A stretch of 64,000 bases of DNA. Origin: Gemmatimonadaceae bacterium. GTDB lineage: Bacteria > Gemmatimonadota > Gemmatimonadetes > Gemmatimonadales > Gemmatimonadaceae. The translations under genes were made by a program, and so were the position numbers. Shown one piece after another: positions 1-64,000 of this stretch (within the stretch, counting starts at the first letter, position 1; each line of letters opens with the position of its first letter). Location: assembly GCA_040882285.1 (NCBI GenBank), contig JBBEBQ010000006.1:1-64000 (forward strand), given 5' to 3'. Under the pieces are notes generated by a model. That model was not told the DNA's origin and did no database searches. It was given only the letters and a program-made list of their open reading frames with translations.

Positions 1-75
1 GAGTGGTTTAAGGCGCACGCCTGGAAAGTGTGTGTACGTGAAAGCGTACCGTGGGTTCGAATCCCACCCCATCCG
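1..75 (+). tRNA. tRNA-Ser(GGA), 5' end cut by the window
   Basis: The D-loop remnant is followed by an anticodon stem CACGC/GTGTG closing a 7-base loop CTGGAAA, so the anticodon is GGA (serine). A long variable arm (TACG...CGTA) marks a class II tRNA. The T-arm is GTGGG TTCGAAT CCCAC and the 3' acceptor strand CCCATCC is followed by discriminator G at 75. CCA is not encoded. About 15 bases of the 5' end lie outside the window. The 3' half is duplicated at 12715 and 13596, which makes this gene the integration target of the adjoining island. Confidence 0.93.
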
Positions 76-76
76 T
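19..76 (+). repeat. Attachment-site core, left copy (inside tRNA-Ser)
   Basis: These 58 bases recur without mismatch at 12715-12772. Bases 21-76 recur at 13596-13651. Identity ends one base past the tRNA discriminator base, which matches a crossover within a tRNA 3' end. The tRNA gene remains intact after integration. Confidence 0.9.
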
Positions 77-89
77 TCGAGAAGGCGTT

Positions 90-130
90 ATCCCGTTTGC
101 GTTTAGAGAACGCAGCGGGATTTCTTCTTT
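90..130 (+). terminator. Rho-independent terminator after tRNA-Ser, supplied by the island
   Basis: ATCCCG (90-95) pairs with CGGGAT (116-121) and TGCGTT (98-103) with AACGCA (109-114), followed by a T-rich run to about 132. Lying just inside the island, it would end the tRNA transcript before it reads antisense into the integrase. Confidence 0.7.
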
Positions 131-147
131 TTGGGACTGAACCGCCC

Positions 148-173
148 AGGTGTCGGTTCGTGGTGTCGGTTGG
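148..173. repeat. Paired AGGTGTCGGTT motif, candidate integrase arm site
   Basis: AGGTGTCGGTTC is followed by a second GTGTCGGTTGG 13 bases on. The same doublet, 12 bases apart, opens the repeats at 9183, 12587 and 13466. Paired short direct repeats beside an attachment core are typical of arm-type recombinase or excisionase binding sites. The binding role is an inference. Confidence 0.5.
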
Positions 174-179
174 TCCGGG

Positions 180-1364
180 CTAGCCCGTAGCGCTCATTTT
201 CCTGCGTGTAGTCAGCGCCTCTCGCTGCAGCTCCAGATCGGGCTGCTGATAGACCAGGAGCACGGTCTGCGGGTTTTTCCAACCTCCCATGTAGGCGAGG
301 TCTCGGAGATTCGTGTCCTTCAACTCAGACGCGAACTTCCGGCGGGCCGAATGGAAGCCCATTCCATGCACATGCTCGATCCCGGCCTTTGCTTCCGCCC
401 GTCTCCACCATTTGTTGGCTGTATGGCATGGCAGCGGCCGTGAGGGGTTCGTATCCGACGGGAATATCCAATGCTCACCGATGGCTCCCTCTGCCTTCTG
501 GAGCCGGTCCAGCGCCTCGGCGGCCCTGTTGGACAAAGGCGTGGTATGCAGAAATCGGATCTTGTCGTTCTCGGCCCGCCACCGGACGACTTTCTTTTCA
601 AGATCGATGTCCGACCAGCGGAGATGCCGCACTGAAGCCGCGCGGTGTCCTGTCTCGTGAACCAGGATAAAAAACGGTTCGCATAGACGGTGAACCTCTC
701 GCGCCACGGAGAGCATTTTTCCGTATTGCTCGTCCGCCAGCATCGGACGGTGCGGGCTGTTGGTCTCGGAAGGGTAGGGCAGTCCCTTCAGAGGGTTATG
801 GGTGAGAAGCGGCACATCCCGGTCATCCCGTGCCGTCGTCGCGAAGTTGAGCACCGCCATCAGATACTTGAGATCGTAGCGGGCCTGCCTCTCGCCCACC
901 GGCTTGACCGGTAGATCCTCCCGGCTGGCCGGACGCAACGCGCCGCTCTGCCTCTCGCGGATGAACTTCTGCCAGTCGCGAACATTGAGCGTGCTCGGGT
1001 GACGTTTAGCTCCGAAGCAGCGGCAGAACATCTCGGCGCACATAGCGTCGTGCGCCTGCTTGCCAGGCGACTTGCCGGGCGTCACTTCCTTCAAGTACCA
1101 GTTGTAAAAAAGCGCATGCAGGGTCAGTGCTGACGCCTGCGGAGCTTCTCCCCTTCGCAGTGCCGCTGCCAGCTCGTCCGCCTTGAGCTTGGCGTGTTGC
1201 CGGTCACTCTTCCCGAGAGAAACCCGTTTGCGTACCGGCTCGGCGTTGGGCTGGCGTTCGTAGAACTCAAGAAAGGATTGGCCTCCCTTCTCGTACGCGC
1301 GCACTCGATTCGTGCCCTTCTCGCCGGACCGGTAGCTCCAGCCTTCCTTCGTTGCGTTATCCAT
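180..1364 (-). CDS. Tyrosine recombinase / phage-type integrase
   Basis: A 394-residue site-specific recombinase that would integrate and excise the island at the tRNA-Ser 3' end. The catalytic domain is complete: Arg241 in the TGHR box, HxxR at 338-341 (FHSARR) and the nucleophile Tyr372 in the VYQQP segment near the C-terminus. An N-terminal arm/core-binding region of about 200 residues precedes it. The ATG at 1364 was chosen because AAAGGGG stands just upstream; the frame is open further 5', but that part overlaps the HTH gene (1357-1794) in another frame. Its 3' end faces the tRNA, 105 bases away. It is the last gene of a leftward three-gene operon and overlaps the preceding gene by 8 bases. 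Confidence 0.92.
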   Translation of the reverse strand: MDNATKEGWSYRSGEKGTNRVRAYEKGGQSFLEFYERQPNAEPVRKRVSLGKSDRQHAKLKADELAAALRRGEAPQASALTLHALFYNWYLKEVTPGKSPGKQAHDAMCAEMFCRCFGAKRHPSTLNVRDWQKFIRERQSGALRPASREDLPVKPVGERQARYDLKYLMAVLNFATTARDDRDVPLLTHNPLKGLPYPSETNSPHRPMLADEQYGKMLSVAREVHRLCEPFFILVHETGHRAASVRHLRWSDIDLEKKVVRWRAENDKIRFLHTTPLSNRAAEALDRLQKAEGAIGEHWIFPSDTNPSRPLPCHTANKWWRRAEAKAGIEHVHGMGFHSARRKFASELKDTNLRDLAYMGGWKNPQTVLLVYQQPDLELQREALTTRRKMSATG

Positions 1365-1794
1365 CGCGTTTCCCCTTTGCGGAGTTGGCGACGGACCGCG
1401 CAATGTCCTGTGCAGATTCAACGATGCGCACTGGCGAGGGGAGCGGCAAGGGACGCTTTCGCCGGTGGAGCAAGTCTCTTCGGCGAACGCGTGGAGCGAT
1501 CTTGCTTCCCGCATTCTCGATCTGACCGGAGCGAACCCAGCGTCCGACCTGCTTTGGGCTGTAGCCCGTTTCCTGGGCAGCTTCGGTGAGCGAGAGCGTT
1601 CGGTCGGGAGACGCCTGGCGAATTTCCCGCAGGCTCGATACAACGGTTCGAACCAACGCTGCGGCGTCAGCGTGGATGCCAAGCTCCGCGCAGGACGCAG
1701 CGAACGTCTGCTCCCACCAATCGAGGGCTGTATCCTCGTCGGAGATCTCGCCGAACGGGAAGGGAATCACCGATTCCCCGCGCTCGTCCAACAC
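1357..1794 (-). CDS. Xis-like helix-turn-helix protein
   Basis: A 145-residue protein directly upstream of the integrase and overlapping its start by 8 bases. Residues ~65-100 (LSLTEAAQETGYSPKQVGRW) read as a MerR/excisionase-type winged helix-turn-helix, followed by a basic stretch (RVRRRDLLHRRKR). The N-terminal ~60 residues are acidic and unrecognised. Position and fold suggest a recombination directionality factor or a regulator of integrase expression. It could instead be a replication-initiation-type HTH protein; nothing in the sequence decides between these. Confidence 0.72.
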   Translation of the reverse strand: MLDERGESVIPFPFGEISDEDTALDWWEQTFAASCAELGIHADAAALVRTVVSSLREIRQASPDRTLSLTEAAQETGYSPKQVGRWVRSGQIENAGSKIAPRVRRRDLLHRRKRPLPLPSPVRIVESAQDIARSVANSAKGKRDG

Positions 1795-1812
1795 TTCGTT
1801 TGCAACGACGCC

Positions 1813-2007
1813 TCAGCTCTCTTTTGTTTCGTCGTCGTCGCTTTCGTCCAAATCGTCGTCGATTAGCTCATCGCCGGGTTCTTCGTCGCTGGCCTGGTAC
1901 TTATCGACCATGCCAGCCAGCCGCTCGTTTTTTTCCCATAGGCGGGCGTTCTCTTGCCACAGCTTGTCGTTTTCTTCCTCAAGCTGCGCGATTCCCTTGC
2001 GTGCCAC
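1813..2007 (-). CDS. Small coiled-coil protein with acidic tail
   Basis: 64 residues starting at GTG 2007, preceded by AGGAGG at 5-base spacing, one of the best ribosome-binding sites in the island. Residues 8-40 are heptad-like (QLEEENDKLWQENARLWEKN), predicting a coiled coil, and the last ~20 residues are almost all Asp/Glu. It lies 18 bases upstream of the HTH gene and is first in the integrase operon. I do not recognise a family. An acidic tail on a coiled coil could be a DNA-mimic or a partner of the recombinase, but that is speculation. Confidence 0.65.
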   Translation of the reverse strand: MARKGIAQLEEENDKLWQENARLWEKNERLAGMVDKYQASDEEPGDELIDDDLDESDDDETKES

Positions 2008-2012
2008 CTCAA

Positions 2013-2079
2013 CCTCCTCGAAAAAAGTTTGGATTGTCCGACTTCCGAACTCCTAAGAGGAGGATCGTTTCGTAGTCAA
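2013..2079 (-). promoter_or_regulatory. Leader of the integrase operon with possible SD sequestration
   Basis: On the minus strand a TTGACT box (2074-2079) stands 17 bases from a weak TTAGGA (2051-2056). Just inside the leader, CCTCCTC (plus-strand GAGGAGG, 2057-2063) is exactly complementary to the GAGGAGG that forms the Shine-Dalgarno of the first gene (plus-strand 2013-2019). A local alternative hairpin CTCCT-AAG-AGGAG (2050-2062) would release it. The -10 is poor, so the promoter is tentative. Confidence 0.35.
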
Positions 2080-2143
2080 GGGCGGGGGTATTCAGCCCAT
2101 GCGCGTCCAGCGAAACCACAAATACACGTCAATGGTGAAAAGT

Positions 2144-2223
2144 CGTGTTGGAGACGTGTAGACGAAGTTTCGGGACGTGAAAAGGCGTGTAATCGGCGTG
2201 CAGGCGAAGGTGTCGAAACGTGT
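2144..2223 (+). repeat. Helically phased CGTGT direct repeats
   Basis: CGTGT-like pentamers start at 2144, 2155, 2176 (CGTGA), 2186, 2197 (CGTGC), 2209 (GGTGT) and 2219. Spacings are 11, 21, 10, 11, 12 and 10, that is about one or two DNA turns. The array lies in the ~500-base divergent gap between the integrase operon and the restriction genes (2008-2508), which otherwise holds no gene. Such phasing suits cooperative protein binding on one DNA face. Confidence 0.6.
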
Positions 2224-2443
2224 AAAATGCGGTACTGGTTGTGAAAACATGAGCAATAATTAGGTGAAAATACTTTGGGCGTTGGCATCGATTGGTGCGC
2301 TGCCACCCGATATCAATTGGCTGATGTCGTGTGCGTTGCTCGTCGGAGACGAGTCGGCGTGGCGACGGTGACGGGTGTCGTCTACGTCAGCCGATCAGCT
2401 CACGAAAGCGGGGCCACTTGGCCAGCGGAAGGTTGGCCATGTC

Positions 2444-2482
2444 ACAGTCGGATTTGGACTATGCCAAATCCGACTGTACGAT
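2444..2482 (+). promoter_or_regulatory. Palindromic operator overlapping the controller promoter
   Basis: ACAGTCGGATTTGG (2444-2457) and its exact complement CCAAATCCGACTGT (2464-2477) are separated by six bases. TTGGAC (2454-2459) and TACGAT (2477-2482), 17 bases apart, could be the -35 and -10 boxes, placing the dyad over the promoter. The site ends 31 bases before the XRE gene, as expected for autoregulation by a restriction-modification controller protein. There is no clear Shine-Dalgarno before ATG 2509. Confidence 0.55.
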
Positions 2483-2508
2483 CCCGCGCGGTGCTTATCC
2501 ACTCATAA

Positions 2509-2766
2509 ATGCGAAAGTCTCTTTTCTCCAAAGAGTACAGCGCGTTCTTAAATCATCTCAAAAGAGCGCGGGTGCGCGCAGGCATCACGCAGCAGGAACT
2601 CGCAGTGCGCCTCTCCACGACACAATCCTTCGTCAGCAAGTGTGAGCGAGGTGAGCGCCGCCTTGACATTATCGAGCTTCGAGCTTGGTGCGGTGCTCTT
2701 GAGGTTTCCCTACCAGCGTTCGTAACTCAGCTTGATCGGGCGCTCGTCAAGGTTCCAGTCCGATGA
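2509..2766 (+). CDS. XRE-family controller (C) protein of the restriction system
   Basis: 85 residues made of a single Cro/C1-type helix-turn-helix (core ITQQELAVRLSTTQSFVSKC, residues ~26-45). Size and fold match C proteins that time expression of restriction endonucleases. Its stop overlaps the start of the nuclease gene (ATGA at 2763-2766), so the two are translationally coupled in the classical C-R order. A perfect 14-bp inverted repeat upstream is its likely operator. An alternative reading is an ordinary antitoxin-like regulator, but the neighbouring nuclease and methylase favour the C-protein role. Confidence 0.8.
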   Translation: MRKSLFSKEYSAFLNHLKRARVRAGITQQELAVRLSTTQSFVSKCERGERRLDIIELRAWCGALEVSLPAFVTQLDRALVKVPVR

Positions 2767-3851
2767 TCCAGCAGATTTTCGAACGGTTTGCGACGGCGGA
2801 CCGATTCAACCTACGTCAGCTCCATCAAGAAATTTGGCCCATATTCGAGGCCGACCCCGTCGTGAGCGAACCCCTGAGACTGCTTAGGGAGCGGTTGGGA
2901 GACAAACACTACCGAAGTCTCGGAAACGCCTTGTTGCGCCACGTCTTCTTAATTGAGTTGGTGAAGGTGCCTGCGATCGAAACCACGAAGTACCGCGTGC
3001 GATGGTTTGAGCAGCTAACTGGCGATCCGCGCTGGTGCTCCTTCGACGAATGCTTGGACATAGCGCGGGACCTCACAACCCATCTGAGTGACGGCTGGCT
3101 GGACGACCCGGACCACGAGCAGGCGCTCAAACTGTGTTTTGAACACTGCCTGTTACCGTATGAGGTTCCGCTTGATTACGCGACACGTCCGGAGCCCAAT
3201 GATTCCAGTACAAGGATTCATCGGCGTCAGAATCTCGTCTGGATATCTACCGAGACGATGTTGCGGACACTCAGGCTTCGCCAGTTCTTGACGGACTCGG
3301 CTTCTAGCCCGGACGCTGAGTTCTTTGCGAAAGTTCTTGACCGGAAGGTAGTGGTTAAGACGTACCTCACAGATCGCGCACTAACCGGCGAGTTCAAGAC
3401 GAATCGAGAGAAGCGATGGGAAACGCACCCTCGGTCGGTGCAGTTCGCCGACAGGCGAACGTGCATAGCCATCGAGCACACTCTTATTACGCAGCTTTGC
3501 GCGTTCGAAGGATTCCCAAAGGAATCGAGAGACATTCTACAGGCAAAAGGTTTTCTTCCTCAACCGCTTGAGACCTTTCGCTGTCCAATCACGCTCGATG
3601 CCCTTTCCTTTCTAGCTTTTCACGAAGCACTTGAGAATCCCTCGCATGGGAGATCAGAGTTTCAGGTAGCACATCTCAACCCGCTAAAACTTGACGCGCC
3701 GGCAAGTCTCACAGGATCGGGACATACCGCCGGAAATATCAGCTGGATCTCGGCGGATGGAAATCGCATTCAAGGCAGCATGGGCATAACGGAGATTCGA
3801 GCACTCCTACGGCGCATTGCAAGCAATTACGAAGCGAGGGGCTGGGTCTGA
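2763..3851 (+). CDS. Putative restriction endonuclease, HNH-like (HNN) fold
   Basis: 362 residues. The last ~90 hold a His-Me-finger-like pattern: CPITLD at ~274, VAHLNP with His304, then GNISWI with Asn325 and ADGNRIQG with Asn334, giving an H-N-N arrangement. The N-terminal ~260 residues are unrecognised and probably bind DNA. It is co-translated with the controller protein and convergent with the methylase, overlapping that gene by 25 bases at the 3' end. I infer that it cuts unmodified DNA at the site protected by the methylase. Family membership rests on the motif alone, so nuclease activity is likely but the exact type is open. Confidence 0.65.
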   Translation: MIQQIFERFATADRFNLRQLHQEIWPIFEADPVVSEPLRLLRERLGDKHYRSLGNALLRHVFLIELVKVPAIETTKYRVRWFEQLTGDPRWCSFDECLDIARDLTTHLSDGWLDDPDHEQALKLCFEHCLLPYEVPLDYATRPEPNDSSTRIHRRQNLVWISTETMLRTLRLRQFLTDSASSPDAEFFAKVLDRKVVVKTYLTDRALTGEFKTNREKRWETHPRSVQFADRRTCIAIEHTLITQLCAFEGFPKESRDILQAKGFLPQPLETFRCPITLDALSFLAFHEALENPSHGRSEFQVAHLNPLKLDAPASLTGSGHTAGNISWISADGNRIQGSMGITEIRALLRRIASNYEARGWV

Positions 3852-5851
3852 AGTAAGTTCGAAATTTCCGTAACCGCCTGCTTCGCTTGTTTCATGAGTG
3901 CTCTTGCTTCAATCCTCTTTTGAACCGCTTGCCTTACGGCTGCGTCAATTCGCTCGCGAGCGTCGGACGCCCTGGGTATCGGTAGAACTAGCTCGCGAAT
4001 TCGCTCCCCGAGGCTGTCGATGATGTCCTGGGTGAACTGCTTGGACCGAATTTGTCGCTGCACAATTGGTGAGCTTAGTACAGCGATGAGCAGGAAGGGA
4101 GTTAGGCCGAGCTGGTTGGCCTGAACGCGGATCTTATAGATGTGACTCTGGTAGACGATTTCGCGGTCCTCTTCTGTCACAACCGCGCAGGTACCGATAA
4201 GGTAGGTGCCATCTTTTACCATAAGAATGTCTAACGGTCGTACGTCCTGCTTCTTGCGGAAGGACTCGTAGATCTTTCGATCGACACTGTGCTTCGCGTC
4301 AGCCTTTATCTCCCAATTACTTATGTCCGATGTTCGGACGAAGGGGATATCACCAGTTCCGTAAGCAAGTTTCCCCAGTTCGTCGCCGGTGGCCACTGCA
4401 AACGTGCCGGAGCTAACAAGGTCACCGAAGAGTAAGAGGTCATGCGTGGCCTTTAGCGCGTTGAGGTCCGCATCAACTTGTGGGTCGTAGTATCGAGGGC
4501 ATAGAACGTTGTTTGAGATCTCTGATTTGCCGATAAGAAAGCCTCGACTAGACGGTTTGAGTGTGTTGCCTGTGCGGGCTGCCTTCAAGTTGCCCGCGAT
4601 TGCGGGTAGGTCATTCTTCGGGATTGTGCGGGCACGGGAGTCATGGCCACACCATTTCGCCTCGGCCATAAATACCGAGTTTCCACGCTGTCTGCCGCCG
4701 CCGTTCTTCACCGCAACGAGCAGGCAAGTTTTTGTGTGAGTGCCGCCCTTACCTGACGTCTTAAAGAGGGCTTCGGGCATGCCCATCACCGCCTGCACAT
4801 CCGCCTTAGCCAACAGGTATTCAGTTACATAGCGGTATGATTTGTTTGAGAGCACGCTCTCGGGGAGCACCATTCCGAGCCGTCCACCTGGCTTGAGCAG
4901 CGACAAACAACGCTCCACGAACAAGACTTGGGGAGGAACTTGCGCCTGCATCTCACTCGTTGGGCCCCAAGTATCAGATGCTTTGTCATAGCGCCACTTA
5001 CGCGCGAGCTCAAAAGTGCGCAGCACCTCAGGCTTCGCAGCGACGATTCGCGTCCCGAATGGTGGATTTGTCAGGAGAACATCAAACCCCTCCTTCGGAA
5101 AGTGTTCACCAAACGCTCTCGATCCATCTTGAAGCGCGATGCTATCGGCACATGCGATGTGGGGGTGCCCGCCACTAAGCAGTGAGACATGAAGCCTCGC
5201 GAGCTTAACTAGATACTCATCTTTATCGATGCCGAAGAAGTCTCGCGAAACGAGCGATGACAAATTCTTCGCATCGGTGCCCCTTGCGACGTAGTGCCGA
5301 GCCACTGAGGTCAGGAAGCCGCCCGCACCGCAGGCCGGATCAATCACTAATTCGCCCGGCTTTGGGTCTACAGCCTCGACTAGCAGGTCGGTTACCACGC
5401 GGGGAGTAAAAAACTGTCCTGCCCTCCCACGTGACTCGCTGCCTACAAATACCTCGAACGCATCTCCAATGGGATCGCTTTCGGCATCAATGAGCGAAAA
5501 TGCGCACTCGGCGAGAACAAAGCGGATCGCTTCCGGATCGAGAAGAATCTCGGTATCAGGTTCGAAAAGATCAGGAAAGTCCCCACGCACCCGCGCGAAT
5601 ACACTCCGGAGATGCCTAGCGCGTTCGAACGAGTCCGCCCCTGCCGAAATCTCTTCAGCCGCTCCCACCTCGACATACAGCTTGCAGAAGAGGCACTTTA
5701 GAACTTCCTCAAGGAGCGCGTCGTCGCGCGTTGCGCCGACGAATTGACCGGCCAAGTAGTTGCGAATGTTGCGAAACGCTTCCTTGGGGCTGCTCAGCCC
5801 TGGCAGGATAAGGCTATCCGTGTTCGAACGTTGAGTTAAGGCTCGCGCCAT
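3827..5851 (-). CDS. N6-adenine DNA methyltransferase with fused specificity domain (HsdM-HsdS-like)
   Basis: A 674-residue type I-like methylase. Residues ~130-420 are the N6_Mtase domain: GQFFTP at ~145-150, SAM motif I DPACGAGGF (171-179) and catalytic motif IV NPPF (262-265). From ~450 to the end there is a target-recognition region resembling an HsdS half (IPFVRTSDISNWEIK, then a C-terminal helix rich in Arg, Glu and Ala). Fusing M and S makes a free-standing modification enzyme. It has no nuclease domain of its own, so the convergent HNN protein is the probable cutter. The start at 5851 follows AGGGGCCCAAGG. A TATCC/GGATA array lies upstream. Confidence 0.88.
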   Translation of the reverse strand: MARALTQRSNTDSLILPGLSSPKEAFRNIRNYLAGQFVGATRDDALLEEVLKCLFCKLYVEVGAAEEISAGADSFERARHLRSVFARVRGDFPDLFEPDTEILLDPEAIRFVLAECAFSLIDAESDPIGDAFEVFVGSESRGRAGQFFTPRVVTDLLVEAVDPKPGELVIDPACGAGGFLTSVARHYVARGTDAKNLSSLVSRDFFGIDKDEYLVKLARLHVSLLSGGHPHIACADSIALQDGSRAFGEHFPKEGFDVLLTNPPFGTRIVAAKPEVLRTFELARKWRYDKASDTWGPTSEMQAQVPPQVLFVERCLSLLKPGGRLGMVLPESVLSNKSYRYVTEYLLAKADVQAVMGMPEALFKTSGKGGTHTKTCLLVAVKNGGGRQRGNSVFMAEAKWCGHDSRARTIPKNDLPAIAGNLKAARTGNTLKPSSRGFLIGKSEISNNVLCPRYYDPQVDADLNALKATHDLLLFGDLVSSGTFAVATGDELGKLAYGTGDIPFVRTSDISNWEIKADAKHSVDRKIYESFRKKQDVRPLDILMVKDGTYLIGTCAVVTEEDREIVYQSHIYKIRVQANQLGLTPFLLIAVLSSPIVQRQIRSKQFTQDIIDSLGERIRELVLPIPRASDARERIDAAVRQAVQKRIEARALMKQAKQAVTEISNLLQTQPLAS

Positions 5852-5887
5852 CCTTGGGCCCCTGTGAGAGTGGCTCTAACACTCCAA

Positions 5888-5949
5888 ACATATCCTGTAG
5901 TCTAGGATGGGGCGAGACATATCCTGCTTCGCCCCCCAGTCTGGATATA
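5888..5949. promoter_or_regulatory. TATCC/GGATA dyad array upstream of the methylase
   Basis: ACATATCCTG occurs twice (5888-5897 and 5917-5926), each followed by an inverted partner: AGGAT at 5904-5908 and GGATA at 5943-5947. The array lies 37-98 bases upstream of the methylase start, inside its leader or promoter. It looks like a multi-site operator, plausibly for the controller or the methylase itself. Confidence 0.4.
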
Positions 5950-5990
5950 ATTACGGCTTGGGGGAAGGTACCCTTAGTCGGTCATAACGC

Positions 5991-6022
5991 GTTACCAAAG
6001 GGCACCTGCGGTAACCTTTTTT
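5991..6022 (+). terminator. Weak hairpin with T-run
   Basis: GTTACC (5991-5996) pairs with GGTAAC (6010-6015), and six Ts follow. No rightward gene ends here, so it may insulate the downstream genes from readthrough or be fortuitous. Confidence 0.35.
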
Positions 6023-6102
6023 CAGCGCGATCGATCAGTTCGCGGGCCGGATGAGGAGAACAAAGCTGTAAGTCGAAGGCAACCAACCGGAGAGGCATGA
6101 CA

Positions 6103-6324
6103 ATGGCAAAGCACGACGTGTCCTTCAGTATCCCACAACGCGCACTTGGTAAAGCCGATGTCAAATTTCAGGTAAAGCGCGATGGCTCAGTGCACGGTAC
6201 TCTTGAGGTTTCGAACGGCTCACTTGTGTGGTTTCCCAAGGGCACGACCTATGGACTGAAAATGAGTTGGGTGAAGTTTGACAGAATCATGCAGGACAAC
6301 GCGACCAGATTAGAAAGGCGGTGA
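6103..6324 (+). CDS. Small conserved-looking protein of the defence block
   Basis: 73 residues starting at ATG 6103; GGAGAGG stands 7 bases upstream, whereas the in-frame ATG at 6097 would be too close to it. The sequence MAKHDVSFSIPQRALGKADV followed by alternating strands (VHGTLEVSNGSLVWFP) suggests a compact beta-rich fold ending in a basic helix. I recall similar small proteins in many genomes without an assigned function. It is divergent from the methylase and precedes the Z1 gene in the same direction with its own 240-base gap. A DNA-binding or complex-subunit role is possible but unproven. Confidence 0.65.
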   Translation: MAKHDVSFSIPQRALGKADVKFQVKRDGSVHGTLEVSNGSLVWFPKGTTYGLKMSWVKFDRIMQDNATRLERR

Positions 6325-6488
6325 TCGAATGCCGGTGTCTGCATCCTTTCGCGAACTCCCGAGCACTCTCACTTCCGATCGCGGGTCCGCTGAAATACTT
6401 CTATCCCTTTTGCACTTATTCAGAGGGCGGCGGAATTTCTCTTCTCCGTGAACCCTGGGGCGGCTGAGTAAGCGTTCTGTGAATACCG

Positions 6489-6517
6489 TTGACAGTGGTT
6501 GTGCACAGCGCTAACAT
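6489..6517 (+). promoter_or_regulatory. Sigma-70-type promoter of the Z1 gene
   Basis: TTGACA (6489-6494) and TAACAT (6512-6517) are separated by exactly 17 bases, predicting transcription from about 6524. The Z1 start is at 6565, with AGGGA upstream. This sits in the 6325-6564 gap, which shows no other gene. Confidence 0.65.
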
Positions 6518-6564
6518 TCTCCTGAGCATATTATTCACACTCGCACGGGAGTCAGGGAAACGGT

Positions 6565-8955
6565 ATGGGCGAAACCCTTCTGGGAGTCTATGAGATTGCC
6601 GAGACCGCGAATGTCAGCCCTTCCGCCGTTGGCAATTGGCGAAAAAGGTTCCCCGACTTTCCGAGTCCACTGGCCGAACTGAAGTCGGGACCTGTCTTTT
6701 CGGAAAGTGCCGTGAAGTTGTGGCTAGCTAAACGTCAGTCGAGTGATGCAGCGCCACCGATCGACCTTTACTACGATCAATTGGCAAGCAGGCGGGGAGA
6801 TCCACCCGAACTCCGAGAGAAAGTCGAGGAGGTGGTTGAGAAGCTTCAAGGTCAAGCCACGTCTACGAAGCGTCCGGGGATCCTCTTGGGTGGTGTGCAG
6901 AGCGGAAAAACCAGGGCATTTTTGGGAGTGATCGCTCGCGCTTTCGATCGGGGTTACGACATCGCCGTGATCCTCACGAAAGGCACCAAGTCCCTGGCCG
7001 AGCAGACTATTAGCCGCGCGAAGGACGACTTTCGAGAATTCATTGCTGCGGATGAGGTTGAAATATTCGACATCCTATCCGTGCCCGAACTCACTCCTTA
7101 CGAGCTAACACACAAGCTCATTTTCGTAGTGAAGAAGGAGGACGACAATCTGCGCCGCTTATTGAGCCTCTTTGAGCAAACCTATCCCGCATTGCGAACC
7201 AAGACGGTTTTGATCATCGACGATGAGGCTGATCTAGCGTCGGTGAGTTTTCGTAAGACGAATGGTGTGAGTGGGGCCGGTGTCATCTCTCAGCAGATAG
7301 ATCAGCTTCGGGGACTAGTGGCGAACGCCGCGTTTTTGCAGGTCACTGCTACACCCTATGCGCTATACCTTCAGCCTGAGGACGAAGTTGTTCTGAGTGG
7401 GGGGTCGCTTTTTCGGCCAAAGCGCCCCGCGTTTACCGTTCTGTTGCCGACACACGCGAAATATGTCGGAGGGTACGAATACTTCGAGAAGAGCACAGAT
7501 AGCGATTCCCCGGGTTTCTTTTTTTACCGCGAAGTACCTTTGCCAGAACGTGATGCCCTAAAAAAAGAAGATCGTCGGCGGTTGCAAATCGACAAGGTTC
7601 TGACCGAGAAAAATGCGGGAATTCTCCGAGACGCCGTAGTTGCTTTCTTAGTGGGTGGTGCGATTCGCAGGCTGCAACAGAGGTCTGCGGGACAGCGGCC
7701 TCAGAAATACAGTTTCCTTTTTCACACTGAGCAATCGCGCGGATCCCATGAATGGCAAGAAAAGGTCGCTCGGGCGATAAGAGACTCCCTCGTCGAACAA
7801 GCTCGGGCGGACAGTCCTCTATTCAATGAACTCCTTCGCTCAGCGTATATGGATCTTCGTAGGTCGATCGAACTAGAGGGCGCAGTACCAAGCCTCGATG
7901 ACGTTAAAAAGTCCGTGGTTGAATCGCTGCACAGCGGGCAACTTATGATCACGAAGGTGAACTCAGACCAAGACATTAAGCAGCTATTGGCGGAAGATGG
8001 GCAGCTCAAGTTGCGCACTCCATTTAACATGTTTATTGGGGGTCAGATTCTTGATCGGGGCATAACGATTAGCAATTTGATCGCATTCTATTATGGTCGG
8101 AATCCAAATCGGTTCCAGCAGGATACCGTTCTCCAGCATTCCCGAATGTATGGCGCGCGTCCGAGCGGCGATCTTGCTGTTACTCGGTTCTATGCACCAC
8201 TGCATGTGTATCAAATCATGAAGCGGATTCATGAATTCGATGCGGCTCTTAGGGAAGCTTTCCAGTCCGGGGCGCACGACGGAGGAGTCTATTTTATTCA
8301 GAAGGACAGCTCCAAGCGGTTGGTTCCGTGCTCTCCCAATAAGCTGTTGTTCTCTGATGTGGTAAGCATCCGACCCGGCCGGCGTCTAGTACTTTCCGGT
8401 TTCCAGACTGTTCACCGGACCTATGGCGGAAAAAATTTGGCGGCCTTGGATAGGCGCATCGAGAAAATAGCTGGCTTGCGAATCGAGCCAATCCTAGTCA
8501 GTCTGCCGGAAGCCGTTGAGCTCTTGAAAATGGCATACTCGAATCTTGAATTCGACGATTCGAATGACGACGACCGGGAGGCGCATATCGCTGCTCTCGA
8601 GCACTTGTCTCGCACGACAAAGAATGCGTCTTTGAAGGGGAAAGTCTGGCTTTTGGTTGCGCGCGATCGAAATGTGTCTCGATATCGTGAAGAGGGCCGG
8701 TTCTCAAATGCGCCCGACACAAAACAACAGAAGGATCTCGCCCGGTTGAAGGCAGAGGATATTCCGGTCCTTATGCTTCTGCGTCAGAGTGGAGAGGAGG
8801 CGCAAGGCTGGCGAGGGCTCGCTTTCTGGTGGCCTGTAGTTATGACGCCGCGTTCGGGAGTCACTGCAATTTTCGCGACCGCACGAGCGGTTACGCCTAC
8901 GGCGGCGACCAGCACTGGACCGATACGATCACTTCCAACAGAGCGGGATGGCTAG
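6565..8955 (+). CDS. Z1-domain ATPase/helicase-like protein with N-terminal HTH
   Basis: 796 residues. Residues 5-55 form a MerR-like helix-turn-helix (YEIAETANVSPSAVGNWRKR). Residues ~105 to 650 are a Z1-type P-loop NTPase: Walker A GGVQSGKT (109-116), Walker B IIDDEAD (217-223), motif III-like TATPY (261-265), and later GGQILDRGIT and a QHSRMYGAR arginine-finger-like box. The C-terminus ends with the aromatic FWWPVV block typical of the family. Z1 proteins are known (Iyer, Abhiman and Aravind) from restriction-modification islands with methylases and nucleases, where they are proposed to translocate DNA. No GHKL/MORC ATPase partner is present here. It probably powers or licenses restriction by the neighbouring enzymes. 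Confidence 0.85.
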   Translation: MGETLLGVYEIAETANVSPSAVGNWRKRFPDFPSPLAELKSGPVFSESAVKLWLAKRQSSDAAPPIDLYYDQLASRRGDPPELREKVEEVVEKLQGQATSTKRPGILLGGVQSGKTRAFLGVIARAFDRGYDIAVILTKGTKSLAEQTISRAKDDFREFIAADEVEIFDILSVPELTPYELTHKLIFVVKKEDDNLRRLLSLFEQTYPALRTKTVLIIDDEADLASVSFRKTNGVSGAGVISQQIDQLRGLVANAAFLQVTATPYALYLQPEDEVVLSGGSLFRPKRPAFTVLLPTHAKYVGGYEYFEKSTDSDSPGFFFYREVPLPERDALKKEDRRRLQIDKVLTEKNAGILRDAVVAFLVGGAIRRLQQRSAGQRPQKYSFLFHTEQSRGSHEWQEKVARAIRDSLVEQARADSPLFNELLRSAYMDLRRSIELEGAVPSLDDVKKSVVESLHSGQLMITKVNSDQDIKQLLAEDGQLKLRTPFNMFIGGQILDRGITISNLIAFYYGRNPNRFQQDTVLQHSRMYGARPSGDLAVTRFYAPLHVYQIMKRIHEFDAALREAFQSGAHDGGVYFIQKDSSKRLVPCSPNKLLFSDVVSIRPGRRLVLSGFQTVHRTYGGKNLAALDRRIEKIAGLRIEPILVSLPEAVELLKMAYSNLEFDDSNDDDREAHIAALEHLSRTTKNASLKGKVWLLVARDRNVSRYREEGRFSNAPDTKQQKDLARLKAEDIPVLMLLRQSGEEAQGWRGLAFWWPVVMTPRSGVTAIFATARAVTPTAATSTGPIRSLPTERDG

Positions 8956-9182
8956 CAATGGAAGGGGAGTGGTCCAGCGCAGCCGGAGTGAGTTGTGAGC
9001 TTGAGATTGCGTCTTGAAACATCCCACATGATGGCTAGCGCGCACCCGTGGGTTCCTGCGCGGGGCAAGGACCGGCCTCCGAAGGCCCGCGCTCGCTTTG
9101 CCAGGAAACTATTCCCTGCTCCGCCGGCCATTGGGCTCGCGGTCGCATACTTTCTTTCCGGTTTCGTGGAGCGGTTTAGCTG
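8956..9182. other. Non-coding gap after the Z1 gene
   Basis: No convincing gene. Short open frames here lack ribosome-binding sites and recognisable protein features. The stretch ends at the partial att-type repeat starting at 9183. Confidence 0.5.
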
Positions 9183-9269
9183 AGGTGTTGGTTCAGGTGT
9201 TGGTTAGACCTGGACATGCCCGGAAATCGGGGCAGGGGTGCACAGGACATTTCGCGGTCCGCCAAAGGT
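9183..9269 (+). repeat. Partial relic of the 186-bp att-arm repeat
   Basis: This block aligns without gaps to the first 87 bases of the repeats at 12587 and 13466, including the paired AGGTGTTGGTT doublet and the well-conserved segment ending CATTTCGCGGTCCGCC. The tRNA-derived part is missing. It marks an older junction between the Z1 block and the rmuC/DUF2779 block. Confidence 0.75.
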
Positions 9270-9287
9270 CTTGAGCGAACGGCGGCA

Positions 9288-9327
9288 GTAGCTTAACTCA
9301 CCGTCCACGGAACCCGGCACAGCTCAA
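9288..9327 (+). repeat. 40-bp direct repeat, copy upstream of rmuC
   Basis: Begins GTAGCTTA and ends ACAGCTCAA. It matches 10723-10762 at about 32 of 40 positions without gaps, so the two copies bracket rmuC. Confidence 0.55.
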
Positions 9328-9399
9328 GTGCAATTTCGCTCCGGGCAACCAGAATATCCCATCGGGTACCTGAATGTCTAGTCTCGGAGGCCGCGACGT

Positions 9400-10635
9400 A
9401 TGACACAGACCTGGCTGATCGCGATGGCTGGCCTCTTGGCTGCCGTCCTCGTGCTGCAGATCGTGCTACTGAGAACTCGCGCCGATCCTACCGAGCTCGT
9501 CCGCACCGCTCTTCGAAATGAATTGAGTACCCTCCGTCAGGAAACCGTCAGCGGCGGAGTGCAGCTCCGGACCGAGATCGGCCAGAAGCTGGATGGAATG
9601 TCCAGTATCACGCTTGGCGCACTCGACCGATCGCGAGAGACGCTCGCGCAGAGTGTCAAAGAGATGCAGGAGGGGAACGAAAAAAAGCTCGAACTCATGC
9701 GACAGACGGTTGACGAGAAGCTTCAGGGAACGCTGGACCGGCGACTCGGCGAATCGTTCACGCTCGTACAACAGCAGCTCGAGTCCGTTCAGAAAGGACT
9801 AGGCGAGATGCAGCAGCTGGCTACGGGTGTGGGCGATCTCAAGAAGGTGCTATCGAACGTCAAGACACGGGGGATATTCGGGGAGGTGCAGCTTCGGGCG
9901 ATCCTGGAGGAGATTCTGACACCGGATCAGTTCTGTGCCAATTATGCGCCGTCTCAGGATTCGCGGGATCACGTGGAATTTGCGGTGGCGCTCCCGGGCC
10001 CCGGGGGCATCGCAGGCCCGGTGTTCCTGCCGATCGACTCCAAGTTTCCCCAGGAGGACTACCTTCGCCTGCTCGACGCAAGCGACCGTGCCGACATCGC
10101 GGGCGTTGCTGAGGCGCGCGAGGCGATGTACCGGCAGGTGAAGAGCTATGCTAAGACCGTATGCGACAAGTACATCGTCCAGCCGCAAACAACCCCATTC
10201 GCGATCGTCTTCCTTCCCACCGAGAGCCTCTATGCCGAGGTCCTCCGCCAGCCAGGCCTTGTTGAGGAGCTTCAGCGTAAGTACTCGATCGCGCTTACTG
10301 GTCCGACCACACTTGGTGCATTCTTGACCAGTCTTCGGATGGGTTTTCACACCATCGCGATCGAAAAGCGCGCGAGCGAAGTGTGGAACGTTCTCGGGGC
10401 AGTGAAGACAGAGTTCTTGAAGTTTGGCGAAGTCCTGGACAAGGTGCACCGGCAGCTCGACTCGGCTCAGAAGTCGATCGGGGCTGCTGGCGTGCGGAAG
10501 CGAGCCATGGAGTGGAAGCTGCGAGACGTTCAGTCGCTCTCGGTACCCGACGCAAACAGGTTGCTCGAGTCGAACGCGGCGATCGACGAGGCAGACCCCG
10601 ACCGGGTTACTGAGGACGCGGACGCGGATGACTGA
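9400..10635 (+). CDS. rmuC: RmuC-family DNA recombination protein
   Basis: 411 residues. One N-terminal membrane anchor (WLIAMAGLLAAVLVLQIVLL) is followed by a coiled coil (~40-150) and the RmuC domain (~150-370), with the typical FGEVQLRAILEEIL, LPIDSKFP and FLPTESLYAEVLR segments. RmuC proteins are predicted nuclease-fold proteins that limit DNA inversions and recombination. The C-terminus is acidic. Although often chromosomal, this copy lies within the island between two 40-bp repeats and beside another nuclease gene, so a defence or genome-maintenance role within the element is plausible. No obvious operon partner shares its strand. Confidence 0.88.
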   Translation: MTQTWLIAMAGLLAAVLVLQIVLLRTRADPTELVRTALRNELSTLRQETVSGGVQLRTEIGQKLDGMSSITLGALDRSRETLAQSVKEMQEGNEKKLELMRQTVDEKLQGTLDRRLGESFTLVQQQLESVQKGLGEMQQLATGVGDLKKVLSNVKTRGIFGEVQLRAILEEILTPDQFCANYAPSQDSRDHVEFAVALPGPGGIAGPVFLPIDSKFPQEDYLRLLDASDRADIAGVAEAREAMYRQVKSYAKTVCDKYIVQPQTTPFAIVFLPTESLYAEVLRQPGLVEELQRKYSIALTGPTTLGAFLTSLRMGFHTIAIEKRASEVWNVLGAVKTEFLKFGEVLDKVHRQLDSAQKSIGAAGVRKRAMEWKLRDVQSLSVPDANRLLESNAAIDEADPDRVTEDADADD

Positions 10636-10722
10636 GGGCCGTCGCACACACAGGTCCGGGGTCATTCGAGCTGTGCGCGGGTTGGTGGACTCCTCAACGA
10701 GGTTTAGCGAGAACCGGTGCGG

Positions 10723-10762
10723 GTAGCTTAGGCCAGCGTCCCGGGAACCGGGTACAGCTCAA
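10723..10762 (+). repeat. 40-bp direct repeat, copy downstream of rmuC
   Basis: Partner of 9288-9327. It lies in the 176-base gap between rmuC and the convergent DUF2779 gene; nothing else is seen in that gap. Confidence 0.55.
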
Positions 10763-10811
10763 TCGGCTCGACGTGCTCGACCGGCGCTATCATCGATGCC
10801 GAGCGAGAACT

Positions 10812-12275
10812 CTAGCCCGCACCGGTCTTAATGCTGGAGGCCACCTCGTGGAGCCGAACCAATGCCATCGTATCCAGGCTGCAGTACATTAGCAACGCGC
10901 GTCGGTGCCGTTCGTGTGTGTCGGCGGGATACTCGCCGACTCGCATCAACCCAAACACACCCGCAGCGTCATCTCCATTGTTGACCGCCAAGGTATCGTA
11001 ACGGAGGTCTGGCACCATCACGGGTAGGACCTTCTTGATTGATGTTCTTCCTCCAAAGCCTGGGTGCCAGTATCCATTCTTGAAGACTTGCTCGAGGTCA
11101 AAAAGGCGCGACACGACGAGGCCTATCGCTTCGCGAAGATCGGGAAAGAGAGTTGTGAGCGCCGTGAGTCGCGTCTTCTCATATGAGGAGTAGACCACGA
11201 TCGAACCGGTACTTCCAAGGTCGGCAAGGAGCTGCTCCGTGAACGCTCGTCTCCAGTCGCCATCGACTGTGGCGAGATACTCGTGGTGTTCAAGCGTGGC
11301 GCCAGGCGCGCTCCGTATGTGCAGGGAATACTGAAAGGGAACGGCGTCGTACGGCGGCCTCCCTTCGAACCACGGCAGATGGGGCATGACTGCTTCGAAG
11401 TCGAGGTAGTACGCTGGCCAGGCAACGTCCTCGAGGATCTGGAGTCCAGCTCGTTCCGTGCGGGGCTGCCCAGAGCGAACGATCTCCGCGACTCGCTGCT
11501 GCGGTTCGGTCAGCTTCGCGGTCGAGGGGAGGTTGGTGACTCGCTCGTAAACGCGTAGCTCCACGAACTTCTTCTCGCTCAAACGAGGCAGAACGAAGAG
11601 AGGGTCTGCCACGCCCTTCCCGATGCAGACCGTGTCGAAGAACTCGCAGCCCTTGCATGCGAACTTGAGACTCGGCTCCGGTCGCTGGTCACCAGTAACG
11701 GCCGTCGCGATCGCCTGCGCGTCCTGGCTGAAAGCGGTCGCTCGCCGGAGCGCCTCGGCAGTTACGTCGAGTTCTACGAATAGATCGGCCTCGCCTCCGA
11801 GCGTGTAGTCTCGGTTCAGGAGGACGAGCGAGGCGCGCACAACCGCCAAGCCGGCCCTCGACGCGACACAAGTCGTGTACGCGAGATCGTCGAGGTACTC
11901 TTCCTTCACTCTGCCGTCTTGGGAGGACTGCCCTGATTTTATTTCGACGAGGGTCCAGCCATCATCTGAGTGGCGAAGGGCATCAGCGCGCGCGACCAGC
12001 CCTCCCCACTGGAACGAAGCTTCGAAGAGCAGATTGGACTCGGGGTTTTTCACCGCATCGTCAGTGGCCTGTAGCGCAGAATCGAATGGAGCGCGTTGCA
12101 ATGAACGCCCTTCGCCCAGCCAAGCTCGCGCCCGGTGCGCCACGTCTGCTCCCGCGTAAAAGCGCCACCGGAGCCCAGGAGCAGGAACCTCTCCGGGCGC
12201 GTGATGAATATACCAGCCCTGAGTCAGACAACGCCGGGCGGCGAGGAATGCGCGTTTGTCGACAGGTTCACTCAC
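10812..12275 (-). CDS. Cas4-like nuclease fused to DEDD-type exonuclease domain (DUF2779)
   Basis: 487 residues from GTG 12275, chosen because GGAGG lies 4-5 bases upstream and the conserved start (KRAFLAARRC) follows at once. The N-terminal half is a PD-(D/E)xK fold: Asp98 in RADAL, then Glu111-x-Lys113 in VEIKSG. Cys16 with Cys207, Cys210 and Cys217 (CKGCEFFDTVC) could hold an iron-sulfur cluster, as in Cas4/AddB. The C-terminal half is DUF2779, with an RNase H-like YLDFEAV (~291-297) and a terminal YCSLDTMALV box. The protein probably processes DNA ends. It is convergent with rmuC. It might belong to the island's defence cargo. Confidence 0.82.
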   Translation of the reverse strand: MSEPVDKRAFLAARRCLTQGWYIHHAPGEVPAPGLRWRFYAGADVAHRARAWLGEGRSLQRAPFDSALQATDDAVKNPESNLLFEASFQWGGLVARADALRHSDDGWTLVEIKSGQSSQDGRVKEEYLDDLAYTTCVASRAGLAVVRASLVLLNRDYTLGGEADLFVELDVTAEALRRATAFSQDAQAIATAVTGDQRPEPSLKFACKGCEFFDTVCIGKGVADPLFVLPRLSEKKFVELRVYERVTNLPSTAKLTEPQQRVAEIVRSGQPRTERAGLQILEDVAWPAYYLDFEAVMPHLPWFEGRPPYDAVPFQYSLHIRSAPGATLEHHEYLATVDGDWRRAFTEQLLADLGSTGSIVVYSSYEKTRLTALTTLFPDLREAIGLVVSRLFDLEQVFKNGYWHPGFGGRTSIKKVLPVMVPDLRYDTLAVNNGDDAAGVFGLMRVGEYPADTHERHRRALLMYCSLDTMALVRLHEVASSIKTGAG

Positions 12276-12586
12276 AGCGCCTCCGATATGTCCCAATCTG
12301 ATTTCGGATCCAACATCAGGAGCCAACGCACTCTACTCTAATGCCCGTCCGCGTATTCTGGGACAACGTCATCGCACGCTGGCCTGAATCGGAGGAAACG
12401 TCATCGAGCATGTTCGATTTCCTGTTCGGCAGCAAGCAGTCCACTTCGCCTCCGGCGCGAGGGCAACCGAGGCGAGCCTCTCTTAACCCCTCCTCGTTCT
12501 CACCCGAGTGCGGTCGCAGCGGTTATCGCTGGTGTCCTGTTTCGCCTTCGCCCGCGAAAAATCACTCGCTCGCTCGGCTTGGCTGT
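12276..12586. other. Non-coding gap left of the first 186-bp repeat
   Basis: No gene supported. Open frames that cross it run on into the att repeat and the opposite strand of the toxin gene, so they are fortuitous. Confidence 0.5.
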
Positions 12587-12772
12587 AGGTGTCGATTCAG
12601 GTGTCGGTTGGATGCGGACATGACCGGACATCGGGGCAGGGGTGCACAGGACATTTCGCGGTCCGCCATAGGTAAATGCGGACTTGAGGTCCTAATCCCT
12701 GCCTATACTTTCCGGCCTGGAAAGTGTGTGTACGTGAAAGCGTACCGTGGGTTCGAATCCCACCCCATCCGT
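12587..12772 (+). repeat. 186-bp direct repeat B: arm site plus tRNA-Ser att core (inner attR)
   Basis: Starts with the AGGTGTCGATTC/AGGTGTCGGTTGG doublet, continues with a conserved ~75-base arm and ends with the tRNA-Ser 3' sequence (12715-12772). It aligns gap-free with 13466-13651, with about 15 mismatches counted by eye. Without the toxin cassette this copy would be the right end of the island. Confidence 0.88.
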
Positions 12773-12798
12773 CGGCGATTTCGCTCTTCAGCGGCCCG

Positions 12799-13119
12799 TC
12801 AGACGCCAACGAGAGTTGCTTCACCCTTTGGCGCGCTGACAATGGCCTGAAGTAGTTCCGGAATGAGACCTTCAAGATCCCGGAGCCGATTGCTGGGGGC
12901 GCGCAGGACCACGACCGCGATACCGCGTCCACCGAGGTTTTGCTGATAGCGAAGGCTCTGGTCCAGCGTGACGAACACATCGTATTCGCCGACTGCGGCG
13001 TCCAACAGAGCGCCGTTCGACAGGTCGGACCAACGTCTTTGGTGGATCGTCGCAACTTCGTGGCCGATGATCTGGTGGGCTAGCGCCCGTGGCAAATTGC
13101 CATCCAGTAGCACGCGCAT
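12799..13119 (-). CDS. DUF5615 PIN-like toxin
   Basis: 106 residues resembling the DUF5615 (Mut7-C/PIN-like) family: N-terminal MRVLLDGNLPRALA, a central DVFVTLDQSL strand with acidic residues, and a hydrophobic VVVLRAPSN strand. Members are presumed RNases paired with DUF433 antitoxins, which is exactly the gene found 21 bases upstream on the same strand. It is second in the operon and its 3' end lies 27 bases from repeat B. The domain length is near the family norm, so it looks intact. Confidence 0.82.
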   Translation of the reverse strand: MRVLLDGNLPRALAHQIIGHEVATIHQRRWSDLSNGALLDAAVGEYDVFVTLDQSLRYQQNLGGRGIAVVVLRAPSNRLRDLEGLIPELLQAIVSAPKGEATLVGV

Positions 13120-13140
13120 CGGTTCGCTGAGCGGGTCCGC

Positions 13141-13371
13141 TTATGCTGCTGTCGCCGAAGCCGTTAGTGCGTCCTTTGCAAGCTCCAGTACGGCGATGGC
13201 GTGCTCACGTGAAACGCTCGGAAATTGATCTAGAAATACATCGAGCGAATCACCACCTTCGAGGTAATCAATGAGGCCCTGAACTGGCACTCGCGTTCCC
13301 GCGAACACCGGCGTTCCCCCCAGGCGGTCGGGCGAACTCGTGATCAGGGGATTGGGCAAAGACGGCATCAT
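13141..13371 (-). CDS. DUF433 antitoxin
   Basis: 76 residues with the DUF433 signature: LGGTPVFAGTRVPVQGLIDY, then a helix and SREHAIAVLELAK. The family has a winged-helix-like DNA-binding fold and accompanies DUF5615 PIN-like toxins. It neutralises the toxin and probably represses the pair. First in a two-gene leftward operon contained entirely between the two 186-bp repeats, so it may stabilise the island or the cassette. Confidence 0.85.
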   Translation of the reverse strand: MMPSLPNPLITSSPDRLGGTPVFAGTRVPVQGLIDYLEGGDSLDVFLDQFPSVSREHAIAVLELAKDALTASATAA

Positions 13372-13465
13372 GAATACCCTCCAAAGTAATGGTCTAATCT
13401 ACACCTAGAGGCTTGGCCTGAGCTAACGTTGCGAGTTCTACCTGCAAGCACAGCCTGCTGAGAGC

Positions 13466-13651
13466 AGGTGTCGGTTCAGGTGTCGGTTGGCTGCGGACAT
13501 CACAGGACATCAGGGCAGGGGTGCACAGGACATTTCGCGGTCCGTCAGAGGTAAATGCGGACATCACGTCCCAATCCCTGCCAATATCTTCCGGTCTGGA
13601 AAGTGTGTGTACGTGAAAGCGTACCGTGGGTTCGAATCCCACCCCATCCGT
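13466..13651 (+). repeat. 186-bp direct repeat C: arm site plus tRNA-Ser att core (outer attR)
   Basis: Same length and layout as 12587-12772, offset by 879 bases. The tRNA-identical core is 13596-13651. Chromosomal sequence resumes directly after it, with the tRNA terminator. Confidence 0.88.
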
Positions 13652-13656
13652 CCGGA

Positions 13657-13688
13657 GGTCCGACAGCTCGCGCCGTCGGGCCTTTCTT
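13657..13688 (+). terminator. Stranded original terminator of tRNA-Ser
   Basis: GGTCCGAC (657-664) pairs with GTCGGGCC (675-682), one G-U pair, followed by TTTCTT. It begins six bases after the last att core, where a tRNA terminator would stand before the island inserted. It supports 13651 as the outer chromosomal junction. The remaining bases to 13821 show no gene. Confidence 0.65.
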
Positions 13689-13821
13689 GCACCAGGCGCC
13701 GGCGGGGCAAGGGCGACGGCACAATCAGCAGCTACTACGACTACTACGAGTAGTAGTGGCGTAAACCGGCCCGAAGTACGATGTTGTGGCCCGCTCGAAA
13801 AACATCTATTTACGAGGCCGG

Positions 13822-16437
13822 ATGGCGTTCAATACGACGTCGAAGAGAAGGCAGCTGGCCGCGCTCGCAATCATCGCCGCGCAGCTCGCGCTGGCGTGTG
13901 GGGGCGGCGGCGACAAGCTGGACCCGTCGGTTCCCTCGAGCGTCGCGGCTACCTCCACGACCGCGCTGCAGGCGATCGCCGGCTCGTCGGTGGCGGAGAA
14001 GCCCTCCATCATCGTCAAGGACCAGCGCGGCAACCCGATGGCGAACGTGTCCGTCACCTTCGCCGCCGTGCTCGGCGGCGGCACGGTGTCCGGCGCGAGC
14101 CAGACGACCAGCTCCACGGGAATCGCCACCGTAGGCGACTGGGTGCTCGGCGCGACTGCCGGACCCAATGCGTTGACCGCCACCGCGTCCGGCCTGTCGC
14201 CGCTGACGTTCGCCGCGACCGGCGTCGCCGGATCAGCCTCGGCGATCGTCAAGAGCACCGGCGACGGCCAATCGGTGACGGTCGGCAGCGCGGTCCCGAT
14301 CGTCCCATCCGTCATGGTCACCGATGCGAACGGAAATCCCCTCGCCGGCGCAGCCGTTTCTTTCATGATCGGTTCGGGCGGTGGCTCGATCACCGGCTTC
14401 TCGGCCACGACCGGAGCGAACGGAGTCGCGACGCTCGGAAGCTGGACGCTGGGAACGATCGCGGGGCCGAATGCGCTCATGGTCACGTCGGGCTCGCTCC
14501 CGCCTGCCGTTTTCACGGCGACTGCCGTAGCGGACGCGCCGGCCAAGCTGGGGCTCGTCACGCAGCCGGGAACCGCATCGGTCGGGGCGCCGATCACCGC
14601 GGCGCCCGTCGTGCACGTGCAGGACCAGTACGGGAATCTCATCACCACGGCGACGACCAGCGTGACCGCCTCGCTCGCGAGTGGAGAGGGCACGCTCGGT
14701 GGGACCGTCGCCGTGACCGCCGTCGCCGGCGTGGCGACGTTCAGCAACCTCGTGATCAGCGACTTCACCAGCGACGGCACGGCGACGCTGCGCTTCAGCG
14801 CGTCGGGATTGACGCCGGCCGCGTCGAGCGGGCTCACCCTGAACGGGTCGGTGGTGAACCTGACGATCGACGGCGTGCACCTCACCCAGTCCACGCAGAC
14901 GTATCAGGGCTCCGTGCCGCTCATCGCGGGCCGCGCGGGACTGATTCGCGTCTTCGTCAAGGCCTCGAGGGCGAATTCTCTCACCCCGGCCGTCCGAGTG
15001 AGGTTGTATCGCAACGGCAGTCTCGTGCAGACCGAAACGATTGACGCGCCGACGCTGTCGGTACCCACCGCGGTGAACGAGGGCTCGCTCACGTCGTCGT
15101 GGAACGTGGCGGTAGCCGCGAACGTCATGCAGACCGGTCTTTCCATCCTCGCCGACGTGGACCCCTCGGGGACCGTCGCCGAGGGGAACCCGTCCGACAA
15201 TTCGTTCCCTGTCTCCGGCACTCCGGCCGCGCTCGACGTGCGGACGGCAAGCACGCTCAAGGTGACGCTCGTGCCGGTCGTGCAGTCCGGCAACAACTTG
15301 CAGGGCGACGTGACGGAAGCGAACAAGCACGGGTATTTGGAGTTCGCGACGAGGATCTATCCGCTCTCGAGCTACGACGCGGTCGTTCGCGCTCCGTATA
15401 CGTTCATCGGAGCTCTGGCCAACAATTATGGCCCGACCTGGATCGACTTGCTGGCGCAGATAAACGCGTTGCGCGTAAATGAAGGGCTCGACAGGCATTT
15501 CTACGGCGTGATCAAGCCGGACTACATCTCCGGCGGCACGGGCATGGGCTTCCTCGGTATGGCCGCGGCGATCGGCGTGGATTGGTCGTCCCCAATCGAC
15601 GGCTCCACCCTGCGCGCGGTGACCGCCGCGCACGAATGGGGGCACAATTTCAATCGGCTGCACATCGCCTGTGGCGATCCTTCCGGTCCCGACCCGCTCT
15701 ACCCCCACGACCCGAACAGCATCGGCGCGCACGGCTACGACGCAACCTCCGGCGCCTTGCTGCCGCTGCTGAGCTTCGTGGACCTCATGACATACTGCCA
15801 GCCGCGCTGGATCAGCGACTATACGTACAAGGCGGTGATAAACTTCCGGGCGGCGAGTGGCGGAGCCTCCGCCGCGGGCGCGCCCCGACGCTCGCTGCTC
15901 GTCTGGGGACGGATCGGGCCGGACGGAGTCGTGCTCGAGCCGTCGTTCGAGATCGACGCGCGGCCGTCGCTGCCGACGCGCGCGGGTCCGTACAGAATCC
16001 ACGCCACCGACGCGGCCGGTCGCGCGATGTTCAGCTTCTCCTTCGCCGGAAACGAGATCGATCACGCTCCGAATCACCGCCTCTTCGCTTTTGTCGTGCC
16101 GCTTCCGGCCGGGCAGGCGAGACCGGCCGCTATCCGGCTCACCGCCAACGGACGCGAGTCCGTCCGCCGCAGCTCGCTCCTCCCGGGCCCGCTCGGCAAC
16201 GCTCCGATCACTCCCGCGCCGGCGCGGCTCGACCGGATCGGTGGTCCGCGCTCGCGGCTGGAGTGGGACGCGAGGGCCTATCCGATGGCGCTCGTGCGCG
16301 ATCCTGCGACGGGGCAGATCCTGTCGTTCGCCCGCGGCGGCAGGCTCGACATCGCCGTTCCGGGCCAGGAGCTGGACGTCACGTTCTCCGACGGCGTGAA
16401 TTCGACGCGCCAGCGCATTCGGGTCGCGCCGCGATGA
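13822..16437 (+). CDS. Ig-domain lipoprotein with metzincin-like metalloprotease domain
   Basis: 871 residues. The ATG at 13822 gives a lipoprotein signal (KRRQ, hydrophobic core, LALAC lipobox); the frame is open a little further 5'. Residues ~35-340 hold three invasin/Big-like Ig repeats (VKDQRGNPMANVSVTF, VTDANGNPLAGAAVSF, VQDQYGNLITTATTSV). A CARDB-like segment follows (~365-480). A zinc-protease domain carries HEWGHNFNRLH (His604, Glu605, His608, His614) and a Met-turn at Met656 (DLMTYC), the metzincin layout with Asn in place of the usual Gly. The C-terminal ~200 residues are beta-rich. Probably a surface-anchored secreted protease or adhesin. It overlaps the next gene by ATGA. Confidence 0.82.
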   Translation: MAFNTTSKRRQLAALAIIAAQLALACGGGGDKLDPSVPSSVAATSTTALQAIAGSSVAEKPSIIVKDQRGNPMANVSVTFAAVLGGGTVSGASQTTSSTGIATVGDWVLGATAGPNALTATASGLSPLTFAATGVAGSASAIVKSTGDGQSVTVGSAVPIVPSVMVTDANGNPLAGAAVSFMIGSGGGSITGFSATTGANGVATLGSWTLGTIAGPNALMVTSGSLPPAVFTATAVADAPAKLGLVTQPGTASVGAPITAAPVVHVQDQYGNLITTATTSVTASLASGEGTLGGTVAVTAVAGVATFSNLVISDFTSDGTATLRFSASGLTPAASSGLTLNGSVVNLTIDGVHLTQSTQTYQGSVPLIAGRAGLIRVFVKASRANSLTPAVRVRLYRNGSLVQTETIDAPTLSVPTAVNEGSLTSSWNVAVAANVMQTGLSILADVDPSGTVAEGNPSDNSFPVSGTPAALDVRTASTLKVTLVPVVQSGNNLQGDVTEANKHGYLEFATRIYPLSSYDAVVRAPYTFIGALANNYGPTWIDLLAQINALRVNEGLDRHFYGVIKPDYISGGTGMGFLGMAAAIGVDWSSPIDGSTLRAVTAAHEWGHNFNRLHIACGDPSGPDPLYPHDPNSIGAHGYDATSGALLPLLSFVDLMTYCQPRWISDYTYKAVINFRAASGGASAAGAPRRSLLVWGRIGPDGVVLEPSFEIDARPSLPTRAGPYRIHATDAAGRAMFSFSFAGNEIDHAPNHRLFAFVVPLPAGQARPAAIRLTANGRESVRRSSLLPGPLGNAPITPAPARLDRIGGPRSRLEWDARAYPMALVRDPATGQILSFARGGRLDIAVPGQELDVTFSDGVNSTRQRIRVAPR

Positions 16438-16970
16438 CGCGGCCGTTCGAAGGATCGCCGGCGATGAGCCTGCGCGGCGCGGCGGCGCTGGGCGCGCTCG
16501 TGCTGGCCGGGTGCGCGCCCAACGGAGCGGTACCGGATTCTTCGGCCGCGACGCCGAGCGCCGCGCCCGCGTACACGCGCGTGACGCTCGAGCGGAAGCC
16601 CTGTTTCGGGACGTGCCCGGTGTATCGGGTGGCCGTGGCGGAAAACGGCGCCGTCGTATTCGAGGGGCTGCAACACGTGGATTCGATCGGCAGCTTCACC
16701 GGGCGGATAGATGCGCAGCGTGTCGCCGCGCTGGCGCGCCTCTTCGACGAGCACGATTACTTCGCGCTGGACGACAAGTACGCGTACGGCGAGCCGAACT
16801 GTCCGCAGTACGGCACCGACGCGCCGACGGTGATCACGTCTATCACCGTCGGGGGTCGCACGAAGCGAGTCGAGCATGATCTGGGCTGCGCCGGGGTGCC
16901 GCAGCGGCTGTCCGATCTCGAGAGCGGGATCGACGAGCTCGTCGGCACGTCGCGCTGGATACGGAAATGA
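16434..16970 (+). CDS. DUF6438-type lipoprotein
   Basis: 178 residues from ATG 16434, in ATGA overlap with the protease gene. An internal ATG at 16464, preceded by AAGGA, may be the true start since MSLRGAAALGALVLAGC is a compact lipoprotein signal. The mature part contains VTLERKPCFGTCPVYRVAV, the hallmark of DUF6438, followed by YAYGEPNCPQYGTDAP; four cysteines may pair as disulfides. Function unknown. Likely exported and lipid-anchored with its upstream neighbour. It ends 7 bases before the convergent ppc gene. Confidence 0.75.
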   Translation: MTRPFEGSPAMSLRGAAALGALVLAGCAPNGAVPDSSAATPSAAPAYTRVTLERKPCFGTCPVYRVAVAENGAVVFEGLQHVDSIGSFTGRIDAQRVAALARLFDEHDYFALDDKYAYGEPNCPQYGTDAPTVITSITVGGRTKRVEHDLGCAGVPQRLSDLESGIDELVGTSRWIRK

Positions 16971-16977
16971 GGCGCAG

Positions 16978-19776
16978 CTAGCCGGTATTTCTCAGCCCCT
17001 GCGCGATACCGCTCACGGTAGTCGCCAGCGCGGCTTCTACCGTCGGCCGGGCAGCGTCGTCCCGCGGCATCGCTTCCTTCCGGCGCAGCAGCGCGATTTG
17101 CAGCAGCGAGAGCGGGTCCACGTACGGGTTGCGCAGCGCGATCGCCGACTGCAGCACGTCGTTGTCGCGCAGCAGCTCGGCGCTGTCGCGGATTCGCAGC
17201 ACCGCGTCCACCGCGCTCGCGTACTCGCGCTCGAGCTCTGACAACAGCGTGGTGTCGCCGCCGAGGGTGCCGACGTAAGCGCGCGCGATCTCCATGTCGG
17301 CTTTGGCGCACACCATCTCGATCTTGCTCAGCAGGTCGTCGAAGAACGGCCAGCGCGCGGCCATCCGCCGGAGCACGTCCAGCCCGCCGTCCGTGGACGC
17401 GTAATGCGCGAGCGCCGAGCCGGCGCCCAGCCAGCCGGGCAGCATCAGCCGGATCTGCGTCCAGCCGAAGCCCCACGGAATCGCGCGAATCCCGCTGATC
17501 CCGGAGCCGGCCCCGGGGCGGTACGCGGGGCGCGACCCGAACCGCGCGTCGGCCAGCTCGTCGATCGGCGTCGCCGTCCGAAAGAGCGTGAACAGCGCGT
17601 CGTCCTCGTGCACGAACCGCCGGTACACCGCGAGGCCGCGCGCCGCGAGGTCGGTCATGGTTGCGCGGAACTCCGCCATCTCGTCCGCGGTCGCGTCGCC
17701 CGGCGATTCATTGAACTCCTGCATGAGCGCGCCCGTGAGCATCACCTCCATCGTCCGCTCGGCGATCGGGAGCAGCCCGAACTGCTGCGAGATGATCTCG
17801 CCCTGCTCCGTGATTTTGATGCGGCCGTTCACGGTGCCCGGCGGCAGCGCCGCCAGCGCGCGCGCGACCGGCGACCCGCCGCCGCGGCCGACGCTCCCGC
17901 CGCGTCCATGAAAGAGCCGCAGTTCCACGCCCGCCTCGCGAAACACCGCGGCCAGCGACTCCTGCACCTGGTACAGCGCCCACGACGACGCGAGGATCCC
18001 GGCGTCCTTGCCCGAGTCCGAGTAGCCGATCATCACCTCCTGCCGCTCGCCGCGCGCGGCGAGCTGCCGGCGATACACCGGGTCGGCCAGCAGCGCGCGC
18101 ATGATCGCGGGCGCGCGCTCGAGATCGGCGAGCGTCTCGAACAACGGCACGACGTCGAGCCGCGATTCGGGCGGCTCGGCGGCCAGATCGGCGAGCCCCG
18201 TCTCCCGCGCGAGCAGCAGCACGCGCAGCAGGTCGTCGGGCTCCGTCGTCATGGACACGACGTAGGTGCTCGCGGCCGCTTCGCCCAGCTCATCCTGGAT
18301 GTCGCGCACCGCGCGAAACGTCTCGAGCACGCGCCGCGTATCGTCCGACACCTCGAGGTGCTGATTCACCAGCGGTCGCCGGCCCGTCAGCTCGGCGCGC
18401 AGCGCGTCCCCCGCGAGCGGAGGCACGCTCAGCAAAGCGGCGAGATCGTCCACCGCGGCGCGGTGTACGTCGGCGTGATCGCGTACGTCCATGAGGTAGC
18501 CGTGCAGTCCGTGCGCGCGGACCATGGCCAGCAGCGGGTCGATCGTCACGCGTCGGGCGTGCTCCGCTCCGGCCGCGACGAGATTCTCGCGCACGAGCAG
18601 GAGGTCCCGCTCCAGCCCGGCGGCGTCGGGGTACGCCGCGGGCTCGTCGGTGGCCCGCCCGGCGTCGCGCGCGGCGGTCAGCCGCCTGGTCGCCTTCACG
18701 CGCGCGGCCATGAGCGAGAGCTTGAGCCGGAGCGGCTCGTCGGCGTTGCGCGCGCGGTTCGCCTCATACACCTGCGGGAGGAGCTCGCTGTCCGATTCGA
18801 TGGACGCGCGCATCGCGGCCGTGGGCGGCGCGATCGTGGCGGAGACGGACAGCCGCTCCACCAGATCCGCGAGCGCCGCGGCGTAACGCCCGAGCATCGC
18901 GTAGCTGGCGCGGCGCGCCGTCGCGATAGTCACGTCGGGAGTGACGAACGGATTGCCGTCCCGGTCGCCGCCGACCCAGTTGCCTATCCGCAGGGGGACG
19001 ATCTCGCGCACGGCTTCGCCGCTGGCTTCGAGCTCGTCCTCGAACGCGCGCAGCAACGCCTCGCGCGCGCGCATCGCGGCGTCGAGCAGGCTCGTCTCGA
19101 GGTACCAGAGCACCGTGCTCACTTCGTCCCGCACGGTGGGGCGGTCCTGCCGCACTTCGGCGGTGATCCACAGCAGCTCGACTTCACCGTCGAGCGCTTC
19201 GTCGATCGCGCGCCGCTCCCCGTGCGGAGCTCCGTCGCGCGCGAGCAGCAGCTCCGCCACCCGCGCCTGGAGCGCGAGCAGCGTGCGCCGCGTCGACTCC
19301 GTGGGATGCGCGGTGAGCACGGGGCGAACGTCCAGCCCGGACATCGCCCTGGCGACCGCCGCCGCGTCGTGGCCGCGGTTCCGCAGCTCCCGCATCGCCC
19401 ACCGCGCGGACGCGCTCTGCGGCTCCGCGTCCTCGACGCTCCGGTACGCGCGCGCGCGCCGGACACGGTGGACCTGCTCGGCCGTGTTGATGAGGAGGAA
19501 GAACAAGGTGAACGCGCGCGCCGTGACCGCGGCGTGCTCGAGCGGCAGCGCATCCACCCGGGCCAGGAGCGCGGCGAGCGATGGCGCGCCCGCTTCACCG
19601 CGGCGCCTGGCGCGGCACGCCTGCCGAAGCGACTCCACCGTCTCGAACGCGGCCTCGCCCTCCAGCCGGCGGATGACGTTGCCGAGTGAGGCGGCGAGCC
19701 GGCGCACGTCCTCGTGCAGCGGGACGTCCTCGGCGCGGACATCGGCTTCAGCCGGAGCCGCGGCCGCTTGCTTCAA
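16978..19776 (-). CDS. ppc: Phosphoenolpyruvate carboxylase
   Basis: 932 residues, the usual length. It carboxylates phosphoenolpyruvate with bicarbonate to oxaloacetate, refilling the TCA cycle. Diagnostic segments are VLTAHPTEST with the catalytic His near residue 155, GNWVGGDRDGNPFVT, the FHGRGGSVGRGGG loop, and GYSDSGKDAGILAS; the C-terminus ends LRNTG as expected. Transcribed alone on the minus strand, with no operon partner visible. Confidence 0.97.
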   Translation of the reverse strand: MKQAAAAPAEADVRAEDVPLHEDVRRLAASLGNVIRRLEGEAAFETVESLRQACRARRRGEAGAPSLAALLARVDALPLEHAAVTARAFTLFFLLINTAEQVHRVRRARAYRSVEDAEPQSASARWAMRELRNRGHDAAAVARAMSGLDVRPVLTAHPTESTRRTLLALQARVAELLLARDGAPHGERRAIDEALDGEVELLWITAEVRQDRPTVRDEVSTVLWYLETSLLDAAMRAREALLRAFEDELEASGEAVREIVPLRIGNWVGGDRDGNPFVTPDVTIATARRASYAMLGRYAAALADLVERLSVSATIAPPTAAMRASIESDSELLPQVYEANRARNADEPLRLKLSLMAARVKATRRLTAARDAGRATDEPAAYPDAAGLERDLLLVRENLVAAGAEHARRVTIDPLLAMVRAHGLHGYLMDVRDHADVHRAAVDDLAALLSVPPLAGDALRAELTGRRPLVNQHLEVSDDTRRVLETFRAVRDIQDELGEAAASTYVVSMTTEPDDLLRVLLLARETGLADLAAEPPESRLDVVPLFETLADLERAPAIMRALLADPVYRRQLAARGERQEVMIGYSDSGKDAGILASSWALYQVQESLAAVFREAGVELRLFHGRGGSVGRGGGSPVARALAALPPGTVNGRIKITEQGEIISQQFGLLPIAERTMEVMLTGALMQEFNESPGDATADEMAEFRATMTDLAARGLAVYRRFVHEDDALFTLFRTATPIDELADARFGSRPAYRPGAGSGISGIRAIPWGFGWTQIRLMLPGWLGAGSALAHYASTDGGLDVLRRMAARWPFFDDLLSKIEMVCAKADMEIARAYVGTLGGDTTLLSELEREYASAVDAVLRIRDSAELLRDNDVLQSAIALRNPYVDPLSLLQIALLRRKEAMPRDDAARPTVEAALATTVSGIAQGLRNTG

Positions 19777-20055
19777 GGAGTGGTCACCAGAACGAGCCGT
19801 GTCTTCATCGAGTCATTGTCGTAGGGTCTCCCCGATGACGAAAACCGGGTTCAACGCGGAATACTACCGCCGGCACTACGAAAATCGGTCCACCGCGGTC
19901 GTGACTCCGGCGCGGCGGCGCGCGGAAGGGAGGTTCGTGCTCTCGTTCTGCGGGAGGTTCACGTCGAATAAAGCCCTTTTGCGAGGACATTCGGCCTGCG
20001 CGGGCGGCTCTGGCACCGTGTTTGACAGCGTACGGAGGCGGAGGCTGGCCCACCC
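19777..20055. other. Intergenic region between ppc and the next gene
   Basis: Divergent intergenic stretch of 279 bases that should contain promoters for both genes. I see no clear -35/-10 pair and no gene with a ribosome-binding site. Confidence 0.5.
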
Positions 20056-20400
20056 ATGCCCTACAGGACGTTCGCGGACGAGGCAGGAAGAAGCTGGGAG
20101 ATCTGGGACGTGCGGCCCGAGCGGATCGAGCGGCGCGATGGGGAGCGCCGCCAGGAGCGGCCCACTCCGTGGACGGGACTCGAGCGTCGGGTGGGGGAGG
20201 ATCGCCGGCGGAAGGGCGAAGCTCGCCTGCACCTGAGTTACCCGCTCTGCGAGGGTTGGCTCGTGTTCAAGTCGGATCACGAGAAGCGGCGGCTGTCGCC
20301 GATCTTGGCGAACTGGGAGACCTTGCGCGGGCCGGGCCTCCGCGCCCTCTGGGAGAAGGCCGAAGTCATCAGCACCAGCATCAGAGTGCAGTCGGCCTAG
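20056..20400 (+). CDS. Small hypothetical protein, basic
   Basis: 114 residues starting MPYRTFADEAGRSWEIWDVR. The middle is rich in Arg and Glu (RIERRDGERRQERP, RRVGEDRRRKGE), and the C-terminal half has LSYPLCEGWLVFKSD followed by a short helix. No known domain recognised. Proteins of this general look occur in Gemmatimonadota as I recall, but I cannot name a family. Its stop codon lies within one arm of a perfect palindrome shared with the convergent neighbour. Confidence 0.65.
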   Translation: MPYRTFADEAGRSWEIWDVRPERIERRDGERRQERPTPWTGLERRVGEDRRRKGEARLHLSYPLCEGWLVFKSDHEKRRLSPILANWETLRGPGLRALWEKAEVISTSIRVQSA

Positions 20401-20430
20401 CGCGCGACCACGCTCCCCGGCCGCGCTAGG
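20396..20430. terminator. Bidirectional hairpin using both genes' stop codons
   Basis: CCTAGCGCG (20396-20404) and CGCGCTAGG (20422-20430) are perfect 9-bp arms around a 17-base loop. The UAG stops of both convergent genes lie inside the arms. No T-run follows, so termination may be Rho-assisted, or the hairpin may act as a 3'-end stabiliser. Confidence 0.55.
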
Positions 20431-20923
20431 AGATCTCGCGACTCGCGGCGGGCAGCTTGTGCTGTTCGGACAGCAGCTTGGTGGTGAAGCGCTGCCCCTC
20501 GGAGATCCGCTCGACTTCGACGGCGATCGCCTCGACTGCCTGGTTGAGCTGCGCGAGCTGGGCCGTCATCTCCGCCGGCACCTTCGGGGCGTGACCGGCG
20601 CGGTCGATACGCCGGGCAATGGCGCGAGCTATTGGAAAGCCGATGGTGATCATGACGAGCATGAACATCGCGGCGATCGCCACTTCCTGCACGCGAGGTG
20701 GGATGTCCTCCGGAATTCCCCAGGAGGGCGGCACCTGCGTGGTCGCGACTCCCGGAGCGGCAGGGGCGACGACCGTGATTCGGCCGGCCTCGTCCTGCGC
20801 GATGCGCGCATTTTCGATCGTCTGCTGGATCTGCTCGCGGAGCTGCTCTCGATCGATTGTTCGCTGCGTGGGTGCGGCCTGCATGTAGGTCTCGGCGTGT
20901 GGGTATCCGAACTGGTATGACAC
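20426..20923 (-). CDS. Single-pass membrane protein with C-terminal coiled coil
   Basis: 165 residues. A Gln-rich N-terminal part (~20-45) is helical, then one membrane span (VAIAAMFMLVMITIGFPIAR, ~80-100) is followed by a basic RRIDRAGHAPK and a coiled-coil segment (MTAQLAQLNQAVEAIAVEVE). Start could be residue 1 or the internal Met14. No family recognised. Topology suggests a cytoplasmic or periplasmic coiled coil tethered to the inner membrane. Convergent with the preceding gene through a shared palindrome. Confidence 0.65.
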   Translation of the reverse strand: MSYQFGYPHAETYMQAAPTQRTIDREQLREQIQQTIENARIAQDEAGRITVVAPAAPGVATTQVPPSWGIPEDIPPRVQEVAIAAMFMLVMITIGFPIARAIARRIDRAGHAPKVPAEMTAQLAQLNQAVEAIAVEVERISEGQRFTTKLLSEQHKLPAASREIS

Positions 20924-20998
20924 TCCCTACGTCGTGGGAGTGAGCCCCGTTTCACGACTAATTTGCCGCGTGGTGGGCGCATCGCGTAATATCGGGCC

Positions 20999-21703
20999 GT
21001 GAGCAAAGCCGATTTTTCGGGAAAGACCGTCGTCCTCACCGGCGTCGGCCGCGCCGGCCAGGTCGGTGAAATCGTGGCCAGGGCGTTCGCCGACGCCGGC
21101 GCGCGGATGGCGCTGATCGACCGGGACGACCAGGTGAAGGCGCGGGCGGCCGAGCTCGGCGGCAACGCGTCCGCCCACGTCTGCGATCTCACGAACGCGG
21201 ACGAGGTCGCCGCCACGGCGCGGCAAATCGAAGCGGATAGCGGCGGATCGATAGCCGCGCTCGTCAATCTCGCGGGCGGCTTCGGCATGAGCGGCCCGGT
21301 CGCCGACAGCGACCCCGCCGTTCTGCACAAGCAGATCGCGATCAACCTCACCACGGCCTATCTCGCGACGCGCGCCTTCCTCCCGCTGCTGCGCAAGGGA
21401 AAAGGCGCGATCGTGTATTTCGCGTCGGCCTCCGTTCTCCCCGACGGCGCGTCGAAGAACATCAGCGGGTACGCGGCGGCGAAAGCGGGCGTGCTCGCGC
21501 TCATGCGATCCGTCGCCGCCGAGGAGCTTGGCGCGGTGCGGGCGAACGCGCTCGCGCCCACGCAGATAAGGACCGCCGAGAACGTCGCCGCGATGGGCGC
21601 GGACGCCGCGTACGTCGAGCGCGAGGCCGTCGCCGAGGCCGTGCTCTTCCTCTGCTCGAGCGCGAGCCGCAACGTCACCGGACAGGCGATCAAGCTCCAG
21701 TGA
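20999..21703 (+). CDS. Short-chain dehydrogenase/reductase
   Basis: 234 residues from GTG 20999. A Rossmann fold with the nucleotide loop TGVGRAGQVG (~14-23) and the catalytic YxxxK as YAAAK (~158-162), with the active-site Ser in FASASVL. It oxidises or reduces an unknown substrate with NAD(P). The sequence ends FLCSSASRNVTGQAIKLQ, the standard SDR C-terminus. First gene of a four-gene overlapping run with two transporters and a beta-lactamase-like enzyme; its stop overlaps the next GTG start. Confidence 0.9.
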   Translation: MSKADFSGKTVVLTGVGRAGQVGEIVARAFADAGARMALIDRDDQVKARAAELGGNASAHVCDLTNADEVAATARQIEADSGGSIAALVNLAGGFGMSGPVADSDPAVLHKQIAINLTTAYLATRAFLPLLRKGKGAIVYFASASVLPDGASKNISGYAAAKAGVLALMRSVAAEELGAVRANALAPTQIRTAENVAAMGADAAYVEREAVAEAVLFLCSSASRNVTGQAIKLQ

Positions 21704-22950
21704 ACAAGTCGCTCGCGCTGATCCTTGCTCTGATCGCGGGCCTGGCAATCGGCGCGCTGCTCCGCGCGTACGATCCGGCGCTGGCCGATTCCGCGATCGC
21801 GCTGGCCGACCCGGTGGGGACGCTCTGGGTCAACGCGATCCGGATGACGGTGATTCCGCTGGTCGTGTCCACCGTCCTCGCGGCGCTGCTCGCGCCGGGG
21901 TCGCGCGCGCTGTTCGCCCAGCTCGGCTGGCGCGCCGCCGCGCTGCTCGGGGTGCTGGCGCTCGTGCTTTCGTCGGTGTCCGTGCTTGCGGCGGGGTCCG
22001 CGTTCGCGTGGCTGCCGCTGGACGACGCGCGCGCCGCGGCGTCCGGGCTCGCCACCACCGGGCTGGCCGCGGAGGTGCCGGGCATCGGGGAATGGCTCGT
22101 CAGTCTCATACCCGTAAATCCGGTGAAGGCCGCCGCCGACGGCGCGATGCTCCCGCTGTTGATCTTCACGATCTCGTTCGGACTCGCCGCCACGACCCTC
22201 GCTGAAGCGGGTCGCGAGCGGCTGCGCGAGCTGACCGTCGCCATCTCCGACACGATGCTGCGCATCGTCGAGTTCGTGCTCCTGCTCGCGCCGGTCGGTG
22301 TGTTCGCGCTGTCCCTCGTGTTGGCCGCGCGGCTCGGCGCGAGCGCGGTCGGCGCGCTCGGCGTCTTCGTGGCCGTGGTTGTCGTGCTGTGCGTGCTGAC
22401 CATCGCCGCCTTTTATCCGCTCGTGGCGGTCGCCTCCACGACGAGGGTGCGCGATTTCGCCGCGGCCTCCACCGCCGGACAGGCGCTTGCCTTCAGCGCG
22501 CGCTCGTCGCTGGCCGCGCTGCCGGCGATGCTGGAGGGCGCCAGGGAGCGGCTCGCGGTGCACCGCGATCTCCCCGGTTTCTTTCTGCCGATCTCGGCTT
22601 CGATCTTCCGCCCCGGAAGCGCCGTGGCGATTCCCGCCGGCGCCATCTTCGTGGCGCGGCTGTACGGCGTCGACCTCGGCGCCGCCGACCTCATTACGAT
22701 CGCGGTGACTTCCGCGCTGCTCACGTTCAGCGTGCCGTCCATTCCGGGAGGAACGATTCTCATCATGGCGCCGGTTCTCGCGGCCGTCGGAATCCCGGTT
22801 GCGGGTATCGGCGTGCTGCTCGCTCTCGATGCCATCCCCGACATGTTTCGCACAACCACGAACGTGACCGGTCACATGGCGGCCGTCACGATACTGGACC
22901 GGTGGGCCGGTGACGCCGCGCTCCCCGAACCGGCTGCCGGCCATGAGTGA
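21700..22950 (+). CDS. Dicarboxylate/amino acid:cation symporter (DAACS)
   Basis: 416 residues with about eight hydrophobic segments and re-entrant loops. Recognised by NAIRMTVIPLVVSTVLAAL early on, a serine-rich hairpin (AFSARSSLAALPAMLEG), and the TTNVTGHMAAVTI segment near the C-terminus that binds substrate and sodium in GltPh relatives. It imports acidic amino acids or C4-dicarboxylates across the inner membrane. The start GTG 21700 overlaps the SDR stop. Confidence 0.9.
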   Translation: MNKSLALILALIAGLAIGALLRAYDPALADSAIALADPVGTLWVNAIRMTVIPLVVSTVLAALLAPGSRALFAQLGWRAAALLGVLALVLSSVSVLAAGSAFAWLPLDDARAAASGLATTGLAAEVPGIGEWLVSLIPVNPVKAAADGAMLPLLIFTISFGLAATTLAEAGRERLRELTVAISDTMLRIVEFVLLLAPVGVFALSLVLAARLGASAVGALGVFVAVVVVLCVLTIAAFYPLVAVASTTRVRDFAAASTAGQALAFSARSSLAALPAMLEGARERLAVHRDLPGFFLPISASIFRPGSAVAIPAGAIFVARLYGVDLGAADLITIAVTSALLTFSVPSIPGGTILIMAPVLAAVGIPVAGIGVLLALDAIPDMFRTTTNVTGHMAAVTILDRWAGDAALPEPAAGHE

Positions 22951-24301
22951 GACGGCGGCGGTCGGCGAGAGGTTTACGATAGACAAGAAGTCGCTGCGAA
23001 ACGTGATCGCGGCTTCGTCCGCGGGCACGATGATCGAGTGGTACGACTTCTACATCTTCGGCGCCCTCGCGGCCGTGCTCTCGACGCACTTTTACCCAGA
23101 GGGGAGCCCGACACTCAACTTCCTCAAGACGCTGGCGACGTTCGCCGTCGGCTTCGCGGTGCGTCCGTTCGGCGCGCTGGTGTTCGGCAGGATCGGCGAT
23201 CTGGTCGGACGCAAATTCGCTTTCCTGATCACGCTGCTGATCATGGGCGGCGCGACCGCGGCGATCGGCTTCCTCCCCACGTACTCGCAGATCGGGACGG
23301 CCGCGCCCATCCTGCTCGTGATCTTCCGGCTGCTCCAGGGTCTCGCCCTCGGCGGCGAGTACGGCGGCGCCGCGATCTACGTGGCCGAGCACTCGCCGGA
23401 CGGGAAGCGCGGCTTCTACACGAGCTTCATTCAGACGACGGCGACGCTCGGGCTCTTTCTCTCGCTCGGCGTCATCCTGATCGTGCGGGCGTCCATGTCC
23501 GAGGAAGCATTCCGGGCCTGGGGCTGGAGAATTCCGTTCCTGCTCTCGATCGTGCTGGTCGGCCTGTCGTACTACATCAGGAGCCGCCTGGCCGAGTCGC
23601 CGCTGTACACGCGGCTCAAGCAGGCGGGGAAGACGTCGAAGGCGCCGATCACCGATTCGTTCGGCACGTGGCCGCGCTGGAAGTTCTTCCTGCTGGTGCT
23701 GTTCGGCGCGACGGCGGGGCAGGCGGTGGTCTGGTACACGGGTCAGTTCTACGCGCTCTTCTTCATGCAGACGGTGCTGCAGGTCCCGCTGACCATGTCG
23801 TACTTCATCGTCGCGGCCGCGCTCATCCTCGGCACGCCGATGTTCATCGTCTTCGGCGCGCTGTCCGACAAGATCGGCCGCAAGAAGGTGATGATGGCGG
23901 GCAACCTGCTCGCGGCGCTGTCGTACATTCCCATTTACATGGCGATGAAGCACTTCGCGGATCCCGTCAATCCCGTGATGTTGACCGCCCTCGTGCTGCT
24001 CCAGGTGGTCTTCGTGACGATGGTGTACGGCCCGATCGCGGCGTTTCTCGTGGAGGCGTTTCCGGCGAAGATCCGCTACACCTCGCTGTCACTGCCGTAT
24101 CACTTCGGCAACGGCTGGTTCGGCGGCTTCCTGCCGCTGATCGCCACCGCGCTCGTGGCCCGGACCGGAAACATCTACGCCGGGCTTCTCTTTCCGATCA
24201 CCATCGCGCTGACGACTTTCGTGGTGGGCTCGCTCTACCTCACCGAGCAGCACAAGACGCGCATATGGGATGAGGTCGAGGGGGAGGAGCAGGCCGCGTG
24301 A
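22943..24301 (+). CDS. MFS transporter, metabolite:H+ symporter (MHS) family
   Basis: 452 residues from ATG 22943, overlapping the symporter by 8 bases. Twelve hydrophobic spans. MHS signatures are GTMIEWYDFYIFG at the first span, RPFGALVFGRIGDLVGRK after span 2-3 and LQGLALGGEYGGAAIYVAEH in spans 4-5. The family takes up carboxylates, proline/betaine or related metabolites with protons. Substrate here is unknown. Placed after an SDR and a dicarboxylate symporter, an organic acid is a reasonable guess. Its stop overlaps the start of the beta-lactamase-like gene. Confidence 0.9.
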   Translation: MSETAAVGERFTIDKKSLRNVIAASSAGTMIEWYDFYIFGALAAVLSTHFYPEGSPTLNFLKTLATFAVGFAVRPFGALVFGRIGDLVGRKFAFLITLLIMGGATAAIGFLPTYSQIGTAAPILLVIFRLLQGLALGGEYGGAAIYVAEHSPDGKRGFYTSFIQTTATLGLFLSLGVILIVRASMSEEAFRAWGWRIPFLLSIVLVGLSYYIRSRLAESPLYTRLKQAGKTSKAPITDSFGTWPRWKFFLLVLFGATAGQAVVWYTGQFYALFFMQTVLQVPLTMSYFIVAAALILGTPMFIVFGALSDKIGRKKVMMAGNLLAALSYIPIYMAMKHFADPVNPVMLTALVLLQVVFVTMVYGPIAAFLVEAFPAKIRYTSLSLPYHFGNGWFGGFLPLIATALVARTGNIYAGLLFPITIALTTFVVGSLYLTEQHKTRIWDEVEGEEQAA

Positions 24302-25188
24302 TGCATCTGCTGCTGCTCGCGCAGGTGATTACGCTGGCCGACACGTCGCTCGCGGCGGCCATAGACCGGCGCGTAGCCGCGACCGACAGCGCGCAGGTCG
24401 CCGTCGCGATCGTTGATCTCGGATCCGGCGCGAGCTGGTACCGCAACGCCGACACGGTCTTTCACGCCGCCAGCACGATGAAGGTGCCGGTGCTGGTCGA
24501 AGCGTTTTACGCGGCGCGCGAGGGACGCATCTCGCTCGAGCAGGAGCTGCTGGTCGTGAACCAGTTCGCATCAATCGTCGACGGGAGCCCGTACGCCCTG
24601 GACGCCCGCGTGGACGGCGATTCGGCGCTGTACGGACTCGTCGGGCGGCGCGTGCCCGTCCGCGACCTCGCCCGCCGGATGATCACGCGTTCGAGCAACC
24701 TCGCGACCAACATCATGGTCGCCGTGCTCGGCGCCGGGCAGATCAACACCACCGCGCGAAAGCTCGGCGTGACCAGATCGCTGGTGCTGCGCGGCGTCGA
24801 GGACCAGAAGGCGTTCGACCGCGGGATGAGCAACACCATGACCGCGCGCGATCTCGCCACATTGTTCGCCGCGTTGCAGCGCGGGCAGATCGCCGGGCCG
24901 GACGACACCCGCGACATGCTGGACATCCTGCTGGCGCAGGAGTTCAACTCGAAGATCCCGGCTGGGTTGCCGCCGGGAACGCGCGTCGCCCACAAGACCG
25001 GCGAGATCACCGCCGTGTCGCACGACGGCGGGATCGTGTACCCGCCGGGGCGCGCGCCCTACGTACTGGTCGTGCTCACCCGCGGCGTACGCGACGGCCG
25101 CGCTTCCGCCGCGCTGATCGCCGACATATCGCGAATCGTGTACGCTCACGTTGTCGGGCCACAAGCGGGAACGCAGCCGCGCCCGTGA
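24298..25188 (+). CDS. Class A beta-lactamase-like serine hydrolase
   Basis: 296 residues with a short N-terminal hydrophobic segment (LLLLAQVITLA) as a possible export signal. The serine-acylase motifs are complete: STMK with nucleophile Ser59, SSN (~131-133) and HKTGEI (~233). The omega-loop ExxxN of true class A lactamases is not clear; VEDQKAF occupies that place. It could hydrolyse beta-lactams, or act on peptidoglycan or small esters. Last gene of the SDR-transporter run. Confidence 0.82.
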   Translation: MMHLLLLAQVITLADTSLAAAIDRRVAATDSAQVAVAIVDLGSGASWYRNADTVFHAASTMKVPVLVEAFYAAREGRISLEQELLVVNQFASIVDGSPYALDARVDGDSALYGLVGRRVPVRDLARRMITRSSNLATNIMVAVLGAGQINTTARKLGVTRSLVLRGVEDQKAFDRGMSNTMTARDLATLFAALQRGQIAGPDDTRDMLDILLAQEFNSKIPAGLPPGTRVAHKTGEITAVSHDGGIVYPPGRAPYVLVVLTRGVRDGRASAALIADISRIVYAHVVGPQAGTQPRP

Positions 25189-25323
25189 CCTCACTCAGCT
25201 GGGCGTGATTGCTCCTGCTTGCGAGGAACGGCGCATGGTCACAGCGTCGACGTGGATAACAATGCCCCATGCAGACGTCGCTAGCTCTGGATGGGTGCAG
25301 CACGGGATCGGCGGATTGCGTGG

Positions 25324-25343
25324 CTATACTGAACATTGTATAG
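25324..25343 (+). promoter_or_regulatory. Operator/-10 of the partial HigBA locus
   Basis: CTATAC and GTATAG form a perfect 6-bp dyad around TGAACATT, and TATACT (25325-25330) is a near-consensus -10 inside it. No good -35 is seen. It lies three bases before the truncated toxin's ATG, a position suited to autorepression by the downstream HTH protein. Confidence 0.5.
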
Positions 25344-25346
25344 TCA

Positions 25347-25532
25347 ATGTCGGCGCTCAAGCCTCTTCGCTGGGTCGGCAAGGAGTTTCGGGTTCTGTAC
25401 GTTGCCCGGTTCGAGGAGGCCATTTATGTGCTCCACGCATTCGAGAAGCGGACTCGTCCGACCCGACAAATCGACTTGGCGCTGGCGCGAAAACGGCTGC
25501 GGGACCTCATACGATTGCGAACCGGGATATAG
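25347..25532 (+). pseudogene. N-terminally truncated HigB-like toxin (Gp49/DUF891 family)
   Basis: 61 residues corresponding only to the C-terminal half of RelE/HigB-type toxins: EFRVLYVARFEEAIYVLHAF followed by EKRTRPTRQIDLALARKRLR. The complete homologue in this window (57523-57873) has 116 residues, so about 45-50 N-terminal residues are missing. The 150 bases upstream do not encode them in any frame that I can see. Probably an inactive remnant kept beside its antitoxin, though the ATG and a promoter-like site are intact. Confidence 0.65.
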
Positions 25533-25538
25533 CGAAAT

Positions 25539-25838
25539 ATGCCGACGAGAATACACCGGTCGACCGGCAACGTCTTTCGAGATGTCGGCTTTCCGCCCGA
25601 GGAGGCCGAGAACCTTCGTATTCGCTCCGAGTTGATGATTCAGGTGCGAAAGATTCTCGAGGGGCGGAAACTGACGCAGGCGGCCGCGGCAAAAGTCTTC
25701 GGGGTTACCCAACCTCGGATAAGCGACCTTGTCCGCGGGCGCATCGAGCTTTTCAGCATCGACGGGTTGGTCAACATGCTCGCGCACTCCGGCGTGCGGG
25801 TGAGCATCGTCGTGAAACGAGCCCGGCAGGTCGCCTAG
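25539..25838 (+). CDS. HigA-like XRE antitoxin
   Basis: 99 residues, six bases after the toxin remnant. N-terminal NVFRDVGFPPEEAENLRIRS is the usual HigA lead-in. The helix-turn-helix covers residues ~45-75 (LTQAAAAKVFGVTQPRISDL), and IVVKRARQVA ends it. Same domain plan as the protein at 57077-57448. It would neutralise HigB and repress the locus; with the adjacent toxin truncated it may act as an orphan or anti-addiction module. Confidence 0.82.
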   Translation: MPTRIHRSTGNVFRDVGFPPEEAENLRIRSELMIQVRKILEGRKLTQAAAAKVFGVTQPRISDLVRGRIELFSIDGLVNMLAHSGVRVSIVVKRARQVA

Positions 25839-25900
25839 CTGCGCTACGCATTTTTCGCCTGACTAGGAGCGGAGCGAGTAACGATTAGATTTGTGTGCTA

Positions 25901-26449
25901 ATGCCCTCCCGCGACTCGACTCTCCTGGACACGCGCGCAGTCGAGCGAACGTTGAAGCGCATGGCCGACGAGATCCTCGAGCTCACCGGCGGCACCGACG
26001 ACCTCGTGCTCGTCGGGATCCAGCGGCGGGGCGTCCAGCTCGCCGACCGCCTGGTCGATCTCATCTCGGCGAGCGAGACGGTCCGCGTTCCGCGCGGCGC
26101 CCTCGACATCACGCTCTACCGCGACGACCTCCAGACCGTGGGCCCGCGCCCCGTCGTGGGCCGCACCGATCTCCCCTGGGAGCTCGACCACCGCAAAGTC
26201 GTCATCGTGGACGACGTGCTCTATACCGGCCGCACCGTCCGCGCGGCGCTGGACGAGCTGGCCGATTTCGGCAGGCCGGCCCGGATCGCGCTGGCCGTGC
26301 TGATCGATCGCGGCGGGCGCGAGCTTCCGATCCACGCCGACATCGTCGGCAAGAAGGTCGACGTCGAGAGCGGCGACCGCGTCGACGTCCTGCTGGAGGA
26401 AGTGGACGGAAAGACCTGCGTCGTCGTTTCGCGGGCCGACAGCGCATGA
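25901..26449 (+). CDS. pyrR: PyrR, pyrimidine regulator / uracil phosphoribosyltransferase
   Basis: 182 residues from ATG 25901 (a GTG two codons earlier is also in frame). The PRPP-binding loop is [13 protein letters not shown], and the N-terminal [17 protein letters not shown] is typical. PyrR senses UMP and can attenuate transcription of pyr genes in Gram-positives; the family often has weak UPRTase activity. It leads pyrR-pyrB-pyrC, so it probably controls this operon. I see no clear attenuator upstream within the ~60-base gap. Stop overlaps pyrB (ATGA). Confidence 0.92.
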
Positions 26450-27405
26450 GCGGCGCGCTCGGGAAGGATCTGCTCGGCCTCGAGCCGCTCTCCGCCGAGC
26501 AGATCAAGCTCATTCTCGACACCGCCGAGCCGTTCAAGGAGATCAGCGAGCGCGCCATCAAGAAGGTCCCGACGCTGCGCGGCTCCACCATCGTGAACCT
26601 GTTCTTCGAGAACTCGACGCGCACGCGCATCTCCTTCGAGTTCGCCGAGAAGCGGCTCTCCGCCGATCCGGTGAACGTCTCGGCCACGGGCTCCAGCGTG
26701 TCCAAGGGCGAGACGCTGGTGGACACCGCCCGCAACCTCGAGGCGATGCGGATCGACATGGTCGTGATCCGCCACGGCTCTTCCGGCGCCGCGCAGTTCC
26801 TCGCCGAGCGCATCAAGTCGAACGTCATCAACGCGGGCGACGGCATGCACGAGCATCCCACGCAGGGGCTGCTCGATCTCCTGACGCTGCGCGATCACTT
26901 CGGCGGCCTGGCGGGCAAGCGCGTGTGCATCTGCGGCGACGTGCTGCACTCCCGCGTCGCGCGCTCCAACATCTGGGGGCTCCGCAAGGTGGGCGCCGAA
27001 GTCGCGGTGTGCGGCCCCCGCTCGCTCCTGCCGAGCGCGATCGAGGAGCTGGGCGTGACCGTGTTCGACCACATCGAGGACGCCATCGAATGGGCCGACG
27101 CGCTCAACGTTCTCCGGCTCCAGATCGAGCGCATGACGGGCGGGTACATTCCCTCGCTGCGCGAGTACAACCGCGTGTTCGGCGTGACGCGCGACCGGCT
27201 GGCGCGCGCGCCGCGGGACGTGCTCATCCTTCACCCCGGGCCGATGAACCGCGGCGTCGAGATCGACTCCGACGTGGCCGACGGCGACCATTCCGTGATA
27301 CTGGACCAGGTAACCAACGGGATCGCGATCCGCATGGCGGTGCTGTATCTGCTCGCCGGCGGGAATCCCACGCTGGCGGAGTCCGCCAAGGCGGCGGCCA
27401 GGTGA
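26446..27405 (+). CDS. pyrB: Aspartate carbamoyltransferase catalytic subunit
   Basis: 319 residues. Catalyses carbamoyl phosphate + aspartate to N-carbamoylaspartate, the committed pyrimidine step. Motifs: [13 protein letters not shown] (carbamoyl-phosphate loop), [12 protein letters not shown], and [14 protein letters not shown] near the C-terminus. Length matches the family, with no regulatory PyrI gene nearby. Overlaps pyrR by ATGA and pyrC by GTGA, which indicates translational coupling. Confidence 0.96.
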
Positions 27406-28700
27406 CGCAGCCGATTCTGCTCCGCGGCGGCCGGGTCGTGGATCCCTCGCGGAAGATCGACGCTCAGCAGGACGTGCTGCTCGCCGCCGGCCTGATCGAA
27501 GCCTGCGGCAGAGGTCTCGCAGCGCCCGACGGCGCGCGCGTGCTCGACTGCGCCGGGATGATCGTCTCGCCCGGGTTCATCGACGTGCACTGCCACCTGC
27601 GCGAGCCGGGAAGGGAGGACGTCGAGACCGTGGCCACGGGCGCGCGGGCCGCGGCGGCCGGCGGATTCACCGCCGTCTGCGCCATGCCGAACACCGATCC
27701 GGTCACCGACAACCAGGCCGCGGTCGGGTTCATCATCCGGCAGGCGCAGCGCGCGAAGGCCGCGCGCGTGCACCCGATCGGCGCGATCTCGCTCGGGCAG
27801 CGCGGCGAAGCGCTCGCCGAGTTCGGCGAGATGATCGGGGCCGGGGCCGTCGCGGTGAGCGACGACGGGCGGCCCGTCGCCAGCGCGCAGCTCATGCGGA
27901 CCGCGCTGGAATACGCGCGGACGTTCAACATCCCCGTCATCGACCATTGCGAGGAGCCGACGCTCTCGCACGGCGGCGCGATGAACGAGGGGATCGTGAG
28001 CGCGCGGCTCGGCCTCAAGGGGATTCCCTCGGAGGCCGAGGAGATCATGGTCATACGCGACATCCTGCTGGCGCGGCGCACGAAGGGGCACGTCCACCTC
28101 GCGCACATGAGCACCGTTGGGTCGGTCGAGCTGATCCGCTGGGGAAAGGAGCGCGGGATCAACGTGACCGCGGAGGTGTGTCCGCATCACCTCACGCTCA
28201 CCGAGGATCGGGTCGGCGCATACGACACCAACGCCAAGATGAACCCGCCGCTGCGGACCGCCGCGGACGTGGCCGCGCTGCGCGACGCGGTGGCGGACGG
28301 CACGATAGACCTCATCGCCACGGACCACGCGCCGCACCACTACGACGAGAAGGAGCAGGAGTTCGCCAACGCTCCCAACGGCATCGTCGGGCTGGAGACC
28401 GCGCTTGCCGTCGTGCACACCAAGCTCGTGGCGGGCGGGGTGCTCGACTACCCGCGGCTCGTCGAGCGCATGTCGTGCGCGCCGGCGCGCGTGTTCCACC
28501 TTCCCGGCGGGACGCTTGAGCGCGGCGCCGTCGCCGACGTGACGGTTTTCGACCCCCGCGCCGAGTGGACGGTGGATCCGGCCGCCTTCCTCTCGAAGGG
28601 GCGCAACACGCCGTACGCCGGCGAGAAGCTTCACGGCCGCGCGATTTTTACTATCGTTGATGGAGAGATCGTCTACACGATGCCGAACACGACGAGGTGA
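27402..28700 (+). CDS. pyrC: Dihydroorotase
   Basis: 432 residues from GTG 27402. Cyclises carbamoylaspartate to dihydroorotate. The zinc-binding [10 protein letters not shown] lies near residues 62-71, later metal ligands are in HLAHMST and CPHHLTLTE, and the catalytic Asp is in [12 protein letters not shown]. Class I (PyrC/hydantoinase-like) length. Encoded in overlap with pyrB and with the following coiled-coil gene. Confidence 0.95.
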
Positions 28701-29584
28701 CGGTGGCCAAGCCCGGTCGTTCTCACGACGCGCTGCAGCAGCTTCTGGAGGAGCGCAAGCGGTACGAGCAGTGGCTCGCCACGCTCGAGTCGAGGCGCGA
28801 CTCGACCCCGGGGCACGTGTACGAGCGCGTGCACGCGGACTACGAGCAGCGCCTCGCCGCGGTGCGCGACCAGCTCACCGAGCGGACGAGCGAGATCCGG
28901 TCCGCGGTCGCGGCGCTCAAGGACCGGCTCAAGCAGGCGACGGAGGAGGAGACCGCGCGCGTCGACGAGCTGCACGAGGCGGAGCTGCGCGCGGTGGTCG
29001 GCGAGTTCACGCCCGAGCAATGGGAGCTGCGCAAGCGGGAGGTCGAGGTCGAGCTCAAGCGGTTCGTCGACGAGAAGCGGAAGATCTCGGATGAGCTGAA
29101 CCAGCTGCTGCTGATCGTCGAGCAGACCAGCGAGGAGGAAGCTCCGTCGCGGGCGGCCGCCGAGCCGCCGCCGATTCCGCCCGGCCCGGCGCCGGTGCCC
29201 GCGGACGCGACCAGTGTCAGTCGAAAGACGCCCGCGCGATCCCGCGCCGCGACGCCCGCCATGGCCCGTCCAGCGGTGGAGCAGGAAACGCCGACGGTGC
29301 CGATCGAATCGCTCGCGCCCGCCGACGGGCTCCCGGCGAAAGTGCCGGAATCCACCAGGGCTCCGGCCGAGCCCGCACCCGCGGAGACGGCACCCGCGCC
29401 AGCAAAATCGGAGACGCGCGCGAACTCCCATGGCAAGCGCGGCAAGACGAGCACGTTCGTGCCCGCGCAGCCGGACCCCCGGCGCGAGAACGAGAAAACG
29501 CTCAAGTGCGCCGAGTGCGGCGCGATGAACTATCCTACGGAGTGGTACTGCGAGAGCTGCGGCGGTGAGCTCGCTGCGCTGTAA
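28697..29584 (+). CDS. Coiled-coil protein with C-terminal zinc ribbon
   Basis: 295 residues from GTG 28697, overlapping the pyrC stop. Residues ~10-150 are a long coiled coil (LQQLLEERKRYEQWLATLES, then ALKDRLKQATEEETARV). Residues ~155-255 are a Pro/Ala-rich low-complexity linker. The end is a zinc ribbon with two CxxC pairs (CAECGAMNYPTEWYCESCGG). No enzymatic domain. Such proteins are found in pyr or ribosome-associated operons of Gemmatimonadota as I recall. It may be a scaffold; role unknown. Confidence 0.8.
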   Translation: MTVAKPGRSHDALQQLLEERKRYEQWLATLESRRDSTPGHVYERVHADYEQRLAAVRDQLTERTSEIRSAVAALKDRLKQATEEETARVDELHEAELRAVVGEFTPEQWELRKREVEVELKRFVDEKRKISDELNQLLLIVEQTSEEEAPSRAAAEPPPIPPGPAPVPADATSVSRKTPARSRAATPAMARPAVEQETPTVPIESLAPADGLPAKVPESTRAPAEPAPAETAPAPAKSETRANSHGKRGKTSTFVPAQPDPRRENEKTLKCAECGAMNYPTEWYCESCGGELAAL

Positions 29585-29593
29585 AGCGGTTTA

Positions 29594-29621
29594 CTAGTCA
29601 CTAGTCACTAGTCACTAGTCA
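29594..29621. repeat. Four perfect CTAGTCA heptamers
   Basis: CTAGTCA occurs four times in tandem between two convergent genes. The last unit supplies the TGA stop (29619-29621, minus strand) of rpsT. Member of the 7-bp-phased repeat family seen at several gene boundaries. Confidence 0.85.
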
Positions 29622-29852
29622 CTTTTTCTTGGCGAGCCGGCTCTTGTGGCGCGCGGCCGCGTTCTTGTGGATGAGACCTTTGCGCGCGGCGCGATCGACC
29701 AGCTGAACCGCGGCTGCGCGGTCCGCGGCGGATCCTTCGGTGGACTTGGCCTTCTTGAGTGCAGTGCGAAGCGTCGAGCGCTGCGCGCGGTTGCGCACCT
29801 CGGCGGCTCTCGACTTTCGCAGGTTCTTTTTGGCGGACGCGATGTTCGGCAC
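29619..29852 (-). CDS. rpsT: 30S ribosomal protein S20
   Basis: 77 residues, highly basic and all-helical: MPNIASAKKNLRKSRAAEVR at the start, then KKAKSTEGSAADRAAAVQLVDRAARKGLIHKNAAARHKSRLAKKK across the rest, the canonical S20 ending. It binds 16S rRNA early in 30S assembly. Monocistronic. Its stop codon lies inside a CTAGTCA heptamer array, an odd 3' end for a ribosomal gene. Confidence 0.96.
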   Translation of the reverse strand: MPNIASAKKNLRKSRAAEVRNRAQRSTLRTALKKAKSTEGSAADRAAAVQLVDRAARKGLIHKNAAARHKSRLAKKK

Positions 29853-29923
29853 TTACTGAATCTCCATTACTAGGGCTAAGTTGTTGAAACTACCGTCCTT
29901 CGGCGCTTCCCGCAAACCCGCTA

Positions 29924-30607
29924 TTGGATAAAACCCAGACTTTTCTGCTCGTCGCGCCCGTTCTGCTCTTCTCGATGGTCGCGCACGAGTACGCCCACGG
30001 CTACGCGGCGTTGAGGCAGGGTGACCCCACGGCCTACCAGCTCGGTCGGCTCACCTGGAACCCCCTCAAGCACATCGATCCGTTCCTAACGATCATCCTG
30101 CCGATCCTGACTTTCATAACGGCCGGGGTCATGTTCGGTGGTGCCAAGCCGGTACCCGTGAATCCGCGCAACTACCGCAACTTCAAGCGCGGAGACATCA
30201 TCGTCTCCCTCGCCGGAGTGGTAACGAACCTCGTGCTCGCGGCCGCCGCCGTTCTGGTGGTCGCGCTGATCGGACTCGCGGGGCGGGGGATCCCCGCGCT
30301 CGCGCCGTGGGCGTCGATCCTGCAGCTGATGCTGATCTACGGCATCCTGATCAATCTCGTGCTCGCGTTCTTCAACATGATTCCGATCCCGCCGCTCGAC
30401 GGCTCGCACGTCGCGAAGTACCTGCTTCCGCCCGCCTGGGCGCTGCGGTACGAGCAGTTCGGGCGGTACGGCTTGATCGCGCTGATGCTCATCATCATGC
30501 TCGGCGGCGGAATAATGCGCGGGTTCTTCATGCCCATCTTCTTCCTGCACACCGCCGCGGTGCGCCTGCTGCTGCCGTTCATCCTGCCGGGCCCGTGGAC
30601 CACGTAA
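29924..30607 (+). CDS. Site-2-protease-like (M50) membrane metallopeptidase
   Basis: 227 residues; the only sensible start is TTG 29924. Zinc motif HEYAH lies in the first membrane segment (~21-25), and NMIPIPPLDGSH in a later one gives the third ligand Asp, both as in short YwhC/Rip-like M50 proteases. About five hydrophobic spans. It would cleave membrane-embedded substrates. It overlaps scpA by 13 bases, a pairing (M50, scpA, scpB) common in bacteria. Confidence 0.88.
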   Translation: MDKTQTFLLVAPVLLFSMVAHEYAHGYAALRQGDPTAYQLGRLTWNPLKHIDPFLTIILPILTFITAGVMFGGAKPVPVNPRNYRNFKRGDIIVSLAGVVTNLVLAAAAVLVVALIGLAGRGIPALAPWASILQLMLIYGILINLVLAFFNMIPIPPLDGSHVAKYLLPPAWALRYEQFGRYGLIALMLIIMLGGGIMRGFFMPIFFLHTAAVRLLLPFILPGPWTT

Positions 30608-31335
30608 CCGACCGCGGCGACAACGCCTTCGTCGTGCAGATCGGAGAGTTCTCCGGTCCGCTCGACCTGCTCCTCACGCTGATCCGGGACGAGCAGATCG
30701 ACATCTACGACATTCCCGTCGCGCGGATCGCCGAGCAGTTCCTGCTTCGCATCAAGACGCTCGGGCTCGACGACGCGGCGGACTATCTGGAGATGGCAGC
30801 CCGGCTGATCCGCATCAAGGCGCAGCTTCTCCTGCCGCGCCGCGAAGGCGAGGAAGGCTGGGAGGATCCGCGCGCCGAGCTGGTGCGGCGGCTGCTCGAG
30901 TACCAGCAGGTGCGCGAAGTCGTGGACGTGCTCGACAGATTGTCGGAGGTGCGCCGCGCGAAGTTCGCGCGCGGGTACCTGCCGCAGCAGTTCAGCTCGC
31001 CCGCGCCGGCCGCCGCGCCGCTGTCGCTCTCGCTGCCCGAGCTGTTCGCCGCGGTCGACCGGGTGCTGCGGCTGGCGAGGAAGCCCACGATTCACGACGT
31101 GGTCCCGCGCGCGCTGGACGTGGAAGGCGCGATCGCAGTCGTGCGCGACATGCTCGCTCTCCGGCGCAACTGCCGCTGGCGCGACCTCGTGAGCACGGGG
31201 TCGGAGCCCTGGGAGATTCTTTCGGTCCTGCTGGCCCTTCTCGAGATGGCGAAGCGCGGCGAGCTGAAGCTGCGGCAGGACCGGGCCTTTACCGAAGTGG
31301 AGATCAACGGTGAGTCCGCTAGCGAAGCTGCTTGA
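30595..31335 (+). CDS. scpA: Segregation and condensation protein A
   Basis: 246 residues from GTG 30595. Kleisin of the SMC-ScpAB condensin: N-terminal FSGPLDLLLTLIRDEQIDIYDI, then YLEMAARLIRIKAQLLLPR, and a C-terminal winged-helix part (ILSVLLALLEMAKRGELKL). Overlaps the protease gene by 13 and scpB by 26 bases. Confidence 0.93.
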   Translation: MDHVTDRGDNAFVVQIGEFSGPLDLLLTLIRDEQIDIYDIPVARIAEQFLLRIKTLGLDDAADYLEMAARLIRIKAQLLLPRREGEEGWEDPRAELVRRLLEYQQVREVVDVLDRLSEVRRAKFARGYLPQQFSSPAPAAAPLSLSLPELFAAVDRVLRLARKPTIHDVVPRALDVEGAIAVVRDMLALRRNCRWRDLVSTGSEPWEILSVLLALLEMAKRGELKLRQDRAFTEVEINGESASEAA

Positions 31336-31861
31336 AGCCGCGCTGTTCGCGAGCTCGGCCCCGATCTCTCGCGAGAGCCTCGCGGAGCTCGATCCGGATG
31401 TGTCCGACGACGAGGTCGCGGGCGCGCTCACGGAGCTGCGCACGCAGTACGACGAGGCGGGGCACGGCGTCGAACTGATCGAGACGGGCGGCGGCTGGCA
31501 GATCCTCACGCGCGCCGAGTACACGGATGCGATCGAGCGCGCGCAGCTTGCGAGCCGTCCCGCGCGCCTCTCAGCGGCGGCGCTGGAGACGCTCGCGATC
31601 ATCGCGTACCGCCAGCCCATCGCGCGCGCGGAAGTCGAAGAGATCCGCGGCGTGAACTGCGGCGCGATTCTGAAGTCGCTGCACGAGCGAGGATTGATCG
31701 AAGTGACCGGCCGCGCCGAGGGGATGGGACGCCCGCTGATGTACGGTACTACGCCGGCGTTTCTGGAGCAGCTGGCGATTCGGCATCTCGACGAGCTGCC
31801 GCGGGCGGATGAGCTGGCAGTAGCGTTGAGGCCGGCTGGCGAGGTACGGCCGTCAGCTTGA
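31310..31861 (+). CDS. scpB: Segregation and condensation protein B
   Basis: 183 residues from GTG 31310, overlapping scpA. Two tandem winged helices; the hallmark LSAAALETLAIIAYRQPIAR is followed by EVEEIRGVNCGAILKSLHER and GRPLMYGTTPAFLE. Partner of ScpA in chromosome condensation. Confidence 0.94.
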   Translation: MSPLAKLLEAALFASSAPISRESLAELDPDVSDDEVAGALTELRTQYDEAGHGVELIETGGGWQILTRAEYTDAIERAQLASRPARLSAAALETLAIIAYRQPIARAEVEEIRGVNCGAILKSLHERGLIEVTGRAEGMGRPLMYGTTPAFLEQLAIRHLDELPRADELAVALRPAGEVRPSA

Positions 31862-31871
31862 CAACCGGGAT

Positions 31872-32005
31872 GGGTGACAGGTTGCAGGTGTTGGTTCTGG
31901 TTAACGACCGGTCATAGGTGAACGGTTTTCGGTTCCGCCTCAACCTCCGGACCAATGACGGTCAACCCGTTGTTTACCAGAACCAACACTTTCGACCGGT
32001 CACCC
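31872..32005. repeat. Long inverted repeat between scpB and the pseudouridine synthase
   Basis: GTGTTGGTTCTGGT (31888-31901) has an exact complement ACCAGAACCAACAC at 31976-31989, and GGGTGAC (31872) pairs with GTCACCC (31999-32005). Inner segments pair imperfectly. The region, 188 bases with no gene, has a loose 7-bp phasing like the other heptamer loci and could fold into one long hairpin. Confidence 0.75.
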
Positions 32006-32049
32006 ACCCCTGTCCTTCCCTTGGATAACCGACCGGCGGCGCGTTACGT

Positions 32050-32754
32050 ATGCGAATAAATCGTGCGCTTGCCCGCGCCGGCGTCGCTTCCCGCAGAGGC
32101 GCCGACGAGCTCATCGCCGCCGGCCGCGTGCTGGTGAACGGTGTCCCGCCGTCCGTCGGTCAGGACGTCGAGCCGGGCCGCGACGTCATCACCGTGGACG
32201 GCAAGCCGATCGGCCCAGCCGTAAAGAACAAGTGGATCGTCCTCAACAAGCCCTCCGGCGTGATGACTACGCGCAGCGATCCACAGGGGCGCCGGACCGT
32301 CTTCGAACTCGTGCAGGACATACCCGGCCTCACCTACGTCGGCCGGCTCGACTACATGACCGAGGGAGTTCTCCTGCTCACCACCGACGGCGAGGCGGCG
32401 AACGCGCTCACGCACCCCAGCAACGAGGTCGAGCGCACGTACGTCGCGACCGTCCGCGGCAATGCCGCCGAAGCGCTCCGCGCCGCGCGGCGGGGGGTCG
32501 AGCTCGAGGACGGCGTAGTGAAGCCGATCGACGTGGCGGCGCGGCCGCTCGGAAACCGGCTGTGGGAGTTCGAGGTTACCATCGCGGAAGGCCGCACGCG
32601 GGAAGTCCGCCGGCTGTGCGCCGCTCTCGACCTCGCGGTGGAGCGGCTGGTGCGGACCCGTTTCGGTCCCGTGAAACTCGGCCGCCTGCCCCCGGGTAAG
32701 ACGCGGGAGCTTACCTCGAAGGAGCGCGACATCATCCAGGCGCTGGCAAGATAA
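32050..32754 (+). CDS. RsuA/RluB-type rRNA pseudouridine synthase
   Basis: 234 residues. An S4 RNA-binding domain (MRINRALARAGVASRRGADE, ~1-60) precedes the RsuA-family catalytic domain. The catalytic Asp is in GRLDYMTEG (~102). FEVTIAEGRTREVRRL is the second conserved block. It isomerises a uridine in 16S or 23S rRNA; RluB-like (23S) seems more likely after scpAB, as in other phyla. Confidence 0.92.
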   Translation: MRINRALARAGVASRRGADELIAAGRVLVNGVPPSVGQDVEPGRDVITVDGKPIGPAVKNKWIVLNKPSGVMTTRSDPQGRRTVFELVQDIPGLTYVGRLDYMTEGVLLLTTDGEAANALTHPSNEVERTYVATVRGNAAEALRAARRGVELEDGVVKPIDVAARPLGNRLWEFEVTIAEGRTREVRRLCAALDLAVERLVRTRFGPVKLGRLPPGKTRELTSKERDIIQALAR

Positions 32755-32809
32755 CGGCGCTATTCCTGCACAGCCGCGGGGGTAACACCACGTTCACCAG
32801 GGGAAACAC

Positions 32810-33817
32810 GTGAGCACTAGCGCAGCGCCGGTAGGGGCCCGCTCCCAGGACACCGCGCCGCCCGCGGGCGACACGGCGATGATCCAGAACGTCATAGCCG
32901 AGGTCGGCAAGCGGGTTGTCGGCCAGAATTACATGGTCGAGCGGCTCATGATCAGCCTGCTCACCGGCGGACACGTGCTGCTGGAAGGCGTCCCCGGCCT
33001 CGCCAAGACGCTGACCGTGCGGACGCTCGCGGAGACGATCAACACGCACTTTCAGCGGATCCAGTTCACCCCCGACCTCCTGCCGGCGGACGTCATCGGG
33101 ACGCAGGTGTACGACCAGTCGAACGGCCAGTTCTCGGTGAAGCAGGGGCCGATCTTCGCGAACATCATCCTCGCCGACGAGATCAACCGCGCGCCGGCGA
33201 AGGTGCAAGCCGCGCTGCTCGAGGCGATGCAGGAGAAGCAGGTCACGATCGGCGGCACGACCTACATCCTCGAGGAGCCGTTCCTCGTGCTGGCGACGCA
33301 GAACCCGATCGAGCAGGAAGGCACGTATCCGCTGCCGGAGGCGCAGGTCGACCGCTTCATGCTCAAGCTGCACATCGGCTATCCGTCGCGCGAGGAGGAG
33401 AAGTTGATCCTGCGCAGGATGGCGGGCGGCGAGCCGATTCCGGTGGGGCACGTCGCCACGCCGCAGCAGATCCTCGCGGCCCGCAAGCGGATCGCCGAGC
33501 TGTACATGGACGCGCGGATCGTGGACTACATCGTGGACATCGTCCACGCCACGAGGTATCCGGCTGAGGCGGGACTGGCGCAGCTCGCCCCGCTGATCGA
33601 GTTCGGCGCGAGCCCGCGCGCGACGCTGTCACTTGCGCAAGCGTCACGCGCGCATGCGTTCCTGCACGGCCGCTCCTTCGTGACGCCGGACGACGTCAAG
33701 GCTATCGCTCCCGATGTGCTGCGCCACCGGGTGCTGACGACGTACGAAGCGGAGGCGGAGGAAGTGACGAGCGACGCAATCGTCGCACGGGTGCTCGAGG
33801 CTATCCGGGCGCCCTGA
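32810..33817 (+). CDS. MoxR-family AAA+ ATPase
   Basis: 335 residues. Walker A is GVPGLAKT (~60), Walker B is LADEINRAPAKVQAALLEAM, sensor 1 is ATQNPIEQEGTYPLPEAQ, all MoxR signatures. MoxR chaperones work with VWA-domain proteins, here encoded directly downstream. It begins the Bat-type operon and overlaps the DUF58 gene by one base. Confidence 0.95.
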   Translation: MSTSAAPVGARSQDTAPPAGDTAMIQNVIAEVGKRVVGQNYMVERLMISLLTGGHVLLEGVPGLAKTLTVRTLAETINTHFQRIQFTPDLLPADVIGTQVYDQSNGQFSVKQGPIFANIILADEINRAPAKVQAALLEAMQEKQVTIGGTTYILEEPFLVLATQNPIEQEGTYPLPEAQVDRFMLKLHIGYPSREEEKLILRRMAGGEPIPVGHVATPQQILAARKRIAELYMDARIVDYIVDIVHATRYPAEAGLAQLAPLIEFGASPRATLSLAQASRAHAFLHGRSFVTPDDVKAIAPDVLRHRVLTTYEAEAEEVTSDAIVARVLEAIRAP

Positions 33818-34848
33818 TGTTTCGCCGTCGCGCGACTGCGGGCGCGATGAAGGTCGATGAGGCGGCTGGACCGGAGGGTCGCAGGCCGCGTCTTAGCGCG
33901 AAGCGCGTAGCGGCCGAAGCACCCTCCAGTCGAGCCGCCTCGCGCACGGAACCCGCGCTCACAACTCCATCCAAAGACATCCTCCGGCAAGTAAAACTGC
34001 TCGAGCTCCGCACGCGCGGGCTCGTCAACTCGCTGTTCGTCGGCGAGTACCGCTCGGTGTTCAAGGGGCAGGGGATGGAGTTCTCCGAGGTGCGCGAGTA
34101 CCAGCCCGGCGACGAGGTGCGCTCGATCGACTGGAACGTCACCGCGCGAATGGGGCGGCCGTACGTCAAGCGCTACATCGAGGAGCGCGAACTGACCGTC
34201 ATGCTCGCCGTCGATCTCTCCGGCTCGGAGCAGTTCGGGACGGTGCGCCGCTTCAAGAGCGAGGCGGCCAGCGAGCTGGCGGCGGTGCTGGCCATGTCCG
34301 CCGTGCGCAACAACGACCGCGTCGGCATCGTGCTCTTCACCGACCGTATCGAGCACGTCGTACCGCCGCGCAAGGGCCGGCGGCACGTGCTCCGCATCAT
34401 CCGCGACCTGCTCGCGTTCGAGCCCGAGGGCACCGGCACCGACATCTCCGGCACGCTCGAGTACGTCTCGCGCATGCTCACGCAGAAGTCGATCATCTTC
34501 GTGGTCTCCGACTTCCTGGCGCCCGGCATCGAGCACCCGCTCAAGCTGCTGGCGCAGCGGCACGACGTCGTCGCCGTCACGATCGAGGATCCCGGCGAGC
34601 GCGATCTACCCGACGTCGGGCTCGCGCGTTTCATCGATCCGGAGACGGGGGAGACGCTGAGCATCGACACCAGCTCCAGCGGCGTCCGCTCCGCGTACGA
34701 GACCGCCGTGTCCGCCGAGCGGGAGGAGCGAAAGCATCTGCTCCGGCGGCTGTCGATCGACGAAATCGCCATCGCCACGCCCGACAACGTCGTGCACCCG
34801 CTGATCAAGTTCTTCCGCACGCGCGAGACGAGGGCCCGCCGCCGGTGA
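33817..34848 (+). CDS. DUF58 protein
   Basis: 343 residues. After a basic, Ala-rich N-terminus (~1-50) comes the DUF58 core: GMEFSEVREYQPGDEVRSID and WNVTARMGRPYVKRY. It then continues into a VWA-like fold with AVDLSGSEQFG as MIDAS-type metal site. Members accompany MoxR in envelope stress or aerotolerance operons. The first ~40 residues are unusual, and a later start (e.g. Met11) is possible. Confidence 0.9.
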   Translation: MFRRRATAGAMKVDEAAGPEGRRPRLSAKRVAAEAPSSRAASRTEPALTTPSKDILRQVKLLELRTRGLVNSLFVGEYRSVFKGQGMEFSEVREYQPGDEVRSIDWNVTARMGRPYVKRYIEERELTVMLAVDLSGSEQFGTVRRFKSEAASELAAVLAMSAVRNNDRVGIVLFTDRIEHVVPPRKGRRHVLRIIRDLLAFEPEGTGTDISGTLEYVSRMLTQKSIIFVVSDFLAPGIEHPLKLLAQRHDVVAVTIEDPGERDLPDVGLARFIDPETGETLSIDTSSSGVRSAYETAVSAEREERKHLLRRLSIDEIAIATPDNVVHPLIKFFRTRETRARRR

Positions 34849-35795
34849 TTGCGCTCGCGGCGGTGCTGCTGTTGCAGGCGGGCGCGGCGCGGCCGGTCGC
34901 GCCGGTCACGGTCCCTGTCCGGATCGGCGTGCAGATCGATCCCGACACCGTCACCGTGGGCGAGCGCTTCACGGTCATCGTCCGGGTTCGCGCGCCGGCC
35001 GGCTCCACGATCGAGTTCCCCGTCAGCACCGATTCCGCGGCCAATGTCGATCTCGCCGCCGACGCAGCCGTCGCCGAGCCGCGGCTCCTGCCTGCTCCGG
35101 CGGGCTCGCCCGGCGAGATGGAGCAGGTGGCCGGCTACCGCATGGCGGCGTGGGACATCGAGGCCCAGCCGCTCGGGCTCGGCGACGTCATCGTTCGCTC
35201 CGGGATCGCGGAGCGCAGGATATCGCTCGCGTCCTACACCGTCTTCGTGCGGAGCGTGCTCCCGGCCGACACCACACTGCACGTGCCGAAGCCGGCGCGG
35301 GACGTCCTCCCGTTCGCCTATCCATGGTGGCTCAAGTGGCTGCTGCTCGCGCTGGGGATTCTGCTGGCGGCTTTGCTGGCGTGGTGGCTCTGGCGCGTGT
35401 ACCAGCGCTGGAAGAACCGGCCGATCCATCCGGCCGCGCTCGCGCAGCGCGAGTTCTTCCGGATCGAGAAGCTCGGTCTGCCCGACAGGGACGAGGGCGC
35501 GCTGCACGTCGCGCTGATGGTGGACGTGCTGCGGAATTATCTCGCGGCGCGCGTCGCTGGAGTCCGCGCGTCGCACACCACCCGGGAGCTGGTGGCCGCC
35601 GCGCGCGCGAGCGGCGCGCTCGATCCGGAGTGGAGTGCCGGGCTGGCGGAGCTGCTGCACCAGGCCGATCTGGCCAAGTTCGCCGCGTGGCGCGTGGACG
35701 CGGCTCAGGCTCGCGAGCTGGGCGCGGCCGCCCGCGCCGTGGTCGAGCGCGTCGAGAACAGGTTCGTGGAGCAGGAGAAGCGGAAGGCCGCATGA
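34845..35795 (+). CDS. BatD/DUF4381-like membrane protein
   Basis: 316 residues from GTG 34845, in GTGA overlap with the DUF58 gene. A signal-like hydrophobic start, a beta-rich extracytoplasmic part (VRIGVQIDPDTVTVGERFTV), one membrane span (WLKWLLLALGILLAALLAWW, ~163-182), then a cytoplasmic helical tail. This is the plan of BatD/oxygen-tolerance proteins. Confidence 0.78.
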   Translation: MIALAAVLLLQAGAARPVAPVTVPVRIGVQIDPDTVTVGERFTVIVRVRAPAGSTIEFPVSTDSAANVDLAADAAVAEPRLLPAPAGSPGEMEQVAGYRMAAWDIEAQPLGLGDVIVRSGIAERRISLASYTVFVRSVLPADTTLHVPKPARDVLPFAYPWWLKWLLLALGILLAALLAWWLWRVYQRWKNRPIHPAALAQREFFRIEKLGLPDRDEGALHVALMVDVLRNYLAARVAGVRASHTTRELVAAARASGALDPEWSAGLAELLHQADLAKFAAWRVDAAQARELGAAARAVVERVENRFVEQEKRKAA

Positions 35796-36781
35796 CCTTC
35801 GATTCCCTCCAGCTCTATACGCCGTGGGCGCTCGCGCTCCTCCTGCTTCTCCCGCTCTGGTGGATCCTGCGGCGCCGCCGCCGTCCGTCGGCGATCGCGT
35901 TCTCCCGGACGGGCGTGCTCGCCCAGGGACCGCGCACCGGCGAGCGGATCACGCGGACGATGTTCATCCTGCGGAACGTCGCGCTCGCCGCGCTCGTCCT
36001 CGCGCTCGCGCGGCCGCGCTCCACCGCGCGGGTGGAGAACGTCACCAGCGAGGGAATCAACATCGCGCTCGCCGTGGACCTCTCCAGCTCGATGCTGGCC
36101 GAGGATTTTCGGCCACAGAATCGACTCGCCGTCGCCAAGTCCAGGCTCAAGGAGTTCATCGCCGCGCGCGAGTCCGACCGCATCGCGCTGGTGGCGTTCG
36201 CCGGCGAAGCGCTCACGCAGGTGCCGTTGACCACGGACTATCCGATCCTCATGCAGGCCGTGGACAACCTCCAGGCCGGGCAATTGGAGGACGGTACGGC
36301 GATCGGACTCGGCATCGCCACCGCTGCGAACCGGCTGCGCGACGCGCCGGGTCGCTCGCGCGTGATGATCGTGATGACCGACGGCGTCAACAACCGCGGG
36401 AGCATCGACCCGCGGACCGCGGCGCGCGCGGCGAGCGTGTACGGCATCAAGATCTACACGATCGGAGTCGGCACCGTCGGGCTGGCGCCGGTTCCCGTGG
36501 GACGCGGACCGGCCGGGCTGCGCTACGAGCTGCAGCCCGTGCGCATCGACGAGGTGCTGCTGAGCGAAGTCGCGCGGATGACGGGTGGCCGCTATTTCCG
36601 CGCGCGCGACGCAGCCGCGCTGCGGCGGATATACGAGCAGATCGATCTGCTGGAGCGGACCACCGTGCAGTCGCGGTCGTACGTGCGGTACAGCGAGCTG
36701 TTCCGCATGCCGCTGGGTCTCGGTCTGCTCGCGCTGCTGGGCGAGCTTGCGCTGCTCGCGCGGAGGGCGCCGATTCCATGA
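35792..36781 (+). CDS. batA: BatA-type VWA protein
   Basis: 329 residues. Two N-terminal spans (ALALLLLLPLWWIL, FILRNVALAALVLALA) flank a basic loop, then a von Willebrand A domain with MIDAS AVDLSSSM (~92) and MTDGVNN. A C-terminal span (GLGLLALLGELALLA) closes it. A membrane-anchored metal-binding VWA partner of MoxR. Overlaps both neighbours by ATGA. Confidence 0.88.
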   Translation: MTFDSLQLYTPWALALLLLLPLWWILRRRRRPSAIAFSRTGVLAQGPRTGERITRTMFILRNVALAALVLALARPRSTARVENVTSEGINIALAVDLSSSMLAEDFRPQNRLAVAKSRLKEFIAARESDRIALVAFAGEALTQVPLTTDYPILMQAVDNLQAGQLEDGTAIGLGIATAANRLRDAPGRSRVMIVMTDGVNNRGSIDPRTAARAASVYGIKIYTIGVGTVGLAPVPVGRGPAGLRYELQPVRIDEVLLSEVARMTGGRYFRARDAAALRRIYEQIDLLERTTVQSRSYVRYSELFRMPLGLGLLALLGELALLARRAPIP

Positions 36782-38466
36782 TGCCCGTCCTTTTCCAGTA
36801 CCAGTGGGCGCTCGCCCTCGCGGCTGTCGTCACTGCCCTCACCGCGTGGCTGCTGATCCACGCCCGCAGGCGGCGCGACGCCCGGCTCGCCCGGCTCGGA
36901 ACCCCGGAGATGATCGAGCGGCTCGCCCCGGGCGCGCTGCTCCGGCAGTCGCGGCTCCGCATCGTCATCGGCACGATCGCGGTTCTCCTCGCGGGACTCG
37001 CGTTCGCCGGACCCCGCTGGGGATTCGAGCGCACGGTCGTGCGCCAGAGCGGCATCGATCTCGTGCTCGCCCTCGACGCCTCGGCCTCCATGCTCGCCAC
37101 CGACGAAGCGCCGAGCAGGCTTGAGGCGATGAAGCGCGAAGTTCGCCGGCTGCGCGCGAGCGGGCGCGGCAACCGCGTCGCTTTGATCGCCTTCGCGGGG
37201 CGCAGCTACGTGCTCACCCCGCTCACGATCGACGACGGTGGTCTCGATCTCTTCCTCGACAACCTCGATCCGAGCGTCGTCGGCCAGGCGGGGAGTGCGC
37301 TGGCGCCGCCGCTGCGGCAGGCGACGGCGCTCCTGTCGCTCAGTAGATCGTCGGCGGACAAGGCGGTGGTGCTGATGAGCGACGGCGAGGGATTCGAGGA
37401 CGCCGCGGCGGTCGTCGATGCCGCCGAGAAAGCGCGCGAGGCCGGGATCGCGGTGATCACGATGGGCTTCGGCACGCGGCAGGGATCGACGATCCCTGTG
37501 CGCGAGGACGGCCGTATCGTACTCAAGCGGGACGAGGCCGGCGCGGTAGTGACGACGCGGTACGAGCCCGCACTGCTGCAGGAAGCGGCGCGCGTGGCGC
37601 GCGGCACGTTCATCCCGCCGGACGCGGACGACCGGGTCGCCGCGGCGGTGCAGGCGCTGGCGACGTTGAAGGCGGAGCAGCGCAGCGTCGAGAACAGGGA
37701 GAATCTCGCGCACCGCTACCAGCTCTTCCTGCTCCCCGCGTTTCTGCTGCTCATGCTCGACGCGCTGTTGCCCGCGCTCGCCCGCCGGCGGCGCCGGCTG
37801 CGCACGTTCGTCTCGAACCTGCCCGAGCGGGTGCGGCCCCGGGGATTCAGCGCCGGCAAGACTCCCGCGCGCGCTCGCGCGGCGGGCACGGCCGGAGCCG
37901 CCGCGATGCTGCTGCTGCTCGCGGGGTGCCGCCAGCTCTTTCCCGATCCGACGCTCGACAACTACAACGCCGGCACCCAGGCGCTGCAGGCCGACTCGCT
38001 CGAGCGGGCGGAGCGGCTCCTGCGGATGGTGCTGGACAGCCAGCGCGACGAGATCGCGTGGCGCGGCGAGTTCAACATCGGCCTGGCTCACTTGCAGCGC
38101 GGGCTCGCGCTGCGGGGTGATTCCGCGGATCCGCCGCTGGACAGCGCGCTGGTCCACTACAGGATCGCGCTCAAGCGTCGGCCGGACGTGTTCGACGCGA
38201 AGTGGAACTACGAGCTGGCGCTCCGCGAGCGTGAGGGCGGAGGCGGAGGCGGGGGCGGTGGTGGAGGCGGTGGCGGCGGTGGCGCGGCGACGCCCCAGCC
38301 GGATCCGGCGCAGGGTCAGCCTACTATCGCGCCGCGCCCGCGCAACGGCCTGAATGTCGATCAGGCGAGCGGGATCCTCGACGCCGCGGCCGAGGAGGAG
38401 CAGGACGTGCAGGGCGACAAGACCCGGCGGAGCGTGCCGCAGGCGCCAAGAGGGAAGGACTGGTAG
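36778..38466 (+). CDS. BatB VWA protein fused to BatC-like TPR domain
   Basis: 562 residues. Residues 1-335 match BatB: two N-terminal spans, MIDAS ALDASASM and MSDGEGFED, then a C-terminal span near LFLLPAFLLLMLDALLPALA. After a basic linker a second signal-like segment (AAAMLLLLAGC, ~375) with a lipobox leads into TPR-like helices (NYNAGTQALQADSLERAERL). An uninterrupted run of Gly codons follows (38238-38282), then a polar tail. BatB and BatC are normally separate genes; here one open frame joins them. Confidence 0.82.
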   Translation: MMPVLFQYQWALALAAVVTALTAWLLIHARRRRDARLARLGTPEMIERLAPGALLRQSRLRIVIGTIAVLLAGLAFAGPRWGFERTVVRQSGIDLVLALDASASMLATDEAPSRLEAMKREVRRLRASGRGNRVALIAFAGRSYVLTPLTIDDGGLDLFLDNLDPSVVGQAGSALAPPLRQATALLSLSRSSADKAVVLMSDGEGFEDAAAVVDAAEKAREAGIAVITMGFGTRQGSTIPVREDGRIVLKRDEAGAVVTTRYEPALLQEAARVARGTFIPPDADDRVAAAVQALATLKAEQRSVENRENLAHRYQLFLLPAFLLLMLDALLPALARRRRRLRTFVSNLPERVRPRGFSAGKTPARARAAGTAGAAAMLLLLAGCRQLFPDPTLDNYNAGTQALQADSLERAERLLRMVLDSQRDEIAWRGEFNIGLAHLQRGLALRGDSADPPLDSALVHYRIALKRRPDVFDAKWNYELALREREGGGGGGGGGGGGGGGGAATPQPDPAQGQPTIAPRPRNGLNVDQASGILDAAAEEEQDVQGDKTRRSVPQAPRGKDW

Positions 38467-38471
38467 AAGCA

Positions 38472-38557
38472 GCTATTGGCCATTGGCTATTGGCTATTAG
38501 CCAAGAATGTCCACCGTTGCCGTCTTGCCAATAGCCAACAGCCAATAGCCAACAGCG
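38472..38557. repeat. Heptamer-phased inverted repeat upstream of mutL
   Basis: Left arm GCTATTG GCCATTG GCTATTG GCTATTA GCCAAGA (38472-38506); right arm TCTTGCC AATAGCC AACAGCC AATAGCC AACAGCG (38523-38557). The arms are complementary with few mismatches around a 16-base loop. It fills the whole gap between the bat operon and mutL. Confidence 0.85.
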
Positions 38558-38568
38558 TAGTTTTCAGC

Positions 38569-40329
38569 GTGCCCACAATCGCCATTCTCCCCGGCGCCGT
38601 CGCCGACCAGATCGCCGCCGGCGAGGTCGTCGAGCGGCCGGCGTCCGTCGTCAAGGAGCTCGTGGAGAATGCGCTCGACGCCGGCGCGACCACCGTCGAC
38701 GTCACCGTGCAGGACGGGGGGCGCGCGCTCATCTGCGTGGCCGACGACGGCAGCGGCATGGACCGCGACGACGTCCTGCTCGCGCTCGAGCGGCACGGCA
38801 CGTCGAAGATCAGAACGGCTGCCGATCTCGTCGGCGTCGCCACCTTCGGCTTCCGGGGCGAGGCGCTCCCCGCGATCAGCTCCGTGTCGGAGCTGCTGCT
38901 CGAGAGCTGCACCGCGGGCGGGAAAGGGCTCGAGGTCAGGACCGCCGCGGGCGAGGTGCTCGGCGTGGCCGATGTGGCGCGTCGGCCGGGCACGACGGTC
39001 ACCGTCTCGCGCCTCTTCTACAACGTGCCGGCGCGGCAGAAATTCCTGCGCGGCGCGCGCTCCGAGTGGCGCGCGATCGCGGAGACGATGAGCAACATGG
39101 CGCTGGCGCGCCGCGACGTGCGCTTCACGCTCACGCACGACGGCAAGCAGGCGATGAGTGTCCCGCCCGCGACGGATCTGCGTGAGCGGCTCGCCGCGCT
39201 GTACGGCGCCGATTACGCCGCGTCGCTGGTGCAGGTGGAGGATCTCGCGGGCGCCATGCACACGAGCGGGCTGGTGGAGAAGCCCGCGGACGTCGGCACC
39301 AGGACGCGCCGGATATTCATCACGATCAACGGCCGCGTCATCCGCGACCACGGCCTCGTGCGCGCCGCGGAAGCGGCCTACCGCAACACCATCCCGCCGG
39401 GAGTGCGGCCGTCGCTCTTTCTCGACGTGGTGCTGCCCGCCGACCTCGTGGACGTGAACGTTCACCCCGCCAAGGCGGAGGTGCGCTTCCGCGACCGGTG
39501 GCCGGTCGAGCGCGCGGTCGAAGCCGCGGTGCGCCGCGCCCTCGGCAACTGGGACAGCTCGGCTTCGCTCGGCCCGCGCGCGTACAACCCGGGCTGGAAT
39601 TCCTTTCAGGCGGCCGCGCGGGCGGACGCCGCGCTCAACGATGCGGGCGGGTTGTCGCTCGAGTTCACCGCGTCGCCGGCGCACGCCGGGAACGGCACGC
39701 CCGCGTTCGAGGTTGCCGGGGAGAGTGCGGCGGACGAGGCCGTTGCCGCCGACGATTACGTCCCGCCGCTGTTTCAGCTGCATCGGACCTACGTCACGTT
39801 CGAGCATGACGGCAGCGGCCTGGTGCTGATCGACCAGCACGCGGCGCACGAGCGGATCCTGTACGAGCGGTTCCTGAGCGCGCTCGAGAGCGGCGGCTCG
39901 CCGTCGCAGCGGCTGCTCTTTCCCATCACGCTGCACGTCGGCGGCCCCGAGATCGAGGCGTTCGAGGAGAACCGCGAGTATCTGGAGAAGATCGGCTTCG
40001 AGGTAGAGCTGTTCGGCGGGAACACGCTGCTGGTGCACAGCGTGCCGGCTCCGCATCCGCGCTTCGACGCCGAGCGCTGCCTGCGCGAGACGCTCACGGC
40101 GCTGACCGGCGATCGCGCGCCGGGCAACATCGCGCGGCACGAGCGGCTGCTGGCGACGGTCGCGTGCAAGGCGGCCGTCAAGGGCGGCGACGTGCTCGCG
40201 CCGGACGAGATGCGCGCGCTGTTCCTCGCGCTGCGTGACACGAAGCTCCCGGCGCACGACGTACACGGACGCGCCACGATCGTCCGAATCGCCTGGGATG
40301 AGCTGGAGCGCCGCTTTGGCCGGCGATAG
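38569..40329 (+). CDS. mutL: DNA mismatch repair protein MutL
   Basis: 586 residues from GTG 38569; the open frame runs back through the heptamer repeat, but MutL homology begins at PTIAILPG. The GHKL ATPase has ELVENALDAGA, DDGSGM, and GFRGEALPAIS. The C-terminal domain carries DQHAAHERILYE, which satisfies the DQHA(x)2E(x)4E nicking-endonuclease motif, so strand discrimination here likely uses MutL's own nuclease and not MutH. It overlaps miaA by 32 bases. Confidence 0.95.
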   Translation: MPTIAILPGAVADQIAAGEVVERPASVVKELVENALDAGATTVDVTVQDGGRALICVADDGSGMDRDDVLLALERHGTSKIRTAADLVGVATFGFRGEALPAISSVSELLLESCTAGGKGLEVRTAAGEVLGVADVARRPGTTVTVSRLFYNVPARQKFLRGARSEWRAIAETMSNMALARRDVRFTLTHDGKQAMSVPPATDLRERLAALYGADYAASLVQVEDLAGAMHTSGLVEKPADVGTRTRRIFITINGRVIRDHGLVRAAEAAYRNTIPPGVRPSLFLDVVLPADLVDVNVHPAKAEVRFRDRWPVERAVEAAVRRALGNWDSSASLGPRAYNPGWNSFQAAARADAALNDAGGLSLEFTASPAHAGNGTPAFEVAGESAADEAVAADDYVPPLFQLHRTYVTFEHDGSGLVLIDQHAAHERILYERFLSALESGGSPSQRLLFPITLHVGGPEIEAFEENREYLEKIGFEVELFGGNTLLVHSVPAPHPRFDAERCLRETLTALTGDRAPGNIARHERLLATVACKAAVKGGDVLAPDEMRALFLALRDTKLPAHDVHGRATIVRIAWDELERRFGRR

Positions 40330-41227
40330 CCTGCGCATAATCTGCGGCCCCACCGCCGCGGGCAAGTCATCGATCGCGCTCGAGCTGGCCGAGCGGCACG
40401 GCGCCGACATCATCTCCGCCGACTCGCGGCAGATCTACAAGCGCTTCGACATCGGCACTGCCAAGCCGACCACGGGCGAGCGAAATCGGGTGCAGCACTT
40501 CGGCGTGGACATCATCGATCCGGCCGAGCGCTACTCGGCGGCGCGCTGGGCGCGCGACGCCGACGAATGGATCGCGGAGTGCGAGGCCGCGGGGAGGATT
40601 CCGCTCGTGGTCGGCGGCACCGGCTTCTACATCCGCGCCCTGGTGGAGCCGCTGGCCGACTCGCCCGTGTTCGACACCGCCCAGCGGCTCACCATCGGCT
40701 CCGAGCTCGATCAGCTCAGTACCGAGGACCTGCGCCGCTGGTGCCTGCTGCTCGATCCCGCGCGCGCCGACCTCGGCCGCGCGCAGCTCTTGCGCGCCAT
40801 CGAGACCGCGCTGCTGTCGGGCAAGCGGCTGAGCGAGTTCCACGCGGCCGCGCCGCGGCTGCAGCCCCGGCGCGCGAAGTTCCTCGTCGTCGACCGCGGC
40901 GCCGAGCTGCAGGAGAGCATCGCGCGGAGAATCGACGCGATGTTCGAGGCGGGATGGTTGGACGAGGTCCGCCGGCTCGAGAGCGACGTCGCGCCGTCGG
41001 CGCCCGCGTGGATGTCATCGGGCTATTCCACCGTGCGCGCGCTGGCGCGCGGTGAGATAGACTTCGACGCCGCAAGGGAGAAGATCCTGATCGAGACGCG
41101 GCAATACGCCAAGCGGCAGCGGACCTGGTTCCGGCATCAGATCGGTGGAACGACCGTGACCCGCGTGGACGCGGGCTCGCCGGACGCGCGCCGGATCATC
41201 GAGGAATGGTGGAGCAACGGCGCATGA
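40298..41227 (+). CDS. miaA: tRNA dimethylallyltransferase
   Basis: 309 residues from ATG 40298 (TTG 40316 with GGAG upstream is an alternative). P-loop GPTAAGKS, then ISADSRQIYKRFDIGTAKPT and LVVGGTGFYIRAL, all MiaA signatures. Adds a dimethylallyl group to A37 of tRNAs reading U-starting codons. The mutL-miaA order is widely conserved. Stop overlaps bshA by ATGA. Confidence 0.94.
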   Translation: MSWSAALAGDSLRIICGPTAAGKSSIALELAERHGADIISADSRQIYKRFDIGTAKPTTGERNRVQHFGVDIIDPAERYSAARWARDADEWIAECEAAGRIPLVVGGTGFYIRALVEPLADSPVFDTAQRLTIGSELDQLSTEDLRRWCLLLDPARADLGRAQLLRAIETALLSGKRLSEFHAAAPRLQPRRAKFLVVDRGAELQESIARRIDAMFEAGWLDEVRRLESDVAPSAPAWMSSGYSTVRALARGEIDFDAAREKILIETRQYAKRQRTWFRHQIGGTTVTRVDAGSPDARRIIEEWWSNGA

Positions 41228-42354
41228 AGATCGGCATCACCTGCTATCCCACGTACGGCGGCTCCGGCGCGGTGGCAACCGAGCTCGGCATCGCGCTCGC
41301 CGAGCGCGGCCACGAGGTGCACTTCATCACCTACCGGCAGCCGTTTCGCCTGCCGTCATTCCTGCCGCGCGTCTTCTTCCACGAGGTGGACGTCGGGCGC
41401 TACCCGCTGTTCGAGTTCCCGCCGTACGACCTCGCGCTCGCCGCGAGAATGCACGAGGTGGTACGCGCGCACGACCTGCAGCTGCTGCACTGCCACTACG
41501 CCATCCCGCACGCAACCAGCGCGTGGATCGCGCGCGAGATGCTGCACGAGACCGGCCGCGACATCAAGCTCGTCACGACCCTGCACGGCACCGACATCAC
41601 CGTGGTGGGCCAGGACCCGTCCTTCCAGTCCATCACGCGCTTCTCGATCGAGAAGTCCGACCGCATCACCGCGGTGTCTGAGTATCTGCGGGGCGAGACG
41701 TTCCACGCGTTCGGCTGCACCGGCTGCGACGTGCGCGTGATTCACAACTTCGTGGACCCGACCGTGTACGACCGGAAGCGGTACGCGCCGCTGCTGCGCG
41801 AGCAGTTCGGCGCCAAGCAGTGCGTGGTGATGCACGTCTCGAACTTCCGCGCGGTCAAGCGCGTGCGGGACGTCGTCCGCATTTTCGCCAGGATCCGCGA
41901 GGCCGTTCCCGCGATGCTGGTGATGGTCGGCGACGGTCCCGACCGCACGCTCGCCGAGGAGGAGGCGCGCAAGCTCGGCGTGCACGACGCCGTGCACTTC
42001 CTCGGCAAGCTCGACGTGGTCGCGCCGCTGCTCGCGGGCGCCGACCTGTTCCTTCTTCCCAGTCAGAGCGAGTCGTTCGGGCTGAGCGCGCTCGAGGCGC
42101 TCGCCTCGGGCGTGCCGGTGGTCGCGACGAGGGCCGGCGGGCTCGTCGAGGTCGTCAAGGAGGGCGAGACCGGATTCCTGTGCGAGGTCGGCGACGTGGA
42201 CGGCATGGCGCGCGCCGCGGTGTCGGTGCTGAGCGATCCGGATGCGTGGAAGCGCATGAGCATCGCCGGCCAGCACGACGCTCGCTCCCGCTTCTCGCGC
42301 GCCGAAGTCGTGAGCGACTACGAGCGGTTGTACGAGGACGCTCTCGCGCAATGA
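41224..42354 (+). CDS. bshA: BshA, GlcNAc-malate synthase of bacillithiol biosynthesis
   Basis: 376 residues, GT4 glycosyltransferase. The N-terminus MKIGITCYPTYGGSGAVATE is near-diagnostic of BshA, with HCHYAIPHATSAWIARE, TLHGTDITVVGQDPSFQ and SNFRAVKRVRDVV continuing the match. It joins UDP-GlcNAc and L-malate, the first step to bacillithiol. bshB and bshC are not in this window. The C-terminal SESFGLSALEALASGVPVVA is the GT-B nucleotide-sugar site. In overlap with miaA and uppP. Confidence 0.9.
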   Translation: MKIGITCYPTYGGSGAVATELGIALAERGHEVHFITYRQPFRLPSFLPRVFFHEVDVGRYPLFEFPPYDLALAARMHEVVRAHDLQLLHCHYAIPHATSAWIAREMLHETGRDIKLVTTLHGTDITVVGQDPSFQSITRFSIEKSDRITAVSEYLRGETFHAFGCTGCDVRVIHNFVDPTVYDRKRYAPLLREQFGAKQCVVMHVSNFRAVKRVRDVVRIFARIREAVPAMLVMVGDGPDRTLAEEEARKLGVHDAVHFLGKLDVVAPLLAGADLFLLPSQSESFGLSALEALASGVPVVATRAGGLVEVVKEGETGFLCEVGDVDGMARAAVSVLSDPDAWKRMSIAGQHDARSRFSRAEVVSDYERLYEDALAQ

Positions 42355-43157
42355 CGGTCCTCCAGGCGCTGATACTCGGAATAATCCAGGGGTTCACCGA
42401 GCTGTTGCCCATCAGCAGCTCCGCGCACCTCGCGCTGACGCCGTGGCTGCTCGGCTGGCCGGACAGCGGGCTGGCGTTCGACGTCGCCCTGCATCTCGGG
42501 ACGCTGATCGCGATCGTGGCGTACTTCCAGGAGGAGTGGCGCAGGCTCGCTCTCGCGGCGCTGTCGCTGGTGAAGAAGCGTCGCGCCGATACGCCCGAGG
42601 AGAAGCGCGTCATTTTCCTCGTGCTCGCCACGATTCCCGCTGGTATCGCCGGGATGTTGCTGGAGGATGCCGCCGAGACGGTTTTCCGGTCGCCGGCGAT
42701 CATCGCCACGAATCTCATCGTGCTGGGAATCATTCTGTGGGCGGTCGACAGGTTCATGTCGCGCGAGCGCGGGATGGAAAGGATCGGTTGGAAGGGCGCG
42801 TTGTTCGTCGGCCTGGCCCAATGTCTCGCGCTCGTTCCCGGCGTGTCGCGCTCCGGCTCGACGATCACCGCGGGGCGCGCGCTCAGGCTGACGCGCGAGT
42901 CGGCTGCGGTGTTCAGCTTCCTGCTCAGCATGCCGATCACGCTGGCCGCGGTGATGTTCAAGCTCCCCGACGCGGTCCGTGGGGCGGAGAGCATCGTGCC
43001 GCTCGCGGTGGGGGTCGTGGCCGCGGCGGTGAGCGCCTGGGTCGCCATCGCGGTGCTGTTGCGGTACGTCGCGCGGCGGAGCTATGGCGTTTTCGCGGTA
43101 TATCGCGTGGCGTTCGGCGCGATGATTTTCTATCTGATATATGCGCGCGGACTCTGA
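42351..43157 (+). CDS. uppP: Undecaprenyl-diphosphatase
   Basis: 268 residues, BacA-type. Motifs: GIIQGFTELLPISSSAHLAL at the N-terminus and PGVSRSGSTITAGRAL (~162), the two active-site blocks. Seven to eight membrane spans. Recycles the lipid carrier for peptidoglycan synthesis; confers bacitracin tolerance when abundant. Overlaps bshA by ATGA and birA by 17 bases. Confidence 0.95.
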   Translation: MTVLQALILGIIQGFTELLPISSSAHLALTPWLLGWPDSGLAFDVALHLGTLIAIVAYFQEEWRRLALAALSLVKKRRADTPEEKRVIFLVLATIPAGIAGMLLEDAAETVFRSPAIIATNLIVLGIILWAVDRFMSRERGMERIGWKGALFVGLAQCLALVPGVSRSGSTITAGRALRLTRESAAVFSFLLSMPITLAAVMFKLPDAVRGAESIVPLAVGVVAAAVSAWVAIAVLLRYVARRSYGVFAVYRVAFGAMIFYLIYARGL

Positions 43158-43944
43158 AAGACAGCTGGCAGCTGGCAGCGAGCAGCAGGCCTCGGGCGGA
43201 GCCACCGGTCGGTACTGGGGACTCTCGCAGGCGGATGTGCTGCGATTGACCGGTGCGCCGCGAGCGCTGCTGTTCGAGGAAGTGAGCTCCACGATGGACG
43301 TCGCGCACCAGGCGGCGGCGAAGGGCGCGCCGTCGGGGACACTGGTGCTCGCGGAGCGGCAGCTCAGCGGGCGCGGCCGGGGCGGCAGGGCATGGCTTTC
43401 CGATGCGCCGAGCGGGATCTGGCTCACGCTGATCGATCGTCCATGGGAGGGGGTGCCGGTCGAGCTGATGTCGATCCGCGCGGGACTCGCGCTCGCGCCC
43501 GCGCTCGACCGGTTCGCGCGCGCGTCGGTCGGACTGAAGTGGCCCAATGATCTGTTCGTTCAAGGCCGCAAGCTCGCCGGGATTCTGCTCGAAGCGCGCT
43601 GGCGGGACGCGCGGCCGGAGTGGGTCGCGCTCGGCGTGGGCATCAACCTCGCGCCGCCGGCGGACGTCGGCGCCGCGACGGGCTTGCGGGAGGACGTCAC
43701 CGTTTCCGACGTCCTCGCGGCGGTCGGCCCCGCCTTGCGGCGCGCAGCCACGCGGCGCGGCCCGCTGTCGGCGGAGGAGCTGGAAGCGTTCACGCGCCGC
43801 GACGTCGCGGCGGGGAATAGCTGCTCCGAGCCCGCGGCCGGAATCGTGCGAGGCATTAACGAGCTGGGCGAGCTGCTGGTGGAATCGGACGGAGAGCTGT
43901 CCGCGCACCGGAGCGGCTCGCTCGTACTGGAGGGCGGGCGATGA
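43141..43944 (+). CDS. birA: Biotin-[acetyl-CoA carboxylase] ligase
   Basis: 267 residues. The catalytic domain has STMDVAHQAAAKGAPSGTLV, ERQLSGRGRGGRAW (biotinyl-AMP loop) and LKWPNDLFVQGRKLAGILLE. No N-terminal DNA-binding domain, so a monofunctional ligase. The first ~20 residues are encoded by CAGCTGG-type heptamer repeats (43162-43189); GTG 43237 is an alternative start. Followed by coaX in overlap, a common pairing. Confidence 0.92.
   Translation: MRADSERQLAAGSEQQASGGATGRYWGLSQADVLRLTGAPRALLFEEVSSTMDVAHQAAAKGAPSGTLVLAERQLSGRGRGGRAWLSDAPSGIWLTLIDRPWEGVPVELMSIRAGLALAPALDRFARASVGLKWPNDLFVQGRKLAGILLEARWRDARPEWVALGVGINLAPPADVGAATGLREDVTVSDVLAAVGPALRRAATRRGPLSAEELEAFTRRDVAAGNSCSEPAAGIVRGINELGELLVESDGELSAHRSGSLVLEGGR
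43162..43189. repeat. CAGCTGG heptamer array at the 5' end of birA
   Basis: CAGCTGG CAGCTGG CAGCGAG CAGCAGG in exact 7-bp register, overlapping the start of the birA frame. Same phasing as the other heptamer loci. Confidence 0.7.
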
Positions 43945-44729
43945 TAGTCGCGTTCGACGTTGGGAATACTGAGACGACGATCGGGGTCTTCGCCGGCGAC
44001 GTCATGCGCGCGAATTTCCGAATCACGACGAACTCGCCGCGCACGGTGGATGAGACGAGCGTGCTGCTCGCCGCGCTGCTCGACTCGGGGGGAATCAAGA
44101 TAAAGAGCATCGACGGGGCCGCGATCTGCTCCGTCGTGCCGCAGCTCACCGCGACGCTGGCCGAAGCGTGCAGGCGCGTCACCGGCAGCAATCCGTTCTT
44201 CATTGATGCCACCGCGGACCTGCCGATCACGCTCGACGTGGACGAGCCGCTCACCGTCGGCGCCGACCGGATCGCCAACACGCTCGCTGCGCACGCTCTG
44301 CTCGAGCGCGACACGATCGTGGTGGACCTCGGCACCGCTACGACCTACGACTGCATCACCGCCGAGGGCTCGTTTTTCGGTGGAATCATCCAGCCCGGCG
44401 TAACGAGCTCCGCGGAAACGTTATTCAGCAAGACATCCAAGCTGCCGGCGACGGCGATCGTCGCGCCGGCGAAGCTGATCGGCACGCGCACCGAGGAATG
44501 CATTCAGTCCGGCGTGGTGTACGGCTCCGCCGAGTCGATCGACGGTCTCGTCCGGCGGATCAAGGCCGAGTGGCCGCGAGAGTCGGTGCCGGTGGTGCTT
44601 GCGACCGGCGGGCTGGCCGAGGTGTTCGCGAGTCACTGCAGGGAGTTCGATCAGGTCGATCCGTTCTTCACGCTCAAGGGCGTGCGGATTGGATTCGAAT
44701 TTCTGAGCGGGGCCCGGGCGACAGAGTAA
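43941..44729 (+). CDS. coaX: Type III pantothenate kinase
   Basis: 262 residues. ASKHA-fold kinase with the phosphate loop FDVGNTETTIGV at the N-terminus, VGADRIANTLAAHAL and VVDLGTATTYDCI in the centre. First step of coenzyme A synthesis; the type III enzymes need a monovalent cation and resist CoA feedback. Overlaps birA by ATGA. End of the mutL-to-coaX run. Confidence 0.95.
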   Translation: MIVAFDVGNTETTIGVFAGDVMRANFRITTNSPRTVDETSVLLAALLDSGGIKIKSIDGAAICSVVPQLTATLAEACRRVTGSNPFFIDATADLPITLDVDEPLTVGADRIANTLAAHALLERDTIVVDLGTATTYDCITAEGSFFGGIIQPGVTSSAETLFSKTSKLPATAIVAPAKLIGTRTEECIQSGVVYGSAESIDGLVRRIKAEWPRESVPVVLATGGLAEVFASHCREFDQVDPFFTLKGVRIGFEFLSGARATE

Positions 44730-44794
44730 AGCCGGGCCAGAAAGGTCGCGTCCGCCGCCGTCAGGTAGCTCGCGCCCGCTGTGTTATTCGGCGC

Positions 44795-46333
44795 TCACTT
44801 CCCGGCGAAGCGGCGCGTGACCACGCGCTCGACCAGGCCGAGTCCGCTGTCGACGAGCAGCGCGAGCGCGGCGGCGGGAATCGCGCCGAACAGAATCATG
44901 CGCGTGTCCGACAGCGCGAGACCGGCGACGATCGGATCGCCGAGCCCGCCGGCTCCGATGAACGCGGCCAGCGTCGCGGTGCCGACACCGATCACCGCGG
45001 CGGTCCGGATCCCGGCCATGATGATCGGGCTCGCGAGCGGCAGTCGCACGAAGCGCAGCACCTGCCACGGCGTCATGCCGAGCGCTCCCGCGGCCTCGAC
45101 CGCGCCCGGCGCCGCGTCGCGCACGCCGCTGTAGGTGTTGCGCAGAATCGGGTACAGCGAGTACAGGAACAACGCCACGAGCGCCGGCACGACGCCGATG
45201 CCCAGGAGGGGAATCATGAACGCGAGCAGCGCGATGCCCGGTATGGTCTGCAGCACGCCGAACGCGCGGATCACCGGCTCGGCGGCGGCTCCTGCGCGCT
45301 CGAGCGCGAGGCCGATGGGCACGGCCGCGACGATCGCGGCGGATAGCGACAACAACACGAGCAGCAGGTGCCGCAGCGTCAGCTGCGCCAGCAGCGCGCG
45401 GCGCTCGGCGAAGTAGCGCGGCAGCGAGCCGCTCTCCGTCGCGGCGGGCGCGCCAGCCTCCGATGCGGAGCCGAGCAGGTCCAGCTCGCGCAGCGCCGCG
45501 GCCGCTACCCGCGGGACGGTTTCCCCGCGCGCCTCGACGCGCTCGTTGAGCCGCCGCATGAGCTGCGCGTCGAGTCGGCCGGACAGCTCCGTCAATACCG
45601 CGACGGCATGCGGCATGTCTCGGTAGAACGCGCCGCTCACCAGCGCCGCGGCTTCGTAGGGCGGAAAGAAAGCGCGGTCGTCCACGAGCACGACGAGCCG
45701 ATGGCGCGCTATCAGCCCATCCGTCGAATAGCCGTCGATGACGTCGACGTTGCCGTTGACCAGCGCGCTGTACTTCACCGACTGCAGCAGCGAGCGCACC
45801 TGCGCGAAGTGCATGTCGTACTCCGCTTCGAGACCGGGGAGCCCGTCCGCGCGGCCGACGAAGTCCGGAGTGAGACCCGCCGTGAGGCGCGGCGCCGCCC
45901 GGCTCAGGTCGGTGAGCGTGCGCAGCCCGTGCTCCGCCGCCGTCTGCTGCCGCACGGCGATCGCGTACGTGTTCTCGAACCCGAGGGGCGGCAGCCAGTG
46001 CGCGTCGAATCTCGCCGGGAACGCAGTCGCCACGCGCCGGAACACGGCGCGCGCGTCGCGCTGCGGCTGCTCGCCGAGGATCGCAAGCAGCCCGGTGCCG
46101 GTATACTCCGGGTAGATGTCGATGGCGCCGGTGCGCAGCGCGCGAAAGGCAATCTCGGTAGCGCCCAGGCCGAGCCGCCGGTCCGCCGTGAACCCGCGCG
46201 CCTCGAGCAGCTGAGCGAACATTTCCGCGAGTATGTAGGACTCCGCGAACGGCTTCGACGCGATCGCGATCGGACGCGTCGCGGGCGCCGGAGCTGCCTG
46301 GAGCAACGCCCAGAGGACCACCGCGCCGATCAT
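44795..46333 (-). CDS. Glycine betaine/choline-type ABC importer: solute-binding domain fused to permease
   Basis: 512 residues. After a short hydrophobic start, residues ~20-285 are an OpuAC/OpuCC-like solute-binding domain (ASKPFAESYILAEMFAQLLE; PEYTGTGL; DGYSTDGLIA). Residues ~310-505 are the permease (six spans; EAAGALGMTPWQVLRFVRLPLA is the EAA loop). It would import a quaternary ammonium osmolyte. The order, binding domain first, is the reverse of the commoner permease-first fusions. Overlaps the ATPase gene by ATGA. Confidence 0.86.
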   Translation of the reverse strand: MIGAVVLWALLQAAPAPATRPIAIASKPFAESYILAEMFAQLLEARGFTADRRLGLGATEIAFRALRTGAIDIYPEYTGTGLLAILGEQPQRDARAVFRRVATAFPARFDAHWLPPLGFENTYAIAVRQQTAAEHGLRTLTDLSRAAPRLTAGLTPDFVGRADGLPGLEAEYDMHFAQVRSLLQSVKYSALVNGNVDVIDGYSTDGLIARHRLVVLVDDRAFFPPYEAAALVSGAFYRDMPHAVAVLTELSGRLDAQLMRRLNERVEARGETVPRVAAAALRELDLLGSASEAGAPAATESGSLPRYFAERRALLAQLTLRHLLLVLLSLSAAIVAAVPIGLALERAGAAAEPVIRAFGVLQTIPGIALLAFMIPLLGIGVVPALVALFLYSLYPILRNTYSGVRDAAPGAVEAAGALGMTPWQVLRFVRLPLASPIIMAGIRTAAVIGVGTATLAAFIGAGGLGDPIVAGLALSDTRMILFGAIPAAALALLVDSGLGLVERVVTRRFAGK

Positions 46334-47064
46334 GTCGGCCCCACCCCTGACTTGCGGACCAGCTCGGCCACGTACTCCGTGGCCGGCGTGGCGAACACGT
46401 CCGCGGGCGCGCCCACCTGCTCCAACGCGCCGCGGCGCAGAACGGCGATCCGGTCTCCGAGCAGCGCCGCCTCGCGCAGATCGTGCGTCACCAACAGCGT
46501 GGTGATCCGCAGGCGGTCGCGGATTCGCAGAAACGCAGCCTGGACGTCGGCGCGCGTGATCGCGTCCAGCGCGCCGAACGCTTCGTCGAGCAGCAGGTAT
46601 CGGGGCTGCGCGGCGAGCGCGCGCGCAATCGCGACCCGCTGCCGCTGGCCGCCCGACAGCTCTGCCGGCCGGCGGTCGGCGAATGTCGCGGGAGGCAGGC
46701 CGACCAGCTCGAGCGCCGCGCGCGCGGCGTCCTCCGCGTTTGGAAGCCGTTCCAGCCACGGCACCAGTGCGACGTTGCGCAGCACTCGCCAATGCGGCAA
46801 CAGCCCGCCCGTCTGAGGGACGTAGCCCATGCGGCGGCGCAGCGCGACCGGATCGGCAGCGCCCACGTCCGTACCGTCCACCAGCACCGCCCCCGCATCC
46901 GGAGCGACCATCCGGTTGAACAGTCGGAGCAGAGTCGTCTTCCCGGAGCCGCTCTCGCCGACCAGCGCGAGGCACTCGCCGGCGGTGATGCGCAGGCTCA
47001 CGCCGGCGAGCGCGACCACTCCCGCGTAGGCCTTGCGCACATCGCTGACTTCGAGCGCTGTCAC
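46330..47064 (-). CDS. ATP-binding subunit of the betaine/choline-type importer
   Basis: 244 residues. Walker A GESGSGKTTLL (~37), Q-loop VPQTGGLLP, signature LSGGQRQRVAIARAL, Walker B LLLDEAFGALD. Closest in style to OpuCA/ProV-type ATPases without the CBS tail. First gene of a two-gene leftward operon with the fused binding-permease protein. Confidence 0.9.
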   Translation of the reverse strand: MTALEVSDVRKAYAGVVALAGVSLRITAGECLALVGESGSGKTTLLRLFNRMVAPDAGAVLVDGTDVGAADPVALRRRMGYVPQTGGLLPHWRVLRNVALVPWLERLPNAEDAARAALELVGLPPATFADRRPAELSGGQRQRVAIARALAAQPRYLLLDEAFGALDAITRADVQAAFLRIRDRLRITTLLVTHDLREAALLGDRIAVLRRGALEQVGAPADVFATPATEYVAELVRKSGVGPT

Positions 47065-47198
47065 GTCTCGATCGCCGTCAATTGGCAGCTCCGTGGGGCG
47101 CGTACTGTGTCGCTGTCTCGTGTGATCCGGGAAGTCTAGCGCGAATCGGGTCGATCGCTAACGTTTGTGCGTACTCCCCTTTCCTGAGCGATCATCGG

Positions 47199-48620
47199 AT
47201 GCTGGTCCGGCTTCTCCTGCTTGTCGTGGCGCTCGCGGCAGCCGCCGGCGCGCAGACGCCGGACCCGACCGGGCGCGCGGCGGGAGCGACGGTCAGCGGA
47301 GTCGTGTACGACAGCATGGCTCTCCGGCCGCTGGCCGGGGCGACGGTACAGCTGGTGGACGCCGGCAACATGGCGGGCGGCGTGCGGACGGAGATCACCG
47401 ACCCCTCGGGCTCGTTCGCGTTCAGCGGCGTGGCGGACGGCCGCTATTTGCTCGGGTTCTTGCATCCGGTGCTCGACTCGCTTGGCGTCGAGTCGCCATT
47501 GCGCGAGGTGGTCGTCACTGGCGGCCGCCCGGTGCTCGCGGACGTGGCGATCCCTTCACCCCGGCGGCTCCTCGCCGCGATCTGCGGGGAGCAGTCGGCG
47601 CGCGATTCGGGCGCGGTGATAGTCGGCATCGTCCGCGACGCGCGGAGCCACGCGCCGATGGCGGGCGTCGCCGTCGCGGCGGAGTGGCTGGAGTTTTCCG
47701 TGCGGCGCGAGGGGTTCACCCGCCGGGTGCAGCGAGCAACCGCGACGACGACCGAGACCGGCTGGTTCTCGCTGTGCGACGTGCCGCGTCCCGGGACGAC
47801 GACGCTCGTCGCCAGTGGCGGCGCCGACAGCACGGCGCTCATCGAAGTCACCATCGCCGCGGAGCACGTTACGCGCCGCGACTTCTACCTCGGATCCGCG
47901 CGGACCGTGGCCGCAGACGCGGAGCGGCCCGCCGGTGACACCGCTGTTCCGCCGCGAATGGTGCAAGCGGGTGACGGGCGCTTGAGCGGGACGGTAGCGG
48001 CGATCAACACGGGTGCGCCCATCGCGGGGGCTCAAGTCGTCATGACCGACGGCCCCGAGGCGCTCACGAACGAGAGGGGCGAATGGACGCTCACGGACGC
48101 GCCGTTGGGGACACGCATGCTGGAAGTTCGCGCACTCGGTTACTACCCCGAGCGCCGGGCGGTGAACGTCTTCGCGGGCGCGCCCGCGGTGCACGTCGGG
48201 CTATCCACGCTCCGCGCCGTGCTGGACACCGTGCGGGTCACCGCGTCGCGCTGGAGGGACGAGCATCGGCTCGCGTTCGAGGCGCGGCGCCGGACCGGCC
48301 TTGGGCGCTACCTCACGGCAGAACAGATCGCGCGGCGCGCGCCCGTGAACGCGTCGGACCTGTTCCGCAGTATCGCGGGGGTCGCGACCGACGTCGGGAC
48401 GATCAGACTCCGGCGAGGGGACAGCGAGTGCTCACCGTCGCTCTACCTCAACGGCACCCACATTCAGCCGATAATGCTCGGCGACCTTACCGCCGACGAC
48501 ATCGACAGCTGGGTTCGCCCGGAGGAGATCGCGGCGATCGAGGTGTACACCGACGTCGTGCCGCCGCAATTCCAGCAGATACTGCTTGGCTGCGGCGCCA
48601 TCGCCATCTGGACGAAGTGA
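47199..48620 (+). CDS. Carboxypeptidase-regulatory-like protein with TonB plug domain
   Basis: 473 residues from ATG 47199, with a signal peptide (LVRLLLLVVALAAAAGAQ). Three carboxypeptidase-regulatory/CNA-B-like beta repeats (GVVYDSMALRPLAGATVQLV, GIVRDARSHAPMAGVAVAAE, GTVAAINTGAPIAGAQVVMT) lead to a plug-like C-terminus (LNGTHIQPIMLGDLTADDID, then IEVYTDVVPPQFQ). No beta-barrel follows, so this is not a receptor. A periplasmic or surface partner protein is likely. GTGA overlap with the next gene. Confidence 0.8.
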   Translation: MLVRLLLLVVALAAAAGAQTPDPTGRAAGATVSGVVYDSMALRPLAGATVQLVDAGNMAGGVRTEITDPSGSFAFSGVADGRYLLGFLHPVLDSLGVESPLREVVVTGGRPVLADVAIPSPRRLLAAICGEQSARDSGAVIVGIVRDARSHAPMAGVAVAAEWLEFSVRREGFTRRVQRATATTTETGWFSLCDVPRPGTTTLVASGGADSTALIEVTIAAEHVTRRDFYLGSARTVAADAERPAGDTAVPPRMVQAGDGRLSGTVAAINTGAPIAGAQVVMTDGPEALTNERGEWTLTDAPLGTRMLEVRALGYYPERRAVNVFAGAPAVHVGLSTLRAVLDTVRVTASRWRDEHRLAFEARRRTGLGRYLTAEQIARRAPVNASDLFRSIAGVATDVGTIRLRRGDSECSPSLYLNGTHIQPIMLGDLTADDIDSWVRPEEIAAIEVYTDVVPPQFQQILLGCGAIAIWTK

Positions 48621-49648
48621 CCGGTCCCGACAGGCCCTCCTCCGCGGCCGTCGGTGCGCTCACGCGGCCATGCGCGTTTCTGCTCGTCCTCGCTGCCGCC
48701 GGTTGTCACGCGCGCCCGGCGTCGGAATCGAATCCCGCTCCCGCACCGCCGGCTCCGCGCGCGCAGAATCCCTCGCCGATGGTGGAGAACACCAGACGGC
48801 ACGAGCGCGTCCCGCAAGGTCAGACTTCCGGAGTCGCGTTCAGGATCGACTCGGTGCTGTCGCGACCGGTCGAGGTGTTCATCCCGGATAAGCCGCTCGC
48901 CAGCGCGGGCGCCGCGGACGAGCGGACATTGCTCGTGCACGTCTTCAGCGCCGCGTACGTGCCGATGCACGCGGTCGCCACCACGCGCGACCGCTACGTG
49001 CTCGCAGTCGTGAACCTCGGCGGCAGCTCCTCCGCGTACGAGCGCGCGCTGTCGGATACTGCCGCGTGGAACACGCTGATCCAGCGCGTGCGCGACGAGA
49101 CCGTTGCGCGAACGCAGGGAAGGGTGCGCGTCGACCGCGTGGTCGTCAGCGCTTTCAGCGCCGGCTATGGCGGCGTGCGCGCTTTACTGAGCGACGAGCG
49201 AACCGCTGCCGCGATCGACGGAGTGCTGCTGCTCGACGGACTGCACACGAGCTACATCCCGGAGCGAGCCGTGCTCTCCGAGGGCGGCTCGCTCGACACG
49301 CTCAAGCTCGTCCCGTTCCTGCGCTACGCGCGCCGCGCAGTGGCCGGGGAAGTCAGGTTCGTCGTCACTCACTCCGAGATCTTTCCCGGAACGTTCGCGA
49401 GCACCACCGAGACCGCGGACTGGATTCTCGCCGCGCTCGGGCTCGCGCGCTCGCCGGTGCTCGCATGGGGCCCCGGCGGGATGCAGCAGATCGGCGAGGT
49501 ACGGCGCGGCGGACTGGCGATCCTGGGATTCGCGGGGAACACCGGTCCGGACCACATCGACCACCTGCACGGCTTGGGAGGATTTCTGCCGCTCCTCAGC
49601 GCACCCGCGTCGCCTGCGTCCACGCCTTCCACCCGTTCGAATCGGTGA
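48617..49648 (+). CDS. Alpha/beta-hydrolase-like lipoprotein
   Basis: 343 residues from GTG 48617. Signal with lipobox LAAAGC (~32). The nucleophile-elbow region reads VVVSAFSAGYGGVRALL, an AxSxG variant of GxSxG, and DHIDHLHGLG near the C-terminus could provide the catalytic His. Probably a cell-envelope esterase or peptidase; substrate unknown. The last 53 bases overlap the convergent PHP gene. Confidence 0.7.
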   Translation: MTGPDRPSSAAVGALTRPCAFLLVLAAAGCHARPASESNPAPAPPAPRAQNPSPMVENTRRHERVPQGQTSGVAFRIDSVLSRPVEVFIPDKPLASAGAADERTLLVHVFSAAYVPMHAVATTRDRYVLAVVNLGGSSSAYERALSDTAAWNTLIQRVRDETVARTQGRVRVDRVVVSAFSAGYGGVRALLSDERTAAAIDGVLLLDGLHTSYIPERAVLSEGGSLDTLKLVPFLRYARRAVAGEVRFVVTHSEIFPGTFASTTETADWILAALGLARSPVLAWGPGGMQQIGEVRRGGLAILGFAGNTGPDHIDHLHGLGGFLPLLSAPASPASTPSTRSNR

Positions 49649-50645
49649 CGCGCACGCGGACGTAGCCCTCGTTGCTGCGAATCGTGTAGGACGCGCGCCG
49701 GTCGTGCACCGTGGCGAGCACGCGGCCGCCGCCGCCGACGAACTCAATGGTGTACCTGCTGTCGTTCACCGGTGAAACAGCGACAGTAATCGTGCGGTCG
49801 GTCACTGTGAGCTCGCTCAAGGTCACGCCCGTGGACGCGTACAAGTCTCCGCGGCGAAGCGCGCCGAGAATGGCTGATTCCGCCAGCGTATCCGCCCGCA
49901 GCATGATCCAGGCGCGTCCCGGACGCGTTAGCGCGTACGAGTCCGCGTCGCTCGCGCGGAAGCTGTGGCTGTCGTCGTCGGCGACGGCGAACACCACCTT
50001 GCCGCGCGTGAGCAGCGAATCCCACAGCGCTTCGGCGGACGGAGCCACGCGCCCCGCCGCATCGACGCCGCCGGCGTTGTTCACGCCCGTGTGCGCGTTC
50101 CAGATCTCGAGCAGCGTCGAGTCGGGAAGCGCGGTGAGGTCTTCCAGCCGCACCGACCAGCGGAAGTTCGGGTGATTCACCTGCGCGATCCCGCCCGCCG
50201 CGCGGATCTCCGCGATGTTCCGCGCGTATGCGTCCGTCAGCGAGGTCCCATGCGCGATTCCTCTCTCGCCCAGCCGGGTCACCACGCGGGTGAGGCCGAG
50301 CGCGTTGACGTGCGCCTGCCGGCGGCGGTCGGGGTGCGCCGAGTCCGCGACGACCTGGGTCACTTCCTCGCCGGCGATCAGCAGAAAGCGGCCGGGTGCG
50401 CCCAGGCGAGCGTTCAATGGAGCGGGATCAGTGATCCGCTCGTGGTCGGTGATAAAGAGAAAATCGTAGCCTGCATCGCGGTACCAGCGCGCGACACTGT
50501 CAGGCGGGCTGTCGCCGTCGGAGTTCGCCGTGTGCGCGTGCGTGTTGCCGCGGAGCCACTGCTGCGCCTGCATGCTCTCAGCGCCTGAGGAAACGGACAG
50601 GCCGCCGACCAGGCCCGTGAGCATAGCTATTCGACGCCAGCGCAT
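49596..50645 (-). CDS. PHP-domain metallohydrolase (CehA/McbA-like), exported
   Basis: 349 residues from ATG 50645, with a signal peptide. PHP metal motifs: GNTHAHTANSDGDS (~32-45), FLFITDHERI, QVNHPNFRW and ADDDSHSF. The C-terminal ~100 residues are a beta-sandwich. A periplasmic phosphoesterase or carbamate-ester hydrolase family; the substrate is not evident. Earlier in-frame starts are possible but lack a signal sequence. Confidence 0.83.
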   Translation of the reverse strand: MRWRRIAMLTGLVGGLSVSSGAESMQAQQWLRGNTHAHTANSDGDSPPDSVARWYRDAGYDFLFITDHERITDPAPLNARLGAPGRFLLIAGEEVTQVVADSAHPDRRRQAHVNALGLTRVVTRLGERGIAHGTSLTDAYARNIAEIRAAGGIAQVNHPNFRWSVRLEDLTALPDSTLLEIWNAHTGVNNAGGVDAAGRVAPSAEALWDSLLTRGKVVFAVADDDSHSFRASDADSYALTRPGRAWIMLRADTLAESAILGALRRGDLYASTGVTLSELTVTDRTITVAVSPVNDSRYTIEFVGGGGRVLATVHDRRASYTIRSNEGYVRVRVTDSNGWKAWTQATRVR

Positions 50646-50800
50646 GCGCCCAAGGTACATTCGCTTCGGCCATGATCGCGCCAATATGCGAGCGGGAGCC
50701 CACCCCGGTAGGGCAAAGCTGTACCGGCCCATGGGATTTCCCCTACTGCGCCGGCGGCCGGCGAACGTATCCTCAAGCTGGATACTTCCGGCGGTGGACC

Positions 50801-51352
50801 ATGCGCGAAGATCGATGGGAAGTCGCTTTCCGTGGACTGCTGATAGGGTCGATCGGCTACCTGATCGTATTCCTCGGCGTCGGCGTCGGTGACCTGCTGC
50901 AGGGTCGCTCCTTCTTTTACACGTTCTCGCTGCTCGGAGGCTGGCTCTTCTACGGCCTCGAGGACCCCGCGCTGGTGCGCGTGTGGCCGGGCGCCGTCTT
51001 CGCCTACAACGGCGTGCATCTCCTGATCTTCCTTGCCTTCGGACTGTTCGCGTCCTGGATGGCGTCCGTGGCGGAGCGCGGGCCGCTGCTCTGGTACGCC
51101 GCGCTCGTCATGTACCTGCTCGTCTTCCTGCACCTGTTCGGCGCGTTCCTCCTGATGACGGAGCCGCTCCGGAACGCGCTCTCCATTTGGCACGTTTCCA
51201 TACCGACCGTGCTCGCGCTGGCGGCGATGAGCTGGGCCCTGTTGCGCCAGCATCCGCAGTTGCGCCACGAGCTGGATGAATGGGTGGACGGCGACGACGA
51301 CGACGAGGCACCGTATCCCGAGCCGCGCCCGGGCGCGGCGGCACTTCCTTAA
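50801..51352 (+). CDS. Multi-pass membrane protein
   Basis: 183 residues from ATG 50801 with five to six hydrophobic segments (GLLIGSIGYLIVFLGVGVGD; VHLLIFLAFGLFASW; LVMYLLVFLHLFGAFLLM). Acidic C-terminal tail (DGDDDDEAPYPEPRPG). No family recognised. Followed after 6 bases by a DUF2892 gene on the same strand, so probably cotranscribed. Confidence 0.75.
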   Translation: MREDRWEVAFRGLLIGSIGYLIVFLGVGVGDLLQGRSFFYTFSLLGGWLFYGLEDPALVRVWPGAVFAYNGVHLLIFLAFGLFASWMASVAERGPLLWYAALVMYLLVFLHLFGAFLLMTEPLRNALSIWHVSIPTVLALAAMSWALLRQHPQLRHELDEWVDGDDDDEAPYPEPRPGAAALP

Positions 51353-51358
51353 GCGGAG

Positions 51359-51589
51359 ATGATCATGTTCGACGCCAACGAATCAGGGCTGGACCGGGTG
51401 GTCCGGATCACCGCGGGTCTCGCGCTGCTCTCGCTCGGCTGGAGCGGCGCGGTCGCCGGTGGCGTGGGGTTGGCGTTCAAGATCATAGGCTTCGTGCCCC
51501 TCCTGACGGGGCTCTTCGGGTGGTGTCCGCTCTACACGCTGGTGCATTTCAACACCGAGGGTGGAATGCATCGGACGCGAACGACCTAG
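51359..51589 (+). CDS. DUF2892 membrane protein
   Basis: 76 residues with two hydrophobic segments and FDANESGLDRVVRITAGLAL and LLTGLFGWCPLYTLV, the YgaP-like DUF2892 pattern. Inner-membrane protein of unknown role, often near sulfur metabolism genes. Its stop lies in a hairpin arm. Confidence 0.88.
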   Translation: MIMFDANESGLDRVVRITAGLALLSLGWSGAVAGGVGLAFKIIGFVPLLTGLFGWCPLYTLVHFNTEGGMHRTRTT

Positions 51590-51620
51590 CCGCGCCTGAG
51601 CGAGCAGCGCTAGGGTCGTT
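51580..51620. terminator. Hairpin spanning the DUF2892 stop codon
   Basis: AACGACCTAGC (51580-51590) pairs with GCTAGGGTCGTT (51609-51620), one bulged G. Like 20396-20430 it contains a UAG stop in the arm and has no T-run. Confidence 0.5.
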
Positions 51621-51646
51621 ACTGAATTCACGACGGGCCAGGGAAG

Positions 51647-51841
51647 CTCCGCGCCGAACGCCGAGGCCACTTCGGGACGCATGATCTTCACGGCCACGTG
51701 CCGCTCGTGCTTGGTCTCCCGGGCGAGGCAGACCGTGGCCATTCCGCCCCGGCCGAGCTCGCGCTCGACGACGAACCGCGACGCGAGCGGCGACGGGAAT
51801 TGCGTGGGCGGCGACGGTGATGATGCAAGCACGTCAGACAT
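51647..51841 (-). pseudogene. N-terminal fragment of a serine/threonine protein kinase
   Basis: 65 residues matching a kinase N-lobe: RFVVERELGRGGMATVCLAR (glycine loop) and HVAVKIMRPEVASAFGAE (with the ATP-binding Lys at ~52). Beyond that the frame continues into unrelated sequence through the DUF2892 3' end. The catalytic loop and C-lobe are absent. The ATG is intact and overlaps the DinB stop (ATGA), so the stub would still be translated. Confidence 0.78.
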
Positions 51842-52329
51842 CAGGGCGCGTACTCCGGCAGCTTGCCGATCGACATCGCGTCGACCGTGCCTGCGTTCGG
51901 CACGAGCATCCGCCGGTGGTAGTCGATCTGGCCGAGATGATACGCGAGGTGCGTGGCGAGATGGACGAGAAAGGCGGCGGTGCCGACCTTGCGGCCGCCG
52001 ATGGGAACCGGATACTCCGCTTCGCACTGCTCCGGCGCAAGCTGCGCGAGCGTAGCGTCCACCGATTTCGTGGCGGCCTCGATCCGACCGCGCAGCTCGG
52101 CGCGTGTCAGGTCGCGCGTGCTGAACTCGGCGTCCCGGTCGCGCACGTACCCGGTGCGGCCGAGCACCGCGCCGATGAAGTGCTCGAGGTTGCCGGCGAC
52201 ATGCAGCACCAGCGTCCCGGCGGAGTTCGAGATGCCGGGCACGGTGCGCCAGACCAATTCGTCGTTCGGGTACGCGTCCACTTCACGTGCGAGCGCTCGC
52301 AAGTCGCGCGCGAGCAGGATTCGGACCAT
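51841..52329 (-). CDS. DinB-family (DUF1572-like) protein
   Basis: 162 residues, four-helix bundle. Metal-site-like histidines in HVAGNLEHFIG (~43-53) and LATHLAYHLGQIDYHRR (~124-140) match DinB/YfiT proteins. Probably a metal-dependent thiol transferase or hydrolase; members can use bacillithiol, and bshA is present in this genome. Start at ATG 52329 lacks a clear ribosome-binding site. Confidence 0.85.
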   Translation of the reverse strand: MVRILLARDLRALAREVDAYPNDELVWRTVPGISNSAGTLVLHVAGNLEHFIGAVLGRTGYVRDRDAEFSTRDLTRAELRGRIEAATKSVDATLAQLAPEQCEAEYPVPIGGRKVGTAAFLVHLATHLAYHLGQIDYHRRMLVPNAGTVDAMSIGKLPEYAP

Positions 52330-52370
52330 TTCGGAATGCAAGCAGCTTCCACCGTGTGGGGATCGGAAAG

Positions 52371-53144
52371 CTAGGGCAGCCGCATCGCTCTGGCGATGGC
52401 CGCATCCGCGAGCGGCGCCATGACCGCGTAGCCGGCGGCGTTCGGATGCACGCCGTCCCTCGTCAGCTCGGCGCGGAGCCCGCCGCGTGCGGCGACCATC
52501 GCCGAGTGGTAGTCGAGATACACCGCGCCGGTCTCTTCCGCGTAGCGCCGGATCCAGGAGTTGAGCGCCACGATCTTCGGCGCCGGCTCCAGTCCCCGCT
52601 TCCATGGATAGTCGTAGGCCGGCAGCACGGACGACAGCACTACGCGGATGCCGTTGGCGCGCGCTATCTCCGCCATCGACGCAAGGTTGTGCTGGATCAT
52701 CTCGAGTGACGACGGTCCCGTGTTGCCGGCGATGTCGTTGGTCCCCGCGAGGATGACGACGACCTTCGGTTTCAGCTGCACCACATCCTGCCGGAACCGC
52801 ACGAGGATCTGCGGCGTAGTCTGCCCGCTGATGCCACGTCCGATGTAGGGCTTACCGGGAAAAAGAGCGGGGAAGTAGCTCGCCCACGATTCGGTAATGG
52901 AGTCGCCGATGTACACCACGCGATTCTCGCCGGGCGCCGGCGCCGGGATACTGTCGTTGGCGGCGCGATACCGGGACAGGCCCGCCCAGTCGTTGAGCAG
53001 CCGCTCCTGCGCGATCCGCCGGCGCTCGGCCAGGCGGATCTCGACGGAGTCGGGCGCGTTGACTGCCGGCGCTTGCGCGGGCCTCGTCGTGCAAGCGGCG
53101 AGCGCGAGAGCCGCCGCAATGCATGCCGGTCGCGACAATCTCAT
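52371..53144 (-). CDS. SGNH/GDSL-type lipoprotein esterase
   Basis: 257 residues from ATG 53144 with lipobox ALAAC (~18). SGNH blocks: VVYIGDSITESW (nucleophile Ser), GRGISGQTT, ILAGTNDIAGN and DGVHPNAAGY (catalytic Asp-His). An envelope-attached acyl-esterase or sugar deacetylase. Overlaps putA-like proline dehydrogenase gene by ATGA. Confidence 0.9.
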   Translation of the reverse strand: MRLSRPACIAAALALAACTTRPAQAPAVNAPDSVEIRLAERRRIAQERLLNDWAGLSRYRAANDSIPAPAPGENRVVYIGDSITESWASYFPALFPGKPYIGRGISGQTTPQILVRFRQDVVQLKPKVVVILAGTNDIAGNTGPSSLEMIQHNLASMAEIARANGIRVVLSSVLPAYDYPWKRGLEPAPKIVALNSWIRRYAEETGAVYLDYHSAMVAARGGLRAELTRDGVHPNAAGYAVMAPLADAAIARAMRLP

Positions 53145-54085
53145 GTCGCGGGTGACGGGCGGGCCGACCGCCGGCCGAAGCCGCGCACGACGTGCAGCAG
53201 GTTGGCCGGGTTTTCGGCGAGGCGCCGCATGAACCATGGATACCACGCCGCGCCGTAGCTGATCAGCACGCGCACCCGCTCGCCTTCGGCGGCGAGCGCG
53301 CGACGGGCCTCGCTGTTGATCCCGTACAGCATCTGGATCTCGTACGCCGAAGGCGGAACTGCCAGCTCGCGCGCGTCGTCCCGCAACCGTCGCAGCAATT
53401 CGAGATCGTGCGTGCCGAACGCGACGCGCACGCCGTCACCGGCGTGGCCGAGCAGCTCACGCGCCAGCTCGCGGAAGCGGGCGCTCACGTCCTCCCGCCG
53501 CTGGAGCGCCACGCTCGCGGGCTCGCGGTACGCTCCCTTCACCAGGCGGACATATGGCCGCACGGCGAGCAGCCGGCGTACGTCCGCGGGCGTGCGATGC
53601 AGGTATGCCTGGAGGCAGAGCGCGGCGCAGGCGAATTCGCGAGCGAGTGTCTCGTACGCTTCCACGGTCGAGTCCACGTATGCGGAAGATTCCATGTCTA
53701 TGGCGAGCGTCGTCCCACCCGCCTGCGCCATCCGCGCCACCGCGCGCACGCGATCGAGCGCGCGCGGCCGGTCGAGATCCCAGCCGAACTGCGTAAGCTT
53801 GATGGAAACGTGGGCGTCCGCGCCCCGCGCCGCGAGCGCTGCGAGCAGCCGCTCGTATTCCGCGACTGTCGCATCAGCCGCCGCTTCGGAGGCGACGTTC
53901 TCGCCGAGGTAGGTGATGATGGACGGCGTGCCTTCCGCCCGCAGGGTCCGGGCGGCCCGCAGCGCGTCCGCGATCGTCTCACCCGGCATGAAGCGGGAGA
54001 CGAGTGGGCGCACCACTCTGCTCGAGCGCACGAGGCGCTCGATGGTGCGGTTCCGCGAAGCCCACAGCAGCGACGATCTCAGCAC
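53141..54085 (-). CDS. Proline dehydrogenase (monofunctional)
   Basis: 314 residues, FAD-linked TIM barrel. Signatures: LGENVASEAAADATVAEY, VSIKLTQFGWDLD, LAIDMESSAYVDST, VRLVKGAYREP and FGTHDLELL. Oxidises proline to P5C. Not fused to P5C dehydrogenase. Upstream of the SGNH gene in ATGA overlap; a metal-dependent hydrolase gene lies further upstream. Confidence 0.94.
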   Translation of the reverse strand: MLRSSLLWASRNRTIERLVRSSRVVRPLVSRFMPGETIADALRAARTLRAEGTPSIITYLGENVASEAAADATVAEYERLLAALAARGADAHVSIKLTQFGWDLDRPRALDRVRAVARMAQAGGTTLAIDMESSAYVDSTVEAYETLAREFACAALCLQAYLHRTPADVRRLLAVRPYVRLVKGAYREPASVALQRREDVSARFRELARELLGHAGDGVRVAFGTHDLELLRRLRDDARELAVPPSAYEIQMLYGINSEARRALAAEGERVRVLISYGAAWYPWFMRRLAENPANLLHVVRGFGRRSARPSPAT

Positions 54086-54113
54086 AGGCGGAACATGGCT
54101 TGGCGTGGTCGAG

Positions 54114-55058
54114 TCATCGGCTGAGCACGACGCGAACGCCTTGCAGCGAGCCGGCAGGAACGTCCACGAAGCGCGCGTCGCCGAAGAATACGGCGGTGCC
54201 GCCGGATGCGCGCTCGACCCTTACGTATGGAAAGCGCGACCAGACGAGAAAGTCGCGCACCCGCTGATCCGTCATGGCTTCGCGGACCTCGCTCTCCGTC
54301 CAGTCCCCGCGCGGGATCGAATCGCGGAACGTCACGCGGCTCCGCGGCGGCGCGATCCAGGCGAAACCGCCGAGGGTGTACGCTTCACCCGTCGCGACGA
54401 TCACGCTTCCGCGATGCGGCTGCGCCGGCGCGGGCTGGTACATCACTTCCTCGATGCCGGTGATGCCAGCGGCCTCGGCCGCGCGCCGCGCCATGGACTC
54501 CGCGGCCATGCTCGCGCCGATCATCGCGGCCACATACACGGCCGCGGCCGCCCCGAAGATCCGCACTCGGCCGCGCGTGCGGCGCCAGGGGACGAGCGCG
54601 GCGGCGAGCAGCAGCCAGAGCCACGGGTCGATGATGAACACCGCGTCGCCGTAGAACCACCTCCCACTGAACGGCATCAGCAGCCGGATGCCGTACGTGT
54701 TGAGCCAGTCGAGCGCCGGGTGGCTCACAACTCCGATAAACGCGATGAGCAGCGTCGCGCGGGCATCGAGCGGCGTGAGTGACGCTCCGCGCTCTCCGCG
54801 CCGTCTGACCAACCGGTCCCAGGCGAGCATCACTCCTGTGAGCGCGAGCGGGAGCAGCACCAGCGCGATCGGTCCGTGCGTCCATCCGCGGCGGAACGCG
54901 AGTCCGGCGTACGAGCCGGCGTACATCGCGAGGATGTCGATGTCGGGCGCGTTGGCCGCGAGGATGAGCGTGGTAGCGGCGAGTGGAAGCGTGCCGCGGC
55001 GGTCGAGGCCGGCGCGCGCCAGCACGGCGCCGGTCATCGTGTGCGTGATGGGATCCAT
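54114..55058 (-). CDS. Membrane-bound metal-dependent hydrolase (DUF457/YdjM-like)
   Basis: 314 residues. MDPITHTMTGAVLARAGLDR is the typical start with His5, followed by NAPDIDILAMY and HRGWTHG-like FRRGWTHGPIALV and VVSHPALDWLNTYG, together the YdjM motif set. About five spans, then a soluble C-terminal ~100 residues. Role uncertain (family linked to the SOS response in E. coli). Confidence 0.88.
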   Translation of the reverse strand: MDPITHTMTGAVLARAGLDRRGTLPLAATTLILAANAPDIDILAMYAGSYAGLAFRRGWTHGPIALVLLPLALTGVMLAWDRLVRRRGERGASLTPLDARATLLIAFIGVVSHPALDWLNTYGIRLLMPFSGRWFYGDAVFIIDPWLWLLLAAALVPWRRTRGRVRIFGAAAAVYVAAMIGASMAAESMARRAAEAAGITGIEEVMYQPAPAQPHRGSVIVATGEAYTLGGFAWIAPPRSRVTFRDSIPRGDWTESEVREAMTDQRVRDFLVWSRFPYVRVERASGGTAVFFGDARFVDVPAGSLQGVRVVLSR

Positions 55059-55119
55059 GCGGCTTATGGCGCGGTGAGATGCCGCCGCGGCCGCGTTGCC
55101 ATCACTTGAGGCGCGTAGC

Positions 55120-55563
55120 TCAGGGCTTCGCTTTGGCCGCCCTCTTGGTCGTTATGAGGATTACCCCGTTTGCGCCCTCAACGCCGTACAGCCCTGCCTC
55201 GGCGCTCCGCAGGATTCTGATCGACTCGATACTCTGCGGGTTGACGCCGGAAAGCGCGCCGTTCGGCCCCGGATGGAAGGGCTGGCCGTCAAGTATCCAG
55301 AGCGGTGGCGAGTCGGCGCCGCGGAACGATGAGCCGCCGCGGATCTCCAGGGCGATCTCTCCCTCGGCGGTCCGCGTGACCACGAGCCCGGGGACCTTCT
55401 TCTGCAGCGTGACCTCGATCGGCTCATTCGGGTTCTGCAGGTCCTCGCTCGTGACCGTCGCGCGGCCCGAAGGATCGCGCTGGGTATTGCCGGCGGCGCA
55501 GGCGGCGGTGAGTCCCGCAAGTACGGCGAGCGGGAGCGTGAATAGCCGTGAAGCGGAACTCAT
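55120..55563 (-). CDS. Plug-domain-only lipoprotein
   Basis: 147 residues from ATG 55563, with AGGAGGC upstream. Lipobox LTAAC (~21). The mature part is a TonB-receptor plug: LEIRGGSSFRGADSPPLWIL, then GVNPQSIESIRILRSAEAGL and GANGVILITTKR at the end. There is no barrel. Such free plugs are frequent in Bacteroidetes and Gemmatimonadota and may cap or assist SusC-like receptors. Confidence 0.83.
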   Translation of the reverse strand: MSSASRLFTLPLAVLAGLTAACAAGNTQRDPSGRATVTSEDLQNPNEPIEVTLQKKVPGLVVTRTAEGEIALEIRGGSSFRGADSPPLWILDGQPFHPGPNGALSGVNPQSIESIRILRSAEAGLYGVEGANGVILITTKRAAKAKP

Positions 55564-55633
55564 GGGACAGCCTCCTGTGGGGTCAACAACCAAACGCTAA
55601 CACAAGACCGTGGATTCCGCTGTACCGGGCTCG

Positions 55634-56212
55634 TTACTGCTCGTTCCGCAGGTATTGCGGCGGCAAAGGCAAGTTCGGCCGCTCCGCCTCCCAGAACACC
55701 GAGACCACCCACCAGCGCGTGCCGTCGTTCATGAGTTGAATGCTGTTGATCCCGCGGATCATCGTGCTGTCCGTCTCGATCCGGCCTTCGTACGTGCTCC
55801 ATACGTGCGCGATGTGCCCGAACTGCTCCACGCGCCGCGCGATCTCGCGCTCGCGGAAGCCCACCCGCTCGAGCTGCGGCCCGGAGACGGCGATGTAGTC
55901 GTTGACGCCGAGGATGCGCATTCCGATGGTGCTGTCGGGGCGCGGGATCGTGGGCATCAGTTTTCCGCCGGGGACGAACAGGGAGCGCATGCGATTCCAG
56001 TTGCGCGCCTGGCCTACGCCGCCGGAGATGACGTCGTACAGCGCAGAGATGATCGCGTCGATCGACTCGACGTCCGCTGCGGCTGCCCGGGGAGCGGTAA
56101 CGATGACGGGCATGACGGCCGGCGGGGCGGGTGAGGCCTGGGCCTGAATCACGGGAACGGACGGACCGATCGCGAAAGCGACGACGAGGAAGACGGGTGT
56201 GACTGTGCGCAC
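55634..56212 (-). CDS. Exported SnoaL/NTF2-like protein
   Basis: 192 residues with an N-terminal signal peptide (VFLVVAFAIGPSVPVIQAQA). The rest fits the alpha+beta cone of SnoaL/NTF2-like proteins: helical IDAIISALYDVISG, DYIAVSGPQLERVGF, and a strand pair at HIAHVWSTYEGRI and WWVVSVFWEAE. No catalytic residues can be assigned. Not overlapping its neighbours. Confidence 0.72.
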   Translation of the reverse strand: MRTVTPVFLVVAFAIGPSVPVIQAQASPAPPAVMPVIVTAPRAAAADVESIDAIISALYDVISGGVGQARNWNRMRSLFVPGGKLMPTIPRPDSTIGMRILGVNDYIAVSGPQLERVGFREREIARRVEQFGHIAHVWSTYEGRIETDSTMIRGINSIQLMNDGTRWWVVSVFWEAERPNLPLPPQYLRNEQ

Positions 56213-56244
56213 GAAAGCTCCGTGAAGGTTTGAGTGTCGTAGAC

Positions 56245-56634
56245 CTAGCGGGCGCCGTATTTTCGCACGATCGGCACGAGACGGCCAACCATGTCGCCAA
56301 TAGTTCTCAGTGGAGGCGCCTGTGCATATTCGAGTCCCGCCTTGTAATTCGTCACCTCGGCTCGCTTGAAGATCTCTTCGACAATTGCGACGGCCTGAGG
56401 GCCTGTCATGACGTCGCGAATAAGCGCGTCCTCCGGCAGCGCAGACTGCGGTACACCCAGCGCGAGAGCCATGAAAGTCCTCATTCTCTCCCGGTGTTCC
56501 TGCTCCGTGATTGGCTTAGTGCGATCCTCGATGTTGCCCGCAAGCGAATCGCGGATATAGTAGCGTGGCCTATGGATACATGATTCGAGTTTTGAGCTCT
56601 GGGTCTCGGTCACTCGGGACTGTCCTGCATTCAC
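56245..56634 (-). CDS. Hypothetical protein with carrier-protein-like C-terminus
   Basis: Up to 129 residues from GTG 56634, but no well-spaced ribosome-binding site supports that start; Met51 (56484) with GGGAGAGA upstream is more likely. The C-terminal 75 residues (LGVPQSALPEDALIRDVMTG, then AVAIVEEIFKRAEV and LRTIGDMVGRLV) have the helix pattern of acyl carrier proteins, with TGPQ where the phosphopantetheine DSL should be. If so, it is a non-functional carrier. Low certainty. Confidence 0.45.
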   Translation of the reverse strand: MNAGQSRVTETQSSKLESCIHRPRYYIRDSLAGNIEDRTKPITEQEHRERMRTFMALALGVPQSALPEDALIRDVMTGPQAVAIVEEIFKRAEVTNYKAGLEYAQAPPLRTIGDMVGRLVPIVRKYGAR

Positions 56635-57076
56635 CCTCCCTGGGAAGGCGCGGCGTAGGGAAAGTTTAGAAGCCCTTATCCGAATGGCGGTGCCGGCGCA
56701 TGACGTTGACGTTCAGCTCCGGCGGTGATGGCCGCCAATCGCGATAATGAACGCGTTTCGATGAGAAGGCAAGACGCACAGCGTGAAGCATTGTCGCTCT
56801 GCCAACTGCAGCCGTTCGTTCGACAGCGCGGATTCATGAAGCGAGTGCAACAACTTCCCGAACGAGAAAGGTGACCTGGCAACACGGTAAGCTTCGATTC
56901 TCCGCCAAGAAAGTAAGCTTCCAATGATGTATTGCCAGATCACCTTTGCCGAAAGATGCAGCGTGGGACTGCTGCGCCAGCGCTGGACTCGCGCCGAGTC
57001 GAAGTCATGAAATCGAGGATGACTCGATTCATCGCTCTGTTCCACTTGTTGCACGGTGCAAATAGTGGCGTGTCCC
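56635..57076. other. Gap without supported genes
   Basis: Two minus-strand open frames cross this stretch, but neither has a ribosome-binding site or recognisable protein sequence, and one begins inside the HigA gene. Base composition is more AT-rich than the core, as in the neighbouring toxin-antitoxin module. Confidence 0.5.
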
Positions 57077-57448
57077 TTAGACTGCGATCGCAACTTCGAC
57101 GTGAGGCTTCTTCGATCGTTCGACTTTGATCTCGACCGAATATCCTAGCGTAATAAGCCAGTCTACTAGTCGGTCATAGGTGATGCTCCTAAGCCTGCCC
57201 CTGCTCAGGTTCGAGATCTCTGGCTGTTTAGTGCCGAGTCTTAGGGCGGCCGTCTTTTGGGTCCAACCGTTCTCCTCGATAATCTCATTGATCTGGGCAG
57301 CGAGCTTGAGCTTCGCGAACCTTTCTTCCGCGTCAGCGAAGCCAAGATCCTCATACACGTTTCCGCTGCCTACGAAGTAGTCAGTCTCGTCGACCTTGCC
57401 TCGATTGCCTCGCTCGAGCCTGCGCTCTTTCGCCTTTGTAACTCTCAT
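57077..57448 (-). CDS. higA: HigA-type XRE antitoxin
   Basis: 123 residues from ATG 57448, with GGAAGGA just upstream. GSGNVYEDLGFADAEERFAKLK precedes a helix-turn-helix (WTQKTAALRLGTKQPEISNL, ~62-81) and a C-terminal VEIKVERSKK strand. Pairs with the toxin gene 74 bases upstream in the same direction. Probably represses the operon at the palindrome 57883-57900. Confidence 0.88.
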   Translation of the reverse strand: MRVTKAKERRLERGNRGKVDETDYFVGSGNVYEDLGFADAEERFAKLKLAAQINEIIEENGWTQKTAALRLGTKQPEISNLSRGRLRSITYDRLVDWLITLGYSVEIKVERSKKPHVEVAIAV

Positions 57449-57522
57449 TGTCCTTCCCAGTGAATTGTACATCCCAATAATCAATTGCTGCCCGGCGGTG
57501 TGATCCTGAATCCAACCTTGGC

Positions 57523-57873
57523 CTATGGCGGGTTGTCTCGATGCAGCTTTCTAGCAGCTGTCAATCTGAGCGCGATTCGGTCCAGGTCGGCCTTCGGAGT
57601 TCCGCGGCCTGACTTGGCTTTCTTTTGAAAAACGTCGAGCACATAGACCCTTCCCTCAAGCCTCGTCGTGTACATCGCGCGGTACGTGTCCCCGTCCTCA
57701 TCAGTCACGACTTCTATAACGTCGCGAAGGTTTGCCTTCATTGGCCTCGCCGAGGCGGCCACGCCGCCACGCTGCGCCACTCCAAGCGCGTACCCGAACT
57801 CGTCCTTCACTGCCTCTGGCATCTTGCGTAGATCCTTGAGAGTCTGACCCATCCACACGAGCGGCTTCTCCAT
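57523..57873 (-). CDS. higB: HigB-type toxin (Gp49/DUF891), complete
   Basis: 116 residues. MEKPLVWMGQTLKDLRKMPE, EVVTDEDGDTYRAMYTTRLE and VYVLDVFQKKAKSGRGTPK follow the RelE/HigB mRNA-interferase plan, including the basic C-terminal helix. It leads the operon, with the antitoxin second, the usual higBA order. More AT-rich context suggests acquisition. Confidence 0.88.
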   Translation of the reverse strand: MEKPLVWMGQTLKDLRKMPEAVKDEFGYALGVAQRGGVAASARPMKANLRDVIEVVTDEDGDTYRAMYTTRLEGRVYVLDVFQKKAKSGRGTPKADLDRIALRLTAARKLHRDNPP

Positions 57874-57882
57874 TAGATGAAA

Positions 57883-57900
57883 TATAAGTAATTACTTATA
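57883..57900. promoter_or_regulatory. 18-bp perfect palindrome, higBA operator
   Basis: TATAAGTAATTACTTATA, ten bases upstream of the toxin start. AT-rich, so it probably overlaps the -10. Expected binding site for HigA. Confidence 0.7.
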
Positions 57901-58079
57901 GCATGCAATCGGGGACTGTTCCAAACCCAGCTTGAGCCTTGGATCGAGCATGCATGTGCACGGTTCCGCCGCACGATCGCCGTGGTAAATCGCCCGCATG
58001 TAGAAACGACTTTAAGTGTCTGACGCAAGTCGCTTATTTAGCGGAACTTCGCTGAGTCTCAGCACTGGTGCGACAGGCG

Positions 58080-58108
58080 TTGACTTGTCTCGCGCCAACG
58101 TCTACATT
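58080..58108 (+). promoter_or_regulatory. Promoter of groESL
   Basis: TTGACT (58080-58085), 17-base spacer, TACATT (58103-58108). Predicted start near 58115, immediately before CIRCE. The rest of the 57901-58229 gap holds the CIRCE element and a heptamer hairpin. Confidence 0.85.
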
Positions 58109-58115
58109 CCCTCTG

Positions 58116-58142
58116 TTAGCACTCTGAAAACGCGAGTGCTAA
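58116..58142 (+). promoter_or_regulatory. CIRCE element (HrcA operator)
   Basis: TTAGCACTC, nine bases, GAGTGCTAA: a perfect match to the HrcA binding consensus, at the transcription start of groESL. Shows HrcA repression of the chaperonin operon. Confidence 0.97.
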
Positions 58143-58156
58143 CGACGCAATTGATC

Positions 58157-58209
58157 GGTTATTGGTCGCCGCTTTTCCCCCGGACCAAGAACCAAAAACC
58201 AACAACCGT
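58157..58209. repeat. Heptamer hairpin in the groES leader
   Basis: GGTTATTGGTC (58157-58167) pairs with GACCAAGAACC (58183-58193), one mismatch. The right side runs on in 7-base steps GGACCAA GAACCAA AAACCAA CAACCGT (58182-58209). It lies between CIRCE and the groES start in the 5' untranslated region. Confidence 0.75.
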
Positions 58210-58229
58210 TCTGGAGGATTCAGCACCCT

Positions 58230-58538
58230 ATGGCAACCAAAACCGCCACAGCCACGAAGGTCAGCCCGCTGGCCGATCGTGTAGTCGTCCGTCCGCTCGA
58301 AGAGACCGAAACCATGCGCGGCGGCCTCTTCATCCCCGACACCGCCAAGGAAAAGCCGCAGCAGGGCGAGATCCTCGCCGTCGGCCCCGGCCGCTTCGAG
58401 GAAGGCAAGCGTGTCCCCATGGAGGTCAAAGCGGGCGACCGCGTCCTCTACGGCAAGTACAGCGGCTCCGAAGTCACCATCGACGGCGAGACGGTTCTGA
58501 TTCTGCGTGAATCGGACGTGCTCGCGGTCATCAGCTAA
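58230..58538 (+). CDS. groES: Co-chaperonin GroES
   Basis: 102 residues. [20 protein letters not shown] is the standard start; the mobile loop [16 protein letters not shown] and the C-terminal [13 protein letters not shown] follow. The heptameric lid of GroEL. RBS GGAGG ten bases upstream. First gene of the CIRCE-controlled operon; groEL follows after 15 bases. Confidence 0.98.
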
Positions 58539-60191
<1,653 letters not shown>

Positions 60192-60194
60192 AGA

Positions 60195-60269
60195 GCTATT
60201 GGCTATTGGCTCTTGGCTGTTGGCTTTTAGCTAAGCCAACAGCTAACAGCCAGGAGCCAACAGCTGAAA
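60195..60269. repeat. Heptamer-phased inverted repeat after groEL
   Basis: Left arm GCTATTG GCTATTG GCTCTTG GCTGTTG GCTTTTA (60195-60229); right arm GCCAACA GCTAACA GCCAGGA GCCAACA GCTGAAA (60235-60269). The arms are largely complementary and use the same heptamer alphabet as 38472-38557. Confidence 0.88.
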
Positions 60270-60270
60270 A

Positions 60271-60300
60271 GGGCTCCGGGAAACCGGGGCCCTTTTTTTT
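60271..60300 (+). terminator. Rho-independent terminator of groESL
   Basis: GGGCTCCGG (60271-60279), loop GAAA, CCGGGGCCC (60284-60292), then eight Ts. One G-U pair. Confidence 0.93.
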
Positions 60301-60420
60301 GCCCTGAGTCAGGGCATCCCTCACCCCGCTTCCGCGCTTCGCCCTACAGCGGGAGCAGCCCTGACTGGGTCAGACTACACCATCGAGGCGAATCACCCCC
60401 ATTTCACCCGGAAAACATCG

Positions 60421-61752
60421 ATGGCCACGGCTGCCACCCCCTCGCATACAACGCGTTCGCTGTTCGCGGACCGCGTCGCGATGATCGATACGGAGAACGC
60501 GTTCAAGGTCGGCCCGTTCATCAAGGAGGTCGAGGACGCCGGGCACCAGGTGGTGCGCTGCAACCTCGGCGAGCCCGACTTTCCGCTCCCGCGGCACATC
60601 GCCGAGGAAGTGAAGCGGCAGATAGACAACGACAACACGCACTACACCGATCCGCAAGGCATGCTCCCGCTGCGCGAAGCGATCGCGCACACAATGGGCG
60701 AGGCGCGCGGGCTCCGCATCACGCCGGACCGCGTCGTGGTCTTTCCCGGCGCCAAGCCGCCCATCGGATTCTCGCAGCAGACGTACTGCAACGCGGGCGA
60801 CGAGATCATCTATCCGAGCCCCGGCTTTCCGATCTACGAATCGTTCGTCCGCTACATCGGAGCCACCGCGGTCCCGCTCCACCTCGAAGAGAGCACGGGC
60901 TTCAACTTCCGCGGCTCGGATCTCGACCGCCTCGTCACCGAGCGCACGAAGCTCATCTACCTCAACTCCCCCTCGAACCCCACCGGCGGAGTAGCCAGCC
61001 GGGCGCGGCTCGAGGAGATCGCACACGTAGTTCTCTCGAAGACCGCGCCCGACGTCCGCGTGTACTCGGACGAGGTGTACGAGCGGATCGTCTTCGACGG
61101 CGGGAAGCACGAGTCGATCGCGTCGGTTCCGGGAATGGAAGAGCGCACGATCCTCGTGTCGGGCGTCTCGAAGTCGTACTCCTGGACGGGCGGCCGGATC
61201 GGCTGGGCAGTCTTTCCGACGGCGCGCGAAGCGGCTGTCTTCAAGAACCTGAACATCAACTATTTCTCGTGCGTTCCCGGCTACAACCAGATGGGCGCCA
61301 AAGTCGCGCTGGAATCGCCGGAGAGCGACGTCGCCATCGCCGAGATGGTGGCGGCGTTCTCGCAGCGGCGTGACGTCGTCGTCGCGGCGCTGAACGCGAT
61401 CGACGGCATTCGCTGCCAGAACCCGAAGGGCGCCTTCTACGTCTTCCCGAACATCGCCGGCGTGTGCGAGAGCCTGGGCGCGATCGAGGCCCACGCAGCC
61501 CTGCCGCCCGCGATGCGCGACGCCACGAGTCCGGCAACGCTCTTTCAGCGGTTCCTGCTCTTCAGGCACCACGTGGCGACGCTCGACCGGAAGTCGTTCG
61601 GCCGGCTCGGCAGCGAGGGCAAGCACTACCTGCGGCTCTCGATCGCGACCTCGCTCCAGCAGCTCCAGCTGGGAATGGAACGGATCGAGCGGGCGAGCCG
61701 GGACGCCGACGGCTTCCGCGCGTTCGTGAAGGAGGGGCGCAACCTGTGCTGA
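60421..61752 (+). CDS. PLP-dependent class I/II aminotransferase
   Basis: 443 residues, fold type I. NLGEPDFPLPRHI, THYTDPQGMLPLREAIA, LNSPSNPTGGVASRA, and the PLP lysine in SGVSKSYSWTGGRIGW are the AspAT-family blocks. The first ~20 residues are variable. Could transaminate aspartate, aromatic or branched amino acids; residues around the lysine do not settle it. Stop overlaps the next gene's start region. Confidence 0.92.
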   Translation: MATAATPSHTTRSLFADRVAMIDTENAFKVGPFIKEVEDAGHQVVRCNLGEPDFPLPRHIAEEVKRQIDNDNTHYTDPQGMLPLREAIAHTMGEARGLRITPDRVVVFPGAKPPIGFSQQTYCNAGDEIIYPSPGFPIYESFVRYIGATAVPLHLEESTGFNFRGSDLDRLVTERTKLIYLNSPSNPTGGVASRARLEEIAHVVLSKTAPDVRVYSDEVYERIVFDGGKHESIASVPGMEERTILVSGVSKSYSWTGGRIGWAVFPTAREAAVFKNLNINYFSCVPGYNQMGAKVALESPESDVAIAEMVAAFSQRRDVVVAALNAIDGIRCQNPKGAFYVFPNIAGVCESLGAIEAHAALPPAMRDATSPATLFQRFLLFRHHVATLDRKSFGRLGSEGKHYLRLSIATSLQQLQLGMERIERASRDADGFRAFVKEGRNLC

Positions 61753-64000
61753 CAGCTACGGTGGACCCGCTTCGAATCGCGTCGCGGCAGATGCTCAGGA
61801 ACGGCGGCTCGCCGGTTCCGTTCGGCGCGCGCCGGAGCCGCTGGATCTGCATCGGCCAGGACACGCCCGGGCCGCTGAGCGAGCAGGAAGTCGAGGCGTT
61901 CGAGCTGCTCGACTCGATCTACCGCGCGCTCTGCGCGATGATGTACAACTACGTTCCGACCTCGGGGCACCCCGGCGGATCGATCTCGTCGGGACGGTTC
62001 GTGGCCGCGTTGCTGTTCGACGCGATGGATTACGATTTCTCCGACCCGCTGTGCGAGCGCGCGGACATCATATCCTACGCGGCCGGCCACAAGGCGCTCG
62101 GTCTGTACTCCATGTGGGCGCTCAGGAACGAGATCATCCGCATCGGCGACGCGTCGCTGCTGCCGTCCGACGTCGCCCTGCAGCTGCGCCTTGAGGACCT
62201 GCTCGGCTTCCGCCGGAATCCGGCCGGACCCGCGCCGCTCGCGCGCTCGTTCGCGTCGAAGCCGCTGGACGGGCACCCGACGCCGGCGACTCCGTTCGTG
62301 CGGCTTGCGACCGGTGCGTCGGGAGTCGGACTCGCGTCGTCCATCGGACTCGCGTTCGCCGCGGCCGACTGCTACCCGGACGATCCTCCGCGCGTGCACA
62401 TCGTGGAAGGCGAGGGCGGCCTGACGCCGGGACGCGTCGCCGAAGCGCTCGCCGCCGCGGGCACCGCCTCGCTCGGCAACGTCGTCGTGCATCTCGACTG
62501 GAATCAGGCGTCGATCGATTCCGATCATGTCACGCGCGAAGGCGTGACTCCCGGCGACTACGTGCAGTGGACGCCGGGCGAGCTGTTCTACCTCAACGAC
62601 TGGAACGTCATCTCCGTTCCGGACGGCACCAGCTTCCAGCAGATCGTGGCCGCGCAGCGAGCCGCGCTCAGCATCGACAACGGCCAGCCGACTGCGATCA
62701 TCTATCGCACGACCAAGGGCTGGCGGTACGGCATCGAAGGCCGCGCCTCACACGGCGCGGGGCACAAGCTGTGCGCGGCGGGCTTCTACGAGGCCATGTC
62801 GCCGCTGTTCCCGGAGAGCCCCGCTGGTCTGCCGGCGTGCGATCCGGCGAATCCTCGCTGCGGCGCCGGCGCGCGCCCCGAGATCGTCGAAGGATGCTAC
62901 TGGCAGGCGCTGTCCGCGATCGGTAAAGCGCTGGCGGAGAACCGGCAGCTCGTAGCGCGAATGGTCGAGCGCATAGCGGCGGCCCGCGAGCGGCTGTACG
63001 ACCGCGGCAGACGCCTCTCGAAGTCGTCGCCGGACATTCTCCGAGTGTTCGCGCTGGCGCAGGAGGACGGTCCGCCGGCGTCGCTCGAGCTCGCGCCGGG
63101 CACGGCTACGACGCTGCGCGGCCAGCTCGGCAAGGTGTTCGGCTATCTCAACCGCGAGAGCCACGGCGCGCTGTTCATATCCGCCGCGGATCTGCTCGGC
63201 TCGACGAGCCTGAACGAAGCGACCGTTGGTCTGGCGCCGGGCTACTTCAACGCGCGCACCAACCCCGCGTCCCGCACGCTCGCTCTTGGCGGAATCTGCG
63301 AGGACGCCACGGCCGGAATACTGTCCGGCGTCTCCACGTTCGGGCACCACATCGGAGTGGGCTCGTCCTACGCCGCTTTCATCGCGCCGCTCGGACACAT
63401 CGCCGCCCGGCTCCACGCCATCGGAAACCAGGCGCGGCAGGCGATCGACCCCGGTCCATATCGCCCGTTCATACTCGTCTGCGCGCACGCGGGACTGAAG
63501 ACCGGCGAGGACGGACCGACGCACGCCGATCCGCAGCCGCTGCAGCTGTTGCAGGAGAACTTCCCGACGGGGGCGATGATCACGCTCACCCCGTGGGAGC
63601 CGCAGGAGATCTGGCCGCTCATGGCCGCGGCGCTGCGCAGCTCGCCGGCGGTCATCGCGCCGTTCGTCAGCCGCCCCACCGAGCTCGTGCCGGACAGGAA
63701 GGCGCTCGGCCTCGCGCCGGCGTCGGATGCGGTGCAGGGCGTGTACAAGCTGCTGAGCGCGAACGGGAAGCGCGAAGGGTCGATAGTCTTGCAGGAGTCC
63801 GGCGTCGCGTACGCCTTCGTCGAGCAGACGCTCCCGCTGCTCGCCGCGTGGGGAATCAATCTCGACGTGTACTACGTCGCGAGCGCGGAGCTGTTCGATC
63901 TGCGCTCACCGCTGGAGCGCGAGGAGGTGTTCCCCGAGCGGGTCGCGATGGAGGCGATGGGACTGACCGGGTTCACGCTCCCGACGATGTACCGCTGGAT
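61746..64000 (+). CDS. Transketolase-family enzyme, 3' end outside the window
   Basis: At least 751 codons, open to the window edge. Start GTG 61746 (or GTG 61761), overlapping the aminotransferase stop. Thiamine-diphosphate enzyme blocks: YVPTSGHPGGSISSGRFVAA (~60-80), SYAAGHKALGLYSMW, IVEGEGGLTPGR where the usual GDG is GEG, and HLDWNQASIDSD. The second pyrimidine-binding domain begins near RGQLGKVFGYLNRES and includes GICEDATAGILSGVSTFGHH. Full length would exceed the ~660 residues of classical transketolase, so a divergent or specialised member is likely. Confidence 0.85.
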   Translation, partial: MLTATVDPLRIASRQMLRNGGSPVPFGARRSRWICIGQDTPGPLSEQEVEAFELLDSIYRALCAMMYNYVPTSGHPGGSISSGRFVAALLFDAMDYDFSDPLCERADIISYAAGHKALGLYSMWALRNEIIRIGDASLLPSDVALQLRLEDLLGFRRNPAGPAPLARSFASKPLDGHPTPATPFVRLATGASGVGLASSIGLAFAAADCYPDDPPRVHIVEGEGGLTPGRVAEALAAAGTASLGNVVVHLDWNQASIDSDHVTREGVTPGDYVQWTPGELFYLNDWNVISVPDGTSFQQIVAAQRAALSIDNGQPTAIIYRTTKGWRYGIEGRASHGAGHKLCAAGFYEAMSPLFPESPAGLPACDPANPRCGAGARPEIVEGCYWQALSAIGKALAENRQLVARMVERIAAARERLYDRGRRLSKSSPDILRVFALAQEDGPPASLELAPGTATTLRGQLGKVFGYLNRESHGALFISAADLLGSTSLNEATVGLAPGYFNARTNPASRTLALGGICEDATAGILSGVSTFGHHIGVGSSYAAFIAPLGHIAARLHAIGNQARQAIDPGPYRPFILVCAHAGLKTGEDGPTHADPQPLQLLQENFPTGAMITLTPWEPQEIWPLMAAALRSSPAVIAPFVSRPTELVPDRKALGLAPASDAVQGVYKLLSANGKREGSIVLQESGVAYAFVEQTLPLLAAWGINLDVYYVASAELFDLRSPLEREEVFPERVAMEAMGLTGFTLPTMYRW

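Follow-up and report, generated by a model that had tools for sequence, protein, structure and literature searches.

The window (the 64,000-nucleotide stretch of Gemmatimonadaceae DNA that was analysed) carries near its left end genes for a controller (C) protein, a nuclease (R), a fused methylase-specificity protein (M-S), a small protein and a Z1 ATPase, and the integrase, RmuC and DUF2779 genes that flank these five belong to the same island. All five open reading frames of an earlier sequence-only reading are borne out at their positions, and the identities it gave (C protein, H-N-N nuclease, HsdM-HsdS fusion and Z1 protein with an N-terminal helix-turn-helix, HTH) were right; the plus-strand frame of the small protein is also real, although the 73 residues ascribed to it count only from the second methionine, the ATG at 6097 giving 75 residues. 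The features are as follows.

1–76, plus strand: 3′ part of a tRNA-Ser gene that the start of the contig truncates; attL side of the island, with core repeat 19–76 (5′-truncated Rfam tRNA match of 32.1 bits)
180–1682, minus strand: tyrosine-type (phage) integrase of the island (PF00589, E 4.3e-20)
1357–1794, minus strand: HTH protein over the integrase 5′ end, possible excisionase or regulator (HTH_17, E 1.4e-4, below the Pfam cut-off)
2444–2477, no strand: perfect 14-bp inverted repeat with 6-bp spacer, located 31 bp before the C gene; putative operator for the C protein
2509–2766, plus strand: C (controller) protein, Xre/HTH_3, 85 aa (HTH_3, E 1.4e-10; PADLOC Control_protein, 1e-5)
2763–3851, plus strand: DraIII-like HNH nuclease (H304-N325-N334), 362 aa, with a ~190-aa N-terminal extension and without zinc ligands (homologue alignments and profiles)
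3827–5851, minus strand: 674-aa N6-adenine methyltransferase, an HsdM-HsdS-like fusion with a single target-recognition domain (N6_Mtase, E 2e-31)
6097–6324, plus strand: 75-aa protein of an independent sparse family, no evident part of the restriction-modification (R-M) unit (family distribution)
6565–8955, plus strand: 796-aa ATPase with HTH-DEAD-Z1-C architecture, N.NgoAVII/H.CglI family; the HTH covers roughly residues 4–59 (PF10593, E 6.8e-21)
9183–9269, plus strand: sub-terminal repeat in which GGTGTTGGTT occurs in tandem; remnant of the right-hand end of a first cargo module (repeat search)
12587–12772, plus strand: island right end, comprising sub-terminal repeat 12587–12673 and attR core 12715–12772, identical to 19–76 (repeat search)

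The C and nuclease genes run rightwards and overlap in an ATGA at 2763–2766. The methylase gene, on the minus strand, is convergent with the nuclease gene, whose end it overlaps by 25 bp, and divergent from the small gene and the Z1 gene, both of which lie past the methylase start and run rightwards. Because of this strand layout, the five genes cannot be one operon. A promoter-like site lies before the Z1 gene at 6489–6517, such matches occurring at chance level in this region.

The island and its ends

The 3′ end of the tRNA gene is repeated as a 58-bp element at 12715–12772 (identical) and 13594–13651 (98%), and the integrase gene adjoins the first 58-bp copy. Sites with GGTGTYGRTT/GGTGTYGGTT in tandem are confined to 149, 9184, 12588 and 13467, with none in shuffled sequences. 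The GC content is 0.54 in the R-M/Z1 part, 0.60 in the RmuC-DUF2779 part and 0.68 in the window beyond the island. A complete homologous tRNA-Ser(GGA) is found in a related genome (L151, 5330–5417), and a related genus has an island at tRNA-Ser(GGA) with the same ends (86% right, 83% left) and other cargo. Judging by the repeat at 9183, integrase, R-M genes, small gene and Z1 gene may once have formed one module; for the presence of R-M and Z1 in one island, co-residence is the simplest reading.

The C protein and a DraIII-like nuclease

The C gene precedes and overlaps the nuclease gene, as in type II R-M systems with a C protein. Its product matches the C-like protein of a DraIII-type locus on a Phaeobacter plasmid (L120; E 6e-5), and C-like HTH genes lie upstream of R both there and on two Acinetobacter plasmids (L025 and L026). 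The 14-bp inverted repeat is a candidate C operator; no inverted repeat like it was found upstream of the C/R genes in the other loci.

The Pfam DraIII model matches residues 269–308 of the window nuclease at a sub-threshold E of 0.0028, and a joint profile of eight nucleases finds the DraIII structure 4l0k with an E of 2.6e-24. Since a profile of the four long-form nucleases alone did not find DraIII in the PDB, membership of the window nuclease is reached through intermediates, the bridge being the shorter nucleases of L116–L120 together with the sub-threshold Pfam match. The Phaeobacter nuclease is itself a genuine Pfam DraIII (E 9.2e-77). H304 and N334 of the window nuclease align on DraIII H183 and N202, the alanine mutants of which are inactive (PMC3996161), and both are invariant in eight homologues. 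The window nuclease lacks the DraIII zinc ligands C157/C160/H198/C201; DraIII has two structural zinc sites, and for want of the C-terminal ligands the window enzyme is named DraIII-like and not DraIII. Its predicted structure is poor (mean pLDDT 56.7) and leaves the fold unconfirmed.

The zinc ligands are essential in DraIII, and their loss could mean an altered nuclease activity or, taken further, that the nuclease is inactive and the whole cluster a piece of cargo in decay. We consider such decay highly improbable, as all open reading frames are full-length, ten nuclease residues (K199, T208, G209, N214, R215, R218, W219, H304, N325 and N334) do not vary even among divergent relatives, and absence of the C-terminal ligands is common to whole lineages (L112, L113, L116–L119 and L025). 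Most relatives lack these ligands, the Phaeobacter nuclease keeping them. A zinc-less, N-terminally extended DraIII-like branch that travels with M-S fusions is delineated, which Pfam and NCBIfam miss at threshold. Nuclease searches found the window copy alone in a 298-genome sample of the phylum, and nothing in whole-genome searches of 16 carriers of Z1 relatives or in 378 genomes of the Massilia phylum, empty answers that prove little without a positive control. Scans of viral contigs with single window proteins gave no match for the nuclease or Z1.

The methylase and its pairing with the nuclease

The C-terminal half of M-S resembles type I specificity subunits (PADLOC Specificity_I, 2.2e-12; MAD5 S-subunit, 5.9e-14). 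M-S is the sole strong N6_Mtase match of the genome, and no C5 methylase (PF00145) was found in this 96.6% complete assembly (control positive in 10/14). The HsdM-like character of the protein led us to consider a type I R-M system; no HsdR motor-nuclease subunit was present among the island proteins scanned, and this assignment was rejected.

Searches of plasmid and viral sequences yielded nine other loci in which the nuclease and M-S are paired: the Acinetobacter plasmids, phage-like contigs (L112/L029, L113/L030 and L116–L119) and the Phaeobacter plasmid. None of the nine has a Z1 gene, with the proviso that several of these loci stop shortly beyond the pair, and a more distant Z1 could be missed there. 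The nuclease and methylase genes are convergent, as in the window, in all except the Acinetobacter plasmids, where C, R and M-S all point in one direction. Identity of M-S to the window protein is 47–63% in loci with the long nuclease, recognition domain included, and 33% in Phaeobacter, where an M-S fusion of this type accompanies a Pfam DraIII nuclease and the C-like protein. The sequence of the recognition domain is strongly conserved among the window, Acinetobacter, L112 and L113 proteins, and these are therefore predicted to share a target site. C protein, nuclease and M-S form a putatively self-sufficient type II unit related to DraIII.

The 75-residue protein

The small protein occurs in 8/298 genomes of the phylum, window included. 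Of the other copies, one (G238, L130) has a different Z1 in its vicinity and one (G139, L136) directly follows an hsdM gene, past which comes a GmrSD gene; for the remaining copies no Z1 or hsdM-type neighbours were recognised in the stretches read. The family is also present on Gordonia plasmids, and a viral-contig scan returned one weak partial match. The model shows four strands and a helix (pLDDT 68.6) with no significant PDB match. By its distribution, the small protein is best assigned to a separate sparse family.

The HTH-Z1 ATPase and its neighbours

The only Z1 protein of the genome has intact motifs in its sequence (Walker A GGVQSGKT, DDEAD, TATP and HSRMYG). PADLOC Helicase_II matches it over nearly its full length (E 1.6e-63), identity to a gonococcal Z1 protein is about 26% over residues 69–774, and it is homologous to the N.NgoAVII/H.CglI ATPases over the DEAD, Z1 and C-terminal parts. 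Those ATPases are motors whose strong ATPase activity depends on their R-protein (PMC4267653) and which are in turn required for cleavage by it (PMC4267653, PMC5737866).

In a scan of one genome per species (84,980 species), 105 relatives of Z1 were found, of which 80 were kept. The nuclease, matching M-S and small protein lie near 0/80 of them, and only distant type I-like methylase matches were seen, near three. An undescribed five-gene R-M/Z1 subtype had been proposed, to be checked by co-occurrence of its genes in other genomes; with the full set in 0/80 Z1 loci and 0/9 R/M-S loci, and Z1 and the small protein never seen with the nuclease and M-S elsewhere, the candidate system is removed, and the gene list stands. 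Neither of its supposed hallmarks is distinctive. The missing GHKL/MORC ATPase and PD-(D/E)xK nuclease had been taken to set the locus apart, yet CglI and NgoAVII pair Z1 with a PLD-type nuclease (PMC4267653), and the HTH on Z1 is shared, HTH-bearing Z1 proteins forming two clades in a tree of 82 sequences. The same type of HTH is also found on ParA-like proteins, one of which adjoins a Z1 gene; a link between Z1 and HTH-ParA was not retained, the adjacency being confined to one locus.

Relatives of Z1 are often found with R-M genes: a clustered methylase (four methylase clusters were counted) lies within 7 kb in 42/80 loci and in 26/51 of those that are fully flanked. The second, alphaproteobacterial HTH-Z1 clade has C5 methylase systems in five of its six loci. 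In the clade of the window protein (63–78% identity), two of the seven closest relatives stand beside R-M genes, with Mod/Res (type III-like) next to L032 and SmaI with an N4 methylase next to L034. No clustered methylase is near the other five (L033, L035, L036, L037 and L092), three of which lie at contig edges and so end near the gene on one side; L033 and L092 extend about 10 kb on both sides of Z1, with a gene for an Mrr-like nuclease some 1.3 kb from the Z1 gene in L033.

These neighbourhoods bear on what the Z1 protein itself does. That it is an orphan defence gene, acting alone or with an unlinked partner and unrelated to the adjacent R-M genes, has in our estimate an even chance of being correct. 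The five methylase-free relatives, above all the two well-flanked ones, speak for it, whereas the contig edges, the Mrr-like gene of L033, the two R-M neighbours, the C5 methylases of the second clade and the dependence of characterised Z1 proteins on an R-protein speak against it.

Alternatively, the HTH-Z1 protein may have been recruited to the R-M genes, with nuclease and M-S giving specificity and Z1 docking on these proteins or on DNA and translocating in ATP-assisted restriction. The frequency of R-M genes near its relatives, the need of the H.CglI/N.NgoAVII motor for cleavage and the position of R-M and Z1 genes, both between the left end and the 9183 end repeat of a single module, are consistent with recruitment, and room is left for such coupling because M-S is the sole strong N6_Mtase and no C5 methylase was found. 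We nevertheless consider it unlikely, as R and M-S occur in nine other loci without Z1, none of the 80 Z1 relatives is near R/M-S, the nuclease was not found in the 16 Z1-bearing genomes, and Z1 lies on the opposite strand from M-S with another gene between. DraIII, as a type IIP enzyme, needs no ATPase, which likewise counts against recruitment. A broader version, in which HTH-Z1 is recruited by any R-M system arriving in the island and the DraIII-like unit, of a kind that ordinarily works without ATP, thereby gained an ATP-driven motor, appears decidedly unlikely; if true, the HTH-Z1 lineage would be a promiscuous motor that plugs into type II and type III systems alike.

By its homology and neighbourhoods, the HTH-Z1 protein is a shuffled, R-M-associated motor, a variant of a known family with partners that change by locus. 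Such an HTH-fused branch of the CglI/NgoAVII motors makes function without a dedicated nuclease testable.

Proposed organisation and mechanism

The locus is quite probably the horizontally acquired cargo of a tRNA-Ser(GGA) island, consisting of a DraIII-type R-M unit and a separable HTH-Z1 gene. This reading draws on the observed gene content, homology, catalytic residues, partner shuffling, island ends and low GC, and the orphan role of Z1 considered above is compatible with it. M-S, with its single half-specificity domain, would most likely dimerise and methylate adenine in a gapped palindromic site, and the DraIII-like nuclease, as a homodimer whose subunits each carry one H-N-N active site, would cut the M-S site when unmethylated. 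The C protein, whose gene overlaps that of the nuclease, would delay nuclease expression after entry into a new host. The HTH-Z1 protein would be an SF2 motor, encoded divergently from the methylase and found beside different R-M systems or none, and is predicted to translocate by an ATP-driven mechanism.

Comparison with known systems

DraIII (Deinococcus radiophilus; 4l0k; CACNNNGTG) is an HNH enzyme like the window nuclease, with matching catalytic His and Asn. It has 227 aa against 362 aa, the window nuclease adding its N-terminal extension of ~190 aa and having lost the C-terminal zinc ligands. For the methylase, the comparison with DraIII runs through the Phaeobacter pairing.

With respect to MADS, M-S resembles the MAD2 methylase (E 3.9e-71) and the MAD5 specificity subunit but misses both cut-offs (240 versus 720 and 51.7 versus 400), and other MAD genes were not recognised at the window locus. 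MzaC of the MZA system (MzaABCDE) also has a Z1 domain (E 2.1e-18), whereas the window Z1 fails the MzaC equivalog (65.7 bits versus a cut-off of 1500); no other MZA genes were recognised among the neighbouring proteins scanned. The Z1 domain takes its name from a study of R-M operons that contain MORC/GHKL and SFII helicases (Iyer et al. 2008, PMC2292703), and the window cluster differs from such operons in that no GHKL ATPase was recognised in it.

CglI (Corynebacterium) and NgoAVII (Neisseria) differ from the window in their C5 methylase, for which the genome gave no match, and in their PLD-B3 R-protein, neither domain of which was seen in the neighbouring proteins scanned. Their DEAD-Z1-C architecture is common to the window Z1, which has in addition an N-terminal HTH relative to H.CglI and N.NgoAVII.

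Organization of the island at tRNA-Ser(GGA)

The features of this part of the window are as follows.
1-13651: composite integrative island at tRNA-Ser(GGA), with integrase, att repeats and arm-like sites
2444-2477: perfect 14-bp inverted repeat with a 6-bp spacer, upstream of the C (controller-protein) gene
9400-12326: second module, with RmuC (PF02646) and one protein that combines PD-(D/E)XK with DUF2779
12799-13371: third module, in which DUF5615 (PIN-like) is paired with DUF433

The island carries three copies of a 58-bp att repeat and four tandem arm-like sites, the latter corresponding to one left end and three right ends. Together with the integrase, these repeats and sites suggest that the island was built from three accreted cargo modules. 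In a related genus, an island with the same ends also occupies tRNA-Ser(GGA) (L151 5330-11820; G010 contig 12); its cargo is different, consisting of ABC transporter-type genes, and its integrase is present as a fragment.

Relatives of the island genes in other loci

Homologues of the 75-aa protein encoded between the M-S methylase and Z1 genes are found directly past the hsdM stop in L136 6968-9168 (G139 contig 22), with a GmrSD-type gene further on, and close to another Z1 gene in L130. The HTH of the window Z1 is common to HTH-ParA-like ATPases, at 43-54% identity (L086 1760-5378; L007, L008 and L010). In Citrifermentans, an HTH-ParA-like gene and a 131-aa protein are followed by an HTH-less Z1 that belongs to a C5-methylase/GIY-YIG/Vsr cluster. 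In four viral contigs (L116-L119), an M-S fusion is paired with a ∼226-243-aa nuclease bearing the H-N-N motif of the window nuclease, the two being inserted amid phage structural genes; the L117 nuclease is truncated by the contig end, and neither of the two nucleases tested gave a Pfam match.

Second and third modules

The DUF5615/DUF433 pair, flanked by the second att repeat on one side and the third on the other, is likely a toxin-antitoxin system. A search of three further genomes from the window's genus yielded no RmuC. Shield, a known anti-phage system, contains an RmuC domain (PMC10270631).
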